A stretch of 64,000 nt of DNA, taken from assembly GCA_031254645.1 (NCBI GenBank), contig JAIRUA010000007.1:124001-188000 (forward strand), given 5' to 3'. The translations under genes and the position numbers were made by a program. A model generated the notes under the pieces. The model searched no databases and was not told the origin of the DNA. It saw only the letters and a program-made list of their open reading frames with translations. Shown here in pieces: positions 1 to 64,000 of this stretch. Origin of the DNA: Dysgonamonadaceae bacterium. GTDB taxonomy: Bacteria > Bacteroidota > Bacteroidia > Bacteroidales > Dysgonomonadaceae. The stretch's first letter is position 1. Every line of letters begins with the position of its first letter.

Positions 1-717
1 CATATGTCTGTGGCTGTGCCCACCGAGAATAAGATCAATATTCCGCGAAGCTTCTGCCAATACCACATCGGATCTAAAACCGAGATGCGACAGGCAAATA
101 ACCGTATCTACCTTGTGTTTCGAGCGAAGCAAATCGGCATATTTGTTTGCCATTTCGATAGGGTCGAGGTATTTCACGCCTTCGTAATTGGCGGATGCCA
201 CCAAACCAATCAGTTCAATATTCGCACCGATAATGCCAATGCGGATTCCATCCTTTTCGATAACAAGGTACGGTTTTATCATTCCAGCAATTGCCGTTTC
301 CGAAAAATCGTAGTTGCTACATATTATTGGGAATTCAGCTCGTCGAACGATGTCTTCCAACACTTTCATTCCGTAGTCAAATTCGTGATTTCCAAGCGTA
401 ATGGCAGTATATCCCATTAAATTTTTCGCTTCAATATCTACTTTTCCTTTGAAAAGATTAAAATAGGGCGTGCCTTGCGTAAAATCGCCCGAATCGAAAA
501 GAAGAACGTTACAATTCTCGCTTCGCACTTGATCGATAAACGCTTTGCGACGCACTACACCACCTAAGTCGGGCGCCACTCGATCATTTTCAGGAATGGG
601 TTCGATGCGACTATGCGTATCGTTTGTGTGAAGAATAACGATATTTTTCTGTCCGAAAACCGATAGGTTTAAAGAAAGAAAAATACTGATAATTATAATG
701 ATATATCTTGTTTTCAT
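1..717 (-). CDS. 5'-nucleotidase/metallophosphatase, N-terminal catalytic part (cut by window edge)
   Basis: The minus-strand frame is open from the ATG at 717 to base 1, giving 239 residues; the gene continues outside the window. The start carries a signal peptide (MKTRYIIIIISIFLSLNLSV) and the mature part has the dimetal motifs of the UshA/calcineurin-like family in order: HTNDTHSR, LLFDSGD, TLGNHEFDYG, CLSHLG and GGHSHRH. Such enzymes hydrolyse nucleotides or UDP-sugars in the periplasm. The gene starts 19 bp after the stop of a second gene holding the 5'-nucleotidase C-terminal domain, so the enzyme appears split in two, with the C-domain gene first. It is probably secreted; substrate cannot be told from the sequence. 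Confidence 0.9.
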   Translation of the reverse strand, partial: MKTRYIIIIISIFLSLNLSVFGQKNIVILHTNDTHSRIEPIPENDRVAPDLGGVVRRKAFIDQVRSENCNVLLFDSGDFTQGTPYFNLFKGKVDIEAKNLMGYTAITLGNHEFDYGMKVLEDIVRRAEFPIICSNYDFSETAIAGMIKPYLVIEKDGIRIGIIGANIELIGLVASANYEGVKYLDPIEMANKYADLLRSKHKVDTVICLSHLGFRSDVVLAEASRNIDLILGGHSHRHM

Positions 718-736
718 TTCTGCAAATTCTTAATTT

Positions 737-1507
737 CTAATTCAAAACCACAATTCTACCATCGAGTTGTGAATTAATTTCATTCCCTTGCCGGGTTTGT
801 TCTTGAATGTAGTCAATAATGATATCGCGCAAGATAATGCCGGTATCGTATTTCGAAGTCGCATTTTCAAGTGCTCCCATTCCATCGTTTCCATCGGCGA
901 GATAATCGAGCGTAACAACTTTATAAATATGCTCATTGTCAATCGGTTTTCCGTCAATCGTAATACTTCTTATCTCATCATTTTCGATAATAAATCGTAC
1001 ATTCGACGAAATACCAAAACCACGTATATTTGCTTCAAACAATTTTCTTAAATCGCTGCCCTTCAAATCTAAAAAAACAATGGTATTGTCGAACGAATAT
1101 ATTTCAAACAAATCACCCATTGTAATAGCGCCTTTCGGCATTGCGGCGCGGTGTCCATTTACGTTCATCACAGCCAAGTCGGCACCATCGGGAAGGATTT
1201 CATCACCATACTTTTTCATTACATCTGCCGTGAAATTGGTCAGTAAACTTTCGGGGCGACCTCTATCCATCATTTGCGCTGCAATGCCTATCACAACGCC
1301 CATTTGTTCATCGAGTTGCGATTTGTAATAATCTACAAACGTTACCATCTCGGGGTCGGCGTAGGCATCGAATGAGGAGTTTATCTGTACGATTGTTCCG
1401 CTGATTTCCGTAATACGATAACGTGTTGTTTGACAGGAAATCAGGAAAACTGCCGCAAGGACAATCCATAGAGGTTGCAAAAGTTTCATTATTTTAAATT
1501 GTTTCAT
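737..1507 (-). CDS. 5'-nucleotidase C-terminal domain lipoprotein
   Basis: A 256-residue protein. A lipobox ends LISCQ (Cys25 from this start; a second ATG at 1489, MKLLQP, would leave a shorter and more usual signal peptide). The body fits the 5'-nucleotidase C-terminal domain that binds the nucleotide base: ESLLTNFTADVM, GADLAVMNVNG, GAITMGDLFEI, DLKGSDLRKLFE, VVTLDYLADGNDGM. The catalytic metallophosphatase half is encoded by the next gene, 19 bp downstream. In UshA both halves are one chain; here they should act as a pair at the outer or inner membrane surface. Split versions are known in Bacteroidota, so this is not in itself a frameshift; neither half ends abruptly. Confidence 0.88.
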   Translation of the reverse strand: MKQFKIMKLLQPLWIVLAAVFLISCQTTRYRITEISGTIVQINSSFDAYADPEMVTFVDYYKSQLDEQMGVVIGIAAQMMDRGRPESLLTNFTADVMKKYGDEILPDGADLAVMNVNGHRAAMPKGAITMGDLFEIYSFDNTIVFLDLKGSDLRKLFEANIRGFGISSNVRFIIENDEIRSITIDGKPIDNEHIYKVVTLDYLADGNDGMGALENATSKYDTGIILRDIIIDYIQEQTRQGNEINSQLDGRIVVLN

Positions 1508-1567
1508 AGGTCAAAGATACGCTTTTTTCGCAATTTCGTCAAAAAAGCGGGCAAAAAAATGATCACA

Positions 1568-1599
1568 TTTGTATATTAGCAAATTATACATTATCTTTG
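1568..1599 (+). promoter_or_regulatory. Bacteroidota promoter for rplS
   Basis: TTTG at 1568-1571, 20-nt spacer, TATCTTTG at 1592-1599. This matches the TTTG/TAnnTTTG consensus used by the primary sigma factor of Bacteroidota. It leaves a leader of about 80 nt before the rplS ATG; the leader could hold an autoregulatory L19 structure, but I do not see a defined fold. Confidence 0.75.
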
Positions 1600-1686
1600 T
1601 ACCCGCTTTGCGCAATCTCTGTCGGGCAGATACCGTTATATTGCGTTTAGAAAACGTTAATTATTAACATAAAGCATTCAATTACA

Positions 1687-2037
1687 ATGGATTTAATTAA
1701 AGTAGCAGAAGCCGCTTTTGTAGGGGAAAAGAAAGAATTACCCAAATTCAAAAGTGGAGACACTATCACAGTAGCGTATCGCATTGTGGAAGGAAACAAA
1801 GAGCGTATTCAGCAGTATCGTGGCGATGTTATCAAAATCGTAGGACACGGTGATACAAAACGCTTTACGGTAAGAAAAATGTCGGATAACATTGGCGTAG
1901 AACGTATTTTTCCGATGAATTCACCATTTATCGAAAGTATTACAGTGAATAGCCAAGGTAGAGTTCGTAGAGCAAAATTGTACTATTTACGCAAACTTCG
2001 CGGAAAAGCAGCTCGTATCAGAAAAAAATTGTATTAA
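1687..2037 (+). CDS. rplS: 50S ribosomal protein L19
   Basis: 116 residues, the normal L19 length. Family sequences are clear: [45 protein letters not shown] and the basic tail [21 protein letters not shown]19 sits at the 30S-50S interface. It is a single-gene unit with its own promoter and a strong intrinsic terminator right after the stop. Confidence 0.98.
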
Positions 2038-2060
2038 TCGCTCGCGATTGTATAGAAATA

Positions 2061-2091
2061 AAAAACGCTTCGGATTTTTCGAAGCGTTTTT
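2061..2091 (+). terminator. Intrinsic terminator of rplS
   Basis: 12-bp stem AAAAACGCTTCG / CGAAGCGTTTTT with a 7-nt loop (2073-2079), ending in a T-run that continues to 2092. It lies 24 bp after the rplS stop. Confidence 0.85.
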
Positions 2092-2143
2092 TGTTTTGGA
2101 ATAAATTGCGTAATTTTGTGTTTGTAAATATAGAAAATAAAAA

Positions 2144-2512
2144 ATGATTTCATCTATTATTGGTATCACATTTGATTGCCCAAATTCCAACGAATTAGCG
2201 GATTTTTATGTAAAACTGTCGGGGTGGAAAAAAGAAATTTCGACCAGTGAATGGGCGGCGCTTCGTACTCCGGAAGGAGTCCTTTTGGTTTTTCAAACCG
2301 TAAAAAACTACGTTCCGCCTGTTTGGCCTTGGAAAAACGGTGAGCAACAACAAATGGCTCATATTGATTTCAAAGTGGATAATTTGCCGGAAACAGTGGA
2401 ATATGCCTTGAAGTGTGGTGCGAGAAAATCAGATATACAATTTTACGATACTTCTATTGTAATGTTTGACCCGGCAGGACATCCATTTTGTTTATCAACA
2501 GTTTCACAATAA
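2144..2512 (+). CDS. VOC (glyoxalase/bleomycin-resistance) family protein
   Basis: 122 residues with the vicinal-oxygen-chelate pattern: N-terminal strand IIGITFDCPNSNELADFYVKL, then W-rich LVFQTVKNYVPPVWP, AHIDFKVDNLPETVEYALKCGA and the terminal FDPAGHPFCL. This is the layout of glyoxalase-like subunits that dimerise around a metal site; the true substrate of this subgroup is not known. A TAATTTTG -7 element at 2111-2118 lies 26 nt before the start. The stop comes 8 bp before the recO start, so the two are probably co-transcribed. Confidence 0.8.
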   Translation: MISSIIGITFDCPNSNELADFYVKLSGWKKEISTSEWAALRTPEGVLLVFQTVKNYVPPVWPWKNGEQQQMAHIDFKVDNLPETVEYALKCGARKSDIQFYDTSIVMFDPAGHPFCLSTVSQ

Positions 2513-2519
2513 AATCTAT

Positions 2520-3242
2520 ATGATCCACAAAACGCAAGGCATTATACTCAACACGTCAAAATACAACGACAGATATTCCATTACACACGTTTTTACACGT
2601 GATTTCGGTCGTGTATCTTATCTTTTGCCTCGCTCGCAGAGCAAGAAACAGAAGATAAAGCCGTCGTTGTTTTTTCCCTTGTCGGTATTAAATTTGGAGG
2701 TTGAGCATTTGCCGCTTCGCGATATTCATCGACTAAAAGATGTAGAAAGAACGTTTCCGTTGTACGATATTTCGATAAATATGACAAAAGTTTCGTTGTC
2801 GTTTTTTCTATCGGAATTTTTATCGCTCGTGCTCCGTGAAATTGATCGAAACGAAATCCTTTTCGATTTTCTGCGAAATTCTATCGAAACATTAGAAGTA
2901 ACCGAAAAAGGACTTGGCAACTTCCATTTAGCTTTTATGACGAGCTTGACACGCTTTTTGGGATTTTATCCCAATATGGAAAGCTATACAAGCGGCTCAT
3001 ATTTCGATTTACTGAATGGCGAATTTGTACAAACCACTCCTTTTCATTCTCATTTTCTACCGAAAAATCAAAGTGTTTATCTCAACTATTTTCGTCGAAT
3101 CCATTATGGAAATATGCACCTGTTTCGCCTTTCTTATTCGGAACGAAATTCGGTTATTGATGTGCTACTGACATATTATCGTTTGCACGTATGGGATTTT
3201 CCGCCGTTGAAATCGTTGGATATTTTGAGAGAGTTGAGATAA
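2520..3242 (+). CDS. recO: DNA repair protein RecO
   Basis: 240 residues from the ATG at 2520 (MIHKTQGIILNTSKYNDRYS). The frame is open further up to 2466, but that part overlaps the VOC gene, and RecO proteins start with this OB-fold strand. Visible features: the OB-fold region with HVFTRDFGRVSYLLPRSQSK (about residues 20-45) and a helical C-terminal part. RecO loads RecA on SSB-coated DNA together with RecR in recombinational repair. The zinc-finger cysteines found in some RecO proteins are absent here, as is common in Bacteroidota. Confidence 0.88.
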   Translation: MIHKTQGIILNTSKYNDRYSITHVFTRDFGRVSYLLPRSQSKKQKIKPSLFFPLSVLNLEVEHLPLRDIHRLKDVERTFPLYDISINMTKVSLSFFLSEFLSLVLREIDRNEILFDFLRNSIETLEVTEKGLGNFHLAFMTSLTRFLGFYPNMESYTSGSYFDLLNGEFVQTTPFHSHFLPKNQSVYLNYFRRIHYGNMHLFRLSYSERNSVIDVLLTYYRLHVWDFPPLKSLDILRELR

Positions 3243-3257
3243 ACCGTCATCTGCGTT

Positions 3258-5759
3258 CTAAGACTCTTTGCCGAAGCGTCTCCAAATCAATAATCCACCA
3301 CAAATCAACATCAACAACAACGCAATATACGCAATAGTATCCGTTACTTTTATACTTTGCGGGTCGAATTTGAAAACAACCGTATGTTCGCCTGCCGGAA
3401 TCGGTAATCCGCGTAATGTGTAATTGACACGCAGCATTTTAGCCGGTTTTCCGTCAATCGTAATTTTCCAACCCCGCGGATAATATATTTCGGAGAAGAC
3501 CGCTAATTCGTCTTTTTTCGCCGAAACTCTGTATTCCATATAGTTAGAATCATACGAAATCAATTCAATAACAGAAGCCGAATCCCTCGGCATTACATTA
3601 AATCCTTCCAAAACAGACGCAAATTTTCTGTCGGCAACGGCTTGCGTACGCAAATCAATTTCGCCCAATGCGGCAACCTCTTCATCGGCGCTATCCACAA
3701 ATCGGATTTCGTCTACAAACCACGCATTTCCTTGATGATGTGGATTTTCGATAGGAAACGTTCCGCCTTGTACGGGAAAAATTATCCATTTGAGATTGAG
3801 CATATTCAATACAGGAAACGCATTGTAATTCGCAGAATCTAAAACACCCGAATGTTGTATGATTTCTTCTTGCAACGCACGTAATTCGTGTACAAGATGT
3901 ATATCGATAAGGTCTTGATATCTACGAAGTTTCGCTGCGTGATAGCCACCAATTGTTTTGTGCCAAAAAGGCGTAACACCATCGTTGAAAGGATTTTGCA
4001 TATTCAATACACGGAAGTTCAATGTAGGATCATCCAAAATATGCTGGTCGGTAGGCGAAGGCGCAAGCATTTGTTGACGATTCACTTGCGTTTGAAAATC
4101 GCTGTCGTTCAAATATCGCTTATTGACGCCCCACATATCCACCAAACATAAAATCAAAATACCGCCGACAATCCACATTGCTTTTATTTTTTTGTTGATA
4201 TACAACCATAACAGAGCCGCTCCAATAACACAAATAAAGAAACTGCGCCACGCATCGGCAGTAAATATTGCGATGCGCATTTCGGTCAAGTTATTAATAA
4301 ATGGTTGTAAATGTTCAGCCGGAAGTCCTTGTTGCAACTGCCACATCTCTGACGTCGAAACGAAAGATGTAAAAAACATTCGCGGCATAATGGCGAAAAG
4401 CAATGCAAAACCGCCTGTCAATCCAAGACTTATGTACAGATATTTGGGGTTTTGTTTTAAAATTTCGGGCTTCTCTATGATTTCTTTCAAAGCCAAAATC
4501 GCTAATAATGGGATACAAAATTGTGCAACAACAAGAATCGATGAAACCGTTCGAAATTTGTTATATAGCGGTATATGGTCGATAAAGAAATCAGTCAACG
4601 GCATAAAATTATGCCCCCACGACAGTAAAATCGAAAAGATTGTTCCTGCTAAAAGTGCCCATTTCATTGAACCTTTTACAACAAAAAGTCCTAAAATAAA
4701 CAATGTTAGTACGAACGCACCAACATATACCGGACCTTTTGTCATCGGTTGTTCGCCCCAATATTGTCCGATACCGGAAAAAATTTCGCGATATTCGGGA
4801 CGCGCTTTGCTCATTGCTCTTTCGCTTTGCGACATCGGAATAGCCGAAGACCCACCTTTTGTGTTAGGAACGAGCAATGTCCACGTTTCGCCAATGCCAT
4901 AACTCCACGCCGTGATATAATCGCGTTCCAATCCACCACTTGTTGCATTGTCGCCGTGATGTGAAAGTTCCGATTTTCCGCGCATCGTTTGCTGTGAATA
5001 TTCCCACGTGTGATAAAGCGTGCTCGCATTTGCCATTACACCGATTAATCCTGCAATAATAACTACGCCTGTCGATTTCAAAAAGTCGGGTAATGTTTTA
5101 TTTTTCAACGCATCAACAAAATAGCCGATAATAATAAACAGCATCGCGAACAAGAAATAATAACTCATTTGAACGTGATTCGAAACAATTTGAAACGCTA
5201 CAAAAATCATCATCAACAACGCACCCAACAGGTATTTTTTTCGCTGATAAATATAAACCATTCCGGCAATCGTGGGCGGAATATAGGCAAGTGTATAAAA
5301 TTTCCAAATGTGTCCGGCGGAAATCAGAATGAAAAAATACGATGAAAACGCCCACACAACCGCCCCCAATCCACTAACGAGCGGCGACGCTTTAAAGGCT
5401 CTCATCAAGATATAAAATCCTAACAACATAATGAAAACCAAACGCATATAATCAGGTAAAAACAACGAATAAGCTTTTCGGGCAAACTCTTGCGGTTTCG
5501 ACGAATTGTAAGTTGGACTCATTTGATACGAAGGCATTCCGCTAAACATTGAAAGATTCCAACGCGTGCGTTCGCCATCGTGTCGCGCCATAAAATCGCG
5601 TTGTTCTTGTCCTTGACCGATAGCGGCAAGCGAGTCGTGTTGCATAATTCTGCGTCCGTCCATTATAGCAGGTGCAAAATAAGCAAAAGAGAGAAGAATA
5701 AATGCCACGATTACAGCTAAATCGGGAAGTATTTTTTTGAATTGTCCGGATATATTCAT
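3258..5759 (-). CDS. YfhO-family polytopic membrane protein
   Basis: 833 residues. Many hydrophobic segments run from residue about 15 (DLAVIVAFILLSFAYFAPAI) to about 520, followed by a soluble region, a final TM near 800 (TIAYIALLLMLICGGLLI) and a short basic tail. The early loop with RRIMQHDSLAAIGQ and RWNLSMFSGMPSYQ is typical of Bacteroidota YfhO-type proteins, which resemble GT-C glycosyltransferases of the cell envelope. In Firmicutes YfhO relatives glycosylate lipoteichoic acid; the Bacteroidota substrate is unknown. It is convergent with recO (15 bp between stops) and has its own promoter. Confidence 0.85.
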   Translation of the reverse strand: MNISGQFKKILPDLAVIVAFILLSFAYFAPAIMDGRRIMQHDSLAAIGQGQEQRDFMARHDGERTRWNLSMFSGMPSYQMSPTYNSSKPQEFARKAYSLFLPDYMRLVFIMLLGFYILMRAFKASPLVSGLGAVVWAFSSYFFILISAGHIWKFYTLAYIPPTIAGMVYIYQRKKYLLGALLMMIFVAFQIVSNHVQMSYYFLFAMLFIIIGYFVDALKNKTLPDFLKSTGVVIIAGLIGVMANASTLYHTWEYSQQTMRGKSELSHHGDNATSGGLERDYITAWSYGIGETWTLLVPNTKGGSSAIPMSQSERAMSKARPEYREIFSGIGQYWGEQPMTKGPVYVGAFVLTLFILGLFVVKGSMKWALLAGTIFSILLSWGHNFMPLTDFFIDHIPLYNKFRTVSSILVVAQFCIPLLAILALKEIIEKPEILKQNPKYLYISLGLTGGFALLFAIMPRMFFTSFVSTSEMWQLQQGLPAEHLQPFINNLTEMRIAIFTADAWRSFFICVIGAALLWLYINKKIKAMWIVGGILILCLVDMWGVNKRYLNDSDFQTQVNRQQMLAPSPTDQHILDDPTLNFRVLNMQNPFNDGVTPFWHKTIGGYHAAKLRRYQDLIDIHLVHELRALQEEIIQHSGVLDSANYNAFPVLNMLNLKWIIFPVQGGTFPIENPHHQGNAWFVDEIRFVDSADEEVAALGEIDLRTQAVADRKFASVLEGFNVMPRDSASVIELISYDSNYMEYRVSAKKDELAVFSEIYYPRGWKITIDGKPAKMLRVNYTLRGLPIPAGEHTVVFKFDPQSIKVTDTIAYIALLLMLICGGLLIWRRFGKES

Positions 5760-5793
5760 TATGTACGTTATGTTGTTGATGTTTTTAAGAGTG

Positions 5794-5825
5794 CAAATTT
5801 AAGGAATATAGACCATATAACCAAA
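5794..5825 (-). promoter_or_regulatory. Promoter of the YfhO gene
   Basis: On the minus strand TTTG (5825-5822), 20-nt spacer, TAAATTTG (5801-5794), 34 nt before the ATG at 5759. Fits the Bacteroidota consensus. Confidence 0.7.
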
Positions 5826-5940
5826 AATAAAACTTTTCACGATATAAGTATTTGATAATTTAATTCTCACAAACTTTCATCGAATTCACGACAAAAATGA
5901 GTACTTTTGCACTTAATTATAGAGAGATAAAAATTAGGTT

Positions 5941-6723
5941 ATGAACAAAATAGTTGCAAAACAAAATTTTTCCGACAACGTGGTTTGTTTCGAAATCGAA
6001 GCACCACTTATCGCAAAGAGCCGAAAAGCAGGACATTTCGTTATCGTGCGTGTGGGCGAAAAAGGCGAACGAATCCCTTATACCATTGCTTCGGCTAATC
6101 CGAAAAAAGGTACCATTACACTGGTTATTCAGCGAATAGGAAAGTCATCAAAAAAAATAAGTAATCTGAATGTGGGTGATTACGTTACCGATTTAGTAGG
6201 TCCGTTGGGAAAAGCCACACACATCGAAAACTTCGGTACGGTTGTTTGCGCCGGAGGAGGCGTTGGTGTCGCGCCAATGTTGCCGATTATCGAAGCGATG
6301 AAAAATGCCGGTAACCGTGTGATTTCCGTACTGGCGGCTCGTACAAAAGAGTTGATTATTTTGGAAGAACAAGTGCGTAAACATTCTGACGAAGTGATTA
6401 TTATGACCGACGACGGCTCGTATGGCGAAAAAGGATTGATTACAGCAGGCGTGGAAAAAATTATTCAACGCGAAAAAGTAGATTTGTGCGTTACTATCGG
6501 ACCTGCCGTGATGATGAAATTCGTATCGCAATTGACTAAAAAATACAACATTCCCACCATCGCATCACTTAACACAATAATGGTGGACGGCACAGGAATG
6601 TGTGGCGCTTGTCGTGTAACAGTAGGCGGAAAAACCAAATTCGTATGTGTCGATGGACCCGAATTTGATGCACATCAAGTAGATTTCGATGAAATGATGC
6701 TGCGACTTCGCGCTTATGATTAA
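5941..6723 (+). CDS. nfnA: NfnA: NADH-side subunit of NADH-dependent reduced ferredoxin:NADP+ oxidoreductase
   Basis: 260 residues of the ferredoxin-NADP reductase/PyrK type. FAD-binding GERIPYTIAS lies at about 43-52, the nucleotide loop CAGGGVGVAPM at 103-113, and the [2Fe-2S] site D216-x4-C221-x2-C224-x11-C236. An Asp plus three Cys is the ligand set known for NfnA (NfnS). With NfnB, encoded about 100 bp downstream, it should couple NADH and reduced ferredoxin to NADP+ reduction in an anaerobe. A TACTTTTG -7 element at 5902-5909 sits 31 nt before the start. Older annotations call this family sulfide dehydrogenase subunit SudB. Confidence 0.87.
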   Translation: MNKIVAKQNFSDNVVCFEIEAPLIAKSRKAGHFVIVRVGEKGERIPYTIASANPKKGTITLVIQRIGKSSKKISNLNVGDYVTDLVGPLGKATHIENFGTVVCAGGGVGVAPMLPIIEAMKNAGNRVISVLAARTKELIILEEQVRKHSDEVIIMTDDGSYGEKGLITAGVEKIIQREKVDLCVTIGPAVMMKFVSQLTKKYNIPTIASLNTIMVDGTGMCGACRVTVGGKTKFVCVDGPEFDAHQVDFDEMMLRLRAYD

Positions 6724-6825
6724 TTTTCTGGTTTAAAGTTTAAAATTTTAAAGTTTAAGGTCGCAGCCTACTGCGAGTTCCCTTAATTTCTTTAACTTTT
6801 CTAACTTCATTAACTTCCTAAAAAA
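6724..6825. other. nfnA-nfnB spacer with A/T-rich inverted sequence
   Basis: The 102-bp spacer contains AAAGTTTAAAATTTTAAAGTTTAAGG, then a small CGCAGCCTACTGCG hairpin and CCTTAATTTCTTTAACTTT, which together could fold as a long imperfect hairpin. No promoter consensus is seen, so nfnB is probably read from the nfnA transcript. Confidence 0.45.
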
Positions 6826-8298
6826 ATGCTTACACAAGAATATTTACAAACAGAACGCAAGGCCGAATGGCGTGAAGCGTTACGAAAATCAATAAAAAAT
6901 AAAGAACGCACCGATATTCCGCGCGTGAAAATGTCCGAAGTAGATGCCGAAGTGCGCAGTCGAAACTACGACGAAGTAAATCTCGGACTTTCTACAGAAT
7001 TGGCTATAAATGAGGCGAAACGCTGCTTGGATTGCGTTGACCCGACTTGCATTTCGGGCTGTCCGGTGGAAATTAATATACCAAAATTTATCAAAAATAT
7101 CGAGCGCGGCGAATTCCTCGAAGCCGCCAAAACACTGAAAGAAACCAACACACTTCCGGCAGTTTGCGGTCGTGTGTGTCCGCAGGAACGGCAATGTGAA
7201 AGTCAATGTTTTTATACACTGAAACTCAAAAAAGAGCCTGTCGCCATTGGGTATTTAGAACGATTTGCGGCTGATTACGAACGCGAAAGTGGAAATATTT
7301 CCATTCCCAAAGTTGTTTCAACAAACGGAATCAAAATCGCTGTTGTTGGCTCAGGTCCTGCGGGTTTGGCCTTCGCGGGTGATATGGCGAAAATGGGGTA
7401 CGATGTTACGGTTTTCGAAGCTCTGCACAAATTAGGCGGCGTACTTCGTTATGGTATTCCCGAATTTCGATTGCCCAACGAGGTGGTAGACGTGGAAATT
7501 GACGGCTTGCGAAAAATGGGTGTTAGATTTGAAACTAATATCATCGTTGGAAAAACCATTTCGCAAGAAGACTTGAAAACCAACGGATTCAAAGGAATTT
7601 TTATCGGAAGCGGCGCCGGATTACCGAACTTTATGAACATTCCGGGCGAAAACCTCAACGGTGTGCTTTCCAGCAACGAATATCTTACGCGCATCAATTT
7701 AATGCAAGCGACTGACTCTGATAGCGATACGCCAGTTCAAAAAGGTAAAAAAGTGGCAGTTATCGGCGGCGGAAATACGGCGATGGATGCTGTTCGAACA
7801 GCGCGAAGATTGGGTGCAGAAAGGGCGATGATTGTTTATCGCCGTTCGGAAGAAGAAATGCCTGCGCGTGTGGAAGAAGTGAAGCACGCTAAAGAAGAGG
7901 GAATTGAGTTTTTGACTTTGCACAATCCGATTCGTTACGAAGGCAGTGAATGCGGACGTGTACAACGAATGGAACTACAACGAATGAAGTTGGGCGAGCC
8001 TGACCAATCGGGTCGTCGTCGTCCTGTTGAAATTGAGGGCGATACCGTTTGGATTGATGTAGATGAAGTGATTGTGAGCGTGGGCGTTTCGCCGAATCCG
8101 CTGATTCCGCAATCGTTTTCGGGAATGGAGGTAACGAAATGGGGAACAATTGTTGTTGATGAAGATACGATGCGAGTTGGTGAAAGCGAAATTTTTGCAG
8201 GCGGCGATATTGTGCGTGGTGGTGCAACGGTTATTTTGGCAATGGGTGATGGAAGAAAGGCGGCGATGGAAATGGATAAGGTGTTAATGGGTGAATAA
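6826..8298 (+). CDS. nfnB: NfnB: NADPH-binding large subunit / glutamate synthase small-chain-like oxidoreductase
   Basis: 490 residues. The N-terminal Fe-S domain has C67-x2-C70-x4-C75-x3-C79 and C114-x3-C118-x5-C124-x3-C128. Then come the FAD loop VVGSGPAGLAFAG (about 173-185), the redox region GGVLRYGIPEFRLP, the NADPH loop IGGGNTAMDAVRTARR (about 315-330), and the closing GGDIVRGGATVILAMGDGRKAA. This is the GltD-like architecture shared by glutamate synthase small subunits and NfnB; the NfnA partner directly upstream makes NfnB the better call. Together they supply NADPH by electron bifurcation. Confidence 0.87.
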   Translation: MLTQEYLQTERKAEWREALRKSIKNKERTDIPRVKMSEVDAEVRSRNYDEVNLGLSTELAINEAKRCLDCVDPTCISGCPVEINIPKFIKNIERGEFLEAAKTLKETNTLPAVCGRVCPQERQCESQCFYTLKLKKEPVAIGYLERFAADYERESGNISIPKVVSTNGIKIAVVGSGPAGLAFAGDMAKMGYDVTVFEALHKLGGVLRYGIPEFRLPNEVVDVEIDGLRKMGVRFETNIIVGKTISQEDLKTNGFKGIFIGSGAGLPNFMNIPGENLNGVLSSNEYLTRINLMQATDSDSDTPVQKGKKVAVIGGGNTAMDAVRTARRLGAERAMIVYRRSEEEMPARVEEVKHAKEEGIEFLTLHNPIRYEGSECGRVQRMELQRMKLGEPDQSGRRRPVEIEGDTVWIDVDEVIVSVGVSPNPLIPQSFSGMEVTKWGTIVVDEDTMRVGESEIFAGGDIVRGGATVILAMGDGRKAAMEMDKVLMGE

Positions 8299-8313
8299 AT
8301 AATGTGCTAATTT
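8294..8313. repeat. Half copy of the TAATGTGCTAAT intergenic repeat
   Basis: AATAAATAATGTGCTAATTT directly at the nfnB stop. It matches one arm of the perfect inverted repeat at 58422-58536. Only one arm is present, followed by a short ATGCAATGATGCA stretch. Confidence 0.6.
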
Positions 8314-8390
8314 AGATGCAATGATGCAAAAACTTCACTATCTTTGCATTTGAATTTGCAAAAAATCATACAACAAATACAAAATTCAAT

Positions 8391-9533
8391 ATGACAATTA
8401 GAGAAGCGGTACTGAAAAGTATGGAGGAATTAAAAGATCCTTGTACGCCGAATGACATTCTTCAACACATTAGCAAGAAAAAGTATTACAGTACTGCAAA
8501 TGTCGGTGATATTATTGAGACACCCGGCAAGTTTATTCGTAGTGGGGATACGCGAGTTAAGCAAATAAAAAAAGGTGGTCGTTTTTATTATTATCTTACA
8601 AAAAATGAGGAGTCTATTGATTTTGATAATTTCGAGAAAAATGGCAATCAATCACTGAAAAAGCAGCCAGCAAAAGCCGAACCTGCGAAAAACGAACTCG
8701 CTACTGATATAGAAAGTTCAAAAAAGCAACAAAGTGAACCACCGAAAGAACAGCCAAAAATAGAAATTGAGCCTGCAAAAAAGCCTGTTACTGATAAGAT
8801 AGATTTTGTTGAGCAAAAAGAGGAGCAGCAAAAAATACAACAAAAAGCAAAAAACGAAGAAAAGATTAAAGAAAGAGATTTGCACATACTGCTGAGCAGT
8901 TATCTGAAAGACTCAGGTATTTATCCCAAAACTATTTTTCACGAAAAATCATTTCACGAAAAAGACGGTCATCAAGTTTGGATGCACCCCGATATGGTGG
9001 GTATTCGCTTTCTAAAACTGCAAAATACTGTCAATCAAAAATTTCTGAAAACCATTAACAGAATGGATACTTTCAAACTGTATTCATATGAGTTGAAAGT
9101 AAAGGTCAATGGTGATAGCGAACTTAAAGAAGCATTTTTTCAAGCCGTATCAAATTCAAGTTGGGCAAATTATGGCTATCTAGTTGCTCTTGAAATCAAT
9201 AACAAGAAAGAGTTTCGCGATGAAATGGAAAGATTAAGTCAATCGTTTGGCATAGGTGTCATTGAGTTAAAATCACAACCATTTCAAAGCAAAGTTGTAT
9301 TTCCAGCAAAATATCGCGAATTAGACTTCAAAACAATGGATAAGTTGTGTAGAATAAACAAGGAATTTGAAAAATTTATCGAACAGGCTGAAAACTTAAT
9401 GACTATTGATGAGCGAAATTATATTGCAGTAGAAAAAGAGTTTGGCGAGTTTTGTGATAAGTATCTTGTAAACGATTCAGATATCCGAAAATATTGTTTA
9501 GAAAAAAAGATTCCGGTAGAAGACGAAGAATGA
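8391..9533 (+). CDS. HARE-HTH domain protein with PD-(D/E)xK nuclease-like C-terminus (HrgA-like)
   Basis: 380 residues in three parts. Residues 1-70 resemble the HARE-HTH winged helix (REAVLKSMEELKDPCTPNDI, TPGKFIRSGDTRVKQI, RFYYYL). Residues 85-160 are a Lys/Glu/Gln/Pro-rich linker. Residues 163-340 are a globular domain with a possible restriction-endonuclease core: HPD(201)MVG, then YE(234)LK(236)VKV and QAVSNSSWANYGYLV. This matches the HrgA-type proteins known from Helicobacter restriction loci. No methyltransferase lies nearby. The TATCTTTG at 8339-8346 is a likely -7 element. Function is inferred as DNA-binding or defence-related; nuclease activity is unproven. Confidence 0.7.
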   Translation: MTIREAVLKSMEELKDPCTPNDILQHISKKKYYSTANVGDIIETPGKFIRSGDTRVKQIKKGGRFYYYLTKNEESIDFDNFEKNGNQSLKKQPAKAEPAKNELATDIESSKKQQSEPPKEQPKIEIEPAKKPVTDKIDFVEQKEEQQKIQQKAKNEEKIKERDLHILLSSYLKDSGIYPKTIFHEKSFHEKDGHQVWMHPDMVGIRFLKLQNTVNQKFLKTINRMDTFKLYSYELKVKVNGDSELKEAFFQAVSNSSWANYGYLVALEINNKKEFRDEMERLSQSFGIGVIELKSQPFQSKVVFPAKYRELDFKTMDKLCRINKEFEKFIEQAENLMTIDERNYIAVEKEFGEFCDKYLVNDSDIRKYCLEKKIPVEDEE

Positions 9534-9592
9534 AAATTTTAGCAGACGTGCATTTTTCAAAATTTGTAAAGCAAAACATTCGAATAATGTAA
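9530..9592 (+). pseudogene. 20-codon ORF duplicating the start of pdxB
   Basis: The ATG overlaps the stop of the preceding gene (ATGA) and opens MKILADVHFSKFVKQNIRIM, then TAA, one base before the pdxB ATG. The first 24 nt are 20/24 identical to the first 24 nt of pdxB (MKILADAH), including the first nine bases. Downstream the similarity stops. It looks like the remnant of a duplicated pdxB 5' end or the scar of an insertion, though a short translationally coupled leader peptide is possible. Confidence 0.5.
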
Positions 9593-9593
9593 A

Positions 9594-10709
9594 ATGAAAA
9601 TTCTCGCAGACGCACATATCCCTTACTTACAAGACACTGCCGAACAATTCGGCAAAGTACAATACATTCCCGGTAACCAATTCACAAAAGAAGCGATTAA
9701 AGACAAAGACGCACTTATCGTTCGTACTGTTACACATTTCGACGAAGAAATTTTATCAGACAGCAACGTAAAACTAATTTGCTCTGCCACTATCGGTTAC
9801 GACCATATCGATACCGCCTATTGCGATGCACACAATATCGCGTGGCGCACCGCACCCGGCTGCAATGCAAACTCAGTAGAACAATACATTACCGCCTCGC
9901 TACTCTACCTTGCCGAAAAACACCATTTTCATTTGTCAGACAAAACGATCGGTATTGTAGGCGTTGGAAATGTAGGAAGCCGAGTTGCCATAGCCTGCGA
10001 AAAACTCGGAATGCACGTACTCCTCAACGACCCGCCACGAGCAGAAAAGGAAGAAAATGCGCAAATTTTTGTCAATTTGGAAACAATAAAACACAAAGCG
10101 GATATTATTACGTTTCACACACCATTGACAAAAATAGGTGAACACAAAACATTTCATTTAGCCGATGATGATTTTTTTGTATCTCTCACCAAAAAGCCGT
10201 TCATTATCAACGCAGCACGTGGCGGCGTAACTGGTAATCAAGCATTGAAAAAAGCGATTAGAAACGGTAAAATATCGGGCGTAGTATTAGATTGTTGGGA
10301 AAATGAGCCGAATATCGATGTAGAATTGCTCGAAATGACGGATATTGCCACGCCACATATCGCCGGTTATTCGGCTGACGGAAAGTGGACTGCCACAAAA
10401 ATGAGTTTGGAGAATTTGAAAAATTTTTTCGGATTAAATATCAATCCAACCTATCAAGAAGTAGCCGTGCCGCTGTTTCCTGTGATAAATTTGTACGAAA
10501 TCCCTGTCGAAAATCAATTGTCGCACGCCGTATGGCATACGTATAATCCGATGATAGAGACGGTAGATTTGAAATCATCGCCCGAAAAATTTTCGTGGTT
10601 TCGATCGCATTATTGTCAGTGGCGGAGAGAATTTCCTGCTTATACAGTTGTGAATGCAGACCCGACAGTGGAGAAAATTTTGAGGAAATTGAGATTTTTG
10701 GCGGAATAG
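9594..10709 (+). CDS. pdxB: 4-phosphoerythronate dehydrogenase
   Basis: 371 residues, usual for PdxB. It has the D-2-hydroxyacid dehydrogenase layout: ICSATIGYDHIDTAYC and WRTAPGCNANSVEQYI, the NAD loop GIVGVGNVGSRVA, FINAARGG-type active-site Arg (IINAARGGVTGN), a Glu in VLDCWENEPNID, and the His in TPHIAGYSADGK. The extra C-terminal domain of about 80 residues separates PdxB from other family members. It catalyses the second step of the DXP-dependent vitamin B6 pathway. Two odd small elements flank it: a decayed copy of its own start and a truncated antitoxin. Confidence 0.92.
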   Translation: MKILADAHIPYLQDTAEQFGKVQYIPGNQFTKEAIKDKDALIVRTVTHFDEEILSDSNVKLICSATIGYDHIDTAYCDAHNIAWRTAPGCNANSVEQYITASLLYLAEKHHFHLSDKTIGIVGVGNVGSRVAIACEKLGMHVLLNDPPRAEKEENAQIFVNLETIKHKADIITFHTPLTKIGEHKTFHLADDDFFVSLTKKPFIINAARGGVTGNQALKKAIRNGKISGVVLDCWENEPNIDVELLEMTDIATPHIAGYSADGKWTATKMSLENLKNFFGLNINPTYQEVAVPLFPVINLYEIPVENQLSHAVWHTYNPMIETVDLKSSPEKFSWFRSHYCQWRREFPAYTVVNADPTVEKILRKLRFLAE

Positions 10710-10741
10710 TTTTTTGTTTCGGAAAATAAATTGTATTTTTA

Positions 10742-10754
10742 TACCAAATTGGTA
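10742..10754. promoter_or_regulatory. TACCAA-A-TTGGTA palindrome before the antitoxin ORF
   Basis: Perfect 6-bp arms around a single central A, 21 bp upstream of the ATG at 10776. Phd/YefM antitoxins bind short palindromes at their own promoter, so this is a candidate operator left from a toxin-antitoxin unit. No other support. Confidence 0.4.
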
Positions 10755-10775
10755 CAAATTAAAATAATTGCAGTT

Positions 10776-10922
10776 ATGTTAGTCATTAGTACAAGAGAGT
10801 TTAGAGATAAGCAGAAATATTATCTTGATAAGGTAGATGAAGGTGTTACAGTTATTATCCAAAGAGGAAAAAATAAGTCTTATAAGATAGTTGCTGTAAC
10901 AGAGAAGGATACAATGAAATGA
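10776..10922 (+). pseudogene. Truncated Phd/YefM-type antitoxin without toxin
   Basis: 48 residues (MLVISTREFRDKQKYYLDKV...). The N-terminal Phd/YefM DNA-binding fold is recognisable: VISTREFRDKQ, a helix, EGVTVIIQRGKNKSYKIVAV. Intact members are about 75-90 residues and carry a C-terminal toxin-neutralising helix, which is missing here. The stop overlaps the start of the HAD gene (ATGA) and no RelE/Txe-like toxin follows. The ATG at 10776 is preferred over an upstream one at 10731 because family members start MLVIS/MxxIS. Either a remnant whose toxin was lost or a short regulator kept with the HAD gene. Confidence 0.6.
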
Positions 10923-11590
10923 AAACCCATCAAGCCATTATCTTCGACCTAGATGGAACATTAATTGACTCATTAATCGATATTTCCGATGCAATGAATC
11001 ACACATTGTCGTCATTCGGATACTTCACGCATCCTTACGAAGCATATAAATATTTTGTTGGTAAGGGATTGATGAATTTAGTCAAATCGTGTGTACCGCC
11101 ATCGGCTCTTGAAAATCCACAAACCATTCGAAACTGTTTTGAAATGTTTATCGATTATTATCAAAGAAACCTGACCAATAAAACCCAATTATATCCCGAA
11201 ATAAATGAGTTATTAGACACTTTGACTTCAAAAGGTATAAAAATGGCTATTCTTTCCAACAAAGCGGATAAATTGACAAAGCAAATTTGCAATGATTTAT
11301 TAAAAGAGTGGCAATTTGAAGTGATTATGGGTGCTACAGATGATTTCCCTCGCAAACCAAATCCCAAATCTGCTTTATTTATTGCGAAAAAACTTGATAT
11401 TTCACCCGAAAATATTCTTTACGTAGGCGATTCCAACGTAGATATGCAAACAGCTGTTGCCGCCGAAATGTTTCCGGTGGGCGTAACTTGGGGATTTCGC
11501 ACGAGAGAAGAATTACAAGATGCAGGTGCACGGTTGATAATTGATAAACCGATAGAGTTAGTTGAAAATATTTCAGGTTTCCAGTCTTGA
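10919..11590 (+). CDS. HAD-family hydrolase, phosphoglycolate phosphatase-like
   Basis: 223 residues. HAD motif I is IIFDLDGTLIDS (nucleophile Asp9, acid/base Asp11), motif II IKMAILSNKAD, the lysine region FPRKPNPKSALFIAKKL, and motif IV YVGDSNVDMQTAVAA. The helical cap between motifs I and II is type C1, as in Gph, which clears 2-phosphoglycolate. Phosphatases of this subgroup are often broad in specificity, so the substrate is not certain. The start overlaps the stop of the truncated antitoxin by 4 bp. Confidence 0.85.
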   Translation: MKTHQAIIFDLDGTLIDSLIDISDAMNHTLSSFGYFTHPYEAYKYFVGKGLMNLVKSCVPPSALENPQTIRNCFEMFIDYYQRNLTNKTQLYPEINELLDTLTSKGIKMAILSNKADKLTKQICNDLLKEWQFEVIMGATDDFPRKPNPKSALFIAKKLDISPENILYVGDSNVDMQTAVAAEMFPVGVTWGFRTREELQDAGARLIIDKPIELVENISGFQS

Positions 11591-11656
11591 TTCAATCACT
11601 TTCATTCTTTAACTTTCTAATTTTCCAAAAAAAACAAATAAAAAGTAATAAGCCGC

Positions 11657-11687
11657 TTTTCAATCTCGCAAAAATAAAGTAGCTTTG
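11657..11687 (+). promoter_or_regulatory. Promoter of the OmpA/TPR lipoprotein gene
   Basis: TTTT at 11657-11660 (one mismatch to TTTG), 19-nt spacer, TAGCTTTG at 11680-11687, 51 nt before the ATG at 11739. Because the -7 element reaches 11687, an apparent start at 11685 cannot be used. Confidence 0.6.
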
Positions 11688-11738
11688 TACTTTATAAAGT
11701 TCGAAGACAAACAAAACATCATAAACTCTTTATTTACA

Positions 11739-13439
11739 ATGAATCGAAGAACAAATTTATTATCACTCGTGCTTGTGCTCGTGGTAGCTCTTTTTGCCAC
11801 TTCTTGCGGCAGCAAACTTAGACCTCTTTCGCAAAACAATTTCAATGTTACACCTTCTCCATTAGAAACGGTAGGAATGCAAGTACCCGTTGCTATTAGC
11901 GGGACGTTTCCCGAAGGATGGTTTCACAAAAATGCCATTGTAACCATTACGCCCGTATTGAAATTCGACGGAAGAGAAGTAGTGGGAACACCACAAAGTT
12001 TCCAAGGAGAAAATGTGTCCGGAAACAGAACAACTATTGCCAACAGAAGGGGCGGCAACTTCACAATGAATTCCACGTTTAATTTTGTTCCCGAAATGCA
12101 ATCTTCGGAATTGTATCTTCGTTTCGAAACACGTGTGAGAAATAGACAAGCTACCCTACCCGACCTAAAAGTGGCTGACGGCGTTCTCGCTACTTCGGCA
12201 TTGGCAAGTGTACGCAACACAACACCTTCGGTAGCGCCTGATGGTTTTCAACGCATTATTCAGGCACAGCAGGAATCACAAATTTTATTCCTTGTGAACG
12301 AAACAAATCTTCGTTCGAGCGAAATCAATTCTTCAAATTTGGCTGAATGGAAACGCCGAGTGGAACAGGCTTTTAACGACGAAAGACAAAATGTGAGCGT
12401 TGAAATTTCGGCTTACGCTTCACCCGAAGGTCCAACGGCAGTGAACGAAAGACTTGCCGCCGGTCGCGAAAGAGTTACAGCGCAGCACCTTCAAGGTGAA
12501 TTGGCAAGACGCAATGTAAATACTCAAATCAATGCTCACTACACTGCCGAAGACTGGGAAGGTTTCCGCCAAATGGTAGCAGCTTCAAACATTCAAGACA
12601 GGGATTTGATTTTGCGCGTATTGGAAATGTACCCCGATACGGAAACACGCGAAAGAGAAATTAGAAATATCTCATTCGTGTTTGATGAATTAGCGCAAAC
12701 CATTCTTCCGCAGTTACGTCGTTCACGCATCATTGCCAACATTGAATTGATTGGAAAAACTGATGACGAAATCTTGGATTACTGGCGCAACAGACCAAGA
12801 GAACTTTCTGTAGAAGAATTACTTTATGCTTCTACATTGACCAACAATCCGTCTGAAATAGAGCAAATTTATCAATTTGTAACTGCCCATTTTCCGCAAG
12901 ATTACAGAGGCTGGAACAATATGGGAACATTGTTTTATCGTACGGGTGAATTCGATTTGGCAAAACAGGCATTCGATCGCGCAGCGCAAGTTTCGCCATC
13001 GGCTATCGAAGTAAATGTAAACAAAGCCCTTTTGGCAATGCTCAACAACGATTTGGCTTCTGCCAACGAACTCCTTGGTCGTTCAGCGGGTGCAAATTCT
13101 CTTGACGAAGCAATGGGATTGTACAATTTGATGCAAGGAAACTACAATCAAGCTGTTAATTCATTTGGCAGCGTTAACACGAATAACGCTGCTTTGGCAC
13201 AATTACTCGTAAGAGATTATAACAGAGCGAAAAATACGTTGCAAGCCGTGGCTAACCCTAATGCTACAACGGCTTATTTATTGGCTATTATTGCAGCAAG
13301 GACAAATAATTTCAACGATGTTGTGTCAAACCTACGCACCGCTATCAGCAAAGATCCTTCTATGGCGCGTAAAGCATTGAACGATTTAGAATTTGCACAA
13401 TATCGCACGAATCAAGAATTTAGAACTTTACTTCAGTAA
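11739..13439 (+). CDS. Large lipoprotein with OmpA-like and TPR regions
   Basis: 566 residues from the ATG at 11739 (MNRRTNLLSLVLVLVVALFA then lipobox TSCGS, Cys23). Residues about 30-170 form a beta-rich domain with three repeated MQVPVAISGTFPEGWFHKNA-like strands. An OmpA-like segment follows (VSVEISAYASPEGPTAVNER, AAGRERVTAQHLQ) and then TPR-like helical repeats from about 400 (YRGWNNMGTLFYRTGEFDLA, AFDRAAQVSPSAIEVNVNKA). It should sit on the periplasmic face of the outer membrane. Such lipoproteins are widespread in Bacteroidales, but the function is not established. It stands alone, with its own promoter and a double terminator. Confidence 0.72.
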   Translation: MNRRTNLLSLVLVLVVALFATSCGSKLRPLSQNNFNVTPSPLETVGMQVPVAISGTFPEGWFHKNAIVTITPVLKFDGREVVGTPQSFQGENVSGNRTTIANRRGGNFTMNSTFNFVPEMQSSELYLRFETRVRNRQATLPDLKVADGVLATSALASVRNTTPSVAPDGFQRIIQAQQESQILFLVNETNLRSSEINSSNLAEWKRRVEQAFNDERQNVSVEISAYASPEGPTAVNERLAAGRERVTAQHLQGELARRNVNTQINAHYTAEDWEGFRQMVAASNIQDRDLILRVLEMYPDTETREREIRNISFVFDELAQTILPQLRRSRIIANIELIGKTDDEILDYWRNRPRELSVEELLYASTLTNNPSEIEQIYQFVTAHFPQDYRGWNNMGTLFYRTGEFDLAKQAFDRAAQVSPSAIEVNVNKALLAMLNNDLASANELLGRSAGANSLDEAMGLYNLMQGNYNQAVNSFGSVNTNNAALAQLLVRDYNRAKNTLQAVANPNATTAYLLAIIAARTNNFNDVVSNLRTAISKDPSMARKALNDLEFAQYRTNQEFRTLLQ

Positions 13440-13456
13440 AATTCTTGCATCAAAAA

Positions 13457-13530
13457 ACACTTTTGATTATCTCAAAAGTGTCTTAATTTTCATAAGCAGG
13501 AAACCCTTTGCGTGATGCAAAGGGTTTTTT
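13457..13530 (+). terminator. Two consecutive terminator hairpins
   Basis: First hairpin ACACTTTTGA / TCAAAAGTGT (13457-13466 with 13472-13481). Second AAACCCTTTGC / GCAAAGGGTTT (13501-13511 with 13517-13527) followed by TTT. Both follow the lipoprotein stop at 13439; the second is the stronger intrinsic terminator. Confidence 0.8.
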
Positions 13531-13665
13531 CTATTTTGCTCTTGCCAAATTGGATGGTGTTTTCATTTTCTCATAATTCGCACATAATGCGAAGAAAAAA
13601 TTTATACTCACGATTGCAGTAGATATTATAATCTGTAAAAGTTCAAACTTGAGCCTTTGAATTTC

Positions 13666-13983
13666 CTAACAACTCGATTCACAACGAGCATAACTTCCTA
13701 TCAATTCCTCAAACATCTCTTTTGCTAATGCCCAATTTTCAGGATTGATACAATATTTCACCTTCGGAGGTTGAATTTCGCCTTGTATCAGCCCCGAACT
13801 TTTCAATTCTGCAAGATGCTGCGAAACAGTTGCTTTCGAAATAGGTAGCACTTCGTTTATATCGCCAAAAAAACATTCACAGCGTGATGCTAAGAATTTT
13901 AATATCGCGATGCGCGTAGGGTGTCCCATCGCCTTGGCAAATCGTGCTAATTGCTTTTCTCGTTCTGTGTAATTATTCTTCAT
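13666..13983 (-). CDS. ArsR-family winged-helix repressor
   Basis: 105 residues from the ATG at 13983; a longer reading frame to 14118 runs across the promoter and is rejected. The winged helix is clear: MGHPTRIAILKFLASR, PISKATVSQHLAELKSSGLI, GEIQPPKVKYCI. Cysteines sit at C35-x-C37 in the position of the metalloid site of classical ArsR (CEC instead of CVC), with C78, C101 and C105 in addition, the last two in a C-terminal RCESSC. These could sense metal, metalloid or thiol reagents. No arsenic gene lies beside it; its nearest neighbour (DUF3667) is divergent about 370 bp away. The target is unknown. Confidence 0.82.
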   Translation of the reverse strand: MKNNYTEREKQLARFAKAMGHPTRIAILKFLASRCECFFGDINEVLPISKATVSQHLAELKSSGLIQGEIQPPKVKYCINPENWALAKEMFEELIGSYARCESSC

Positions 13984-14012
13984 TTTCCTAAAACTTTCAA
14001 CTAAACTGAATA

Positions 14013-14043
14013 CAAATTTACGACTTTTTTTCGCTTTTGCAAA
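14013..14043 (-). promoter_or_regulatory. Promoter of the ArsR-family gene
   Basis: Minus strand: TTTG (14043-14040), 19-nt spacer, TAAATTTG (14020-14013), 29 nt before the ATG at 13983. A full match to the Bacteroidota consensus. Confidence 0.8.
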
Positions 14044-14224
14044 CTTTGTATTATACTTTTCATTTAATTTACAATAAGTTGCATTCGCAATTCGGCAAAC
14101 AACAAACAAAAAAGTCAAGAGATATTACATTCCAATTCATATTTGGAGAAAGGTGTAGAATTTCGCTCGTGAGGCACAACATCTCTTTAGTTCTTAAAAA
14201 AACTTCTCTTATACATACTTACAT

Positions 14225-14256
14225 CTTGGAAATATTCCAATTTTACAGTATATTTG
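14225..14256 (+). promoter_or_regulatory. Promoter of the first DUF3667 gene
   Basis: CTTG at 14225-14228, 20-nt spacer, TATATTTG at 14249-14256. About 95 nt upstream of the ATG at 14351. Confidence 0.6.
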
Positions 14257-14350
14257 TATGCTCATATCATTTGTAATTGAATGATAAATCACACATTTAG
14301 AAACAAAAATATGGCTACTCAAATTCAAAAAAATATCAAAACAGACATAT

Positions 14351-15091
14351 ATGAATAGTTGTAAAAATTGTAATGAGCCGACAAATGGAAATTATTGTTC
14401 AAATTGCGGACAACCAACAGTTCTAAAAAGAATTGACAAACACTACATCTTTCAAGAAATTGGAGAAATTTTGGGAGCAAAAAAAGGATTGTTATTTACA
14501 ATAAAAAAGCTACTTATAAGTCCGGGAAAAAGTGTTCGTCATTTCCTTGCAAAAGACAGGTATCGATTTGTTAAACCTATTCTTTTTCTCATTGTAATGT
14601 CATTAATTTACACATTTGTGAATTATTTTTCCCAAATTAAAATTGACGAATATGCCTTTTCAAGCCCATTTCTAAACATTAGAGTTGACGGAGTCGAGGG
14701 AGTTGAAAGCGTTTTTAAGTGGATGAGAGAAAATTTTGGTTATTCAAACCTGTTAATCGGATTGTTTATGGCGTTTTGGGTAAAGTTATTATTCAGAAAA
14801 TCCGGTTACAATCTTTTTGAGATTTTTATTCTTATGTGTTTTGTGTCCGGTATATCAATAATATTTCTTTCTGTCGGCACAATTATCCAAAACATAACGC
14901 ATTGGCACTTATTGCAAATTTCAAATCTTATCACAATGATTTATCTCGTGTGGGCAGTGGGGCAATTCTTTGACAAGAAAAGAGTTGCAAGTTACGCAAA
15001 AACATTGCTCGCTTATTTCTTGGGAGCAATTACATTTAGCGCATTTGTATTATCGATTGGGTTTCTAATTGACATTATAATGAATAAATAA
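14351..15091 (+). CDS. DUF3667 zinc-ribbon membrane protein, copy 1
   Basis: 246 residues. It begins with a zinc ribbon C4-x2-C7 / C16-x2-C19 (NSCKNCNEPTNGNYCSNCGQ), then the family segment LISPGKSVRHFLAKDRYRFV and about five TM helices (from about residue 75 to the end). This is the DUF3667 pattern; function unknown, inner membrane. A close paralogue lies at 23945-24676, inside the lipid A operon, with the same helices in the same order (YSNLLIGLFMAFWVKLLFRKSGYN against YSSIITGLFMAFWVKIFFRKSGYN). This copy is followed by three palindromes and then a radical SAM gene. Confidence 0.82.
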   Translation: MNSCKNCNEPTNGNYCSNCGQPTVLKRIDKHYIFQEIGEILGAKKGLLFTIKKLLISPGKSVRHFLAKDRYRFVKPILFLIVMSLIYTFVNYFSQIKIDEYAFSSPFLNIRVDGVEGVESVFKWMRENFGYSNLLIGLFMAFWVKLLFRKSGYNLFEIFILMCFVSGISIIFLSVGTIIQNITHWHLLQISNLITMIYLVWAVGQFFDKKRVASYAKTLLAYFLGAITFSAFVLSIGFLIDIIMNK

Positions 15092-15136
15092 ACAGCAAAT
15101 AACTAACAATGTTACCTTCCCATTTATTATGACTTA

Positions 15137-15180
15137 AAGTACTTTGTCGTTAAAAGTACTTTTTTACTAAAAGTACTTTT
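15137..15180. promoter_or_regulatory. Three tandem AAAGTACTTT palindromes
   Basis: AAAGTACTTT at 15137-15146, AAAAGTACTTTT at 15152-15163 and again at 15169-15180, with centres 16 and 17 bp apart, so all lie roughly on the same helix face if 1.5 turns are allowed for. The same AAAGTACTTT core is part of the operator-like palindromes of the CreD operon at 50-51 kb. They could be protein-binding sites for the radical SAM promoter 115 bp downstream. Alternatively, since each copy is self-complementary, adjacent copies may pair into a terminator hairpin for the DUF3667 gene, with T-runs following. Confidence 0.55.
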
Positions 15181-15295
15181 TCATATTTAGTTTTCGGCAA
15201 GAATAAAAATCCGAGCTACCAGCTTTATCATCATTCAAAAAAATTACACAATTTTCGTAATATTTCTAAATAAATCGCAAATATATTGAATTACT

Positions 15296-15326
15296 TTTGT
15301 TATTTGAGACTAATAAACTACCTTTG
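15296..15326 (+). promoter_or_regulatory. Promoter of the radical SAM gene
   Basis: TTTG at 15296-15299, 19-nt spacer, TACCTTTG at 15319-15326, 66 nt before the ATG at 15393. Confidence 0.72.
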
Positions 15327-15392
15327 CTTCTGATTTACAAACAGTTGAATTTGTTGTTCGCCGAACACCGAACGAATAAAAGAGTGATTTAG

Positions 15393-16601
15393 ATGAACAA
15401 ATATGTAATAGAAGGAGTCAATATTGATTCTGTAGAATTAAAATGTCTATTGATTAGTCGCGGGATATACGTTGATGAAGCAGTATATCAAAATTATAAA
15501 GGAATTGCCCGATTAAGCAAAAGTCCACTTTGCTGCAATTGTCTTATACTGAGCGACGGTACTATTGCACAGTTGACTGATATGGGATCACATTTGCGTC
15601 TTCTTTCCGGTATGCTTGATTGGGATAATGCCGAATCGAAAAAACTCACTGATAATTTAGCGACACCTTTTTCCTTACGAATGAAAAATAATGCTGCTAC
15701 ACTATTCTATAAAAATGAAGAAATTGATACAATAACTTTTCCACCGGCGACTGATTTTTACAAACAGAAAACCGCATCGGGAAACCCTTTCGTGGGAAAC
15801 GCCGTGCTGCAAGGTGTTGATTGGGTATCATTTCAATGTCTATGGGCTTGTGAATATGCGGCTACAGGCGATGCATGTGAATTTTGTTTTTCGGGAGTTG
15901 ATTTCGAAGCTACCGCCAAAAAAGGAAAATCATTACCACCGGCTTTTCCGGCAGCAGATGTGGCTGAAATAGTAAAATATGCGATTAACAACGTGAATGT
16001 CTGCAACGTTCAAATTACCGGAGGTTCTACTTTTAATGGAGAAAGAGAAGCGAAACATATCATTGATTATCTGAATGCTATCGACCAATTGACGACAAAA
16101 CCTTGTGGCGAGACTCTTCTTTACATCACACCGCCGACAGATTTAACATTTATCGACCGCTATTTTTCCCTCGGTGCAAGTCGCATTGCGTGTAGCGTAG
16201 AAGTATGGGATTTGGCTCTCGCAAAAAAAATTACACCCGGAAAAGTAAACATTACCGGACGTAAAGAACATTTGCAAGTATTAGAATATATTGCGCAAAA
16301 GTATGGGCAAGGCAAAGCGTTTTCTAACCTCATTATTGGTCTCGAAAATTTTGAAACATTAAAAGAAGGTGCTACTTTTCTTGCAAAACGTGGAATTATG
16401 CCGTCTGCCTCTATTTGGATGCCAATGGGGAAACCGGTACAAAGCAGTATGAAAGCACCCGATATTGATTTTTATCGACAAGTAAAAGAGCTTTTTGCCG
16501 AACTATATTTGAAATACAATCTCGAACCAACGCCTTGTAAGGGATTGAATGTGTGTATTGAAAGAGATATTTGGAACTTCGCCACCAATTCAAAGATTTA
16601 A
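15393..16601 (+). CDS. Radical SAM protein with non-canonical cysteine spacing
   Basis: 402 residues. Instead of the usual CX3CX2C, the likely cluster site is C149-x3-C153-x8-C162-x2-C165 (ACEYAATGDACEFCF). Radical SAM support comes from the following strand and glycine-rich SAM loop NVQITGGSTFNG, then FIDRYFSLGASRIACSVEVW, a KKITPGKVN segment and SNLIIGLEN. Further cysteines are at the N-terminus (LCCNCLI) and C-terminus (TPCKGLNVC) and may bind auxiliary clusters. The product is unknown to me. The downstream gene (24 bp away, same strand) encodes a rhodanese/TonB receptor, so the two probably form one unit. Confidence 0.75.
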   Translation: MNKYVIEGVNIDSVELKCLLISRGIYVDEAVYQNYKGIARLSKSPLCCNCLILSDGTIAQLTDMGSHLRLLSGMLDWDNAESKKLTDNLATPFSLRMKNNAATLFYKNEEIDTITFPPATDFYKQKTASGNPFVGNAVLQGVDWVSFQCLWACEYAATGDACEFCFSGVDFEATAKKGKSLPPAFPAADVAEIVKYAINNVNVCNVQITGGSTFNGEREAKHIIDYLNAIDQLTTKPCGETLLYITPPTDLTFIDRYFSLGASRIACSVEVWDLALAKKITPGKVNITGRKEHLQVLEYIAQKYGQGKAFSNLIIGLENFETLKEGATFLAKRGIMPSASIWMPMGKPVQSSMKAPDIDFYRQVKELFAELYLKYNLEPTPCKGLNVCIERDIWNFATNSKI

Positions 16602-16625
16602 TGATTCAATAATTCAAAGATTGAA

Positions 16626-19442
16626 ATGAAACTTACGATTATTTCTATCAATATTATCACAGCGATTGTTCGTTTTTTTACTTCATCAGCCGAAATTCAC
16701 AATTTGAATCCGGATGAATTTGAAGAAAAACTTAATATTTTCGGAACCGAGCAATTAATTGATGTGAGTTATCCGCGTGAATTTAAGGAAAATCACATTT
16801 CGGGTGCGATAAACATCAATTTCAGGGATTCCGATTTTCGGGAACAAATTGCGGCATTAGCGTTAGATAAAGATAAGCCTATTTTTTTGTATTGCGGACA
16901 CGGCGTTCGCAGTAAATTATCAGCAAATAGAATTCGAAAAATGGGATTCACAACCATTTTCGATCTCGATAAAGGTTTACATAGCTGGATGGAAGTCGGA
17001 AAGCCAACAAATTCAACAAATAACGAAGAAAAAGATCAAATAGAAAAAAATATGGAATTAAAAAAAACACTATTACTCGGCTTCACAGCCGCCTGCCTCA
17101 CACTCACAGCGCAGGAAACAGAAAATGTCATTAACCTCGAAGAGGTAATCGTTACTGCTCAAGGACGCGAAGAACGTATGCTTGTGGTACCTATCACGAT
17201 GAACTCGTTGAGCGGCAATTTTTTGGAAACAACAAACACAACAGATTTAACGCAGCTCTCAAACTTTGTTCCGGGATTAAACGTTCGTATTCAAACGCCG
17301 TATCGTCCCACATTCGTGATTCGCGGATTGACGAGCGACGAAGTAAGTCCGACAGCACAACCGCGCGTATCCACCTACTTCAACAACGCACCTATCAGTC
17401 GTGCTTCAATGGCAAAAAGCAATCTATTTGATATGGAGCGCGTTGAAGTGGTAAAAGGTCCACAAGGAACACTTTTTGGACGTGGATCACAAATCGGTGG
17501 AATTAATTTTATTACAAGAAAACCAGCATCAGATTTTGGCGGATATGTTGGATTAGGTGTTGGAAATTATGGAATGACCGAAGTACAAGGTGTTATTAAT
17601 GTACCTGTTATCGACAATAAGTTGATGTTCCGTATGGGTGGAAGTCATCAATATAGAGACGGATATGTTGAGAATCTTTCGAGCAACAAAAATCTTGGCG
17701 GCATCAATTCAACCGATCTTCGTTTTTCGGCGCGTTATTTGCCAATGAACAATTTCAGAATCGACCTGATTGTTGATTATCAAAACGATAAAGATAACGG
17801 AACGCCATTTATGAGCAAACGTTTCCCAAATTCGGAAGGTGTTACCAATATTTTCGATTTCAAAGCGTCGTTTGACGAGGGTACAAAATTTTTCAATCAT
17901 CGCGAATTATTGGGTACAATGCTCGATATGAATTACAGGATAAACGATAGAAACTCAATCACATCACTTACATCGTTTCATCACAACTTTGCTGATGCAC
18001 GTTGGGACGGTGATGGAACGCAAGCACCTGCAATAGATTTCGCAGAATCGGTAAAAGTAAATCAATTTACACAAGAATTTCGCTGGAATTTTACGCAAGA
18101 CCGTCTCAATGGCTTTATCGGCACAAGTTTTTGGCGCGAAGATGTGAGTCAAAAATATCAATTTAACCCTGACGAAAGATATTTGATGTGGTTGATGATG
18201 GATGCTTTTGGAGTAACAGGCGATGCTTTTGGAATGCCCGGAAAAATGGGTAACAATATGATTTTGCCAAACGGAACACCGAATCCGATGCAAGATATGA
18301 TGGTTGCCGGAATGTTAATGGGTATGGGATTGCCTGAACAAATGGTCGGAATGATTCCACCATTGAGTGCGCGTTCGGAATTAAAAGAAACTTCGGCGAT
18401 TAACAGCGCATTTGATTTGTTCGTAAATTTCGATTTCAGTATCACAGACCGATTGATTTTTAATGTCGGTGCTCGCGCTATTTGGGACAAACTTTCGATT
18501 GCCGATATGGTAAATCCAGTAGATGGAAGTCCGGCTTCAACCATCGGTTTTTTGACACAAGTGATGCAAGGTGGTATGCCTAATCCTAATAATCCGAACT
18601 TCTTGTTTGCTGTTTCGCCGCTTGTGGAAGAATCGAAAAATTATTTTGCTGCCACTTATCGCACAAGTCTTAAATATTTGATAAACAACAATGCTACTGT
18701 TTTTGGCGGATTTTCAACCGGTCGTCGTCCGGCTGTTTTGCAGCCCACCATTACAGGCGATATCGTAGAAGCTGCACCCGAAACGGTGAACAGTTTTGAC
18801 ATTGGTTTCAAATATTTCGAAAGAGGACATTTTTCATTTGATGCAGGACTTTTCTATCAGACTTACAGAGATTTCCAAGCAACTACTTTCGACAACTTCT
18901 ACACCATTTTGCCCGTGAGCAAGGCAACTTCTTATGGTGCAGAGTTTAACAAGAGTGTAACACTTTGTCGTCATTTAGATGTTTTCGGAAATTATGCTTT
19001 CATTCACGCACGTTTTAACGACAATGTTGTGATGCCGGGAACTGACCCAACAACAGGTCAACCAATTGAAGTTACTTACAAACTGAAAGACAATCATTTT
19101 CGCCTAACACCCGACCATAGTTTCACGTTCGGATTAAATGCAAGGGCAAGACTTTCGCGTAATATTGGAATGGTTTTCACACCCACCTATACTTACAAAA
19201 GTAAAATCTATTTCGAAGACAACAACGACCCCGACTTGACACAAGCCGGACACGGTTTATTAAATTTAAATCTTGGTTTTAATTTCATTCAGCAAAGGAT
19301 TAATGTTTCGCTATTTGCGAATAACGTAACGAACGAAAAATACATCATTAGTGCCGGAAATACAGGTTTGATGTTTCACGCACCCACATTCGTACCGGGT
19401 ATACCGACGACGTTTGGTGTGAGGGCGAGATGGAGTTTTTGA
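16626..19442 (+). CDS. Rhodanese domain fused in frame to a TonB-dependent outer-membrane receptor
   Basis: One open frame of 938 codons with two distinct parts. Residues 1-135: hydrophobic start (MKLTIISINIITAIVRFF) and a rhodanese domain with LIDVSYPREFKENHISGAIN and active-site loop YC(90)GHGVRSK. Residues 143-938: a second start (ATG at 17052) with a classical signal peptide (MELKKTLLLGFTAACLTLTA then Q), TonB-box-like EEVIVTAQ, plug motifs GLNVRIQTPYRPTFVIRGLT and VEVVKGPQGTLFGRGSQIGG, and a beta-barrel ending in VRARWSF. An internal signal peptide cannot work in a real fusion, so the receptor is probably also initiated at 17052. About residues 520-578 hold 14 methionines, unlike the rest of the barrel. 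Confidence 0.82.
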   Translation: MKLTIISINIITAIVRFFTSSAEIHNLNPDEFEEKLNIFGTEQLIDVSYPREFKENHISGAININFRDSDFREQIAALALDKDKPIFLYCGHGVRSKLSANRIRKMGFTTIFDLDKGLHSWMEVGKPTNSTNNEEKDQIEKNMELKKTLLLGFTAACLTLTAQETENVINLEEVIVTAQGREERMLVVPITMNSLSGNFLETTNTTDLTQLSNFVPGLNVRIQTPYRPTFVIRGLTSDEVSPTAQPRVSTYFNNAPISRASMAKSNLFDMERVEVVKGPQGTLFGRGSQIGGINFITRKPASDFGGYVGLGVGNYGMTEVQGVINVPVIDNKLMFRMGGSHQYRDGYVENLSSNKNLGGINSTDLRFSARYLPMNNFRIDLIVDYQNDKDNGTPFMSKRFPNSEGVTNIFDFKASFDEGTKFFNHRELLGTMLDMNYRINDRNSITSLTSFHHNFADARWDGDGTQAPAIDFAESVKVNQFTQEFRWNFTQDRLNGFIGTSFWREDVSQKYQFNPDERYLMWLMMDAFGVTGDAFGMPGKMGNNMILPNGTPNPMQDMMVAGMLMGMGLPEQMVGMIPPLSARSELKETSAINSAFDLFVNFDFSITDRLIFNVGARAIWDKLSIADMVNPVDGSPASTIGFLTQVMQGGMPNPNNPNFLFAVSPLVEESKNYFAATYRTSLKYLINNNATVFGGFSTGRRPAVLQPTITGDIVEAAPETVNSFDIGFKYFERGHFSFDAGLFYQTYRDFQATTFDNFYTILPVSKATSYGAEFNKSVTLCRHLDVFGNYAFIHARFNDNVVMPGTDPTTGQPIEVTYKLKDNHFRLTPDHSFTFGLNARARLSRNIGMVFTPTYTYKSKIYFEDNNDPDLTQAGHGLLNLNLGFNFIQQRINVSLFANNVTNEKYIISAGNTGLMFHAPTFVPGIPTTFGVRARWSF

Positions 19443-19476
19443 TGTGGATTTTTTGCACGCAGATGACACACAGATA

Positions 19477-19491
19477 CTTCGGCTACGCTCA
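19477..19491. repeat. Fragment of the CTTCGGCT.CGCTCA repeat
   Basis: CTTCGGCTACGCTCA between the receptor gene and the next gene. It matches 14 of 15 bases of an arm of the palindromic element inside lpxB (23387-23432). Confidence 0.5.
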
Positions 19492-19500
19492 GTACAAATG

Positions 19501-19537
19501 AAACGGATTTACGCAGATTTTCTGTGTAAATCCGTTT
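19501..19537. terminator. Bidirectional hairpin between convergent genes
   Basis: 12-bp perfect stem AAACGGATTTAC (19501-19512) / GTAAATCCGTTT (19526-19537). It lies between the stops of the TonB receptor gene (plus) and the membrane protein gene (minus), so it likely serves both. Confidence 0.65.
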
Positions 19538-19543
19538 AATCAT

Positions 19544-20506
19544 TTACCTCCTTCTTCCCGGCATCAAATCATCTCTTCTTTCGATGAAAATATTATTAGA
19601 AATCTGAATATCTTCATATTTGCCTGATAAATTAGTTGAAAGTAACAATCGTTCTACTTCTCTCGAACTATTTGTCAAATTTATAATCAAAGAATCAACT
19701 TGTCTGGAATACTCAAAAGTATTTCTATTCTCGCCATACCAAAGATAACGATGAGTTCGAAGTGAGCCCATTACGCTTATTTTCTCAACTTTTGATTGAG
19801 GGTGAATGGCAAAAGAGCCGATAGATTCGTTCAACCGTAAATCCAAATTCATACTTTCCGAATCCCAATCAAAAAGTCTAAAACTGCCATTCTTGCTATC
19901 TGCATCTACACAGACATCGCTTCCTTTCACATCAAGTGTCAATTCTCCACCGTTTTGTCTAATTTTGATATGAGATATATCTGTATTGAGCCATATACGA
20001 GCATTGCCATAAGATAAACGCATTTTATCCCCTTTGAAGCCTAAAATATTGTGTTGCTTATTTCCGTGATTGTCTGTATCAATACTATGAACTAAATTCG
20101 GTTCTTCCGGCATTGACACAAAAACAGGCATCCATTTTGGATTATCTGCTCCACCTCGTCCGAAATAACGAAGATGTAAATTATTATTATCCAATCTAAC
20201 ATCAACACTATCTTTATTATAGCTACTCAAATAGACGGCATATTCATCGCCTTTAAACAAGAATACAGTAATACCATCAAGTATTAAATTTGAAAATTGA
20301 GAAAGTGGCATCTTGCTAAATGTCTTCAATTTACCATTATCTAATAACTCACGCGCTTGCGGTGCGGTTTGTATATTGTGTATTTTTGCGAAATCGCCAA
20401 TCACTCGCTTGGAAAATATTACTTGCCAAACAATTAGGCTTAATATCACTACTCCTAATATAATGAGTAGTTTTGTAGAAAGTTTTTTTATCTGTATCAT
20501 CATCAT
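19544..20506 (-). CDS. Membrane-anchored protein of the GntR/ABC operon, unknown function
   Basis: 320 residues: one N-terminal TM (KLLIILGVVILSLIVWQVIF, about 12-32) and an otherwise extracytoplasmic beta-rich body with repeated strand patterns (SVDVRLDNNNLHLRYFG, KIRQNGGELTLDVKGSDVCV, SMNLDLRLNESIGSFAIHPQ) that resemble right-handed adhesin-like domains of the DUF4097/DUF2807 type. I do not recognise the exact family. Its ATG overlaps the stop of the GntR gene, so it is the last cistron of the ABC exporter operon and may be a sensor or accessory of that transporter. Confidence 0.65.
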   Translation of the reverse strand: MMMIQIKKLSTKLLIILGVVILSLIVWQVIFSKRVIGDFAKIHNIQTAPQARELLDNGKLKTFSKMPLSQFSNLILDGITVFLFKGDEYAVYLSSYNKDSVDVRLDNNNLHLRYFGRGGADNPKWMPVFVSMPEEPNLVHSIDTDNHGNKQHNILGFKGDKMRLSYGNARIWLNTDISHIKIRQNGGELTLDVKGSDVCVDADSKNGSFRLFDWDSESMNLDLRLNESIGSFAIHPQSKVEKISVMGSLRTHRYLWYGENRNTFEYSRQVDSLIINLTNSSREVERLLLSTNLSGKYEDIQISNNIFIERRDDLMPGRRR

Positions 20507-20868
20507 TTATTTACATTAAATTGTTTATACAAAATGTCGATTTCTTCCATTGAGAAATCCAACAGAACAATGTTTTTGAAAAATTCGGGCAATTCTTGTT
20601 CTTTGAAATTCTTTTTCCACTCTTTTTTGACAATCGAATAAGCATTTTCAGATACAAAATAGCCGATACCACGCTTATTATAAATAATTTCCTTTTGTTG
20701 AAGAATTTCAAAAGCCCTAACCGCTGTGTTGGGATTTACTTCCATTGCCACAGCCAAATCCCGAACACTCGGAATGCGTTCTTCCGCTTTCCATTCTTTT
20801 CGAAGAATTTTTTCTTCCATTATCTTTGCTATTTGAAGATAAATAGCTTGTGATTCTGAGAATTTCAT
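20503..20868 (-). CDS. GntR-family regulator, YtrA type
   Basis: 121 residues, the short form of GntR: winged helix at 1-75 (IYLQIAKIMEEKIL, ERIPSVRDLAVAMEVNPNTA, RAFEILQQKEIIYNKRGIGY) and a short dimerising tail of about 45 residues without a large effector domain. YtrA-type regulators normally repress their own ABC transporter operon, which fits the two ABC genes directly upstream (4 bp to the permease). The palindrome at 22546-22571 over the operon start is its likely operator. Confidence 0.88.
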   Translation of the reverse strand: MKFSESQAIYLQIAKIMEEKILRKEWKAEERIPSVRDLAVAMEVNPNTAVRAFEILQQKEIIYNKRGIGYFVSENAYSIVKKEWKKNFKEQELPEFFKNIVLLDFSMEEIDILYKQFNVNK

Positions 20869-20872
20869 ACGC

Positions 20873-21682
20873 TTAAATTGTTTTTTCGTTATACTTCACA
20901 TACGAAATAAACATCAGAAACAGACTGAAAAACATACCGTAGCAATAGGCTGAAATCGGATATAATAGCATAAAATAAGCACCACCATCATTTGTAAAAA
21001 GCCTTTCTCCCGGAAAAGCATACACCGGGAAACTGCCTGTAAACAGGAAATAAGTAACAAATGTTGCTAAAGATGCACCTACAATTACACCAAAAATAAG
21101 CACTATGGACTTTACCGCCGCCCATTTTTTGAATGATACAATACTGAATAAATGAATTGAGGCGGAAAAAATCCAAACGAGGAACATTATTGAAAATATT
21201 CGAAACTCGTCTCCCTCCAAGTCAAATGTTTGATAGAATCGGTGAAAATCTCTAAGCCTCCATTCATCAAATTCATTTGCTTGCCTTACCCACTCGTTCT
21301 GCATCTTCAACCACTCTAATCCTATCAACGTTATCATAATGAAAATGATAACATAAGGAATGAATGACAATAGAAGTTTTGCCCAAAATGTTTCGTTTCG
21401 CGAAGCGGGCAATAAGAGCAATGATGTTGTTTTCTTCTTAGATAAAAATTCTCTAAAATATATTTGAAGATAAAAACCCTGCAATATACTCATCGTGAGA
21501 ATAGCTGTCCAAAATGCTGAGTATATCGTAATGATTTCTTTCTGGATAAGTCCTTGATAGGCAAAATATCCAATGAAAAGAGCTACGACTACACCCCAAA
21601 ACAGCAACACCTTCTTCCAATTCAAACACCACTCATTACTTATCACTTTCAAAAAGCGACTAAAATTAAAATTTGTATCCAT
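20873..21682 (-). CDS. ABC transporter permease-like membrane protein
   Basis: 269 residues with about six TM segments (LLFWGVVVALFIGYFAYQGL, AFWTAILTMSILQGFYLQIY, LLLSFIPYVIIFIMITLIG, FLVWIFSASIHLFSIVSF, ILIFGVIVGASLATFVTYFL, CYGMFFSLFLMFISYV). No sequence-level family motif is strong, but its place 4 bp after an ABC ATPase gene and before a YtrA-type GntR gene fits the ABC-2-like permease of such operons. Confidence 0.75.
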   Translation of the reverse strand: MDTNFNFSRFLKVISNEWCLNWKKVLLFWGVVVALFIGYFAYQGLIQKEIITIYSAFWTAILTMSILQGFYLQIYFREFLSKKKTTSLLLLPASRNETFWAKLLLSFIPYVIIFIMITLIGLEWLKMQNEWVRQANEFDEWRLRDFHRFYQTFDLEGDEFRIFSIMFLVWIFSASIHLFSIVSFKKWAAVKSIVLIFGVIVGASLATFVTYFLFTGSFPVYAFPGERLFTNDGGAYFMLLYPISAYCYGMFFSLFLMFISYVKYNEKTI

Positions 21683-21686
21683 AATC

Positions 21687-22532
21687 CTATCTATTTTTAT
21701 CGGTAAATAAATCTGTTATCTGTTCTTTTTCGGCAACAATTCCATTGAATAACAATTCAATATTCACACGCGATGGAATATCCGAATCGTTTTTCGCAAT
21801 GCCTTTTCCGCCCAATGCAGCGGTTTCTTCATACAAGAATTGTGTGCCGGAATTTGTGCCGTTATACGCCACAAACGACAATTTTTCGGAAATAGCATCA
21901 ATGCTTTCGTTGAAAATAATTTGATGCTCGTCCAACACCACAATCGCATCAATCAAATTTTCCAAATCGCGCACTTGATGCGTGGAAATCACGATGCAAC
22001 GATTTTTGGAAGCCACCGAAGCAATCAATTTTCGAAATTGTGCTTTCGAGGGAATATCCATTCCGTTCGTTGGCTCGTCCATTAGCAAAACGCGTGTGTT
22101 ACAAGCTAATGCAAAAGAGATGTACGCTTTTTTTCGTTGTCCCATCGACATTTTGTGCATCGTGGTGTTGACGTTTACATCAAATTCTTTCAAATAATGG
22201 TCGTACTGCTCGGCATCGAAATGCGGATAAAACGAAGCGAAAAGCATCGCATATTTTTTCAGACTGACATCGGGAACGTCAAATTCTTCAGAAACGAGAA
22301 AAAGATTTTGAAGAAAATCGACTTGCCGTTTTTCGGGATTTTTACCCAATACACCAATTTTCCCTTCCACAGGAAAAAGCAGACCCGAAACAAGGCTTAA
22401 TAAAGTTGTTTTTCCTGTTCCGTTTTTTCCTAACAAGCCATAGATATGACCTTCTGAGAGGGTCAAATTCAAATCTTCGAAGAGCTTATCACGCTTGTTG
22501 TAAGTGAAATAGAGATTTTTTATTGCAATCAT
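21687..22532 (-). CDS. ABC transporter ATP-binding protein
   Basis: 281 residues. Walker A LLGKNGTGKTTLLSL (about 33-47), signature KMSMGQRKKAYISFALA, Walker B RVLLMDEPTNGMD, switch His in ISTHQ. Modified LSGGQ (MSMGQ) and a C-terminal extension of about 80 residues are usual for export-type ATPases in GntR-regulated operons such as YtrB. First gene of a four-gene operon (ATPase, permease, GntR, membrane-anchored protein). Confidence 0.92.
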   Translation of the reverse strand: MIAIKNLYFTYNKRDKLFEDLNLTLSEGHIYGLLGKNGTGKTTLLSLVSGLLFPVEGKIGVLGKNPEKRQVDFLQNLFLVSEEFDVPDVSLKKYAMLFASFYPHFDAEQYDHYLKEFDVNVNTTMHKMSMGQRKKAYISFALACNTRVLLMDEPTNGMDIPSKAQFRKLIASVASKNRCIVISTHQVRDLENLIDAIVVLDEHQIIFNESIDAISEKLSFVAYNGTNSGTQFLYEETAALGGKGIAKNDSDIPSRVNIELLFNGIVAEKEQITDLFTDKNR

Positions 22533-22545
22533 ATATTTATTGTTT

Positions 22546-22571
22546 TAGTGTACTATTATATTAATACACTA
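22546..22571 (-). promoter_or_regulatory. Operator-like palindrome over the ABC operon start site
   Basis: TAGTGTACTA and TAATACACTA face each other (9 of 10 positions complementary) around a 6-bp centre. The site begins one base downstream of the -7 element, so it covers the expected transcription start. Best read as the operator of the YtrA-type GntR encoded in the operon; inferred from position and symmetry. Confidence 0.65.
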
Positions 22572-22602
22572 CAAATGTAGAAAGTGTTTTTGATATAGCA
22601 AA
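22572..22602 (-). promoter_or_regulatory. Promoter of the GntR-controlled ABC operon
   Basis: Minus strand: TTTG (22602-22599), 19-nt spacer, TACATTTG (22579-22572), 39 nt upstream of the ATG at 22532. Confidence 0.78.
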
Positions 22603-22659
22603 ATTTTTGATGGGAATTTAGTGTTTTTTATGAAATATATTGTTGAAGTGGGACTGTTT

Positions 22660-22784
22660 TTTAGCACGCAAATGACGCAGAAAGCGCAAATTTTCGCAAT
22701 TTGTATTTTGTCTAATAATCAAGAAAAATATCACATTATTTATTTTGCGAAAATTTGCGCTTTCTGCGTCATTTGCGTGCTAAA
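22660..22784. repeat. Perfect 40-bp inverted repeat
   Basis: Left arm 22660-22699 and right arm 22745-22784 are exact reverse complements (starting TTTAGCACGCAAATGACGCA), with a 45-nt A/T-rich spacer. It lies between lpxB (ending at 22788) and the divergent-facing promoter of the ABC operon. No ORF is inside. The arms share words with 19456-19480 (CACGCAGATGACACA). It can form a very stable hairpin at the 3' end of the lpxB transcript; it looks like a mobile palindromic element rather than a normal terminator. Confidence 0.85.
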
Positions 22785-22787
22785 TCA

Positions 22788-23948
22788 TTAACTACTAATC
22801 ATTTTAACAACTACTTCCGCCGCTTTTTCCGATGGCAATTTATCCGCAGGTTTCAATTTCGCAAGTTGTTCTTTCGCTTGCATCATTTGTATTTCGCCTT
22901 TTTCTTTGTCTTGAAAAAACGAAAGAGCTTCGGGCACAATTAAATCGGATCGACAATTTCGCAATACAAATTCGGGTATAATCAATCGGTCTGCTAAAAT
23001 ATTGATAAGGTTGGCAAATTTTATTTTCACAAAAAACTCAGCCATTCTATTTGTCAGCCAGTTAAATGTGTAAGCAATAATGTGTGGTGTACCGCAAGCG
23101 GTCAATTCCAACGAAACAGTACCCGAAGCAGCGAGGGCAAATTCACTCATTCGAAATGCCTCATAACGAGCTTGTTGTCCGGTAATTATTTTGTACGGAG
23201 TACCGATATTTTTGAAATGTTCGTTTATTTCGTCTTTCATTGTTTCTACCGAAGGAATGAATAGAAAAAGATTCGGAATTTCTTTGTGCAATTGTTTGAT
23301 ACTTTCCACAAAAACGGGCGCAAGTTTGCTTACTTCACTATGACGAGAGCCGGGAAGTACGCATAAAATTCGTGCATTTTCGGCAGTTCGGCTTCGCTCA
23401 CTAAGCGGAGCCGGTGGCTGAGCGGAGCCGAAGCCCAAATCAGCAATATTTTCAATCACCGGATGCCCAACAAAAGTACACGGTAGACCATATTTTTCGA
23501 AATATTGCGGTTCATTGGGCAAAAGCGTCATCAAATGATTCATTAGTTTTGCCGCTTTTTTGGCGCGTCCTTTTTTCCATGCCCATACTTGCGGCGCCAC
23601 GTAATGAACGACAGGAATTGTATTCTTTCGTTTTTTCAAAATCTTCAAAACCGAACTGATAAATCCCCAACTATCAACAGTTACGATTACATCGGGTTGC
23701 ACACGCTCGATATCATTCAACACTTCTTTTCGGCGGCGCAAAATCACAGGCAATCGCGGAATGACTTCCATTACGCCCATTACCGAAAGATCTTTTATAT
23801 CGAAAAGGGAATTGAATCCTTCGATTCGCATTGTTTCACCACCGATGCCAAAAAATTGCGCTTCGGGATGTTCGTGGCGAATGGCTTTTATAAGGCGAGA
23901 GGCAAGAATATCGCCCGACGGTTCACCGACAATGAGGTAAATCTTCAT
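22788..23948 (-). CDS. lpxB: Lipid-A-disaccharide synthase with in-frame repeat insertion
   Basis: 386 residues. GT-B glycosyltransferase family 19 hallmarks: VGEPSGDILASRLI at the start, FFGIGGETM, LSVMGVMEVIPRL, YVAPQVWAWKKGR, LPNEPQYFEKYGLPCTFVGHP, LPGSRHSEV, and ALAASGTVSLELTACGTPHI. It joins UDP-diacylglucosamine and lipid X to form the lipid A disaccharide. Just before LPGSRH the protein carries an extra stretch FGSAQPPAPLSERSRTAEN encoded by a palindromic repeat (23387-23432), in a surface linker between the two domains. Its ATG overlaps the DUF3667 stop, so translation is probably coupled. Confidence 0.93.
   Translation of the reverse strand: MKIYLIVGEPSGDILASRLIKAIRHEHPEAQFFGIGGETMRIEGFNSLFDIKDLSVMGVMEVIPRLPVILRRRKEVLNDIERVQPDVIVTVDSWGFISSVLKILKKRKNTIPVVHYVAPQVWAWKKGRAKKAAKLMNHLMTLLPNEPQYFEKYGLPCTFVGHPVIENIADLGFGSAQPPAPLSERSRTAENARILCVLPGSRHSEVSKLAPVFVESIKQLHKEIPNLFLFIPSVETMKDEINEHFKNIGTPYKIITGQQARYEAFRMSEFALAASGTVSLELTACGTPHIIAYTFNWLTNRMAEFFVKIKFANLINILADRLIIPEFVLRNCRSDLIVPEALSFFQDKEKGEIQMMQAKEQLAKLKPADKLPSEKAAEVVVKMISS
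23387..23432. repeat. Palindromic repeat inside lpxB coding sequence
   Basis: Arms TTCGGCTTCGCTCA (23387-23400) and TGAGCGGAGCCGAA (23419-23432) are complementary at 13 of 14 positions with an 18-nt G/C-rich loop. GC content is far above the surrounding gene. It is read in frame as part of GFGSAQPPAPLSERSRTAEN and keeps lpxB open. Confidence 0.75.
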
Positions 23949-24676
23949 TTTATTATTTCATCAATTAAAGTTCCGACAATTGTTATTACAATTGACAAAG
24001 CAAGCACTCCCAAAACATAGGAAAAGAATGCTTTTATGTAGCTTGCCGCTTTCTTCACATCAAAAAATTGCCCAATTGACCATACAAGATAAATTATGCT
24101 AATATAAATTGTAATTTGCATTAAGTTCCAATGCGTTATTCCTTGTACAATTGCTACACCGGAAAAAAATAACGACTGTATTCCGGACACAAAACATAAG
24201 AGGATAAAAATTTCAAAAAAGTTATAGCCGGATTTTCTGAAAAATATTTTTACCCAAAATGCCATAAATAATCCGGTTATTATGCTCGAATAACCAGGGT
24301 ATTTTATCAGCATCCAATCAAAAATAAGGGTTATCGTAGAGCCTTCGAGCACATCGGATTGTTGGTAAAAATCTTCTGCCGTAATATGAAACAGATAATT
24401 GACAAGCGAATAAACCAATGACGTTATAAAGAGAAACGTAATGGGTTTTACGAACCGAAATCTATCTTCAGCGATAAACTCTCTAGTGCTTCTACCGGGA
24501 TTGATAAGCATTTTTTTGATGGTGTATATCATTCCCTTGTTAGCAAACAAAAACTCTGAAATTTCGTGAATGAGATAATGTTTGTCGATTCTTCTGAGGG
24601 TTGCGGGTTGTCCGCAATTTGGACAGAAGTTTTTGTTAATGGTACATTTGCAGTTCTTGCAGGTAGTTGTTTGCAT
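23945..24676 (-). CDS. DUF3667 zinc-ribbon membrane protein, copy 2, in the lipid A operon
   Basis: 243 residues: zinc ribbon C6-x2-C9 / C18-x2-C21 (TCKNCKCTINKNFCPNCGQP), then INPGRSTREFIAEDRFRFV and about five TM helices. It is a clear paralogue of the protein at 14351-15091. It sits between lpxI (8 bp upstream) and lpxB (4-bp overlap), so it is made together with lipid A enzymes. Function unknown; a role in envelope lipid handling is only suggested by this position. Confidence 0.82.
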   Translation of the reverse strand: MQTTTCKNCKCTINKNFCPNCGQPATLRRIDKHYLIHEISEFLFANKGMIYTIKKMLINPGRSTREFIAEDRFRFVKPITFLFITSLVYSLVNYLFHITAEDFYQQSDVLEGSTITLIFDWMLIKYPGYSSIITGLFMAFWVKIFFRKSGYNFFEIFILLCFVSGIQSLFFSGVAIVQGITHWNLMQITIYISIIYLVWSIGQFFDVKKAASYIKAFFSYVLGVLALSIVITIVGTLIDEIIK

Positions 24677-24684
24677 TTTATAAA

Positions 24685-25503
24685 TTATTTCTTCAATCCG
24701 ATAATAAAAATTCCGTTTTCGTCCGCTTTTTTGATAACGGCATCTTTTTCAATCAACAAAATGCCGCCGGCTTCTACAGCAATTCCACCAATGCCGTGTT
24801 TGATGAATAAATCTATCGTCTGCAAACCGATAGCAGGTAAATCCACACGCATGTCTTGACCCGGTTTGAGCACTTTTACCATAATCGGCTTTTTGCCCTC
24901 TTTGCGCAACGAAGCCGCACGAGCAAGCATTTGGTCTGTTCCCTCGATGGCTTCCATTGCCAACACCAAACCCTCCTGCACCACAACCGCTTGACCAACA
25001 TCTACCGCACCAATGGCTTTCGCCACCGTCCAGCCACGCTCAATATCGTTCATATCGTCCTTGTCCGGTTTCGCTTTGCCGTAAATGCCTTCTTGAAAAA
25101 GCATTTCGGGAACCACTTCTTCGATACCAACGATTTTAAAACCACGATTTTCCACTTCGTCAATCACGACACGGAAAAGATTGTCGTCGCTCATTTTTTT
25201 CATCGCCAATTTCGCCATAATTTTCATTCCTTCCCAGTCGGGAATCAATTCTTTAAACGAAGGACGCTTGATACCGCCGGCAAGTACAATGTCACGTACA
25301 TTGTTCTCCTTGAACGCTTTGAGAATTTTTCCCGCTTCGCCTATTTTGGCAAATGTGTGTGGTGCTTCGCTCAACTGTTCCGCTGTGGCAAACGATTCTA
25401 ATCCAACCACAAAAACGGGGATATGATGTTTGTTGCAGTGTTTGATAATTTCTACGGGCATCATTCCGCTACCGGCAACGATGCCTAAAGGTTGTTGTTG
25501 CAT
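24685..25503 (-). CDS. lpxI: UDP-2,3-diacylglucosamine pyrophosphatase, LpxI type
   Basis: 272 residues, the LpxI length. N-terminal LGIVAGSGMMPVEIIKHC, then FVVGLESFA, KENNVRDIVLAGGIKRPSF, and the conserved C-terminal part GWTVAKAIGAVDVGQAVVVQ, MEAIEGTDQML, MVKVLKPGQDMRVDLPAIG, GGIAVEAGGILLIEKD. It hydrolyses UDP-diacylglucosamine to lipid X, the substrate of LpxB, whose gene is two genes downstream. LpxI replaces LpxH in some Gram-negatives; many Bacteroidota are annotated with LpxH, so its presence here is a useful marker. Confidence 0.9.
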   Translation of the reverse strand: MQQQPLGIVAGSGMMPVEIIKHCNKHHIPVFVVGLESFATAEQLSEAPHTFAKIGEAGKILKAFKENNVRDIVLAGGIKRPSFKELIPDWEGMKIMAKLAMKKMSDDNLFRVVIDEVENRGFKIVGIEEVVPEMLFQEGIYGKAKPDKDDMNDIERGWTVAKAIGAVDVGQAVVVQEGLVLAMEAIEGTDQMLARAASLRKEGKKPIMVKVLKPGQDMRVDLPAIGLQTIDLFIKHGIGGIAVEAGGILLIEKDAVIKKADENGIFIIGLKK

Positions 25504-25545
25504 ATTATGTAATAGTGTTTTTTATTGTTTTGAATATTCATTATT

Positions 25546-25980
25546 TTATCTTTTCCGCTCAAAAAAACTCTTCATCAGCGCCTTGCATTCATCACTCATC
25601 ACATCTGAAGTAACCAACGTTTTCGAATGCAATAAATTCGGCGAAAACAATGAATATCCACGTTTTTCATCGCTTGCACCATATACTACACGCGATATCT
25701 GTGCCCAGCCCAGTGCACCTGCACACATCGGACAAGGCTCTATGGTAACATACAACGTACAGTCTGTCAGATATTTTCCGCCTAACACATTGGCAGCAGC
25801 CGTTATCGCTTGCATTTCGGCGTGTGCGGTAACGTCGTTCAGCATTTCCGTCAAATTGTGAGAGCGAGCGATGATGCGCTGTTGGCACACAATGACGGCA
25901 CCGATGGGTATTTCATCTTTTTCAAACGCCTTCTGCGCTTCCTGCAGCGTTTGTCGCATAAAATAATTATCGTCTAGCAT
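25546..25980 (-). CDS. tadA: tRNA(Arg) adenosine-34 deaminase
   Basis: 144 residues of the cytidine/adenosine deaminase fold. Zinc site: H and E in AHAEMQAI, and the two Cys in EPCPMCAGAL. Family features: GAVIVCQQRIIARSHNLTE, LTDCTLYVTIEPCPMC, RVVYGASDEKRG and the C-terminal CKALMKSFFERKR helix. It makes inosine at the wobble position of tRNA-Arg(ACG). Ends 42 bp before lpxI on the same strand. Confidence 0.9.
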   Translation of the reverse strand: MLDDNYFMRQTLQEAQKAFEKDEIPIGAVIVCQQRIIARSHNLTEMLNDVTAHAEMQAITAAANVLGGKYLTDCTLYVTIEPCPMCAGALGWAQISRVVYGASDEKRGYSLFSPNLLHSKTLVTSDVMSDECKALMKSFFERKR

Positions 25981-25981
25981 A

Positions 25982-26075
25982 TTTTTAATGTGCTAATTTG
26001 CTAATAAATAATGTGCTAATGACAGACATTATGCTTTCTGATAATTTGCATTGGCACATTAGCAAATTAAATTAT
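25982..26075. repeat. Degenerate copy of the TAATGTGCTAAT palindromic repeat
   Basis: Contains AATGTGCTAATTTGCTAATAAATAATGTGCTAAT on the left and TGCATTGGCACATTAGCAAATTAAATT on the right, imperfectly complementary, filling the gap between tadA and the next gene. Same words as the perfect copy at 58422-58536. Confidence 0.7.
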
Positions 26076-26284
26076 CTTCTCATTTCATTTTCCTCAAACA
26101 AAGTCGGATAATCTTGATCCATACTCTTCAAAATATGATTAATAATCGTCTCTCGAAACCAACGCGAACGATTAGCTATCTTGTATTTACGAAGATAGAA
26201 TTGCACCATTTCATACTCCTCATCGCTGAGCATAAATGCTGCCGGTTTTGTTCGCTGAGGCTGTTTTTGTTTGTTTTTTCCCAT
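26072..26284 (-). CDS. Small basic conserved-type protein, possibly ribbon-helix-helix
   Basis: 70 residues from the ATG at 26284 (MGKNKQKQPQRTKPA); an upstream ATG at 26338 adds residues that look like untranslated leader. The body AFMLSDEEYEMVQFYLRKYK then SRWFRETIINHILKSM has the strand-helix-helix pattern seen in CopG-type ribbon-helix-helix proteins, after a Lys/Gln-rich N-terminus. DNA binding is a guess. Single gene, divergent from yraN. Confidence 0.55.
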   Translation of the reverse strand: MGKNKQKQPQRTKPAAFMLSDEEYEMVQFYLRKYKIANRSRWFRETIINHILKSMDQDYPTLFEENEMRR

Positions 26285-26382
26285 TGAAAATCTTGCCTTA
26301 TTCTTTCCGAATACAAAAAAACGAATTTTTTTTCCCAAAATGAAGAAAATTTGCGGTAAATTTGTATTTCAGTAAATAAAAG

Positions 26383-26745
26383 ATGGCAGACCACAACGAA
26401 TTAGGAAAACAGGGCGAAAAAGAAGCCGCACGATTATTGAGATCGAAAGGACATCGCATCATTGAATACAACTGGGCACTTTTTGGATATGAAATAGATA
26501 TTATTTCTGAATACGAGGAGTTCATTGTGTTCACAGAAGTGAAAACCCGTAGCGGATTGCAGTGGGGAAATCCTGAAGAAGCAATCGGACGAGGTAGAAT
26601 GAAGCGTTTGATTGATGCAGCAGATATTTATTTGAAAGGAAAAAAGATAGATATGCCTGCTCGCTTCGATGTCGTTGCTATTGTTTGGGACGGAAAAAAG
26701 TTTGATTTAGAACATTTTGAAGATGCTTTTATGGCATTTTTGTAG
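26383..26745 (+). CDS. yraN: UPF0102 / YraN family endonuclease-like protein
   Basis: 120 residues. The PD-(D/E)xK-like core of the family is intact: LGKQGEKEAARLLRSKGHRI, WALFGYEIDIISEY, IVFTEVKTRS, EEAIGRGRMKRLIDAADIYL. The fold is that of Holliday-junction-resolvase-like nucleases; biological role unclear. Followed 26 bp later by the YjbR-type gene on the same strand. Confidence 0.9.
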   Translation: MADHNELGKQGEKEAARLLRSKGHRIIEYNWALFGYEIDIISEYEEFIVFTEVKTRSGLQWGNPEEAIGRGRMKRLIDAADIYLKGKKIDMPARFDVVAIVWDGKKFDLEHFEDAFMAFL

Positions 26746-26771
26746 AAGGCACAGAAGTTAAGGTTAATAGA

Positions 26772-27143
26772 ATGAATATAGAAGAATTAAGAGAATATTG
26801 TTTTTCCGTAAAAGGAGCGGAAGAATGTACACCTTTTGGGGAAGACGTGTTGGTGTATAAAATTATGAACAAAATGTTTGTATTTATCCCATTAATCCCA
26901 AAAGATAATGAGTTTTTTGCTGTGATGAAATGTAATCCCGAAAAAACGGTGGAATTGCGGGAAAAATACGAAGGTGTTACCAAAGGATATTATGCAGGCG
27001 ACAATTTGTTGTGGAATTCTGTTTACATCCAAAAAGACGTGCCCGATGTGTTGATAAAAGAATTAATTGACCATTCGGTGGAAGAAGTAGTAAAAAAATT
27101 GTCGAAAAAGCAGCAACAGGAATATTATGAGTCAATTAAATGA
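26772..27143 (+). CDS. MmcQ/YjbR-family DNA-binding-like protein
   Basis: 123 residues: MNIEELREYCFSVKGAEECT, PFGEDVLVYKIMNKMFVF, VMKCNPEKTVELREKYEGV, KGYYAGDNLLWNSVYIQKDV and VLIKELIDHSVEEVVKKLSK. This is the compact CyaY-like fold of the MmcQ/YjbR family. Role unknown. Its 3' end overlaps birA by 17 bp. Confidence 0.85.
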   Translation: MNIEELREYCFSVKGAEECTPFGEDVLVYKIMNKMFVFIPLIPKDNEFFAVMKCNPEKTVELREKYEGVTKGYYAGDNLLWNSVYIQKDVPDVLIKELIDHSVEEVVKKLSKKQQQEYYESIK

Positions 27144-27867
27144 GATAATTCGACTTGATGAAATTGACTCGACTAACAATTATTTAAAACAACTTGTTCG
27201 AGAGCAATTACTTGCCGAAGGCACGGTGGTGATTGCCGAATTTCAAACCGGAGGGCGCGGGCAACAAGGAAATTCGTGGTTTTCTTCGAAAGGCGATAAC
27301 CTGTTGTTTAGTTTGCTGTTGTGTCCAAAAAAATTGCCGGCAAACGAGATGTTCTTTATTTCTTGTATTGCCTCGTTGGCGATTGAGAGAACATTGTCGG
27401 GATTTATTGATAATGTTCGCATTAAATGGCCAAACGATATATATTGGAACGACAAAAAAATAGGTGGAATCCTTATCGAAAATAATTTGCAAGAGGAATC
27501 AGTCAAAAGCTCTGTTATTGGAATTGGATTGAATATTAACGAAAAATCGTTTCCCGACAGTCTGCCAAATCCTGTTTCGTTGTGTCAAATTACAAAAACG
27601 AAACACGATAAAGCTCAAATTCTGTATACTTTTCTTCACGAGTTTTTCGTTCTTTATCAACAGTTTAAACGTAGCGAAAAGCTCGAAATAAAAAAAGAAT
27701 ATATGCGAAATCTCTACCGCACAGACGGCTATTACTGGTTTGAAGACGGAAGCGGAAAATTTTCGGCAAAAATCGCTGATGTGTTGCCGTCCGGACATTT
27801 GGTTCTGAAAACGAGAGAAGAGGAAAAGAGAAAATATGCGTTTAAGGAAGTGCAATTTGTGGAGTAA
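27127..27867 (+). CDS. birA: Biotin--[acetyl-CoA-carboxylase] ligase
   Basis: 246 residues, catalytic domain only; no N-terminal helix-turn-helix, so it cannot act as the BirA repressor. Motifs: DEIDSTNNYLKQL, biotin-binding loop TGGRGQQGNSWFS, RIKWPNDIYWNDKKIGGIL, GIGLNINEKSFP and a C-terminal SH3-like part ADVLPSGHLVLKTREEEKRK. It attaches biotin to carrier proteins through biotinyl-AMP. Overlaps the preceding gene by 17 bp. Confidence 0.93.
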   Translation: MSQLNEIIRLDEIDSTNNYLKQLVREQLLAEGTVVIAEFQTGGRGQQGNSWFSSKGDNLLFSLLLCPKKLPANEMFFISCIASLAIERTLSGFIDNVRIKWPNDIYWNDKKIGGILIENNLQEESVKSSVIGIGLNINEKSFPDSLPNPVSLCQITKTKHDKAQILYTFLHEFFVLYQQFKRSEKLEIKKEYMRNLYRTDGYYWFEDGSGKFSAKIADVLPSGHLVLKTREEEKRKYAFKEVQFVE

Positions 27868-27932
27868 ATGAAGTATATTTGCATTGGCTTTTGGATTCAA
27901 AAATAAATTCAAAATGAAAACAACATAACAAT

Positions 27933-28643
27933 ATGCTACAATACAACAGAATACTACTCAAACTCAGCGGCGAATCGCTAATGGGCGGCAAACAATACGG
28001 AATTGATGAAGTACGCCTCAACGAATATGCGCAGCAAATCAGCGAAATAGCGCAAATGGGCGTGCAGATTGGCATCGTTATTGGCGGCGGAAATATTTTT
28101 CGCGGATTAAGCGGCGCATCGAAAGGATTCGATCGCGTGAAAGGCGACCAAATGGGAATGCTCGCCACCGTTATCAACAGTCTGGCACTCAGTTCGGCAC
28201 TATCGGCGATTGGTCAAAAAAATCACGTTTTCACGGCAATTCGAATGGAGCCGGTGGGCGATTTGTACAGCAAATGGCGCGCAATTGAAGCGATGCAAAA
28301 CGGCGAAGTGGTGATTATTGCCGGCGGCACAGGAAATCCGTTTTTTACCACCGACACAGCTTCGGCATTGCGCGGCATCGAAATTGAAGCCGATGCAATG
28401 TTCAAAGGTACGCGCGTGGACGGTATTTACACCGCCGACCCGGAAAAAGACCCGACAGCAACTAAATTCGACAAAATTTCGTACGATGAGATTTTCAGTC
28501 GTAACTTGAAAGTAATGGATTTAACCGCCACCACTTTGTGTAAAGAAAACAATCTTTCTATCGTAGTTTTCGATATGGATACAGTTGGAAATTTGAAAAA
28601 AGTGATTAGTGGGGAAAATATTGGGACGTTGGTACATTTCTAG
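27933..28643 (+). CDS. pyrH: UMP kinase
   Basis: 236 residues, the bacterial hexameric type: RILLKLSGESLMGG, GVQIGIVIGGGNIFRG, DQMGMLATVINSLAL, VVIIAGGTGNPFFTTDTAS, DAMFKGTRVDGIYTADP, KVMDLTATTLCKENNL, VVFDM. Converts UMP to UDP in pyrimidine supply. Followed by a strong intrinsic terminator. Confidence 0.97.
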   Translation: MLQYNRILLKLSGESLMGGKQYGIDEVRLNEYAQQISEIAQMGVQIGIVIGGGNIFRGLSGASKGFDRVKGDQMGMLATVINSLALSSALSAIGQKNHVFTAIRMEPVGDLYSKWRAIEAMQNGEVVIIAGGTGNPFFTTDTASALRGIEIEADAMFKGTRVDGIYTADPEKDPTATKFDKISYDEIFSRNLKVMDLTATTLCKENNLSIVVFDMDTVGNLKKVISGENIGTLVHF

Positions 28644-28700
28644 ATCTTTATAATTCATCTTCCAAGATTAATTATTTTCAGAAATAAGATGCAAATATAA

Positions 28701-28731
28701 AAAAACGTTGCGTGTAATGCAACGTTTTTTT
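28701..28731. terminator. Intrinsic terminator between pyrH and galE
   Basis: 11-bp stem AAAAACGTTGC (28701-28711) / GCAACGTTTTT (28719-28729), flanked by A- and T-runs on both sides, so it can stop both convergent transcripts. Confidence 0.85.
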
Positions 28732-28760
28732 CCGCGTTTAATGTAATTTAACCTCAAAAA

Positions 28761-29795
28761 TTACATTACGCCTTTTTCGCACAATCGCTGCTGCCATTTC
28801 CAAGCTGTGGCAATGGTGTCTTCGATTGTTTCGGTAGCTCTCCAGCCCAATACATTGTTTGCTTTATCGGGTTGTGCCCAAATTTTCTCAATATCGCCTT
28901 CTCTACGACCAACAATTTTGTAATTCAATGGCTTATCCGACACTTTTTCAAACACGCGAATCAATTCCAAAACAGAAAGCCCTGTTCCTGTTCCGAGGTT
29001 GAAAATTTCCACTTTTTCATCGGATTTATTTTCGAGCATACGCTCAATGGCTATTACGTGCGCTTTTGCCAAATCCACTACATTGATAAAATCGCGAATG
29101 CACGAGCCGTCGGGCGTATCGTAATCATCGCCAAAAACACTCAATTGCTCGCGAATACCAATGCCGGTTTGCGTGATAAAAGGCACGAGATTTTGCGGAA
29201 CACCCAACGGTAATTCGCCGATTTCTGCCGACGGATGCGCGCCAACCGGATTGAAGTAACGCAAAATAATGCTTTTTATCGGTGCGCCGGAATGTACAAA
29301 ATCTTGAATAATTTCTTCGTTAATTTGTTTCGTATTTCCGTAAGGCGACGTGGCAGGTTTAATCGGTGCATTTTCGTCAATCGGATTGGTGTCGGGCTCG
29401 CCATACACAGTACACGACGACGAAAACACAATTCCTTTCACACCATATTCAGGCATCAGTTCCAACAGATTAATCAGCGAATCCAAATTGTTTCGGTAGT
29501 ACATTAGCGGCTTTTGCACCGATTCACCTACCGCTTTGCTCGCTGCAAAATGGATAATTCCGTCAATATTCGAGTATTTTTCAAACAATGATTTTAGCAC
29601 CGGCATATCAATACAATCTATTTTTTCGAAAATCGGACGAACGCCTGTGATATTCACAATACCGTCAATCACATTTTCATTTGAATTACTGAGATTGTCG
29701 ATAATAATCACTTCATAGCCTGCTTGTTGAAGTTCTACGACGGTGTGAGAGCCAATATAACCCGTGCCACCGGTTACAAGAATTTTTTTTGTCAT
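28761..29795 (-). CDS. galE: UDP-glucose 4-epimerase
   Basis: 344 residues. NAD loop GGTGYIGSHTV, catalytic Ser/Tyr/Lys in SSSCTVYG and SPYGNTK, then IILRYFNPVGAHPSAEIGE, PDGSCIRDFINVVDLAKAH and the C-terminal EKIWAQPDKANNVLGW. Interconverts UDP-glucose and UDP-galactose for envelope polysaccharide and galactose use. A TAATTTTG -7 element lies at 29837-29830. Confidence 0.95.
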   Translation of the reverse strand: MTKKILVTGGTGYIGSHTVVELQQAGYEVIIIDNLSNSNENVIDGIVNITGVRPIFEKIDCIDMPVLKSLFEKYSNIDGIIHFAASKAVGESVQKPLMYYRNNLDSLINLLELMPEYGVKGIVFSSSCTVYGEPDTNPIDENAPIKPATSPYGNTKQINEEIIQDFVHSGAPIKSIILRYFNPVGAHPSAEIGELPLGVPQNLVPFITQTGIGIREQLSVFGDDYDTPDGSCIRDFINVVDLAKAHVIAIERMLENKSDEKVEIFNLGTGTGLSVLELIRVFEKVSDKPLNYKIVGRREGDIEKIWAQPDKANNVLGWRATETIEDTIATAWKWQQRLCEKGVM

Positions 29796-29866
29796 AGCTT
29801 TATAGTAGTTCTAAATTTTTACAGAATTGCAAAATTACAATAATTAACCCAAAAAGCGTGCTCTTT

Positions 29867-29898
29867 TTTGCAAAATATATCAAAAGAGTGTATTTTTG
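29867..29898 (+). promoter_or_regulatory. Promoter of the YkgJ-type gene
   Basis: TTTG at 29867-29870, 20-nt spacer, TATTTTTG at 29891-29898, 19 nt before the ATG at 29918. This excludes an apparent start at 29858. Confidence 0.75.
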
Positions 29899-29917
29899 CA
29901 ATAGAGAAGTTCAAACA

Positions 29918-30397
29918 ATGAATATTACAAGTTTACAAAAAGAGGCATCGCTGAAAATGCCCGAATGGAAAGCGTTTTTTATCAAGAACAAACAACGCTT
30001 AATGAAAATGGATAGAGAAATACAACAGATTCACAATGAACTGGTTGATGAAATCAATTGTTTAGAATGTGGCAATTGTTGTCGTTCGCTCGGTCCGATG
30101 ATTTTGGCAAAAGATGTAGATGCGATGTGCCGTTCGTTGCGGATTAAACCTGCCGATTTTATTGAAAAATACTTGAAAACAGATGAAGACAAAGATATGG
30201 TTTTCAAAGAAATGCCTTGTCCTTTTCTCGGAATGGATAATTATTGCAGTGTTTACGAAAATCGTCCGAAAGCGTGTCGTGAATATCCCCATACAGATAG
30301 GAAGAAATTTTATCAGATTTATGCACTGTCAATGAAAAATGCGGCGGTTTGTCCGATTGTGTTTGGAGTGTTAGAAAGGATTTTGGAATACAAATGA
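29918..30397 (+). CDS. YkgJ-family cysteine cluster protein
   Basis: 159 residues from the ATG at 29918, which lies just downstream of a promoter. The cysteine pattern C-x2-C-x2-CC (NCLECGNCCRSLGPM) is followed by MPCPFLGMDNYCSVYENRPKA and CREYP, the Fe-S or zinc-binding CxxCxxCC family signature. These proteins are thought to bind a metal cluster; function unknown. Monocistronic. Confidence 0.87.
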   Translation: MNITSLQKEASLKMPEWKAFFIKNKQRLMKMDREIQQIHNELVDEINCLECGNCCRSLGPMILAKDVDAMCRSLRIKPADFIEKYLKTDEDKDMVFKEMPCPFLGMDNYCSVYENRPKACREYPHTDRKKFYQIYALSMKNAAVCPIVFGVLERILEYK

Positions 30398-30401
30398 GGC
30401 T

Positions 30402-30421
30402 GCGGATCAAGCCCGCAATGA
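30402..30421. repeat. GCGGAT...GCCCGCAATGA repeat fragment
   Basis: GCGGATCAAGCCCGCAATGA, 4 bp after a stop codon. Shares its ends with 37854-37874 and with the right arm of 56094-56151. Confidence 0.5.
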
Positions 30422-30434
30422 TGTGAGCAGATCT

Positions 30435-31289
30435 TTATAATCCCCAAAAAACCAACAAATACAAATAAATTGCCGGAACGGCAATCAAAAGGCTATCAAT
30501 TCTATCAAGGATACCACCGTGTCCGGGCATAATTTGTCCGGCATCTTTTACATCGTAAGTGCGTTTGATAAGTGATTCGAACAGGTCACCTAATGTGCCA
30601 AAAAGAGATGTCAGAATGGCGAAACCTGTCCAAAAAAACACAGGATATTCAGGATAAAACCGGAAGAAAACAAAAGAAGCCAAAATCGTAAATACGATAC
30701 CGCCAATAAATCCTTCTATCGATTTTTTAGGCGAAATGCGTTTACTCAAAGGATGTTTTCCAAAAAGTGACCCAACAAGGTAAGCACCGGTATCGTTTAT
30801 CCAAATAAATACAAAAAGTGCCAACACAGGCGCATAGTAATATCCTTCTTCGATCGCTATCCCAAATTGCGTCATTCCAAATTGATAGGCAACAAACATC
30901 AACAAACTCAATGGCATTGTTACGTATATTTGCCCAAAAACCGAATAAATAACGGCGTGAAAAATATCGTTTCTCGTAAAAAATACTGCGCTAACAAACA
31001 AAATAAGCAAGTAAAGCAAAACAACGATGGGAAGTGCGAAAAAAGATATTTCTTCCAAATGCAAAAAGACAGCAAGAAATATCAACATACCAGATATAAT
31101 ATTGAATATCTTACTAATAGCGTGCGGCGTATTTTTTTCTACTATTCGATAAAACTCAAACAATCCCATTCCTGTGATGATTCCGAAAATGGCAAGAAAT
31201 GAAAATTTGCCACCTAAAATCCCCAAAAGAATAATTGCTATATACACAGCACCAGCTCCTGCACGGGTAAAAAAATCTTTTCTGTTCAA
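30435..31289 (-). CDS. cdsA: Phosphatidate cytidylyltransferase
   Basis: About 284 residues from a TTG at 31289 (reads MNRKDFFTRAGAGAVYIAII). The frame also has an ATG at 31325, but a TATCTTTG promoter element (31317-31310) lies inside that extension, so the downstream TTG is preferred. Eight or so TM segments; the family signature near the C-terminus is KSIEGFIGG with FGTLGDLFESLIKR, KDAGQIMPGHGGILDRIDSL. Makes CDP-diacylglycerol, the phospholipid precursor, in the inner membrane. Confidence 0.88.
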   Translation of the reverse strand: MNRKDFFTRAGAGAVYIAIILLGILGGKFSFLAIFGIITGMGLFEFYRIVEKNTPHAISKIFNIISGMLIFLAVFLHLEEISFFALPIVVLLYLLILFVSAVFFTRNDIFHAVIYSVFGQIYVTMPLSLLMFVAYQFGMTQFGIAIEEGYYYAPVLALFVFIWINDTGAYLVGSLFGKHPLSKRISPKKSIEGFIGGIVFTILASFVFFRFYPEYPVFFWTGFAILTSLFGTLGDLFESLIKRTYDVKDAGQIMPGHGGILDRIDSLLIAVPAIYLYLLVFWGL

Positions 31290-31390
31290 TTTCGTAGAGG
31301 TCTTAAAAACACAAAGATACAACATTATTTACGGAAAAAAGAGTTTTTCCACAAACAATGTTGTACAAAAATTATAATAAGATAAGAAAA

Positions 31391-31819
31391 TTACGCTTCG
31401 GATTCGACTTCGGCGCTTGTTTCTTCTGTTGGCTGTTCCTCCAAATCAATATTGTGCTCTATGAGGATATTATACCACGAAATCAACTTTTTAATGTCGG
31501 AAGCATATACTTTTTCCGTGTCATAATCAGGGAGAATTTCTTTCATATAAGCAAATATCTCGTTATTCGGCGATTTTGAGCCGAGTGCGATTTGTGCGCC
31601 GTTTTCTCTCTCTTTCATTTTGGTCAGCACGTCGCGCAATGGCGTATCGCCGCTTTCCGTATAAATAGATACATCGCTGAGTGCCACCATTTTTTCCTGC
31701 GCATACACAGGAATCCGTTTCCCGTCGGCAAACGACTCCACTACATTTAATGTTTTGTTGGTCGAGATAAGTTTATATAAACCCGGACGACCGGCAACCG
31801 ATAGTATTTTCGATAGCAT
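31391..31819 (-). CDS. DUF5606 protein
   Basis: 142 residues from the ATG at 31819 (MLSKILSVAGRPGLYKLIS). An earlier ATG at 31855 is inside the promoter. The N-terminal half resembles a DUF5606-type beta-barrel (LVNV-like NVVESFADGKRIPVYAQEKM, ALSDVSIYTESGDTPLRDVL), the rest is helical, with an acidic Glu-rich tail. The family is essentially restricted to Bacteroidota and unstudied. Own promoter within the end of mscL. Confidence 0.82.
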   Translation of the reverse strand: MLSKILSVAGRPGLYKLISTNKTLNVVESFADGKRIPVYAQEKMVALSDVSIYTESGDTPLRDVLTKMKERENGAQIALGSKSPNNEIFAYMKEILPDYDTEKVYASDIKKLISWYNILIEHNIDLEEQPTEETSAEVESEA

Positions 31820-31852
31820 AATAAAAATTTTATTCAAATTAGTTTGTGGGTA

Positions 31853-31883
31853 CAAAAATACGAATTATTTCTTTTCTTTCAAA
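31853..31883 (-). promoter_or_regulatory. Promoter of the DUF5606 gene
   Basis: Minus strand: TTTG (31883-31880), 19-nt spacer, TATTTTTG (31860-31853), 33 nt before the ATG at 31819. The -33 element lies in the last codons of mscL. Confidence 0.7.
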
Positions 31884-32293
31884 ATATCGCGAATTTCTGT
31901 CAATAGCAATTCCTCTTTGCTCGGTGCAGGAGGCGTAGCTGGTGCAGCTTCTTTTTTTCTTTTAAACGAATTGATAAGTTTGATAAACATAAAGATACAG
32001 AACGCAACAATTAGGAAATCGAGTGCCGTCTGCAGGAATGTCCCATAATTAAGCGTAACAGCCGCCGCAGTTTCCGTGCCGTTTTCAATGATTGCTTTCT
32101 TGATAGTCCACTTCAAATCCGTGAAATTAATTCCACCCACCAATACGCCGATAAGCGGCATAATTACATCGGCTACCAATGAAGATATAATTTTTCCGAA
32201 AGCGCCGCCAATAACGACACCTACTGCCATATCAATCACATTGCCGCGCATTGCGAACTCTTTGAATTCTTTTAATAAAGTTGTCTTTGCCAT
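31865..32293 (-). CDS. mscL: Large-conductance mechanosensitive channel
   Basis: 142 residues from the ATG at 32293 ([20 protein letters not shown]). TM1 [20 protein letters not shown] with the glycine-rich pore lining, periplasmic loop, TM2 [20 protein letters not shown], and a C-terminal cytoplasmic bundle [19 protein letters not shown]. The pentamer opens under membrane tension to release solutes on osmotic downshock. A TATTTTTG -7 element is at 32331-32324. Confidence 0.95.
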
Positions 32294-32371
32294 TGTCTGA
32301 TTTGTTTTTGCTTTTTGAAAGAACAAAAATAGTGTAAGTTTTTGAGTTTTTGCGAAAAACTCAAAAAAATC

Positions 32372-34021
32372 TTATATTATCACTGCTCCACTCTCCTCAC
32401 ACAATTCCAATGCCATTTCTCTCAATCGATATTTCTGAATTTTACCGCTTCCGGTCATTGGAAATTCATCGACAAAGAAAACATAACGTGGAATTTTGTA
32501 TTTGGCAATGTGGTTGAGACAAAAATCACGAACATCTTGCGTATTTAAATCAAATCCTTCCTTTTGAATAATAAATGCACCCACATCTTCACCATATCGA
32601 GGCGATTTTACAGCTACCACTTGTACATCTTTCACACCCGGCATTCGATACAGATAATCTTCCACTTCTTTCGGCGAAATATTTTCTCCACCACGGATAA
32701 TCATATCCTTGATACGCCCCGTGATGCGATAATTGCCGTTTTCATCTTTCACACCCAAGTCGCCGGAGTGCATAAATCCATTAGCATCAATAACCTGCGC
32801 TGTTGCTTCGGGATTTTTGTAATAACCTTTCATTACATTGTATCCGCGACAACACATTTCGCCTTCCACGCCTACCGGACATTCCGTGCCGGTTTCGGGA
32901 TTGAGTACTTTTACTTCGGTAAATTCATAGTCGCGTCCAACGGTTGTACAACGCACTTCAAACGGATCGTCAATATGACTTTGTGTCATTCCGGGCGAAG
33001 TTTCCGTCATTCCGTAAACGCTCGTGAGGTTCATATACATTTTTTCGTTGACTTCTTTCATCAGTTCTTCAGGACAAAGTGCGCCTGCCATAATGCCTGT
33101 ACGCAACGAACGCATATCAAACATATCAAACATCGGGTGATTCAACTCGGCGATAAACATCGTTGGCACACCATACAATACTGTACATTTTTCTTTGTGG
33201 ATAGATGCTAATACCAAAAGCGGATCGAATCGTTCCACCATTACCTGCGTGCAGCCCATTGTGAGGCAAGCCATTGTAGCTAAAACTACGCCAAAGCAAT
33301 GAAACAGCGGAACACAAACGCACAATTTATCATCGGTTGTGAATTTCATATGCGCACCTGTCAGATAGCCGTTGTTGGCAATATTATGGTGCGAAAGCAT
33401 CACGCCTTTGGGAAATCCGGTAGTACCTGATGTGTACTGCATATTCACTACATCGTGGCAATTTGTGAGTGAGCGTAATCGGTTAAATTCGGTATCGGGA
33501 ACGTTTTTGCCCAACAACAAAATTTCTGCTGTGTTGTACATTCCTCGATATTTTTCTTGTCCGATGTAGATTACATTTTTCAATTCGGGAAAACGTTCAC
33601 TTTTGAATGTGCCGCGTTGAGTAGTTTTCAGTTCGGGTACTAAATCGTAGATAATATCGGTGTAGTTGCTGCCTTTTGTTCCGTCTGTCATACACAACGT
33701 ATGCATATCCGAATGTTCGATAAGATAGGCAAGTTCTTCCGTTCGATAATTGGTATTCACCGTAACGGCAACTGCACCGATTTTTGCCGTGGCGTAAAGA
33801 AATGTAAGCCAATCGGGCACGTTTTGCGCCCAAATACCTACATTTGTTCCGCGCGTTACGCCAATGGAAATCAATCCCATTGCCATATTATCTACTCTTT
33901 CGTTGAACGATTTCCACGTAAAACGTAGATCACGGTCGGAATAAACGATATATTCTTTATCGGGCGTTGTTTCAGCCCAATATTCGAGCCAATCCCCTAA
34001 TGTTTTGTCGAAAAGTTGCAT
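32372..34021 (-). CDS. AMP-binding acyl-CoA synthetase
   Basis: 549 residues. ANL superfamily motifs: [80 protein letters not shown], and the C-terminal catalytic lysine in [16 protein letters not shown]. It activates a carboxylic acid, probably a medium- or long-chain fatty acid, to its CoA thioester. The XRE/cupin regulator gene 26 bp upstream is on the same strand and likely controls it; this pairing occurs in other Bacteroidales. Confidence 0.9.
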
Positions 34022-34047
34022 AGTGAAGTCTGTCTTTTACTAAGAAG

Positions 34048-34611
34048 TTACATTGGCGAATAAATCACGCCTAGAACTCTCGCTGAAGTGTTTTCCGAAA
34101 CTGTTATCAAATGGTCTACAATCGAATCGTAATAAATGCTATCGCCTTGATTGAGTGTATATATTTCCGAGCCATAATAAAGTACAACCGAACCTTCGAG
34201 CACATAAATAAACTCTTCGCCCTCGTGAGATGAGAGTATTTTTGTATCTTCCGCCGACTTGATATCGATAATAAAAGGCTCCATATGCCGTCCGGTTTTT
34301 CGAGCGGCGAGTGAAATGAAATCCATATGTGAATGGTTATCTGTGAGATGGCTTGTGAAAGTAACTGATTTTTGAGAATCAATGTTTCGATTGATAACAG
34401 GACCAAGGTCTTCGCTATCGTCCAAAAAAGTGCCCAAACGCACACCGAGCGCACGCGCAATTTTTACCAAAGACGAAAGTGAAGGTATTTTTTCGCTTTT
34501 ACAAATTTTTTCTACTTGCTCTACCGTAAGTCCTGCACCGTTTGCTAACTCTTCTAATGAGATATTTTTATCGGCGCATAAAATATTTATTTTTTCTGTA
34601 ACGATGTTCAT
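34048..34611 (-). CDS. XRE-family regulator with cupin domain
   Basis: 187 residues. Helix-turn-helix at 1-65 (NISLEELANGAGLTVEQVEK, PSLSSLVKIARALGVRLGTF) and a C-terminal cupin_2 barrel at 110-187 (HEGEEFIYVLEGSVVLYYGS, YTLNQGDSIYYDSIVDHLIT). Regulators of this type sense a small metabolite with the cupin. Its place directly before an acyl-CoA synthetase suggests control of fatty-acid use; the ligand is unknown. Confidence 0.9.
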   Translation of the reverse strand: MNIVTEKINILCADKNISLEELANGAGLTVEQVEKICKSEKIPSLSSLVKIARALGVRLGTFLDDSEDLGPVINRNIDSQKSVTFTSHLTDNHSHMDFISLAARKTGRHMEPFIIDIKSAEDTKILSSHEGEEFIYVLEGSVVLYYGSEIYTLNQGDSIYYDSIVDHLITVSENTSARVLGVIYSPM

Positions 34612-34640
34612 ATTGTTTTTTGTTTCTTGAATTGAAGATG

Positions 34641-34671
34641 CAAAAGTAGTATGTTTTCATTAAATAAGCAA
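34641..34671 (-). promoter_or_regulatory. Promoter of the XRE-cupin / acyl-CoA synthetase operon
   Basis: Minus strand: TTG (34671-34669), 20-nt spacer, TACTTTTG (34648-34641), 29 nt before the ATG at 34611. Confidence 0.65.
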
Positions 34672-34768
34672 CAAGTATCTATAAATAATATTCACAATAT
34701 AGCAACAGTAATAAATTCGTACAAAAAACACTGTTTTTATAAATATTTATTTTCACACTTATCTAAAA

Positions 34769-35800
34769 TTAGATCAAGCTAAATGTAACCGTAAAAACCG
34801 TACCTTTGCCTTCTCGCGAATCAATCAAAATGAGACCATTATGCAACTTTACAATGCGTTCCACCAATGCCATTCCAATACCGTTTCCTGTCGAAAAATG
34901 ACGATTTTTACCCCGATAAAAGGGTTTGAATATTTGCTCAATATCTTCGGATGAAATTCCAATTCCCGTATCGGTAAAACGAATGGAAATTGTGTCGTTG
35001 GAAAACAGTATTTGCACTGTTGAAGTGTTGTTTTGAGAAAATTTACAGTTGTTTTCCATCAAATTAACAAAGGCTGTACGGAGTAAATATTCGTTTCCGA
35101 GTATCGTTGCAGTGCGATCATCGTTGCTGTTTTCATCGAAAATTAGATTGACGCTGTGTCCGTTGTTGGCTTGCATTACCATAGCGCTTGCATCTAATAA
35201 TATTTCGTCTAAGCGAACAATAGCCATTTTGATTTGATCGGTATGATAGTTTGCTTTTGCCAAGTCCATTAAACCATTGGAAAGTTTCTCGATTTTACGA
35301 GCGTCATCAAGCGCATTTTCTACAACCTGTTTGTAATCTTCATTTGAGCGTTCTTTGCGAAGCGAGAGTTCGAGCTCGGCAATCAGTGCAGCGAGTGGTG
35401 TGCGCAGTTCGTGCGAAACGTTGCTGACAAACATTTTTTGTGAATCGAAAGATTCTTCAAGACGGTCGAGTGTGTCATTAAATGTTGCTGCCAATTCTCC
35501 GATTTCGTCCTTTGGATTGTCGGTTTCAACACGTTGGCTTAGGCTCGAAGCGGTTATTTTTTCCACCTGTTTTACGATTCTCGATACAGGGCTTAATGCG
35601 TTACGAGCCATAAAATAGCCGATAATAAAGAGTATGGCAAACGAAATTACCCATATTATCAACAATTTGATGCTGAGAATGCGCAACATATCGAATCCCT
35701 CACGCGGAAAAAGTAACTCTTCCAATACGATGAAAACGACAATGCCAAGTAACAGTGTTGCCGTCAGGTATTTAATTGTGAGTTTGGTGCGAATCTTCAT
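34769..35800 (-). CDS. Sensor histidine kinase of the efflux locus
   Basis: 343 residues. Two TM helices (TATLLLGIVVFIVLEELLF; LSIKLLIIWVISFAILFIIG) with almost no periplasmic loop, HAMP at about 70-120 (NALSPVSRIVKQVEKITA), HisKA with phospho-acceptor in FVSNVSHELRTPLAAL, N box MENNCKFSQN, G boxes DTGIGIS and GNGIGMALV. The tiny sensor loop suggests sensing at the membrane. It is 2 bp after the response regulator gene and divergent from a CzcCBA-type efflux operon, so it probably controls metal or envelope stress efflux (CusS/CzcS-like). Confidence 0.9.
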   Translation of the reverse strand: MKIRTKLTIKYLTATLLLGIVVFIVLEELLFPREGFDMLRILSIKLLIIWVISFAILFIIGYFMARNALSPVSRIVKQVEKITASSLSQRVETDNPKDEIGELAATFNDTLDRLEESFDSQKMFVSNVSHELRTPLAALIAELELSLRKERSNEDYKQVVENALDDARKIEKLSNGLMDLAKANYHTDQIKMAIVRLDEILLDASAMVMQANNGHSVNLIFDENSNDDRTATILGNEYLLRTAFVNLMENNCKFSQNNTSTVQILFSNDTISIRFTDTGIGISSEDIEQIFKPFYRGKNRHFSTGNGIGMALVERIVKLHNGLILIDSREGKGTVFTVTFSLI

Positions 35801-35802
35801 AT

Positions 35803-36477
35803 TTATTTATTCGTAAAAATAAATCCCATTCCGGGTTTTGTGTGAATGAGTTTTGCATCAAAGTTTTTGTCTATCTTTTTGCGCAAATAATTGATATAAA
35901 CGTCGATAAAATTAGTTCCGGTATCGAAATGGGTACTCCAGACTTTTTCGGCGATTTCGGTACGCGACAATATTCTATCGGCATTTTGAACGAAAAACAA
36001 TAACAAATTATATTCTTTGGGTGTGAGCGAAATGGGTTGTCCGTTTCGAAAAACGGATTTTGTACGCAGGTCGATTCGCAGGTCGGCATACTCAATTTTA
36101 TCTGTCGAAGAAACAGCACGACGTTTTAACAGTGTGTTGATACGCGCTTCCAATTCTCTGAAATCAAAAGGTTTAACCATATAATCATCCGCACCCGAAT
36201 CGAATCCTTCGAGTTTATCATCTGTTGTCCCGAGCGCTGTGAGCATTAAAATTGGAATTCGTTCATTTTGTTCTCTAATTTTGCGACACAACTCAAAACC
36301 GCTTCCGTCGGGTAGCATCACGTCGGAGATAATAATGTCAAACGGTTGATTTTCAAATGTAATTAAACCACTCGATACACTGTCTGCTATTTTTACAATG
36401 TGCTCGGATTCTTCTAAACCACGCTTGAGCAGCTCGGCTACACGATTTTCGTCTTCTACTATAAGGATTTTTGCCAT
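35803..36477 (-). CDS. OmpR-family response regulator
   Basis: 224 residues from the ATG at 36477 (MAKILIVEDENRVAELLKRG). Receiver with phospho-acceptor Asp52 in IISDVMLPDGSG, Lys in MVKPFDFRELEARI, and a C-terminal winged helix (LTPKEYNLLLFFVQNADRIL, TNFIDVYINYLRKKIDKNF). A longer start at 36510 is excluded because the promoter element TATCTTTG (36489-36482) lies inside it. The -7 element ends only 4 nt before the ATG, so the mRNA may be leaderless. It pairs with the kinase gene downstream. Confidence 0.93.
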   Translation of the reverse strand: MAKILIVEDENRVAELLKRGLEESEHIVKIADSVSSGLITFENQPFDIIISDVMLPDGSGFELCRKIREQNERIPILMLTALGTTDDKLEGFDSGADDYMVKPFDFRELEARINTLLKRRAVSSTDKIEYADLRIDLRTKSVFRNGQPISLTPKEYNLLLFFVQNADRILSRTEIAEKVWSTHFDTGTNFIDVYINYLRKKIDKNFDAKLIHTKPGMGFIFTNK

Positions 36478-36481
36478 AAGA

Positions 36482-36510
36482 CAAAGATAAATACTTTTTT
36501 CTATACACAA
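36482..36510 (-). promoter_or_regulatory. Promoter of the two-component system, nearly leaderless
   Basis: Minus strand: TTG (36510-36508), 18-nt spacer, TATCTTTG (36489-36482). The start codon begins at 36477, about where transcription should start. Confidence 0.6.
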
Positions 36511-36578
36511 TACATTGTCTAATGAAATTCTAATGAACTTTTAAGGTTCTTCTAACGTTTTAAAATATAATATGTATC

Positions 36579-36586
36579 TACTTTTG
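36579..36586 (+). promoter_or_regulatory. -7 element of the efflux operon
   Basis: TACTTTTG at 36579-36586, 34 nt before the ATG at 36621. The -33 region (TTT at 36558-36560) is a poor match, as expected for a promoter that needs an activator. Confidence 0.5.
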
Positions 36587-36620
36587 TCAGCAAATTTCAA
36601 AACAAGAACAATTTCTAAAT

Positions 36621-37895
36621 ATGGTAAAAAACGGATTATTAATTATCTTCTGCTTTTGCTTCATAACGTCAAAAGCACAAGAAATCAGACTGACTTCCGG
36701 CGAAATAGAAGCAATATTTCTACGGCAAAATTTGGAACTGATTGCCGAACAAATGAATATCCCAATTGCCGATGCCGCCATTGCCGAAGCAAAAGTGTGG
36801 GATAATCCCGAAATTTCAATAAGCGAAATAAATGTGTGGCGCGCCGGTCGTGAAAAACAATTTTCCGTAGAATTGAGTCAAATGATTTCACTTACAGGAC
36901 GCAGAACAAAAGCGGCAAACGTTGAAAGAGTAAACAGAGAAATCGCCCTTGCCGAGTTTGAAGAACTTTTACGAGAGTTAAGATTGGAACTTAGAAATTC
37001 TATTGCCGAATTGCTTTATCTGCAAAACGTTACATCGGTATTTGAAGCACAGCAAACACTGTTGCAAAATGTTATTGCTGCTTATGAAACCCAAGTTGCA
37101 AATGGTAATATTCCGCGAAATGAATTATTACGCTTGCAAACCGAGCTTTTTGGAATTGAGGACGAAATAAACGAAATGCGGACAGAATTTAATGGTGCAC
37201 AAACGACATTAAAAAATTTGCTCGCTGTAAATCCTTCATCTATTATTGTGATAGTGGAAGAAGAAAGTAATTTTCCCTCACCCGAAACACTAAGCATCGG
37301 CTCGCTTATCGAAACAGCTCTGTTGGCTCGTCCCGATTTGCAAGCGGCGAAACTACATAGCGAAATGTTCAAAAAAGAGATTATCTACCAGCGTTCGCTC
37401 GCGATGCCCGATATCAGTATCGGTGCGCAATACGACCGTTACGGCGGTATTTGGGATAATTATTTTAGTGTAGGATTTGGGGTAGAAATACCAATTTTCA
37501 ACCGAAACAGAGCAGCAATCAGGACAGCGCAATATCAACTGAGACAAAACGATTTTTTGGTTGAACAAACCCTCAACACGTTTCAAAATGAAATCATTGA
37601 GAGCTATCGAAACTACACGAACAGCTACAACTTTTTGAATAAAAATCTCAGAAATCCTGTATTGAAAGAAATCGACCAAATGTTAGAAAATTATAGACAA
37701 AATCTATTGTTGAGAAATATCTCAATGCTTGAATATATGGATTTTATGGAAAGTCATCGCACCACAAAAGAGATTTTTTACAGAAGCCAAAAAGAGTTGA
37801 AATTACAGTTTGAACAATTACAGTTTTCAGTTGGGAGCGATATTTTGAGGAACGCGGATGACGCCCGCAATGACAAATCAGAACAAAACAATTAA
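36621..37895 (+). CDS. TolC-family outer-membrane efflux protein (CzcC-like)
   Basis: 424 residues: signal peptide (MVKNGLLIIFCFCFITSKAQ), then the two repeats of long alpha-helical hairpins and short strands typical of outer-membrane efflux proteins (PEISISEINVWRAGREKQFS, RPDLQAAKLHSEMFKKEIIY, DISIGAQYDRYGGIWDNYFS, VGFGVEIPIFNRNRAAIRTA). The periplasmic tunnel of a tripartite RND pump. The last codons (ADDARND) come from a short intergenic repeat word, so the natural C-terminus was probably altered. 2 bp to the next gene. Confidence 0.9.
   Translation: MVKNGLLIIFCFCFITSKAQEIRLTSGEIEAIFLRQNLELIAEQMNIPIADAAIAEAKVWDNPEISISEINVWRAGREKQFSVELSQMISLTGRRTKAANVERVNREIALAEFEELLRELRLELRNSIAELLYLQNVTSVFEAQQTLLQNVIAAYETQVANGNIPRNELLRLQTELFGIEDEINEMRTEFNGAQTTLKNLLAVNPSSIIVIVEEESNFPSPETLSIGSLIETALLARPDLQAAKLHSEMFKKEIIYQRSLAMPDISIGAQYDRYGGIWDNYFSVGFGVEIPIFNRNRAAIRTAQYQLRQNDFLVEQTLNTFQNEIIESYRNYTNSYNFLNKNLRNPVLKEIDQMLENYRQNLLLRNISMLEYMDFMESHRTTKEIFYRSQKELKLQFEQLQFSVGSDILRNADDARNDKSEQNN
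37854..37874. repeat. GCGGAT...GCCCGCAATGAC repeat word inside a gene end
   Basis: GCGGATGACGCCCGCAATGAC is in the final codons of the TolC-family gene (encoding ADDARND). It shares GCGGAT and GCCCGCAATGA with 30402-30421 and the right part of 56094-56151. Confidence 0.5.
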
Positions 37896-37897
37896 CA

Positions 37898-38926
37898 ATG
37901 AAAAAATTAGCATACTTATCTTTCCTCTTGCTACTCGCTTGCAGCGGTAACAAAGAAAACAATCAAACCAACGAAAGGGTCATTTCCGAAGCCTTTTTAC
38001 CAAAAGTAGCGACCGCAAAAGTCGAATCAAAACAACTTCAAAGAGAATTGACACTCTCCGGAAGAGTTACCGCCGACCCGGGCAGAACGGTTACTTTCTC
38101 ACCTTTAGTGAGCGGTGTTATCGTTAGAAGTTATTTCACGCTCGGCGACCACGTGAACAGAGGACAAACGATGTTGGATATCCGTTCTGCGGAATTGAGT
38201 GAGTTGCAATCAGAGCTTGCCATTGCCAAACGTACTTTGCAAAGCACGCAATCGCTTCTCGATAGCGGAATGGCAACCGAACTCGAACTTGTTGAAGCAC
38301 AATCTACACTCGAAAAATTAGAAGCCGACCTCGCACTTTATGGCGAAAGTAAAGGAAACGGTGTGTTTTCGGTAACTGCTCCAATAAGTGGTTACGTGAT
38401 TGAAAGAGAGGGAAATGCCGGCAGCACTATTTCTGCCGAAGGCGACCCGCTATTTTCTATCGCCGATTTATCAACGGTTTGGGTTGAAGCAAGTGTTCAC
38501 GCCGGAAATTTGCAATTTGTTCAACGTGGACAAAGGGTCGAAGTCAGTTCATCTGCTTATCCAAATGAAGTTTTTAACGGAACAATCGACTTTATTTCGC
38601 AAGTTTTCGACCCCGAAAACAGGGCTTTGACAGCACGCATCGTATTACCGAATAGAGACTTAAAACTCAAATCAGAAATGCCTGTAATGGTAAAATTATT
38701 CAACGATTCAGAGGTTGAGATGACTACTATCCCAAGCGAAGCTGTTATTTTCGACAATAACCGATATTTCGTGGTTGTAGCATCAGGTAATGATTTCTCA
38801 AATCGGGAAATCACCATCTATACTCGTAATAATGGAACAACATATATTGCAAACGGTTTACAACCGGGTGAAGAAATCGTTACAAGAAATCAACTTCTCG
38901 TTTACAATGAACTAAAAGGGAGATAA
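37898..38926 (+). CDS. RND efflux periplasmic adaptor lipoprotein (CzcB-like)
   Basis: 342 residues. Lipobox LLLACSG (Cys15). HlyD-type layout: beta-barrel and lipoyl half TVTFSPLVSGVIVRSYFTLG, DHVNRGQTMLDIRS, alpha hairpin about 90-130 (SELQSELAIAKRTLQSTQSL), second lipoyl half VFSVTAPISGYVIEREGNAG, and membrane-proximal domain LKLKSEMPVMVKLF. It joins the inner-membrane pump to the outer-membrane tunnel. Central gene of the operon, 6 bp before the pump. Confidence 0.92.
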   Translation: MKKLAYLSFLLLLACSGNKENNQTNERVISEAFLPKVATAKVESKQLQRELTLSGRVTADPGRTVTFSPLVSGVIVRSYFTLGDHVNRGQTMLDIRSAELSELQSELAIAKRTLQSTQSLLDSGMATELELVEAQSTLEKLEADLALYGESKGNGVFSVTAPISGYVIEREGNAGSTISAEGDPLFSIADLSTVWVEASVHAGNLQFVQRGQRVEVSSSAYPNEVFNGTIDFISQVFDPENRALTARIVLPNRDLKLKSEMPVMVKLFNDSEVEMTTIPSEAVIFDNNRYFVVVASGNDFSNREITIYTRNNGTTYIANGLQPGEEIVTRNQLLVYNELKGR

Positions 38927-38932
38927 GTAAGT

Positions 38933-41900
38933 ATGCACAAGTTTATTCAAAATATAGTCGCTTTTTCTCTTCGTCATCACGTATTGGTGTTGTTTATGTC
39001 GGCATTACTGTTGGTAGCGGGCATTATCGCTTACCGAAGTATGCCTATTGAGGCATATCCCGACGTTACCAACACGCGAGCGCGTATTATTACACAGTGG
39101 CCCGGACGCAGTGCGGAGGAAGTAGAAAAATTTATCACCCTGCCGATGATGCGCGTGATGAATACCATACCGCGAAAAACCGATGTTCGTTCGGTCTCGT
39201 TATTTGGACTGTCGGTAGTTACCGTTCTTTTTGAAGACGATGTGGACGATTTTTTCGCGCAACAATCCGCCGCCAATCGCCTGATGGGACTTGATTTGCC
39301 GGAAGATGCCGAAGCTGAAATAGAACCACCGTCCGGAGCAACGGGCGAAATTTTTCGCTATGTATTGCGAAGCTCATTGCCGATACGCGAAATCACAGCC
39401 ATAGACGAATGGGTAGTACAGCGCGAGTTATTGTCGGTACCGGGTGTGGCAGACGTTGTTAGTTTCGGGGGTGAGGAAAAAATATATGAAATCCGAGTAA
39501 ATCCAATCAAACTGCACAATTACGAATTGACACCGTTGGAAGTTTATGAAGCTATCGAAAACAGTAACATCAACGTGGGCGGCGATATTATACAAAAAGG
39601 CAGTCAGGCGTATGTAGTGCGTGGTATCGGATTGCTCGAAAGCATCGAAGATATTGAGAATATTTTGATAGAAGTGAAAGGTTCAACGCCGATTCGCGTC
39701 AAACAGGTAGCGGAAGTAGTTGTATCGTCAAAACCACGTCTCGGACAGGTTGGATTGGACGATGACGATGATTTGGTGCAGGGTATCATTGTGATGCTTC
39801 GCGGGCAAAATCCGAGCGAAGTCATCAAAGGCATCAGGGCAAAAATTGACGACCTCAACGACCATATTCTTCCGTCTGATGTACGGATAGAGCCTTTCAT
39901 TGACCGCACAACCTTGGTAGATGCTACCGTAAACACCGTAACCAAAAACTTGCTTATCGGTATCGTGCTCGTTACCTGTGTTGTATTTATGTTTCTGTTC
40001 AATTGGCGTACCACGCTGATTACGGCTATTGTTATTCCGCTGTCGTTTCTTTTCGCTATCATAATGCTTCGTATTCAGGGACTTCCGGCGAATCTTATTT
40101 CGATGGGGGCGCTCGATTTCGGCTTGTTGCTCGAAGGTACACTGGTGATTGTCGAACGTGTGTTCGTGGAATTGAATAAAAAGACACAGATGTTGGGTGC
40201 CGACCGCTATAGAAGCATCATCAAAGCAGGAATCATCAAACGTAGTGCGGGAAATGTAGCGCCCTTTATATTCTTTGCCCAAATGACAACAATTGTGGCA
40301 CTGATTCCTATTTTCTCATTCCAGCAAGTGGAAGGAAAAATGTTTTCGCCGCTTGCTTTCACGTTGGGTTGGGCATTACTCGGCTCTTTGATACTGTGTT
40401 TGACACTCGTTCCGGTAATGTGTAAAATACTTTTGACAAAACCTGTTTACGAGCGGAAAAATATATTTAGCTCGGCGCTCATCGGCTTCATTCAATGGGT
40501 ATATCAGATTAGCGCAGCCTTCAAACGCACCACGATTGTCGCTTTTTGCATCTTGCTAACCATTTGTGTGATTGGATTTATGAATTACGGAACGGAATTT
40601 ATTCCGAAAATCAATGAAGGAGCGGTTTACGTTCGTGCCACGTTGCCTAATAGCATCAATCTTGATGAAGCGGTACGCTACACGCGAGAAATGAAGGCAA
40701 AAATCCGTACTTTCGATGAAGTACAATTTGTGCTTTCGCAAACAGGTCGCCCCAACGACGGTACCGACCCAACCGGATTTTTCAACATCGAATTTCACAT
40801 CGAATTGAAGCCCGAAAGCAAATGGACGCGAAGAATCAGCAAAGATGCCCTTATCGACGAACTTCAAGCCACACTTGATATTTATCCCGGTATTGATTTC
40901 GGATTTAGCCAACCCATTCAGGATAATGTGGAAGAATATGTAGCAGGTGTAAAAAGTTCGTTGGTTATCAAGATTTTCGGGCACGATTTGTTTCAACTCG
41001 AAGATTTAGCTGACAAAGCAGCCGATGCCATTCGCGATGTGCGTGGCATTGAAGATGTGCTCGTCTATCGCAGTGTTGGTCTACCCGAACTACAAATAAA
41101 ACCGCAAGAATGGAAAATGGCGCAACACGCCGTATCAATGGCTGATGCACAAGCCGTTATCGAAATGGCGATTGGCGGAAAAGCCGTTACCACTTTCTAT
41201 GAAAACGAACGTACTTTCGACGTAATGCTTCGCTTCGAACAACAGTTTCGCAACAATGAGCAAACAATCGGTAATATTCTCATTCCCACAATGGACGACA
41301 AGCAAGTTCCATTGAAAGAAATCGCCGATATTGAATTTGTAACAGGTCCGGCATTTATTTATCGTGAAGGTGGCGGTCGTTATGTTGGCGTCGGTTTTAG
41401 CGTTCGCGGTCGTGATTTGGGCGGTGCTATTGCCGAAGCCCAGGAACGAGTGGAGACGCTACTCGCCACGTCTCTACGGTCGGAAAACAGATTGGTATGG
41501 GCAGGCGAATTTGAAAGTAAAGAGCGTGCCACGCGCCGTTTGGCAATGATTGTTCCGGTCGCGCTGTTGCTTATTTTGTTTTTGCTTTATATGAATTTTG
41601 GTACTGTAAAAGACACACTAATTGCCTCTGCTGCCTTTCCATTTGCATTCGTGGGAGGATTTTTGGCACTGTGGGTAACTGGTACGGTATTCGGTATTTC
41701 GGCAGGTATCGGGTTTACCATACTTTTTGGTGTTTCGGCAACCGATAGTATTATTTTGGTCGGTGTTATGAAAAGTAATCTTCGCAAGATGCGCGACATC
41801 AAGCAAGCAATTGCTTCTGCCGTTGCAACCCGCGCCCGTCCTGTGTTGATGATAGCACTGATGGGGTCATTGGGGCTGTTGCCCGCTGCCATTTCGCAAG

Positions 41901-42028
41901 GAATGGGTTCGGAAGTGCAAAAACCGATTGCGATTATAATTGTAATAGGAATTATTATTCAAACAATATTTTCGTTTATGGTTTTGCCGCAGATATTTTA
42001 TTTTGTTTATAAGAAAAAAGAGAAATAG
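38933..42028 (+). CDS. Heavy-metal-type RND efflux pump (CzcA/CusA family)
   Basis: 1031 residues with 12 TM helices and two large periplasmic loops. HME-RND features: MPIEAYPDVTNTRARIITQW at residues about 38-57, SLFGLSVVTVLFEDDVDDFF, TM4 charged motif LDFGLLLEGTLVIVERVF, second-half GISAGIGFTILFGVSATDSI. In CzcA the TM4 motif is DFGxxxDGAVVIVEN; here the second Asp is Glu, a conservative change that should keep proton coupling. Ion specificity cannot be read from this. Divergently placed two-component genes likely activate the operon. Confidence 0.92.
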   Translation: MHKFIQNIVAFSLRHHVLVLFMSALLLVAGIIAYRSMPIEAYPDVTNTRARIITQWPGRSAEEVEKFITLPMMRVMNTIPRKTDVRSVSLFGLSVVTVLFEDDVDDFFAQQSAANRLMGLDLPEDAEAEIEPPSGATGEIFRYVLRSSLPIREITAIDEWVVQRELLSVPGVADVVSFGGEEKIYEIRVNPIKLHNYELTPLEVYEAIENSNINVGGDIIQKGSQAYVVRGIGLLESIEDIENILIEVKGSTPIRVKQVAEVVVSSKPRLGQVGLDDDDDLVQGIIVMLRGQNPSEVIKGIRAKIDDLNDHILPSDVRIEPFIDRTTLVDATVNTVTKNLLIGIVLVTCVVFMFLFNWRTTLITAIVIPLSFLFAIIMLRIQGLPANLISMGALDFGLLLEGTLVIVERVFVELNKKTQMLGADRYRSIIKAGIIKRSAGNVAPFIFFAQMTTIVALIPIFSFQQVEGKMFSPLAFTLGWALLGSLILCLTLVPVMCKILLTKPVYERKNIFSSALIGFIQWVYQISAAFKRTTIVAFCILLTICVIGFMNYGTEFIPKINEGAVYVRATLPNSINLDEAVRYTREMKAKIRTFDEVQFVLSQTGRPNDGTDPTGFFNIEFHIELKPESKWTRRISKDALIDELQATLDIYPGIDFGFSQPIQDNVEEYVAGVKSSLVIKIFGHDLFQLEDLADKAADAIRDVRGIEDVLVYRSVGLPELQIKPQEWKMAQHAVSMADAQAVIEMAIGGKAVTTFYENERTFDVMLRFEQQFRNNEQTIGNILIPTMDDKQVPLKEIADIEFVTGPAFIYREGGGRYVGVGFSVRGRDLGGAIAEAQERVETLLATSLRSENRLVWAGEFESKERATRRLAMIVPVALLLILFLLYMNFGTVKDTLIASAAFPFAFVGGFLALWVTGTVFGISAGIGFTILFGVSATDSIILVGVMKSNLRKMRDIKQAIASAVATRARPVLMIALMGSLGLLPAAISQGMGSEVQKPIAIIIVIGIIIQTIFSFMVLPQIFYFVYKKKEK

Positions 42029-42089
42029 TCTGTGGTCTGATGGTGTACTGGAAAAAATTAAATGTGCGAAATTTTTGATTAATTAGAGA

Positions 42090-42124
42090 AAACAAGCCGT
42101 ACGATTGTGTTGTATGGCTTGTTT
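42090..42124. terminator. Bidirectional terminator after the RND pump gene
   Basis: Stem AAACAAGCCGTAC (42090-42102) / GTATGGCTTGTTT (42112-42124), one G-T pair, loop of 9 nt. Convergent position between the pump gene and the small lipoprotein gene. Confidence 0.75.
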
Positions 42125-42131
42125 CTTTTAA

Positions 42132-42386
42132 TCATCTCACAGAATGAGTTGTTACTCTCGCTCTTGTAGAATCATTACGAATAGAAGTTACATCGCTCAC
42201 AGGTTTCGTAAAATATACATATCGCCCATCATCAAGAAAACGATAAACTTCAATTCCTTCGTGTTCAAATAAAAAATCGACTATGTAGGTGGGATTGTTA
42301 TCCGCTGGACTCTGACTAAGAGGTATCATTGTATTACAAGCCGTTAAAAATACAGCGATAAAAATAAGAAGTAAAAATGATTTCAT
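42132..42386 (-). CDS. Small lipoprotein, DUF4884-like
   Basis: 84 residues with lipobox FLTACNT (Cys17) and the short motif VDFLFEHEGIEVYRFLDDGR followed by YVYFTKPV, which resembles the DUF4884 small lipoproteins of Bacteroidales. Function unknown. Single gene, convergent with the efflux operon, unlikely to be part of it. Confidence 0.7.
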   Translation of the reverse strand: MKSFLLLIFIAVFLTACNTMIPLSQSPADNNPTYIVDFLFEHEGIEVYRFLDDGRYVYFTKPVSDVTSIRNDSTRARVTTHSVR

Positions 42387-42453
42387 AATGTTGCTGTTTT
42401 TTTATGATTTCTACAAAGATACCAAAAATCTCATTATCTATTTTCAATTTCAA

Positions 42454-43893
42454 TTAATACCTCATATTCTTAAACAACACTCGATTTTCTCTCGCTTCAT
42501 CTAATTGTGTGAGGACTTTTTCACGATTGAATGTTACCGAATCCTCCTCTTCATTTCCGGAAATCATAGAAAGCAAAGAACGTAGTTCTTCGTCGGAAAA
42601 CTGTTCCATCATTTCATCAAAAGGCTCTTTTACTCCAATTTCGAAACGAATAAATGCCAATCGTGCTTTCGCAGTGGGAAAATCGGGTGCTAGTTCTAAC
42701 AGTTGTTCGAGATACTGCGCCGCTTGTTCGAATTTTTCTTGCGCTACACAAATATTTGCCAACCGATCAAGAATATCTTCATTTTCCTCCGAAATAACAG
42801 CCGCTTTCAGATAAGCTATTTCGGAACGTAAGTAATCGTTTTCGTAGAAAGCCAATTCACCTTCGAGCATATAATATCCGATCGTATCTGCCTCGTCCAC
42901 AGGAACCTGTAAGAAATATTCTTTCGCCGTTTGATATTCTCCTTTGGAGAGATACACAAATGCTCGTCTAGTGATAATACCTGCTGTACCAAAAAGCGAT
43001 TCTTTTTTGTCGAGCAGTTTCAACATTTCATCATATTGTTCCATTGCTTCGTATGCTTCGAGTAGCGAATCGTATATCATTTCATCTTCGAACGATTCTT
43101 TTACACAATTTTCAAACAAACGAACAGATTCTTCGGTGCTACCACTCAAATAAAGCGTTAATGCCTTCATTTTCAGAACAGGAACATCGTTTTCTCTAAT
43201 AGTAAGCGCAAAATCAAAGGCATCAAGCGCTTTGTCGAACTGGTCGCGCATCGAATAGAGTTTACCAATATTAACCCAACCGTCAAAAGAATAAGGATCT
43301 AAATCCAACAGTTGATTGTTGTATTCAATGGCTTTTTCAAAATCGCTTTTCATTTCGTATGAATATGCCAAATCAACAAGTACATCAGGGTTAGGTTGTC
43401 CAAACGACAAACTTTCTTCCAAAAATAAAATAGCTCTATCAAAATCATCTACATCATTATACAGATAACCGAGTTCGGAAATGAAATAATAAAATTCTTC
43501 TCTATTCGATTCATCATTTGATAAATCCGATAAGTTTTTTTTGACAATATTTTCCGCTTCATCGATTCGATTTAGATGTAAAAGCGATTCAATTTTCAAT
43601 AAAACGACGTCAATATCATCATCGTCCGGCATATTTTTCATATACGCCATCGCTTCTTCGTATCTCTCCGAAAACACGAGCGTTTTGGTTTTCAATAGCA
43701 TTAGTTCAGGATTTGTGGGGTGCATTCCCAATCCTTCGTCAATCAGTTCAACTGCTCTTTCATCGTCGCCCGACACATTATAATGTTCCGCAAGCAAGGC
43801 AAACTCTTCGGCATCGAGATATAACTTCTTGCCAAAAGCGCACGCTTGTTCGTATTTTTGAACTAATGAGTGTATGTTTATGTTTTCGTCCAT
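42454..43893 (-). CDS. Tetratricopeptide-repeat protein
   Basis: 479 residues, acidic, cytosolic (no signal peptide). At least nine TPR units: LLAEHYNVSGDDERAVELID, ISELGYLYNDVDDFDRAILF, LVDLAYSYEMKSDFEKAIEY, WVNIGKLYSMRDQFDKALDA, RRAFVYLSKGEYQTAKEYFL, LANICVAQEKFEQAAQYLEQ and others. A protein-interaction scaffold; partner unknown. Ends before a repeat-filled gap and glnS. Confidence 0.85.
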   Translation of the reverse strand: MDENINIHSLVQKYEQACAFGKKLYLDAEEFALLAEHYNVSGDDERAVELIDEGLGMHPTNPELMLLKTKTLVFSERYEEAMAYMKNMPDDDDIDVVLLKIESLLHLNRIDEAENIVKKNLSDLSNDESNREEFYYFISELGYLYNDVDDFDRAILFLEESLSFGQPNPDVLVDLAYSYEMKSDFEKAIEYNNQLLDLDPYSFDGWVNIGKLYSMRDQFDKALDAFDFALTIRENDVPVLKMKALTLYLSGSTEESVRLFENCVKESFEDEMIYDSLLEAYEAMEQYDEMLKLLDKKESLFGTAGIITRRAFVYLSKGEYQTAKEYFLQVPVDEADTIGYYMLEGELAFYENDYLRSEIAYLKAAVISEENEDILDRLANICVAQEKFEQAAQYLEQLLELAPDFPTAKARLAFIRFEIGVKEPFDEMMEQFSDEELRSLLSMISGNEEEDSVTFNREKVLTQLDEARENRVLFKNMRY

Positions 43894-43900
43894 AATAGGA

Positions 43901-43990
43901 TTTTAGATTTTAGATTTTAGATTTTGGATTTTGGATTGAAAGCATCGACGCTGAAATTAAATCTAAAATCGTAAATCCAAAATCGTAAAT
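43901..43990. repeat. GATTTTAGATTT-type inverted repeat
   Basis: Between the TPR gene and glnS: tandem ATTTTAGATTTTAGATTTTGG words on the left and AATCTAAAATCGTAAATCCAAAATCGTAAATT on the right, imperfectly complementary. Same family as the perfect copy at 63767-63835. The right arm touches the glnS stop codon. Confidence 0.7.
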
Positions 43991-45684
43991 TAGCACTGTT
44001 TTTTCCACGAATCTTTCAACGACACCGTTCTATTGAATATCAATTGTTTATCCGTCGAATCTTTATCCACATTAAAATAGCCAATGCGTTGAAATTGAAA
44101 ATTATCAAACGGTTTCGCATCTTTCAAATACGCTTCTACTTTACAACCCGTTTTCACAATAAGCGAATCGGGATTCAATAATTCACGGAAATCTTTGTCT
44201 TTATCGCCTTTTGGGTCTTCCACCAAAAACAGGCGGTCATACAATCGTACTTCTGCATCAATGCTGTGCGGTACGGAAACCCAATGAATTGTTCCCTTTA
44301 CTTTGCGATCAGCTTCGGGCATTCCACTTCGGGTTTGCGGGTCGTATTCGGCGTAAACAGTTGTAACATTGCCGTTTTCATCTTTTTCACAACCGGTACA
44401 TTTTACGATGTAGGCATTTTTCAAGCGCACTTCGTTGCCGGGCGTGAGGCGGAAATATTTTTTCGGCGCATCTTCCATAAAATCATCACGTTCAATCCAC
44501 AGCTCGCGACTGAAAGCCACTTCACGACTTCCTGCCGTTTCGTCTTCGGGATTATTGACGGCTTGCATCACTTCGGTTTGCCCTTCGGGATAATTTGTGA
44601 GCACGAGTTTTATCGGGTCGATAACGCCCGAAACACGTGTTGCACATTTATTTAAGTCCTCACGAATCGAAAATTCGAATAACTCAATATCATTGATACC
44701 ATCGAATTTGGTATATCCAATTCTATCCATCAAAATGCGGATTGAATTTGGCGTATATCCTCTTCGGCGCAATCCCGAAATGGTCGGCATACGCGGGTCG
44801 TCCCAGCCCGAAACGATGCCTTCTTCCACCATTGCACGCAAATTTCGTTTGCTCAACAGCGTATAAGTAAATTGTAGTTTGTTGAATTCGTATTGATGCG
44901 GACGATAATCATCAGTGGCTAGCTCATCGATAAACCAATCGTAAAGCGGACGATGTACCACAAACTCAAGTGTACACAAAGAATGCGTAACGCCCTCGAA
45001 ATAATCCGATTGACCGTGTGCAAAATCGTACATCGGATAGGCTTTCCACGTAGTGCCGGTACGATGATGCGCGATGTGAAGCACGCGATAGATAATTGGG
45101 TCGCGGAAGTGCATATTCGACGATGCCATATCAATTTTGGCGCGCAGCACCATTTTTCCTTCGGGAATTTCGCCTGTGTTCATTTTTTCGAACAACGATA
45201 AACTTTCTTCAACAGGACGATTTCGGTACGGACTATTCGTACCGGGTGTTGTGGGTGTACCTTTTTGTTTTGCAATTTCTTCTGCCGATTGCTCGTCGAT
45301 GTACGCTTTGTCGTCTTTGATTAATTGCACGGCAAAATCCCACAATTGTTGAAAATAATCGGACGCATAAAACACATTTTCCCATTCGTATCCGAGCCAC
45401 TTGATGTCTTCCATTATAGAATCGACATACTCAACGTCTTCTTTTACAGGGTTTGTATCATCGAATCGAAGATTACAAACACCGCCGTATTTTTGTGCGA
45501 TACCGAAGTCGATACAAATCGCTTTGGCGTGTCCGATGTGTAGATAGCCGTTAGGCTCAGGCGGGAATCGGGTTTGGATTTTGCCGTTGTTTTTGCCTTC
45601 TCTTAGGTCGTTTTCGACTATTTGTTCTATGAAATTGAGGGATTTTTTGTTTTCCTCAATTTGGGTATTTTGTTGTTCTGACAT
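43990..45684 (-). CDS. glnS: Glutaminyl-tRNA synthetase
   Basis: 564 residues. Class I HIGH motif in PPEPNGYLHIGHAKAICIDF, then NLRFDDTNPVKEDVEYVDSI, YRNRPVEESLSLFEKMNTGE, the SRPxYxF-like VVHRPLYDWFIDELATDDYR, KMSK equivalent YTLLSKRNLRAMVEEG, WDDPRMPTISGLRRRGYTPN, and the C-terminal anticodon-binding barrels. Direct charging of tRNA-Gln, as usual in Bacteroidota. Confidence 0.97.
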   Translation of the reverse strand: MSEQQNTQIEENKKSLNFIEQIVENDLREGKNNGKIQTRFPPEPNGYLHIGHAKAICIDFGIAQKYGGVCNLRFDDTNPVKEDVEYVDSIMEDIKWLGYEWENVFYASDYFQQLWDFAVQLIKDDKAYIDEQSAEEIAKQKGTPTTPGTNSPYRNRPVEESLSLFEKMNTGEIPEGKMVLRAKIDMASSNMHFRDPIIYRVLHIAHHRTGTTWKAYPMYDFAHGQSDYFEGVTHSLCTLEFVVHRPLYDWFIDELATDDYRPHQYEFNKLQFTYTLLSKRNLRAMVEEGIVSGWDDPRMPTISGLRRRGYTPNSIRILMDRIGYTKFDGINDIELFEFSIREDLNKCATRVSGVIDPIKLVLTNYPEGQTEVMQAVNNPEDETAGSREVAFSRELWIERDDFMEDAPKKYFRLTPGNEVRLKNAYIVKCTGCEKDENGNVTTVYAEYDPQTRSGMPEADRKVKGTIHWVSVPHSIDAEVRLYDRLFLVEDPKGDKDKDFRELLNPDSLIVKTGCKVEAYLKDAKPFDNFQFQRIGYFNVDKDSTDKQLIFNRTVSLKDSWKKQC

Positions 45685-45772
45685 ATTAATATTTTGATAT
45701 TTAATTCGTGATATTTAATTTCGTGTCCTTTTTACATTGTAATAAATCAATACCGACAGAGCCTAATATCAA

Positions 45773-46789
45773 TTAAATAGAAACTCTCGCAAACGGCGCA
45801 ATATCTTTTCCACAAAACTCGCCGTCTAAGTATTTATAATATCCCGTTATAGCTACCATTGCCGCATTATCAGTCGTATAAGCAAATTTCGGAATATGAA
45901 TTTTCCAACCATATTTTTGGCTGTACTCCACAAACGCATCACGCAAACCCGAATTTGCCGAAACACCACCGGCTATGGTAACTTCTTTTATTTTCAAATC
46001 TTTGGTTGCTTGCAAAAGCTTATTCATCAGAACATCGACAATTGTTTTTTGTAACGAAGCACAAAGGTCTTCTTTGTTTTTTTCGACAAAATCGGGGCCG
46101 TTTTTCAGTCCATCTCGTAAAAAATAGAGAAACGACGTTTTCAGTCCGCTAAAACTGTAATCATAACCCGCAATATTCGGTTTAGAAAACTTAAACCGAT
46201 TGGGATTTCCCGCGTTTGCCAGTTGATCTACAATCGGGCCACCGGGATAACCTAACCCCATCACTTTGGCGCACTTATCAAACGCTTCGCCTGCCGCATC
46301 GTCAATCGTTTGTCCGATAATTTTCATATCGAAATACGATTTCACGAGAATAATTTGCGAATTTCCACCCGACACCAACAGACACAAGAATGGAAACGGC
46401 GGCTGATTGGTATCTTCCACATTTTCTTTGATAAAATGCGCCAAAACGTGCGCCTGCAAATGGTTTACCTCAATCATCGGAATATCGAGAGCCGATGAAA
46501 ACCCTTTCGCAAATGATGTGCCAACCAACAACGACCCCAACAATCCGGGTCCTCGTGTGAAAGCGACTGCCGATAATTCTTCTTTTGTAATTCCGGCTTG
46601 TTTCAACGCATCGTGTACCACCGGAATAATATTTTGCTGATGTGCGCGTGATGCTAATTCGGGGACTACACCGCCGTATTTTTCGTGCACTAATTGTCCG
46701 GCAACAATATTCGAAAGAATCACGCCATCACGAATAACGGCAGCTGATGTGTCGTCACAGGAAGATTCTATGCCTAGTATTGTTATCAC
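45773..46789 (-). CDS. tsaD: tRNA N6-threonylcarbamoyladenosine synthase subunit TsaD
   Basis: 338 residues from a GTG at 46789 (VITILGIESSCDDTSAAVIR). The frame extends to another GTG at 46831, but a promoter element TACCTTTG lies at 46827-46820 inside that extension. Family motifs: GIESSCDDTSAAV, GVVPELASRAHQQNI, AFTRGPGLLGSLLVG, metal-binding NHLQAHVLAHF, LVSGGNSQIILV, DDAAGEAFDKCAKVMGLGYP, SFSGLKTSFL, GGVSANSGLR, YTTDNAAMVA. It transfers threonylcarbamoyl to A37 of ANN-decoding tRNAs. Confidence 0.95.
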   Translation of the reverse strand: MITILGIESSCDDTSAAVIRDGVILSNIVAGQLVHEKYGGVVPELASRAHQQNIIPVVHDALKQAGITKEELSAVAFTRGPGLLGSLLVGTSFAKGFSSALDIPMIEVNHLQAHVLAHFIKENVEDTNQPPFPFLCLLVSGGNSQIILVKSYFDMKIIGQTIDDAAGEAFDKCAKVMGLGYPGGPIVDQLANAGNPNRFKFSKPNIAGYDYSFSGLKTSFLYFLRDGLKNGPDFVEKNKEDLCASLQKTIVDVLMNKLLQATKDLKIKEVTIAGGVSANSGLRDAFVEYSQKYGWKIHIPKFAYTTDNAAMVAITGYYKYLDGEFCGKDIAPFARVSI

Positions 46790-46835
46790 TTCAGTTTTTA
46801 TCCTTTTCTTTATAGATGACAAAGGTAGCACAAAA

Positions 46836-46870
46836 AAAGCGTTTTATCAATATTTCAAATAAAACGCTTT
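46836..46870 (-). terminator. Terminator of the DUF5686-type gene
   Basis: Perfect 12-bp stem AAAGCGTTTTAT (46836-46847) / ATAAAACGCTTT (46859-46870); on the minus strand it is followed by a T-run. It lies between the 46896 stop and the tsaD promoter. Confidence 0.75.
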
Positions 46871-46895
46871 CGTCTCAGTTTTACAATTGTGCTTT

Positions 46896-48257
46896 TTACA
46901 GCGTTACATCTATTCTTACCATTCCCAAAACAGCTTCGGGAAGGTCACGATACGTAAAACGATGCACATATTCCACGCGCAAAAGTCCCAAAATATTGGT
47001 TATGCCAATTGAGCCTTCCACAAAAGGTTGATTATTGTATTGGTGCGCATTGTGTGGAAAAATAAACATCGAATTTTCATTTTTTTGGCTTAGTCGTCCG
47101 TATGATGTACGCATTGCTAACAATTCTCTCATTTTCAATTTATTCAAAATCGACACTTTTGCCAACAATAGGTCATCACCCACAAAAGTTGCTCGTGCCG
47201 TATAAACCTCATCAGCCATCAATTCGGTGGCGTGCGTGAGGAAAAAGCGTGGACTTTCAATAAGATGCACACGATTATTGTTGTGATATGCCAACAACGG
47301 AAAAGGCACTTCATTCCACACTTTTATCGCTTCGCCAATAACATCAAGTCGCCCCGCAGTGCCGAGCAGAAATCGTTTTTGTGCCGAAAATTCGGTACGA
47401 TGATAACCGACTTCCGAGCCGAGAAGTCCGTCAATTCCCACAAAGTGTGTAAGAAATAATACAGGACTTTGAAACGATGTTGATTTTCGTTTGCGCTTAT
47501 ATTGGTCGTAACTTTCGCCGAAAGCGTAATGCAAGGTAATGCCTACATCTGAGGTTATCAGATTGTTGTGGAAAAATTTTGAAATATCTTCTCCCGGTAC
47601 CGGAAGATAACGGCTTAAATCGATTGTTTGGAAATAAAGCCCTTCTGCCGGAATAATTTCCGAACGCCGCATCCACATTTGAAAAGCAAAGCCGCTCAAC
47701 GTTTCCAACTCGTAATTTAATTCCGTAAACTGACGATAAGTCATTGCATTTTGCGAGCGATTATAAGTTATTAAAAGCCTGTCGTTTGGTGCACGTTGAT
47801 TCATTTCGCCGAAAGAATATACATCGTTTTCGTGAATCAAGCGAAGCACATTTCGCGGAAATTCATTTTCGTGATAGAGCGGATTGTTGAATACCCACGC
47901 TGCTTCGCCACGATATTTAAACTTCTCATCGTTAAATCCATATGCTACATAACCGCGTACAAAAAGATGTGGATGCAAGCGTGTGTTCGATGCCACACCG
48001 GCACGCAAACGAAAACCTTCGAGATGATTATAACTCGGCAATGTCTGCAAACGCCCGAAATCGAATTTATTGATTTCGGAATTTCCCAACGACACCCAAT
48101 CATTGATAACCAAATCGATGGTTTTTCCGATAAATCCTTTTTCTTGTTCTTGCGCGTTTACCGAGAAAAAAAAGAGTAAAGAGCAAAGAATAAAAACTTT
48201 AATGCCTTTGTTCTTTATCCCTTTATCTTTTATCTTTATTCTTTGCTCTTTTATCAT
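46896..48257 (-). CDS. DUF5686-type outer-membrane beta-barrel protein, short form
   Basis: 453 residues matching the C-terminal barrel half of DUF5686 proteins: YGFNDEKFKYRGEAAWVFNN, FVGIDGLLGSEVGYHRTEFS, KVWNEVPFPLLAYHNNNRVH, TARATFVGDDLLLAKVSILN, KLKMRELLAMRTSYGRLSQK and a C-terminal aromatic strand VRIDVTL. Full-length relatives are about 800 residues with a carboxypeptidase-regulatory-like domain first; that half is absent here. The start ATGATAA overlaps the ettA stop. The odd Lys-rich leader (MIKEQRIKIKDKGIKNKGIK) and the signal peptide (FILCSLLFFFSVNAQ) are encoded by the arms of an inverted repeat. Confidence 0.75.
   Translation of the reverse strand: MIKEQRIKIKDKGIKNKGIKVFILCSLLFFFSVNAQEQEKGFIGKTIDLVINDWVSLGNSEINKFDFGRLQTLPSYNHLEGFRLRAGVASNTRLHPHLFVRGYVAYGFNDEKFKYRGEAAWVFNNPLYHENEFPRNVLRLIHENDVYSFGEMNQRAPNDRLLITYNRSQNAMTYRQFTELNYELETLSGFAFQMWMRRSEIIPAEGLYFQTIDLSRYLPVPGEDISKFFHNNLITSDVGITLHYAFGESYDQYKRKRKSTSFQSPVLFLTHFVGIDGLLGSEVGYHRTEFSAQKRFLLGTAGRLDVIGEAIKVWNEVPFPLLAYHNNNRVHLIESPRFFLTHATELMADEVYTARATFVGDDLLLAKVSILNKLKMRELLAMRTSYGRLSQKNENSMFIFPHNAHQYNNQPFVEGSIGITNILGLLRVEYVHRFTYRDLPEAVLGMVRIDVTL
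48178..48251. repeat. 17-bp inverted repeat inside the 5' end of a gene
   Basis: AAAGAGCAAAGAATAAA (48178-48194) and TTTATTCTTTGCTCTTT (48235-48251) are perfect reverse complements with a 40-nt spacer, in which TTTATC/CTTTATCTTTTATC words repeat. It spans codons 3 to 27 of the DUF5686-type gene. Confidence 0.75.
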
Positions 48258-49933
48258 AACTTGCGATAACGTACTCGTTTCGGCTCCACATTGCCTAAAC
48301 GCATTTTTTTATTTTCTTCGTATTCGCTATACGATCCTTCGAAATAAAACACCTCCGAATTGCCTTCAAAAGCAAGAATATGCGTACAAATTCTATCCAA
48401 AAACCAACGGTCGTGCGAAATAACAACGGCGCAACCGGCAAAGTTTTCGAGGCCTTCTTCGAGGGCGCGAAGCGTGTTCACGTCAATATCGTTGGTCGGC
48501 TCATCGAGCAACAAAACGTTTGCTTCCGATTTGAGTGTCAATGCCAAATGCAGACGATTTTTCTCACCACCCGACAGCACGCCCGTCAATTTCTCTTGGT
48601 CTGCACCCGTGAAATTAAATCTCGACAAATAAGCACGTGAATTGATTTCTTTTCCGCCCACACGAATAAATTCCGAACCATCGGATACCACTTGATAAAC
48701 GGTTTTGTTCGGGTCGATTGCCTCGTGCGCTTGGTCAACATACGCTGTAACAACGGTTTCACCCACTTCAAACGTACCTTTGTCCGCTTTTTCCATTCCT
48801 TGAATGAGGCGGAAAAGTGTAGTTTTTCCTGCACCGTTTGGTCCGATGATTCCCACGATTCCGTTAGGTGGAAGCATAAAATTCAAATTGTCGAACAACA
48901 GTTTATCGTCAAACGCTTTCGCAACGCCTTTTGCTTCAATCACTTTATTGCCAAGACGAGGACCGTTCGGGATAAAGATTTCCAATTTTTCTTCGCGTTC
49001 TTTCGTGTCTTCGTTCAACAACGCTTCGTATGAATTCAAACGCGCTTTCCCTTTGGCGTGGCGTGCTTTTGGCGCCATATTAATCCATTCCAACTCGCGT
49101 TCAAGCGTTTTGCGACGTTTGCTCGCTTGCTTTTCTTCTTGCGCCATTCGTTTGGTTTTTTGTTCGAGCCACGATGTGTAATTTCCTTTCCAGGGAATAC
49201 CTTCGCCGCGATCAAGCTCCAAAATCCAACCTGCCACATGGTCAAGGAAATAGCGGTCGTGCGTGATGCAAATAACCGTTCCTTGATATTGTTGCAAATG
49301 TTGTTCAAGCCAATCAATAGATTCTGCGTCTAAGTGGTTGGTTGGCTCATCAAGAAGCAGTACGTCAGGCTCTTGCAATAGTAATCGACACAAGGCAACG
49401 CGACGTTTTTCGCCTCCCGAAAGTTGTCCAATCGGTTGTTCTTCAGGCGGACAACGCAGTGCGTCCATTGCACGTTCCAAACGATTATCTATATTCCACG
49501 CGTCAGCGGCATCAAGTTTGTCTTGTAGTTCGGCTTGACGAGCGAAAAGTCCGTTCATTTTGTCTTCGTCTTCGTAATATTCCGGCAAGCCGAATTTCAA
49601 GTTAATATCCTCATACTCGGCAAGTAAATCCATAATCGGCTGTACACCTTCGCGTACGATTTCGATAACGGTTTTCGATTCATCGAGTTTCGGGTCTTGT
49701 TCTAAATAACCCACCGAAAAACTTTTATCAGACACTACTTCGCCCTGAAAATCTTTTTCGATGCCGGCAATGATTTTCAGTAATGTAGATTTTCCCGAGC
49801 CATTCAAACCGATAATACCGATTTTGGCGCCATAGAAAAACGAAAGATAAATATCTTTTAATACTTGTTTGTGCGGCGGAAACGTTTTAGAAACGCCCAC
49901 CATAGAGAAAATAATTTTTTTATCGTCAGACAT
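48254..49933 (-). CDS. ettA: Energy-dependent translational throttle protein EttA (ABC-F)
   Basis: 559 residues, soluble twin-ATPase. First cassette: Walker A GLNGSGKSTLLKI, signature LSGGEKRRVALCRLLL, Walker B VLLLDEPTNHLDAESIDWLE. The charged linker at about 240-300 (KTKRMAQEEKQASKRRKTLE) includes the P-site tRNA interaction motif. Second cassette: GPNGAGKTTLFRL, LSGGEKNRLHLALTL, VLLLDEPTNDIDVNTLRALE. EttA binds the ribosomal E site and gates elongation by ADP/ATP ratio. A TACCTTTG -7 element is at 50024-50017. Confidence 0.95.
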   Translation of the reverse strand: MSDDKKIIFSMVGVSKTFPPHKQVLKDIYLSFFYGAKIGIIGLNGSGKSTLLKIIAGIEKDFQGEVVSDKSFSVGYLEQDPKLDESKTVIEIVREGVQPIMDLLAEYEDINLKFGLPEYYEDEDKMNGLFARQAELQDKLDAADAWNIDNRLERAMDALRCPPEEQPIGQLSGGEKRRVALCRLLLQEPDVLLLDEPTNHLDAESIDWLEQHLQQYQGTVICITHDRYFLDHVAGWILELDRGEGIPWKGNYTSWLEQKTKRMAQEEKQASKRRKTLERELEWINMAPKARHAKGKARLNSYEALLNEDTKEREEKLEIFIPNGPRLGNKVIEAKGVAKAFDDKLLFDNLNFMLPPNGIVGIIGPNGAGKTTLFRLIQGMEKADKGTFEVGETVVTAYVDQAHEAIDPNKTVYQVVSDGSEFIRVGGKEINSRAYLSRFNFTGADQEKLTGVLSGGEKNRLHLALTLKSEANVLLLDEPTNDIDVNTLRALEEGLENFAGCAVVISHDRWFLDRICTHILAFEGNSEVFYFEGSYSEYEENKKMRLGNVEPKRVRYRKL

Positions 49934-50155
49934 AATTTTTTGTTCAAAAGTTTAAGAGTTTAAAGATTCAAAGTTGAAATCATTGAGCTTTTGAATCTCT
50001 GAATTTTTTCATGGTACAAAGGTAATCAATAATGCGTTAATTCCGATAAATCGGAACAAGGAATACTAATAAATAGCTCATTCGTTAACCATGTAAAGTA
50101 ATTTCAAACTGCTGTTGAAAAAAATCGCAGAAAAATAAAATATTTGTCGAAAAAA

Positions 50156-50186
50156 TTTGCACGTAAATGAAAAAGCACTAACTTTG
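50156..50186 (+). promoter_or_regulatory. Promoter of the CreD operon
   Basis: TTTG at 50156-50159, 19-nt spacer, TAACTTTG at 50179-50186, 26 nt before the ATG at 50213. A full consensus match. The -7 element overlaps the left arm of operator copy 1. Confidence 0.82.
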
Positions 50187-50203
50187 CAATTCAAAGTACT
50201 TTT
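50181..50203. promoter_or_regulatory. Operator-like palindrome, copy 1 (CreD operon)
   Basis: ACTTTGCA-A-TTCAAAGT at 50181-50197 (one mismatch from symmetry), followed by ACTTTT, so an AAAGTACTTT core is also present. It overlaps the -7 element, an arrangement expected for repression. Confidence 0.75.
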
Positions 50204-50212
50204 AAAAATAGT

Positions 50213-50818
50213 ATGTTTATGGTTATGAACAAGCAAATAGAAGACATAAAAGAGATACGCAAGATGATGGAAAAATCGTCTAAATTTACCTCAATCAATG
50301 GTTTATCGCTTATTATTGCGGGAGTTTTCGCCACAATCGGCGGTTGGTATGCGAAATCACTTTTGAATAATCAATACGAATCAACAGATTTAATCTTATC
50401 GCTGTTCATAACTGCACTTGTCATTTTGGTATTGGCAGTAGGTGTTATTTCGTTTTTCGCGTGGCGTAAAGCAAAGAAAAATAATCAATCGCTTCTCAAT
50501 AGCGTAACACGACGTGCAGCATACAATCTTCTTGTTCCGCTTGTTGTTGGCGGACTGTTTTCGCTCTTATTATTATTGCGTGGCGATATGGCTCTTGTTG
50601 CTTCTTCAACATTGATTTTCTATGGGTTATCACTCGTAAACGCATCAAAATACACTTTTTCCGATATTCATATTCTTGGCATTTGCGAAGTAATTATCGG
50701 ACTTTTAGCAGCGGTTTTTCTGTACAACGGCATACTTTTTTGGATACTCGGTTTTGGCGTTTGCCACATTGTTTTCGGTACAATAATGTATATAAAATAT
50801 GATTTGAAAAAGAAATGA
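50213..50818 (+). CDS. Four- to six-TM membrane protein of the CreD operon
   Basis: 201 residues; ATGs at 50213, 50219 and 50225 are in frame, and MNKQIEDIKEIRKMMEKSSK (50225) is the most natural start. About six TM helices (INGLSLIIAGVFATIGGWYA, LILSLFITALVILVLAVGVI, YNLLVPLVVGGLFSLLLLL, MALVASSTLIFYGLSLV, ILGICEVIIGLLAAVFLY, ILFWILGFGVCHIVFGTIM). Family without known function, often found directly before a winged-helix regulator in Bacteroidota. Its stop overlaps the regulator ATG. Confidence 0.72.
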   Translation: MFMVMNKQIEDIKEIRKMMEKSSKFTSINGLSLIIAGVFATIGGWYAKSLLNNQYESTDLILSLFITALVILVLAVGVISFFAWRKAKKNNQSLLNSVTRRAAYNLLVPLVVGGLFSLLLLLRGDMALVASSTLIFYGLSLVNASKYTFSDIHILGICEVIIGLLAAVFLYNGILFWILGFGVCHIVFGTIMYIKYDLKKK

Positions 50819-51195
50819 CAAATATCATCGCGAAATTAAACAGAACGTTCGACCACCAAATTAGATTGGGCATTATGTCCATTTTGTCGGTAAACGAATC
50901 GGTTGATTTCAACACTATGAAAGAGTTGTTGGAACTGACCGATGGAAATCTCGCGAGCCATTTGAGAGCATTGGAAAATGCCGAATATGTGCAAGTAACA
51001 AAACAATTTATCGGTAGAAAACCCAATACCCAATATCAAATGACCGAATTGGGCAGAAACGATTTCAAGGAGCACTTAAACGCTTTGGAAAGATTGATAA
51101 AGCCGAATGACCCGGCAGAAAAAAATGACAATGAAAGTAACAATAAAGTGCAGATTACTAAAAAAGTAACACTGTTGAAATATTTCGTTAAATAA
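50815..51195 (+). CDS. Winged-helix transcriptional regulator of the CreD operon
   Basis: 126 residues. Winged helix of the MarR/ArsR-like HTH_34 type: FDHQIRLGIMSILSVNESVD, FNTMKELLELTDGNLASHLR, ALENAEYVQVTKQFIGRKPN, TQYQMTELGRNDFKEHLNAL. Charged C-terminal tail. No ligand-binding cysteines. It is translationally coupled to the membrane protein (ATGA) and lies between copy 1 and copies 2-3 of a 17-bp palindrome, so it is the best candidate for the protein that binds them. Confidence 0.85.
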   Translation: MTNIIAKLNRTFDHQIRLGIMSILSVNESVDFNTMKELLELTDGNLASHLRALENAEYVQVTKQFIGRKPNTQYQMTELGRNDFKEHLNALERLIKPNDPAEKNDNESNNKVQITKKVTLLKYFVK

Positions 51196-51221
51196 TATGG
51201 TGTTTTTTTATTTTCGCATTC

Positions 51222-51244
51222 ACTTTGAATTTCAAAGTACTTTA
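51222..51244. promoter_or_regulatory. Operator-like palindrome, copy 2
   Basis: ACTTTGAA-T-TTCAAAGT at 51222-51238, perfectly symmetrical, then ACTTTA. It lies 27 bp after the regulator stop. Confidence 0.75.
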
Positions 51245-51312
51245 TATTCATCAATTTCGGAATATGTAGTACGTAGTACATAATTCGGTATAAAATATTT
51301 TTTTACACATCT

Positions 51313-51335
51313 ACTTTGAAATTCAAAGTACTTTA
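51313..51335. promoter_or_regulatory. Operator-like palindrome, copy 3
   Basis: ACTTTGAA-A-TTCAAAGT at 51313-51329, perfectly symmetrical, then ACTTTA, 35 bp before the next ATG. Copies 2 and 3 have centres 91 bp apart, about nine helical turns. Confidence 0.75.
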
Positions 51336-51363
51336 TAAAACAATAATTTAAAAACAAAATCAT

Positions 51364-51864
51364 ATGAACTCAAAAATGGCAGAAAAACGAATTGTTTTAA
51401 AAATCAGACTATTAACACTGCTTTTTATGGCAGCATTAATTGTTTCGGGCATTACAGCTTTTCCGATAGAAATAGAACTTCGTCTTGCAACACAACTTCT
51501 TAATAGCGAAGTCGAAAATCCAAACGCACTACAAAGCTGGTTGGTGTTGGTGTATGAAGGTATCAAAACCACCAATGCAGAATTTCCGTTTCTTGCCTAC
51601 GGCACAGATTGGTTGGCGTTTGCACACATTGTTATTGCGCTGGCATTCATCGGGTTGTATCGTGATCCGGTGCGCAACAAGTGGTTAGTTTCGTGGGCAA
51701 TGATTTGCTGCATTTCTGTTATTCCGTTGGCATTAATTTGTGGCGCCATTCGTCAAATTCCATTCTTTTGGCAATTGATTGACATCGCTTTCGGCGTTTT
51801 TGGAATGATTCCGCTCATTTATTTGAGAAGATTAATTTTGAAATTGGAGAAAATGAATTCGTAA
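51364..51864 (+). CDS. Four-TM membrane protein of the CreD operon
   Basis: 166 residues with four TM helices (IRLLTLLFMAALIVSGITAF, WLAFAHIVIALAFIGLYRDP, WAMICCISVIPLALICGAI, IDIAFGVFGMIPLIYL). Not recognised as a characterised family. Its own upstream region has two operator-like palindromes, so it is probably co-regulated with, but separately started from, the membrane protein-regulator pair. 71 bp before creD. Confidence 0.7.
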   Translation: MNSKMAEKRIVLKIRLLTLLFMAALIVSGITAFPIEIELRLATQLLNSEVENPNALQSWLVLVYEGIKTTNAEFPFLAYGTDWLAFAHIVIALAFIGLYRDPVRNKWLVSWAMICCISVIPLALICGAIRQIPFFWQLIDIAFGVFGMIPLIYLRRLILKLEKMNS

Positions 51865-51935
51865 ACGCAAGGAACAAAGATGCAAAGAAAAACAACAAAT
51901 TCAATCATACAAAAAAAATATTATAAACAAAAACA

Positions 51936-53258
51936 ATGACAACAAAAGAAAAAACGAACAAAAAGTTCACAGACACAATTACTTTCAAAGGGATGGTTAT
52001 CGGAGTGTTAGTACTAATATTACTCGTTCCGCAAAGTATGATAAGAAGTTTAATCCACGAAAGAAGTTCCAGAAGTACTGAAACCATTCGGCAAATTAAC
52101 GAAAAATGGAGCGGTGCACAAACCATCACCCCTCCCATTCTCACTCTTCCTCACAGTGTGCGAGTTATTGAACACGAAACAGTAAACGACGAAAGGCGAG
52201 AGAGAATCAGCTATCGAGTAGATGAGGTTAATATTGCACCAAGTCGCATAAATATTGATGTGGAAATTTTTCCCGAAACAAGAAGTTACGGTATTTTCAA
52301 TGCCACTTTGTACAGAAGCGAGATTAGAATTTCTGGAAGTTTCGATAATCTAGACGATTTCGACAACCTCAACGGAAATTGGGGTTTGGCGTACATCACC
52401 ATCGGAATTTCCGACCTGAAAGGACTTGTTAGCGATGCCGCCTTTACAATAAACGGTATCACTTATCAAGCCGAATCCAGCAGCAGAACAAATTGGATTA
52501 ATGAAAGTTCGCTGAAAATTCCACTGAAAAATTTTGAAAAACCGGCGAATCAAAATAATGAATTTAGCACTACAATAACACTCAACGGAAGCGAATCAAT
52601 CAATTTTATTCCTGTCGGGAAAATTACGCAGGTAAATGTTTCAGGCAAATGGGACTCGCCGAATTTTGGCGGAAATTTTAGTCCGCAATCAATGATTGAA
52701 AACGGTATTTTTTCGGCAAATTGGCACATTATGCACTTTAATCGCAACATTCCCGAACGATGGAGCAACTCGCAACGAATGGATTTTTCGGACAGCACAT
52801 TTGGCGTACGACTTATTGAAACCGTGAATCATTACCAACAAAACGAACGCTCGGCAAAATACGCCATTATGTTTCTTGCGCTCACTTTTGCGGTTTTCTT
52901 TTTCGTGGAAATTTTTACGGGGAAAAAGATCCACCCGATACAGTATCTTTTGGTCGGACTCGCTTTGATTCTGTTTTACAGCCTATTGCTGTCATTTTCC
53001 GAAAGATTTGGCTTTGAAATTGCTTATCTTGTAGCAAGTATTTCAACAGTTGGATTGATTACAACTTACTCTTACAGCATTTTCAAACATAAACTGCAAA
53101 CAGCAATTATGTTTCTATTGCTCTGCATTTTATACACATTTTTATTTGTAATTCTTCGTCTCGAAGACACTGCTTTTCTTATCGGAAGCATCGGCTTGTT
53201 TATTATTTTGGGCGTTTGTATGTATATTTCCCGAAAAATAAATTGGTACAAGTTGTAA
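51936..53258 (+). CDS. creD: Cell envelope integrity protein CreD
   Basis: 440 residues, close to the roughly 450 of Escherichia coli CreD. N-terminal TM (IGVLVLILLVPQSMIRSLIH), large periplasmic domain about 40-300 (QTITPPILTLPHSVRVIEHE, GNWGLAYITIGISDLKGLVS, FGVRLIETVNHYQQNERSAK) and five C-terminal TM helices (YAIMFLALTFAVFFFVEIFT, IQYLLVGLALILFYSLLLSF). In Enterobacteria CreD is the main effector of the CreBC envelope-stress response; its biochemical role is unknown. Here control looks to be by a winged-helix repressor, not CreBC. Confidence 0.9.
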   Translation: MTTKEKTNKKFTDTITFKGMVIGVLVLILLVPQSMIRSLIHERSSRSTETIRQINEKWSGAQTITPPILTLPHSVRVIEHETVNDERRERISYRVDEVNIAPSRINIDVEIFPETRSYGIFNATLYRSEIRISGSFDNLDDFDNLNGNWGLAYITIGISDLKGLVSDAAFTINGITYQAESSSRTNWINESSLKIPLKNFEKPANQNNEFSTTITLNGSESINFIPVGKITQVNVSGKWDSPNFGGNFSPQSMIENGIFSANWHIMHFNRNIPERWSNSQRMDFSDSTFGVRLIETVNHYQQNERSAKYAIMFLALTFAVFFFVEIFTGKKIHPIQYLLVGLALILFYSLLLSFSERFGFEIAYLVASISTVGLITTYSYSIFKHKLQTAIMFLLLCILYTFLFVILRLEDTAFLIGSIGLFIILGVCMYISRKINWYKL

Positions 53259-53273
53259 TAATGTGCTAATAAA

Positions 53274-53344
53274 TAATGTGCTAATGTGCAATTATCATAT
53301 TGATTACAATTAGGGAATCAATGAACTTGCACATTAGCACATTA
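53274..53344. repeat. TAATGTGCTAATGTGCA inverted repeat
   Basis: 18-bp perfect arms 53274-53291 and 53327-53344, 35-nt spacer, between creD and the next convergent gene; the right arm includes that gene's stop codon. Same family as 58422-58536. Confidence 0.8.
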
Positions 53345-54427
53345 AAAAAGTCCTTTTGCCAACAAGACCGTGTTTTTCAAATATTCATATTCGAGTTCAA
53401 AACATTCGGAAAAAGTATCTGTCCCCATATTGTCATCGATTTGCGAAATTGTCCACAATTTTCCATCATTAAGATTCAAACTATTAAACAAGGCTTCGTC
53501 CTCAATATCGGATACATATAAGAAAACGAGCCTTTTTGTTATATCATTTTCAAAAACATATTTCAATATAAAACGCAGCGGAATATCCACATCACCACAT
53601 TTTTCACGAATACATTTTTTCACGGTCGCATCTATTTCTTCCTCAAACAACACATATTTTTCAAATGGATAATCGAGTAACCCGGGGCTTAACAGATAGG
53701 ATTGCTTGCGCTCACGGAGATATATTTTTCCATCGTAAATCAACGCGATGCGCACAATTGGGTGCATATACTTATTTTTTAAATCCTTTGTAACCGATTT
53801 GGCTACTTTTCCCGTTACCGCACCCTGTTCGGTTATAATCGGTAACCACTCTTCATTGCGCAGTTTTTTGTCTAAAATACGTAATCGAGTTGACTCTGCC
53901 AAAATAATTGTTACCAATATAATCTGACAAATGAGCAACTCTGCCAATACCGTAAATAACGAGGAGCCTGTTACACCAAAAATATGAAACAACAACACGA
54001 AAAGCAAATGAATGGATAAACCGTATTGCGTTTGAAAAGCCACTCGAAAAGACTCACTCAGGTAGTTTTTCACGGTAGGATTGGCTTTTCTTGCCGATTG
54101 ATGCACGATTTTCGCTCGAGAAAGTCGCATACCAACAAGCGATAGCACAAAAATAATTTCCACTACCACAAATCTATCCAAATCCGAAATATCCGTAAAG
54201 GAAAAAACAGACCACAACAACGAAATAGCAAAAGCAATCACAGATGTCTGGTAAATAGCCCGACTATGCTTATTTACAACAAATAAACCAATGATTGATA
54301 ACGCAAGTGCGACAGAAATTGCCACAAGAATTTCGATACGACCAACAAGCAGAGAAAATATCAACATCGGCAGTAAGCCAAATGCCGGATTTCTTGTAAT
54401 TTTATGTTTTTTTGATAGACCTGTCAT
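53342..54427 (-). CDS. Membrane protein with C-terminal Nudix-like domain
   Basis: 361 residues. N-terminal six TM helices (LLPMLIFSLLVGRIEILVAI, VALALSIIGLFVVN, IYQTSVIAFAISLLWSVF, FVVVEIIFVLSLVGMRLS, LSIHLLFVLLFHIFGVTG, LAELLICQIILVTIILAES), then from about residue 205 a domain with Nudix/IDI-like order: EWLPIITEQGAVTGKVAKSV, HPIVRIALIYDGKIYLRERK and a degenerate box EEEIDATVKKCIREKCG. Several catalytic positions of the Nudix box are absent, so binding rather than hydrolysis is likely. Fusion of membrane and Nudix halves is unusual. Confidence 0.65.
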   Translation of the reverse strand: MTGLSKKHKITRNPAFGLLPMLIFSLLVGRIEILVAISVALALSIIGLFVVNKHSRAIYQTSVIAFAISLLWSVFSFTDISDLDRFVVVEIIFVLSLVGMRLSRAKIVHQSARKANPTVKNYLSESFRVAFQTQYGLSIHLLFVLLFHIFGVTGSSLFTVLAELLICQIILVTIILAESTRLRILDKKLRNEEWLPIITEQGAVTGKVAKSVTKDLKNKYMHPIVRIALIYDGKIYLRERKQSYLLSPGLLDYPFEKYVLFEEEIDATVKKCIREKCGDVDIPLRFILKYVFENDITKRLVFLYVSDIEDEALFNSLNLNDGKLWTISQIDDNMGTDTFSECFELEYEYLKNTVLLAKGLF

Positions 54428-54592
54428 AGCTATGAAAACAATTCAATAAAACCAGATATCTCCATACCGCAATAAAAAAGGTTGGTTTGATTTCTTATCT
54501 TATAACAATAAAATGGGTAAAATTGTTTTCTTGATGAAGATTGAATTTCTCTGCAAAAGTACAACGAATATTAAATAGAAACAAATTTGAAG

Positions 54593-54624
54593 TTTGCTAT
54601 TTTCCGAAACTTCTTGTATATTTG
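54593..54624 (+). promoter_or_regulatory. Promoter of dacB
   Basis: TTTG at 54593-54596, 20-nt spacer, TATATTTG at 54617-54624, 20 nt before the ATG at 54645. It excludes the longer frame from 54594. Confidence 0.75.
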
Positions 54625-54644
54625 TCGAATATATAAATGTAACA

Positions 54645-56081
54645 ATGAAACGAATTCAACTTTTACTCTTAACATTCTCTCTATTTTTCTTTGCACATTC
54701 GCAAACTGCGTTGCAGCGTTTTGTGAACAATCCGGCACTGAGACATGCTTCGGTTGGCGTACAGGTAACTGATTTGAACACAGGACAACACATTGTTTCG
54801 CACGATGCCGATAAATCGCTTACTCCGGCATCGATATTGAAACTGATGACCTCAGCCGTTGCGCTCGAAACGTTTGGCGAAAACTTTCGCTATCGTACCC
54901 AATTGGCATTTGATGCTAATGATCCGACACGTATTCTCGTCATCGGATCGGGCGACCCAACGCTCGGCAGCGATAGACTTGGTGACAATCCCAACGTATT
55001 TTTTATCAATAGTGCAACTGTGTTGAGAAACTTGCTTTCGCAGGAAACAGAATATTCTATTTATGTGGTCGATAATTTATTTGGATACAGCGGAATATCG
55101 CCTGCGTGGACTTGGCTCAACATCGGAAATCATTATGCACCGGGCAATTACGGCATCAGTATTTTCGATAATGTGTATAGATTGTTTTTCAACACAACGA
55201 ATCGAAATGCTTGTCCGCAAATTCTTCGTACAGAGCCGTATATGCGAGGAATGACTTTCCAAAACGAACTCACGCTCAATACCACCGGCGCCGATAATGC
55301 CTACATTTACGGCGTTCCTTTTTCGAACGAAAGAATTTTGAGAGGCAATATCCCCGGCGGACGTACCGAATTCAGTATCAGAGGCGATATTCCTGATCCG
55401 GGATTATTTCTCGGCGAAACTTTGGTAGATTATCTCATCCGTGCAGGATTCAATATTGAAAAAGTAGAAACAGCGCGCGCGGATTATATTTCTCAATTTT
55501 GCGTCGCAAACCGTATACAAATGTATCAGATGGGGCAGATTTTACACACACAAGAGTCGCGTATGATGCGAGAAATCATTCGTGAAATAAATGTGCAAAG
55601 CAATAATCATTATTCCGAACATCTTATTCGTTCACTTGGAAGAAGAATCAACCCTGATATTTATATCGAGCCATTAAATATTGGAACGGAGTTTGTTTCT
55701 TCGTTTTTACACGAAAGAAACATCACTACCACATCATTAACAATGTACGACGGTAGCGGACTTGCGCCACAAAATGCAGTAAGCGCCACTTTGATGAATG
55801 AATTATTGGTGTATATGTATAATCGAAGTCCGCATTCGCAAACTTTTTTCGATTCGCTACCCAAAGCAGGACAGGAAGGCACTGTTCGCAGCTTTCTTCG
55901 CGATACGAAATATGCCGGAAAAGTTTCGGTAAAAAGCGGCAGTATTTTTGGTGTACAGAGTTTTTCGGGCTATTTAATCGACGGTGATAAAAGATATGCG
56001 TTTACGATTATGGTTAATAATTTCAATGGAACACGTGTGCAAGTGAGGGCGGCAATTGAGCAGTTTTTGTTGAGTTTATAG
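54645..56081 (+). CDS. dacB: D-alanyl-D-alanine carboxypeptidase/endopeptidase (PBP4 type)
   Basis: 478 residues from the ATG at 54645 (MKRIQLLLLTFSLFFFAHSQ signal peptide). Class C penicillin-binding protein motifs: SxxK in TPAS63ILK66LMTS, SxN in INVQSNNHYSEHLIRSLG and KSG in VKSGSIFGVQSFSGYL. A large insertion domain between SxxK and SxN is usual for PBP4. Periplasmic; trims peptide cross-links in peptidoglycan. Monocistronic, own promoter. Confidence 0.93.
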   Translation: MKRIQLLLLTFSLFFFAHSQTALQRFVNNPALRHASVGVQVTDLNTGQHIVSHDADKSLTPASILKLMTSAVALETFGENFRYRTQLAFDANDPTRILVIGSGDPTLGSDRLGDNPNVFFINSATVLRNLLSQETEYSIYVVDNLFGYSGISPAWTWLNIGNHYAPGNYGISIFDNVYRLFFNTTNRNACPQILRTEPYMRGMTFQNELTLNTTGADNAYIYGVPFSNERILRGNIPGGRTEFSIRGDIPDPGLFLGETLVDYLIRAGFNIEKVETARADYISQFCVANRIQMYQMGQILHTQESRMMREIIREINVQSNNHYSEHLIRSLGRRINPDIYIEPLNIGTEFVSSFLHERNITTTSLTMYDGSGLAPQNAVSATLMNELLVYMYNRSPHSQTFFDSLPKAGQEGTVRSFLRDTKYAGKVSVKSGSIFGVQSFSGYLIDGDKRYAFTIMVNNFNGTRVQVRAAIEQFLLSL

Positions 56082-56093
56082 TATCGGGGTAGT

Positions 56094-56151
56094 TTGCGGG
56101 CTTGACCCGCAATCTCATCGTTTTTATGGGGATTGCAAGTCAAGCCCGCAA
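56094..56151. repeat. TTGCGGGCTTGAC / GTCAAGCCCGCAA inverted repeat
   Basis: 13-bp perfect arms 56094-56106 and 56139-56151, with inner GCAATC / GATTGC (56109-56114, 56131-56136) continuing the stem. It fills the convergent gap between dacB and the cyclophilin gene and could also work as a terminator. Its right-arm words recur at 30402 and 37854. Confidence 0.75.
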
Positions 56152-56160
56152 TGACAATCT

Positions 56161-56850
56161 TTACCTCACTAACCTCATTTTCAAAATCCTCACTTCCTCT
56201 ATCGGTCTATCCTGCTCATTTGTTTCCACTTTTGAGATTCGTTCTACCACGTCCATTCCTTTCAATACTTCACCGAAAACGGTATAATTGCCATCTAAAT
56301 GTGGTGTGCCACCAATGGTTTTGTAATCTTCGCGCGCCTGTGCATTGAATTTGTAAGTAGAATCATTTGCGTGTCCGAATCGAACAATTTTATCAGCTTG
56401 CATCACATCCAATTGCTCATCGGTAAATTTCTTGCCCACAACAATATAAAATTGATGACCCGATGAAGTTTTTTCGGGATTTATATCATCACCCAATCGG
56501 GCAGCAGCCAACACACCGTATTTGTGATAAATTGCGGGTGTGCGTATTTCTGCCGGAATTGTATAGTCGATATTCGGCGTATTTTCTTTCAAGCTCGTAT
56601 CACCGCCTTGAATCATAAATTCCGAAATAACCCGATGAAAGTTAGTACCATCATAAAATCCGGAGCGTACAAGTTTGATAAAATTATCTCGATGCAACGG
56701 CGTTTCGTTATACAATTTCAACGTAATATCGCCTTCTGTGGTACGAATTAGTATCTTTTGCTCTTTTTTGCCACCCACTCTGAGCGTAGCACACGATACC
56801 ATTAGCGAAGAAACTAACAGTAGAAGGAAAATGTTTTTTATTATTCTCAT
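56161..56850 (-). CDS. Cyclophilin-type peptidyl-prolyl isomerase lipoprotein
   Basis: 229 residues. Lipobox LMVSCAT (Cys20). Cyclophilin core: ILIRTTEGDITLKLYNETPL, NFIKLVRSGFYDGTNFHRVI, FMIQGGDTSL, GVLAAARLGDDINPEKTSSG, HQFYIVVGKKF, TPHLDGNYTVFGEVLKGMDV. The active-site Arg (FHRVI), Phe/Met-Gln (FMIQGGD) are present. Folding helper in the periplasm, membrane-anchored. Confidence 0.93.
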   Translation of the reverse strand: MRIIKNIFLLLLVSSLMVSCATLRVGGKKEQKILIRTTEGDITLKLYNETPLHRDNFIKLVRSGFYDGTNFHRVISEFMIQGGDTSLKENTPNIDYTIPAEIRTPAIYHKYGVLAAARLGDDINPEKTSSGHQFYIVVGKKFTDEQLDVMQADKIVRFGHANDSTYKFNAQAREDYKTIGGTPHLDGNYTVFGEVLKGMDVVERISKVETNEQDRPIEEVRILKMRLVR

Positions 56851-56920
56851 AATCAGTTATATATTTTCAATATTCAAAAAAATCATATCAATCACAAAAT
56901 TAAAAATCGGCGGAACCAAA

Positions 56921-58258
56921 TCATAGTTCAGACAATTTCCGTTGCAAAACCAAATACCAAATAAACAAAATAATTCCCTTAAAAATCGATGTTATCGAAA
57001 TTGCCCACCATACACCCGTAATGCCCATTTGCGAAGCCAACAACATTGCTAACGGGATACGTATAAGATTGAAAGACATACTAATAATAGCAGGCGGCGT
57101 AGTGCGTCCAAGTCCGTGAAACATACCTTCGGTAGTGAGTTCGATCATCATAAACAGTTGCGAAACACCTAACACAAAAAGATAATCGCCACCGGCTTTG
57201 ATTGCTTCTTCTTCGGGAATAAAAACCGAAAAAATAACATCACCGAAAAGTATAAAAGAAGACGAAACCAACACGCCAAACACAGTCATAATCGACATTG
57301 CGTACCGAAAAGCGCGTTTTACCCTGTCCATACGTTTCGCGGCAAAATTTTGCGCTACAAAAGTGCCTAGTGCCGTAGCAAAACCGAGCGATGTATTCCA
57401 ACTGATACCCTCAATTTGTCCACCGGTAGTTTGGCTCGTAACGCCCAAGTGTCCGCCGTGATGAAAAGCGATTCGTACCAAATTCATATTGATGAACGAA
57501 AAGAAAACATTCATCGTGGCAATGGGAACGCCCAATTTCAAAATATTTCGTGTATAACTCGCTTTCGGTTTTACAAAAAACGAGAACTTCCCCAACAAGC
57601 CATATCGTTTCAAATGCCAGATAAACAGCAACACTACAATCAATTGAGCAATAACGGTTGCCAATGCCGCGCCTTGCGTGCCCAATTTCGGAAATCCTAT
57701 CCAACCAAAAATAAACAACGGACTCAATATGATATTCAAAATCAATCCGGCAGAATTGAAATAAAACGGAATATCACTGCGCCCCGACCCGATATATATA
57801 CCCGAAAAATTGAGAATCAGAAACATCAACGGAAATGTGAGTGCCACAATCCGCAAATAATTGATTGCTTCGCGAGAAATATCATTTTCCAAATCAAAAA
57901 ACGAAACAAACACATCAGGAAACAATGAAAACAATATTCCAAAAAACAACCCGAGAATAATCGCGATGGTAGTTGTATGCGAGGCATAAATGCTCGCTTT
58001 GTCTAATCTGCGCGAGCCAATGGATTGACCGATAGATATTTCCGCACCAACTTTCGATGTAAGTGCCACAGAGTGCATCATCCACATCAGCAACCCAACA
58101 GTGCCTACGGCTGCTACCGAGCGACTTCCCAATCGTCCAATCCACGCCAAATCAATCAAATTGTACGACATCTGAATGAAACTCACTGCCATTAGCGGCA
58201 TCGCTAATGTAAAAAGTTGGCGTACAATGCTTCCTTCGGTCAGGTTGCGAACTTGCAT
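56921..58258 (-). CDS. MATE-family efflux transporter
   Basis: 445 residues from the ATG at 58258 (MQVRNLTEGSIVRQLFTLAM). The frame is open to 58324, but that part runs through the terminator of the tRNA gene. Twelve TM helices in two pseudo-repeats (PLMAVSFIQMSYNLIDLAWI, VGAEISIGQSIGSRRLDKAS; GTFVAQNFAAKRMDRVKRAF). Sodium- or proton-driven multidrug exporter of the inner membrane; substrate unknown. Confidence 0.92.
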   Translation of the reverse strand: MQVRNLTEGSIVRQLFTLAMPLMAVSFIQMSYNLIDLAWIGRLGSRSVAAVGTVGLLMWMMHSVALTSKVGAEISIGQSIGSRRLDKASIYASHTTTIAIILGLFFGILFSLFPDVFVSFFDLENDISREAINYLRIVALTFPLMFLILNFSGIYIGSGRSDIPFYFNSAGLILNIILSPLFIFGWIGFPKLGTQGAALATVIAQLIVVLLFIWHLKRYGLLGKFSFFVKPKASYTRNILKLGVPIATMNVFFSFINMNLVRIAFHHGGHLGVTSQTTGGQIEGISWNTSLGFATALGTFVAQNFAAKRMDRVKRAFRYAMSIMTVFGVLVSSSFILFGDVIFSVFIPEEEAIKAGGDYLFVLGVSQLFMMIELTTEGMFHGLGRTTPPAIISMSFNLIRIPLAMLLASQMGITGVWWAISITSIFKGIILFIWYLVLQRKLSEL

Positions 58259-58310
58259 TGTTGTATTGTCGTCGTTTGGATTTTTCACAAAATATCTTTT
58301 CGAGATAAAA

Positions 58311-58340
58311 AGAGGAAGTAACATTCTCGTTACTTCCTCT
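58311..58340 (-). terminator. Terminator of tRNA-Gly
   Basis: Perfect 12-bp stem AGAGGAAGTAAC (58311-58322) / GTTACTTCCTCT (58329-58340), 6-nt loop; minus-strand transcripts meet a T-run after it. 3 bp from the tRNA 3' end. Confidence 0.85.
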
Positions 58341-58343
58341 TAG

Positions 58344-58416
58344 AGCGGAAGACGGGACTCAAACCCGCGACCCTCAGCTTGGAAGGCTAATGCTCTATCA
58401 ACTGAGCTACTTCCGC
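58344..58416 (-). tRNA. tRNA-Gly (anticodon TCC)
   Basis: 73 nt, minus strand. Acceptor stem GCGGAAG / CTTCCGC (7 bp), D arm GCTC...GAGC, anticodon stem TTAGC / GCTGA with loop CTTCCAA (anticodon TCC), T arm GCGGG-TTTGAGT-CCCGT, discriminator T. The 3' CCA is not encoded. Reads GGA/GGG glycine codons. Confidence 0.95.
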
Positions 58417-58421
58417 AGAAT

Positions 58422-58536
58422 TAATTTGCTAATGTGCTAATAAATAATGTGCTAATAGCAAATTCACTGATTATCTAATTTGCAATCAATATGATAATTG
58501 CATTAGCACATTATTTATTAGCACATTAGCAAATTA
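58422..58536. repeat. Perfect 35-bp inverted repeat of the TAATGTGCTAAT family
   Basis: Left arm 58422-58456 and right arm 58502-58536 are exact reverse complements, with two TAATGTGCTAAT words per arm separated by AAATAATG, and a 45-nt spacer. It lies between ribH and tRNA-Gly. Other copies: 53274, 25982 (degenerate), and half copies at 8294 and 61418. Confidence 0.85.
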
Positions 58537-59012
58537 TTTAGTGCCATCATTTTTAATGCTGTGATAGCTGCTTCATCACCTTTATTTCCGTGTATTCCGC
58601 CGGCGCGGGCTTTCGCCTGTTCGAGTGTATCAGTCGTTAATAGCCCGAAAATAACCGGAATATCGTACTTTATATTCAAATCTGTTGTGCCTTGTGTTAC
58701 ACCATTGCATACAAAGGTAAAATGTGGCGTTTCGCCTTGAATCACACAGCCAAGAATAATAACACTATCTACATTCGCTCGTTCTATCAACGTTTTTGCT
58801 CCGAAAACAAGTTCAAAACTTCCCGGAACGTATTTAATGACTATATCGTCTTTCGCTATGCCGTATTTTTCGAGCGTTTCGCAAGCGCCACGCAACAAAC
58901 TTCCGGTGATAGCTGCATTCCATTCCGATACTACAATACCAACGCGCTTACCGTTTCCCTGCGGAACAGTTGAAGCATCATGCGATGAAAGATTTTGTAA
59001 TGCGGTAGCCAT
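58518..59012 (-). CDS. ribH: 6,7-dimethyl-8-ribityllumazine synthase
   Basis: 164 residues, usual length. Family motifs: [68 protein letters not shown] [20 protein letters not shown] and [16 protein letters not shown]. Penultimate step of riboflavin synthesis. Its last codons lie in the right arm of the repeat at 58422-58536. 11 bp after the TPR gene on the same strand. Confidence 0.96.
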
Positions 59013-59023
59013 AAATTAATTCC

Positions 59024-59719
59024 TTATCGTGCAGTTCTCTGAATTTGAGCTTGTTGAATAAATTTATCGGCTTCTTGCGCTTCGGGCGAATTGATATGAT
59101 CTCTTTTGATCCTTTCGAATACTTCAATGGCTTTGTCGAAATCATTGATGTTGACATAAGCCAATCCTGCTTTTTTCAAGAAAATCGGACTAAGCATATC
59201 ATCATTCGCTTTTCTAGCGGCATCTAAGAAATGAGGAATTGCTTTCGCCGTTTCGCCCATATTCATATACACATCGCCCACTGCACCTGCAACAGCCGGA
59301 GTAATCAAAAGGTCACCGCCTCTGAATTTCTTCAAAAGCTCCAACGCACGTTCGTTGTTACCCAAACGACTATGTGAAATACCTGCGTATGCGCGAGCAA
59401 GGTCGGCAGTTCTTGTGCCTCTGAATTGTTGCATAATAGCTTCGAATCCAATAAAATCGTTACCATTGCCATTCAATGCTATTTCGTCTTGTCCGTTTTG
59501 AAAATAGCGTTCGCCTTTGAAAATAGCGATTTGCGCTTTTTCGTTGCGAGGTGCGCTATATAAATAATGGTACGCGAGACCCGCGCCCACAAGAATAACC
59601 ACTGCAAGCAATCCTATCAGAAAGCTTCTTTGATTTTTTTCGAGAAAGTGTTCAGAAGTATTCAATGCTTCCTGAATATTTTCGAGATTTTTTTCTGCCT
59701 TTGTTTCTTTTCCAGACAT
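59024..59719 (-). CDS. Membrane-anchored TPR protein (YfgM-like)
   Basis: 231 residues from the ATG at 59719 (MSGKETKAEKNLENIQEALN); the frame extends upstream but a TACTTTTG promoter element at 59766-59759 shows where transcription starts. One TM helix (SFLIGLLAVVILVGAGLAYHY, about 38-58) then TPR repeats (ARAYAGISHSRLGNNERALE, GAVGDVYMNMGETAKAIPHF, KKAGLAYVNINDFDKAIEVF). The architecture resembles YfgM, which works with periplasmic chaperones. Co-oriented with ribH. Confidence 0.8.
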   Translation of the reverse strand: MSGKETKAEKNLENIQEALNTSEHFLEKNQRSFLIGLLAVVILVGAGLAYHYLYSAPRNEKAQIAIFKGERYFQNGQDEIALNGNGNDFIGFEAIMQQFRGTRTADLARAYAGISHSRLGNNERALELLKKFRGGDLLITPAVAGAVGDVYMNMGETAKAIPHFLDAARKANDDMLSPIFLKKAGLAYVNINDFDKAIEVFERIKRDHINSPEAQEADKFIQQAQIQRTAR

Positions 59720-59924
59720 ATTGTTTATAAAAATTGTTACATATAAAATTTCGAGATGCAAAAGTAATGGTTTTTGACTGATAAATAAAATATAAAGGGT
59801 TGTTTTTTCATAAAAGTTTTGTTCGACATTAATCTTTTTACCAAATTTGTGGTCAAAGCATACGAAATCAACAGTTGTTATATGCATTAAGAAAGATGCT
59901 TAACATAAAAATTAATGAGACTCG

Positions 59925-60458
59925 ATGAAGAAATATTTTTTCATACTGATTTTTTTTAGCGTCAGTTTTTTAACGATGAATGCTCAAAATGGAGCGTTTA
60001 ACTCTGTTCCGGTTGTGAATGGGAAAGTGGTTTTTGAGCAATTTATTCACACCCAAAGCGCGCTTTCTGCCGACCAAAAATATGCAGCATTGTCCGAATG
60101 GGGAAAAAATAAATATACAGGCAATCCGAATTTGTCGGGACTCCGTTTCGATGATAGAACGCGTACAATGACCGTTAGTATGCGGTCGGACTTGGGCATT
60201 CAAGAACGAATGACGATGAGTTATCGTTTTGATGTCTCAGTCACTCCCGCCGGCTGTATGATTGTGATAAGAGATATTTCTTATCAAAGACCACAAGCAG
60301 GAAGTATTATTCCGGTAACGCTATCGGCTGAGCAAACAATTACCGACCAGGCAATCGCTATAAACGACGATGATAGCACATTGAGGAACAACACGCGCAG
60401 AGCAACTTTGGCGTTTTTTAATGGATTATTTGCCGAAATAGAAAGATTGTTTCAATAA
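59925..60458 (+). CDS. DUF4468 (TBP-like fold) secreted protein
   Basis: 177 residues. Signal peptide (MKKYFFILIFFSVSFLTMNA then Q). Mature part: VVNGKVVFEQFIHTQSALSA, DQKYAALSEWGKNKYTGNPN, TMSYRFDVSVTPAGCMIVIR, DISYQRP. This is the DUF4468 pattern of Bacteroidota periplasmic proteins; function unknown. Single gene. Confidence 0.8.
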   Translation: MKKYFFILIFFSVSFLTMNAQNGAFNSVPVVNGKVVFEQFIHTQSALSADQKYAALSEWGKNKYTGNPNLSGLRFDDRTRTMTVSMRSDLGIQERMTMSYRFDVSVTPAGCMIVIRDISYQRPQAGSIIPVTLSAEQTITDQAIAINDDDSTLRNNTRRATLAFFNGLFAEIERLFQ

Positions 60459-60548
60459 AAAACCGCACTTAGCACATCGGTAAAATTCACAACAACAATA
60501 GACTTCTTTTCTCAACAGAAATTTGTCGAAAATTAATTTGTCGAAAAA

Positions 60549-60580
60549 TTTGGCAGATTAAAAATATATGCGTAATTTTG
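60549..60580 (+). promoter_or_regulatory. Promoter of rpmB-rpmG-DUF4295
   Basis: TTTG at 60549-60552, 20-nt spacer, TAATTTTG at 60573-60580, about 65 nt before the rpmB ATG. Confidence 0.78.
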
Positions 60581-60645
60581 CGCCCTAATTTGTAAGAGCA
60601 TCTTCGAATTAGGTTAGGATGTAAATAATAAAATACAATATAGCA

Positions 60646-60885
60646 ATGTCTAAAATTTGTCAGATAACAGGTAAAAAAGCAATGGTTGGAAACAACGTTT
60701 CGCACTCAAACAGAAAAACGAAACGCAGATTCAACGTAAACTTGTTTAGAAAGAAATTTTATTGGGTGGAAGAAGATTGCTGGATTAGCTTGATGATTTC
60801 GGCTTCCGGTTTGCGCACCGTAAATAAAGTTGGATTAGATGCAGCGTTGAAAAAAGCTGCCGAAAAAGGGTATTTAAACGCTTAA
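60646..60885 (+). CDS. rpmB: 50S ribosomal protein L28
   Basis: 79 residues: [60 protein letters not shown]. The zinc-ligand cysteines of some L28 are not all present (CQITG only), the zinc-independent form. First gene of the ribosomal trio. Confidence 0.97.
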
Positions 60886-60904
60886 TTATAGGAGAAGTAG
60901 AGAA

Positions 60905-61093
60905 ATGGCAAAAAAAGCAAAAGGAAACAGGGTGCAAGTAATTATGGAATGTACTGAGCACAAAGAGAGCGGTATGCCCGGCACTTCGAGATACATTACT
61001 ACGAAGAACAGAAAGAATACGACCGAGAGATTGGAGTTGAAAAAATACAATCCAATTTTGAGAAAAATGACCGTACACAAAGAAATCAAGTAA
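60905..61093 (+). CDS. rpmG: 50S ribosomal protein L33
   Basis: 62 residues: [54 protein letters not shown]. Zinc-free (C-minus) form: the second cysteine pair is absent. 19 bp after rpmB. Confidence 0.97.
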
Positions 61094-61106
61094 ACATTTA
61101 TAAACG

Positions 61107-61268
61107 ATGGCAAAGAAAGCAGTAGCGGGTTTCCGTGATAAAAATACAACTACCGGGCGTACGCATACCAAAGTAATCAAAATGGTAAAGTCGCCAAAGA
61201 CAGGAGCATACTCTTTCAAAGAGGAAATGATTTTGAATGATCAAGTAAAAGATTATTTCTCGAAATAA
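61107..61268 (+). CDS. DUF4295 small basic protein
   Basis: 53 residues (MAKKAVAGFRDKNTTTGRTH, TKVIKMVKSPKTGAYSFKEE, MILNDQVKDYFSK). It follows rpmG by 13 bp and precedes the operon terminator. The family is confined to Bacteroidota and always lies after rpmG, which suggests a ribosome-associated role; this has not been shown from the sequence alone. Confidence 0.88.
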   Translation: MAKKAVAGFRDKNTTTGRTHTKVIKMVKSPKTGAYSFKEEMILNDQVKDYFSK

Positions 61269-61285
61269 TTTTATTAAAAATACAT

Positions 61286-61321
61286 AAAAACTTCCCTATG
61301 CTTTCGTGTAGGGAAGTTTTT
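61286..61321 (+). terminator. Terminator of the rpmB operon
   Basis: 13-bp stem AAAAACTTCCCTA (61286-61298) / TAGGGAAGTTTTT (61309-61321), T-run included. 17 bp after the DUF4295 stop. Confidence 0.85.
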
Positions 61322-61342
61322 TGTTTATGCGTGCGTTAAATA

Positions 61343-61374
61343 TTTGGCTCGGCGCTCGGCTTTCATTATCTTTG
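61343..61374 (+). promoter_or_regulatory. Promoter of ftsY
   Basis: TTTG at 61343-61346, 20-nt spacer, TATCTTTG at 61367-61374. The resulting leader of about 80 nt contains the half repeat at 61418-61444. Confidence 0.78.
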
Positions 61375-61417
61375 TGGAAAATTTGGAAAATATCGGCTCA
61401 TAAGTGCCGATCATCGC

Positions 61418-61444
61418 ATTAGCACATTATTTATTAGCACATTA
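61418..61444. repeat. Half copy of the TAATGTGCTAAT repeat in the ftsY leader
   Basis: ATTAGCACATTATTTATTAG followed by CACATTA, 27 nt identical to the right arm of 58422-58536. No opposing arm is present. It lies 13 bp before the ftsY ATG, so it is transcribed in the mRNA leader. Confidence 0.7.
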
Positions 61445-61457
61445 AACATTAAAATAT

Positions 61458-62411
61458 ATGGGCTTTTTTGACATATTCTCAAAAGGAAAAAAAGAAACCT
61501 TAGACAAAGGTCTCGAAAAAACGAAGGAAAATATTTTTTCGAAAATTACACGCGCCGTTGCCGGAAAATCAAAAGTAGATGACGATATACTCGATGAATT
61601 GGAAGAAATACTCGTAACATCAGACGTAGGTGTAGATACCACACTTAAAATCATCGAACGTATCGAAGAACGTGTATCGCGTGATAAATACGTGGGTACA
61701 AATGAGCTGACGACGATTCTTCGCGACGAAATCGCACAACTGCTTACCGAAAATAATTCGGACGATGTATCGGAGTTTTCCATTCCCGAAGATAAAAAAC
61801 CATACGTGATTATGGTCGTTGGCGTAAACGGTGTGGGTAAAACAACCACCATCGGTAAACTTGCGCATCAATTCAAACAAAAAGGTCACTCGGTGTATCT
61901 TGGTGCTGCCGATACGTTTCGCGCAGCGGCTACGGAACAACTCGTTATTTGGGGCGAGCGTGTTGGCGTGCCGGTGGTAAAACAAAAAATGGGCGCAGAC
62001 CCTGCATCGGTGGCATTCGATACGGTTAGTTCGGCGAAAGCAAACAACGCCGATGTGGTCATTATTGATACCGCCGGACGTTTGCACAACAAAATAAACC
62101 TGATGAATGAGTTGACGAAAATCAAAAACGTGATGAGCAAAATCATTCCCGATGCACCACACGAAGTGCTTTTGGTGCTCGACGGCTCTACAGGACAAAA
62201 CGCGTTCGAACAGGCAAAACAATTCACGGCGGCAACAGAAGTGTCGGCTTTGGCGATTACGAAACTTGACGGTACGGCAAAAGGTGGTGTGGTTATCGGT
62301 ATTTCCGACCAATTTAAAATTCCTGTGAAATATATTGGTTTGGGCGAGGGAATGGAGGACTTGCAGGTTTTTCGTAGGAGGGAGTTTGTGGATAGTTTGT
62401 TTGCGGAATAG
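61458..62411 (+). CDS. ftsY: Signal recognition particle receptor FtsY
   Basis: 317 residues. N domain helices at 1-100, then the G domain: G1 VVGVNGVGKTTTIGKLAHQF, DTFRAAATEQL, G3 VVIIDTAGRLHNKINLMNEL, LLVLDGSTGQN, G4 ALAITKLDGTAKGGVVIGIS, G5 IGLGEGMEDLQVF. The acidic A domain of Escherichia coli FtsY is absent, normal for the phylum. Docks SRP-ribosome complexes at the membrane. Its 3' end is followed by rimO 55 bp later. Confidence 0.97.
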   Translation: MGFFDIFSKGKKETLDKGLEKTKENIFSKITRAVAGKSKVDDDILDELEEILVTSDVGVDTTLKIIERIEERVSRDKYVGTNELTTILRDEIAQLLTENNSDDVSEFSIPEDKKPYVIMVVGVNGVGKTTTIGKLAHQFKQKGHSVYLGAADTFRAAATEQLVIWGERVGVPVVKQKMGADPASVAFDTVSSAKANNADVVIIDTAGRLHNKINLMNELTKIKNVMSKIIPDAPHEVLLVLDGSTGQNAFEQAKQFTAATEVSALAITKLDGTAKGGVVIGISDQFKIPVKYIGLGEGMEDLQVFRRREFVDSLFAE

Positions 62412-62466
62412 TCTGAACCTTGATTTGCAGGATTTATATGATTTGCAAGATAGAAATTCAAAAAAA

Positions 62467-63774
62467 ATGAAAACAAACCACATAGACATTATCACACTTG
62501 GCTGTTCCAAAAACCTCGTGGATTCCGAAAAATTGATGCGCCAACTCGTTGCCAACGGCTACACCATTGCGCACGATCCCGAGGTACCTAACGGCGACAT
62601 TACCGTTATCAACACCTGCGGTTTCATTGGCGATGCAAAAGAAGAATCAATCAATATGATTTTGTCTTTCGTAGAAGCGAAAAAGCAAAAAAAATTAAAA
62701 AAACTGTTCGTAATGGGCTGTCTTTCGGAGCGATATAGAGAAGAGTTACAGAAAGAAATTCCCGAAGTGGATAAATTTTACGGCAAATTCGATTGGAAAG
62801 CGTTGGTTACTGATTTAGGGAAGTCGTGGTATGCGTCATTGGAGTTTGAGCGTTCGCTCTCTACCCCACCTCATTATGCTTACGTGAAAATTTCGGAAGG
62901 TTGTAATAGAACTTGTTCATATTGCTCCATTCCGCTGATTACCGGAAAATATATATCTCGCCCGATAGAAGAAATCGAAGAAGAAATCCGACTTTTGATT
63001 GCCAACGGCGTGAAAGAGTTTCAATTTATCGCACAAGACCTTACTTATTACGGATTGGATTTGTACAAGACAATGAAATTGCCAGAACTCGTTGAGCGTA
63101 TATCCGATATTCCGGGCGTGGAGTGGATTCGTTTGCATTATGCTTACCCCGCACATTTTCCTTATGATTTGTTGCGCGTGATGCGCGAGCGCGAAAATGT
63201 GTGCAATTATCTTGACATTGCGTTGCAGCATATTTCTGATAATCAGTTAAAAATGATGCGTCGAAACATTACTAAACAGGAAACAATTGACCTCATAAAA
63301 CGTTTTCACGATGAAGTGCCCGATATTCATCTCCGCACAACGATGATGGTGGGACATCCAAACGAAACGGAAAAAGATTTCGAAGAATTGCTCGATTTTG
63401 TTCGTGAAACACGTTTCGAACGACTTGGCTGTTTCCCTTATTCACACGAAGACGACACCTACAACGACAAACATTACACTGACAACATTCCTGTCGACGT
63501 AAAACAAGAACGTGTAGAAAAATTAATGTCGCTGCAAGAAGAAATCGCTTTATCAATAAACGAACAAAAAATCGGACAAACGCTAAAAATCATTATCGAC
63601 CGTGAAGACCCCGATTATTACATCGGTCGTACCGAATTTGATTCACCTGAAGTGGATGGCGAAGTGTTGATTGGTAAAGATAAAAAGCTGACTGTTGGTG
63701 AGTTTTATAAGGTGAAAATAACGGGCGCAATGCCGTTTGATTTGGAGGGAAAAATTCCGGATTTACGATTTTAG
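62467..63774 (+). CDS. rimO: Ribosomal protein S12 methylthiotransferase RimO
   Basis: 435 residues from the ATG at 62467 (MKTNHIDIITLGCSKNLVDS); the frame is open to 62335 but that overlaps ftsY. UPF0004 cysteines in LGCSKN, NTCGF and MGCLSERY; radical SAM CxxxCxxC in GCNRTCSYCSIP; then FIAQDLTYYGLD, LHYAYPAHFP, DIALQHISDNQLKMMRR, TMMVGHPNETEKDFEELLDF and a C-terminal TRAM domain. Adds a methylthio group to Asp89 of S12. The last codons and stop (CGATTTTAG) lie in the left arm of an intergenic repeat. Confidence 0.96.
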   Translation: MKTNHIDIITLGCSKNLVDSEKLMRQLVANGYTIAHDPEVPNGDITVINTCGFIGDAKEESINMILSFVEAKKQKKLKKLFVMGCLSERYREELQKEIPEVDKFYGKFDWKALVTDLGKSWYASLEFERSLSTPPHYAYVKISEGCNRTCSYCSIPLITGKYISRPIEEIEEEIRLLIANGVKEFQFIAQDLTYYGLDLYKTMKLPELVERISDIPGVEWIRLHYAYPAHFPYDLLRVMRERENVCNYLDIALQHISDNQLKMMRRNITKQETIDLIKRFHDEVPDIHLRTTMMVGHPNETEKDFEELLDFVRETRFERLGCFPYSHEDDTYNDKHYTDNIPVDVKQERVEKLMSLQEEIALSINEQKIGQTLKIIIDREDPDYYIGRTEFDSPEVDGEVLIGKDKKLTVGEFYKVKITGAMPFDLEGKIPDLRF

Positions 63775-63835
63775 ATTTACGATTTTAGATTTGCAGGTTA
63801 CGCGCAATTCAATCTAAAATCGTAAATCTAAAATC
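63767..63835. repeat. Perfect 25-bp inverted repeat of the GATTTTAGATTT family
   Basis: Left arm 63767-63791 and right arm 63811-63835 are exact reverse complements (left arm starting GATTTTAGATTTACGATTTT), 19-nt spacer. Within the left arm GATTTTAGATTT repeats. It includes the rimO stop codon. Degenerate relative at 43901-43990. Confidence 0.85.
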
Positions 63836-63843
63836 TAAAATTT

Positions 63844-64000
63844 TCACAACTCCTTATCAATCGCCTCAATTTTCTTCACAATCAAATCAAGTTCCGATTT
63901 TATTGCCTTTACTTTGTGGTTCATATCGTCCAAAAGGCTGTTACCTTTTTTGGAAGAAATGGAAAGGAAACCGATATTGTTTTCGTATGTTTGCAATTCG
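63844..64000 (-). CDS. DUF349-family protein, C-terminal end (cut by window edge)
   Basis: The last 51 codons of a minus-strand gene: ELQTYENNIGFLSISSKKGN, SLLDDMNHKVKAIKSELDLI, VKKIEAIDKEL, then TGA at 63844. This is the characteristic C-terminal helix of Bacteroidota DUF349 (long coiled-coil) proteins. Convergent with rimO; the rest of the gene lies outside the window. Confidence 0.75.
   Translation of the reverse strand, partial: ELQTYENNIGFLSISSKKGNSLLDDMNHKVKAIKSELDLIVKKIEAIDKEL

Follow-up and report, generated by a model that had tools for sequence, protein, structure and literature searches.

A radical SAM enzyme paired with a TonB-dependent receptor in Bacteroidota: a candidate import-and-convert cassette

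Anaerobic heme uptake is the closest described arrangement in which a radical SAM enzyme shares a locus with a TonB-dependent receptor. An HmuR-type receptor is accompanied by an enzyme of the HmuW/ChuW/HutW type, and that enzyme processes what the receptor imports (PMC10404700). Metal binding enters through another reference point, MbdU, which is named as a metal-binding selenoprotein in a review (PMC13188914). Here we describe a locus from a Dysgonamonadaceae bacterium, found within a 64,000-nucleotide stretch of DNA (the window), in which a receptor and a radical SAM enzyme (rSAM) likewise lie together. Unlike HmuW, ChuW and HutW, the enzyme belongs to the variant_rSAM family, and neither an ABC transporter nor a flavodoxin was seen beside it. 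The features of the locus are as follows.

13666-14118, minus strand: ArsR/SmtB regulator (NF033788, 59.4 bits, cut-off 55); a neighbour, not judged part of the system
14351-15091, plus strand: DUF3667 membrane protein (Pfam, 40.9 bits, cut-off 27); a neighbour, not judged part of the system
15393-16601, plus strand: radical SAM enzyme of 402 aa (NF045502), with C153-x8-C162-x2-C165 and the invariant C48 and C388
16626-17051, plus strand: rhodanese part of a joined frame (Pfam), with a hydrophobic N-terminus and a CGHGVRS loop carrying C90
17052-19442, plus strand: receptor part of the joined frame (TonB-dependent), with plug, barrel and a signal-like start of its own (MELKKTLLLGFTAACLTLTAQ)

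The gene order claimed by a first-pass annotation, with ArsR divergent, DUF3667 upstream, then rSAM and the joined frame, is upheld by the positions of the open reading frames. So is the reading of the rhodanese in frame into the receptor, since a single open frame (16626-19442, plus strand) begins 24 bp past rSAM and holds Pfam Rhodanese (29-122), Plug (188-289) and TonB barrel (385-901) domains, all above their cut-offs.

The enzyme is a member of NCBIfam variant_rSAM NF045502, scoring 186.9 bits against a cut-off of 125 over profile positions 4-357 of 357. The only other NCBIfam family listed for it at E<=0.1 is TIGR04043, the MSMEG_0568 or Nit1C-type radical SAM family, whose cut-off of 303.7 lies far above the 73.5 bits obtained and whose neighbouring genes are unlike those seen here. 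Pfam gave no match at E<=0.01, and neither single-sequence nor profile searches found a relative in the PDB; none was found on viral contigs either. The usual radical SAM cluster is spaced C-x3-C-x2-C. In the window the cysteines fall as C149-x3-C153-x8-C162-x2-C165, and the unusual spacing noted at first pass thus holds, with C-x8-C-x2-C as the cluster motif: C153, C162, C165, C48 and C388 are invariant in 78 aligned rSAM sequences, while C149 is present in at least 90%. The AlphaFold model (pLDDT 93.7) predicts a LipA/BioB-like barrel that matches LipA, HydG, NosL and BioB in fold, with HemN (1olt) at rank 30 in Foldseek. This predicted barrel and the three-cysteine cluster motif place the protein in the radical SAM superfamily.

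The receptor part is a TonB-dependent receptor by its plug (PF07715, 51.1 bits) and barrel (PF00593, 97.9 bits). Its AlphaFold model of plug and barrel (pLDDT 88.2) has the ferric-yersiniabactin receptor FyuA as top Foldseek match (E 3e-43), level by Z with FhuA, Fiu and FoxA (39-40), all of which share this plug-and-barrel architecture; FyuA is also the sole PDB profile match at E<=1e-20. The receptor differs from FyuA in that structure alignments give only 17-18% identity, and it scores 105.3 bits against the siderophore-receptor family TIGR01783 TonB-siderophor, below the cut-off of 223.5. A siderophore-type receptor is predicted from the model, a likeness of fold that does not itself show the ligand.

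Whether the enzyme and the receptor belong together is best judged from other loci. The comparison set comprised 49 further rSAM loci, 10 from Bacteroidota and 39 from elsewhere. One receptor family adjoins rSAM in five of the 10 fetched Bacteroidota loci (L018, L021, L025, L026 and L039) as well as in the window, or six of nine informative loci once two cut at a contig end are left out. The receptor comes first in the five others, with gaps of 514, 748, 91, 49 and 99 bp, respectively, and one small gene intervenes in L018 and L021; rSAM comes first in the window. Calculated from plug-domain density, six of nine would arise by chance with a probability of 2.8e-7 for immediate neighbours or 1.4e-5 within two genes, and counting three of five lineages instead gives 4e-4 and 3e-3. 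The linked enzymes fall in two clades with Bacillota and Actinomycetota between them, and a single linked clade is rejected (at least 4 label changes, 0% of 200 bootstrap trees, AU p 7.6e-47) in a test whose group was named after an earlier tree had been seen and which scored rows of unknown context as unlinked. The receptor tree shows 7 linked-label changes against a shuffled mean of 10.6 (1 of 500 shuffles as low); as most of its rows are of unknown context, it speaks neither for nor against a single origin. Six of the 120 listed rSAMs lie on contigs equal in size to those of the 120 listed receptors, whereas 400 shifted control sets averaged 0.63 such coincidences and never exceeded 4. The mirror-tree correlation of the two proteins (r 0.87, 11 pairs) is taken as weak because near relatives are among the pairs and receptors appear to be exchanged: between the window and P0025 the enzymes are 68% alike and the receptors 46%. 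The pairing is real in Bacteroidota, and its recurrence in several members of the phylum makes it likely that enzyme and receptor form one system. Among the papers listed in searches of open-access literature, none was seen to describe it.

The two partners also occur apart. The first-pass annotation had held that homologues regularly lacking a rhodanese or receptor nearby would speak against a single system, and this was found in part: all 39 non-Bacteroidota loci are without a receptor beside rSAM, as are three of the nine informative Bacteroidota loci (L005, L033 and L040). Conversely, four receptors of 41-45% identity lie in fetched segments of 14-19 kb that contain no rSAM, and the 14 receptor clusters nearest the window trio (P0127-P0140) share no contig size with the 120 listed rSAM clusters. 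Outside Bacteroidota a common substrate is not evident, since the partners vary between DUF5714 proteins, GPH symporters and ArsM-like enzymes. DUF5714 adjoins rSAM in 11 of the 39 loci and resembles the N-terminal part of MbdU (123.4 bits, cut-off 600); unlike those loci, the eight Bacteroidota rSAM genomes searched and the window cassette contain none.

The rhodanese fares differently from the receptor. It is a rhodanese by its domain (PF00581, 66.7 bits) and its loop cysteine C90, invariant in a three-sequence alignment, and the hydropathy of its N-terminus weakly suggests export. The proposal that receptor, enzyme and rhodanese act as one system is supported for the first two and not for the third, as no rhodanese lies within two genes of rSAM in any of the 49 other loci; L048 has one about 3 kb from the enzyme. 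The fusion is unlikely to be a base error of one genome, since a separate record carries the same rhodanese-receptor fusion (P0125, 915 aa). Nor is it an old design, being present in two of the 120 receptor matches listed, namely the window and P0125. In what appears to be a second near relative the rhodanese stands alone as a 138-aa protein (P0244, 84% to the window rhodanese), and this protein, the rSAM P0089 and the unfused receptor P0126 are indirectly linked through contigs of equal size, 25038. The rhodanese is a local feature, joined to the receptor in the window and in one close relative and apparently separate in another, and may be an exported accessory that was recently added.

Tentatively, and at somewhat less than an even chance, we favor a reading in which rSAM and the rhodanese-receptor frame form an import-and-convert cassette, acting like a heme receptor with HmuW/ChuW through a different enzyme family. 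The receptor, with a predicted fold nearest to siderophore receptors, would import a small compound that is probably a metal chelate; once inside the cell, this compound would be altered by rSAM via radical chemistry. We infer uptake rather than recovery as the direction of flow. Inner-membrane passage would depend on a carrier encoded elsewhere (an MFS carrier adjoins one of the two genes in L025, L026 and L040, and L044 has one as well), and the enzyme type points to an anaerobic life. Uptake-type and hydrolytic neighbors are counted toward this reading: besides the MFS carriers, these are GPH symporters (L003, L008, L015) and a lactonase-like hydrolase (L018, L021, L035). A more specific version, metal-chelate salvage in anaerobes, is doubtful. 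In it, the FyuA-like receptor would import a metallophore or organometal that the C-x8-C-x2-C enzyme dismantles, with DUF5714 as metal-binding partner in other phyla and, in the lineage of the window, an exported sulfurtransferase fused to the receptor for sulfur transfer at the import gate. Were import and conversion correct, one more radical SAM family would be added to the small number known to act on a ligand imported by a TonB-dependent receptor, and an uncharacterised family of 561 protein clusters would gain a testable substrate class, the ligand of the neighboring receptor.

The strongest competitor, possible though somewhat unlikely, treats rSAM as mobile and stand-alone, with a metabolic or repair reaction of its own; on this view it landed beside receptor genes, abundant in these genomes, and shares no substrate with the receptor. 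The many loci without a receptor fit this idea, as do the patchy spread of the enzyme (one of 61, one of 395 and one of 393 genomes, always the window's own) and the abundance of plug domains, with between 53 and 148 matches in each of the five linked genomes searched. Chance landing, however, would have to produce the same receptor family next to two rSAM clades in both gene orders, at the probabilities of 2.8e-7 to 3e-3 given above according to how loci are counted. Import could alternatively be recovery, if rSAM helped to make or mature an exported metallophore whose loaded form the receptor retrieves. The predicted siderophore-type fold and the MFS carriers, as possible exporters, would suit this, but among the neighbors that were scanned and annotated none was named as an NRPS, a NIS synthetase, a precursor peptide or another partner in biosynthesis, and we consider it unlikely.

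Other readings start from the remaining genes. Sulfur insertion by a LipA/BioB-like rSAM, fed by the rhodanese, is distinctly improbable: the Z margin over HydG, NosL and BioB is about 1.5-2, the rhodanese is apparently exported (weakly, by hydropathy) and so kept from a cytoplasmic enzyme, and it adjoins rSAM in none of the other loci. Arsenic or metalloid handling under ArsR control, with an organo-metalloid as substrate, draws on the divergent regulator, on ArsM-like methyltransferases adjoining rSAM in L010 and L044 and on the kinship of DUF5714 with part of MbdU, the protein named in PMC13188914. It is nonetheless very unlikely, with ArsR homologues in 0 of 49 loci, ArsM-like genes in just two of them, and ArsS (TIGR04167) absent from the families listed for rSAM. 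Least credible of all, and barely worth entertaining, is cyanide or nitrile use, with rSAM as a distant relative of NitD, which we take to correspond to TIGR04043, and the rhodanese detoxifying cyanide; the TIGR04043 match that prompts it falls far under its cut-off, and neither a nitrilase nor another nit1C-type gene is named among the annotated neighbors.

The two upstream genes, ArsR and DUF3667, do not belong to the core, and neither does the rhodanese: none of the three recurs beside rSAM across the 49 loci, and a fixed cassette containing them is rejected; phmmer (E<=1e-3) found no homologue of ArsR or DUF3667 in the predicted ORFs there. Read from the sequence, the likelier start of the ArsR/SmtB ORF is the ATG at 13983. 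The candidate ArsR operator is a perfect inverted repeat (13577-13593) that no other site in the window matches perfectly, and with up to 2 mismatches there are 9 matches where 6.4 are expected, so that a regulon is not supported. DUF3667 is separated from rSAM by 301 bp with inverted repeats at 15136-15180, and a further copy of it lies in the window at 23945-24676 on the minus strand.

The gene order proposed in the first-pass annotation is exact, its coordinates confirmed from the open reading frames:

15393-16601, forward strand: radical SAM enzyme of 402 residues, ending 24 bp ahead of the next frame
16626-19442, forward strand: joined frame, a rhodanese (66.7 bits) reading through into a TonB receptor plug and barrel (Pfam)

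The enzyme, for which Pfam returns no match at E<=0.01, passes the NCBIfam model variant_rSAM (186.9 bits, cut-off 125); the sole other NCBIfam family listed for it, MSMEG_0568, falls below its cut-off (73.5 bits against 303.7). Across 78 aligned sequences C48, C153, C162, C165 and C388 are invariant, and C149, four residues ahead of C153, is conserved in at least 90%. Because C153, C162 and C165 never vary in this alignment, C-x8-C-x2-C is the likely cluster motif. Upstream, the interval between the DUF3667 gene and the enzyme holds stacked inverted repeats based on AAAAGTACTTTT (15136-15180), possibly a terminator or repeat element. Downstream of the receptor, the opposite strand encodes a GntR regulator, an ABC-transporter ATPase and two proteins without Pfam match (19544-22532).

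The suggested pairing of enzyme and receptor is borne out at most of the informative Bacteroidota loci. Receptors of the window's family adjoin the enzyme, ahead of it on the same strand, in L018, L021, L025, L026 and L039, with gaps of 514, 748, 91, 49 and 99 bp, respectively, and a single small gene separates the two in L018 and L021. Counting the window, six of nine informative Bacteroidota loci are linked; L005, L033 and L040 lack such a receptor. L002, with a SusC-type receptor two genes off on the opposite strand, and L035 were excluded, as in both the contig ends on the very flank that could have carried a receptor. Given that seven genomes hold between 15 and 148 plug-domain matches each, the chance of six linked loci in nine is 2.8e-7 for immediate neighbours and 1.4e-5 within two genes, or 4e-4 and 3e-3 when scored as three of five lineages. 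In the tree, the linked enzymes form two clades separated by Bacillota and Actinomycetota rows. Six of the 120 listed enzyme contigs recur by size among the 120 listed receptor contigs (mean 0.63, maximum 4 in 400 shifted controls); one such size, 3870 bases, traces to sources that differ between the lists, and could be a chance match.

Our reading of the window pair, held tentatively, is an import-and-convert system, in which the receptor would import a ligand and the enzyme would then act on it in the cytoplasm. The main rival, a mobile stand-alone enzyme, seems to us rather unlikely. Several observations argue against enzyme and receptor being strictly coupled. After the window receptor and its closest relatives, the 14 receptor clusters that follow in similarity (P0127-P0140, 55-68% identity in the receptor search) share no contig size with the 120 listed enzyme clusters, and four receptors at 41-45% identity have no such enzyme within the stretch fetched around them. 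Between the window and cluster P0025 the enzymes are 68% alike but the receptors 46%, so receptor exchange or separate pairing is likely. The known precedent for such import by a receptor followed by conversion by an enzyme is the use of heme under anaerobic conditions, in which HmuR and HmuW/ChuW take these roles (PMC10404700). Since the window's enzyme matched another family, its system is, by family assignment, not classed with heme use.

The rhodanese, proposed as part of the system, does not recur as a neighbour of the enzyme: a four-sequence profile, which remote rhodaneses could escape, finds none within two genes of the enzyme at the 49 other loci, the one in L048 lying ~3 kb away. Two relatives of the 142-residue rhodanese part were found, P0244 (84%, a separate protein of 138 residues) and P0245 (40%). 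P0244 shares its contig size with enzyme P0089 and receptor P0126; thus three near relatives probably have enzyme, rhodanese and receptor grouped, with rhodanese and receptor fused in the window and P0125 but not in the third. P0245 has a lipoprotein-like N-terminus by eye and the window rhodanese a hydrophobic one, so export is possible. As the receptor retains its own signal-like start within the joined frame, the frame could yield either two products from two starts or one joint product that is then cleaved.

ArsR (13666-14118, reverse strand) and DUF3667 (14351-15091, forward strand), earlier counted in the cassette, have no counterpart in the 49 loci and are therefore left out. A second DUF3667 protein (23945-24676, reverse strand) is a paralogue of the first (phmmer 1.4e-83). 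Downstream of the ArsR gene lies a perfect inverted repeat, TTCGCA-N5-TGCGAA (13577-13593), the sole perfect occurrence of this pattern within the window.

Outside Bacteroidota, DUF5714 adjoins the enzyme in 11 of 39 loci. It is present in 16 of 47 enzyme-bearing genomes searched, and in none of the eight from Bacteroidota. It scores 123.4 bits against the N-terminal part of MbdU (cut-off 600). In L090-L094 DUF5714 lies away from the window-family enzyme; by eye, its neighbours resemble another radical SAM type (L091, L093) or XdhC, an NTP transferase and a C_GCAxxG_C_C protein (L092). The Cuneatibacter genome of L031 carries two adjacent DUF5714 matches (L091:7295-8487), away from its window-family enzyme.

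The enzyme's neighbours across loci point to no single substrate, though several are of an uptake or catabolic kind. They include GPH symporters (adjoining in L003, L008 and L015; in L044 a GPH-like match lies on the opposite strand), ArsM-like methyltransferases (L010, L044), old-yellow-enzyme-type flavoenzymes (L010, L022) and a lactonase-like hydrolase of beta-lactamase fold (L018, L021, L035). MFS carriers adjoin enzyme or receptor in L025, L026 and L040, and lie two genes away in L044. At L015:6178-12360, an arrangement resembling a sugar-use locus, the enzyme has a GH116 beta-glucosidase and GPH symporter on one side and a DUF2961 protein on the other. In the L026 genome, a divergent gene row adjoining the MFS-receptor-enzyme group (L071:2708-9044) encodes squalene-hopene-cyclase-like, polyprenyl-synthetase/DUF116, radical SAM and ferredoxin-type proteins.
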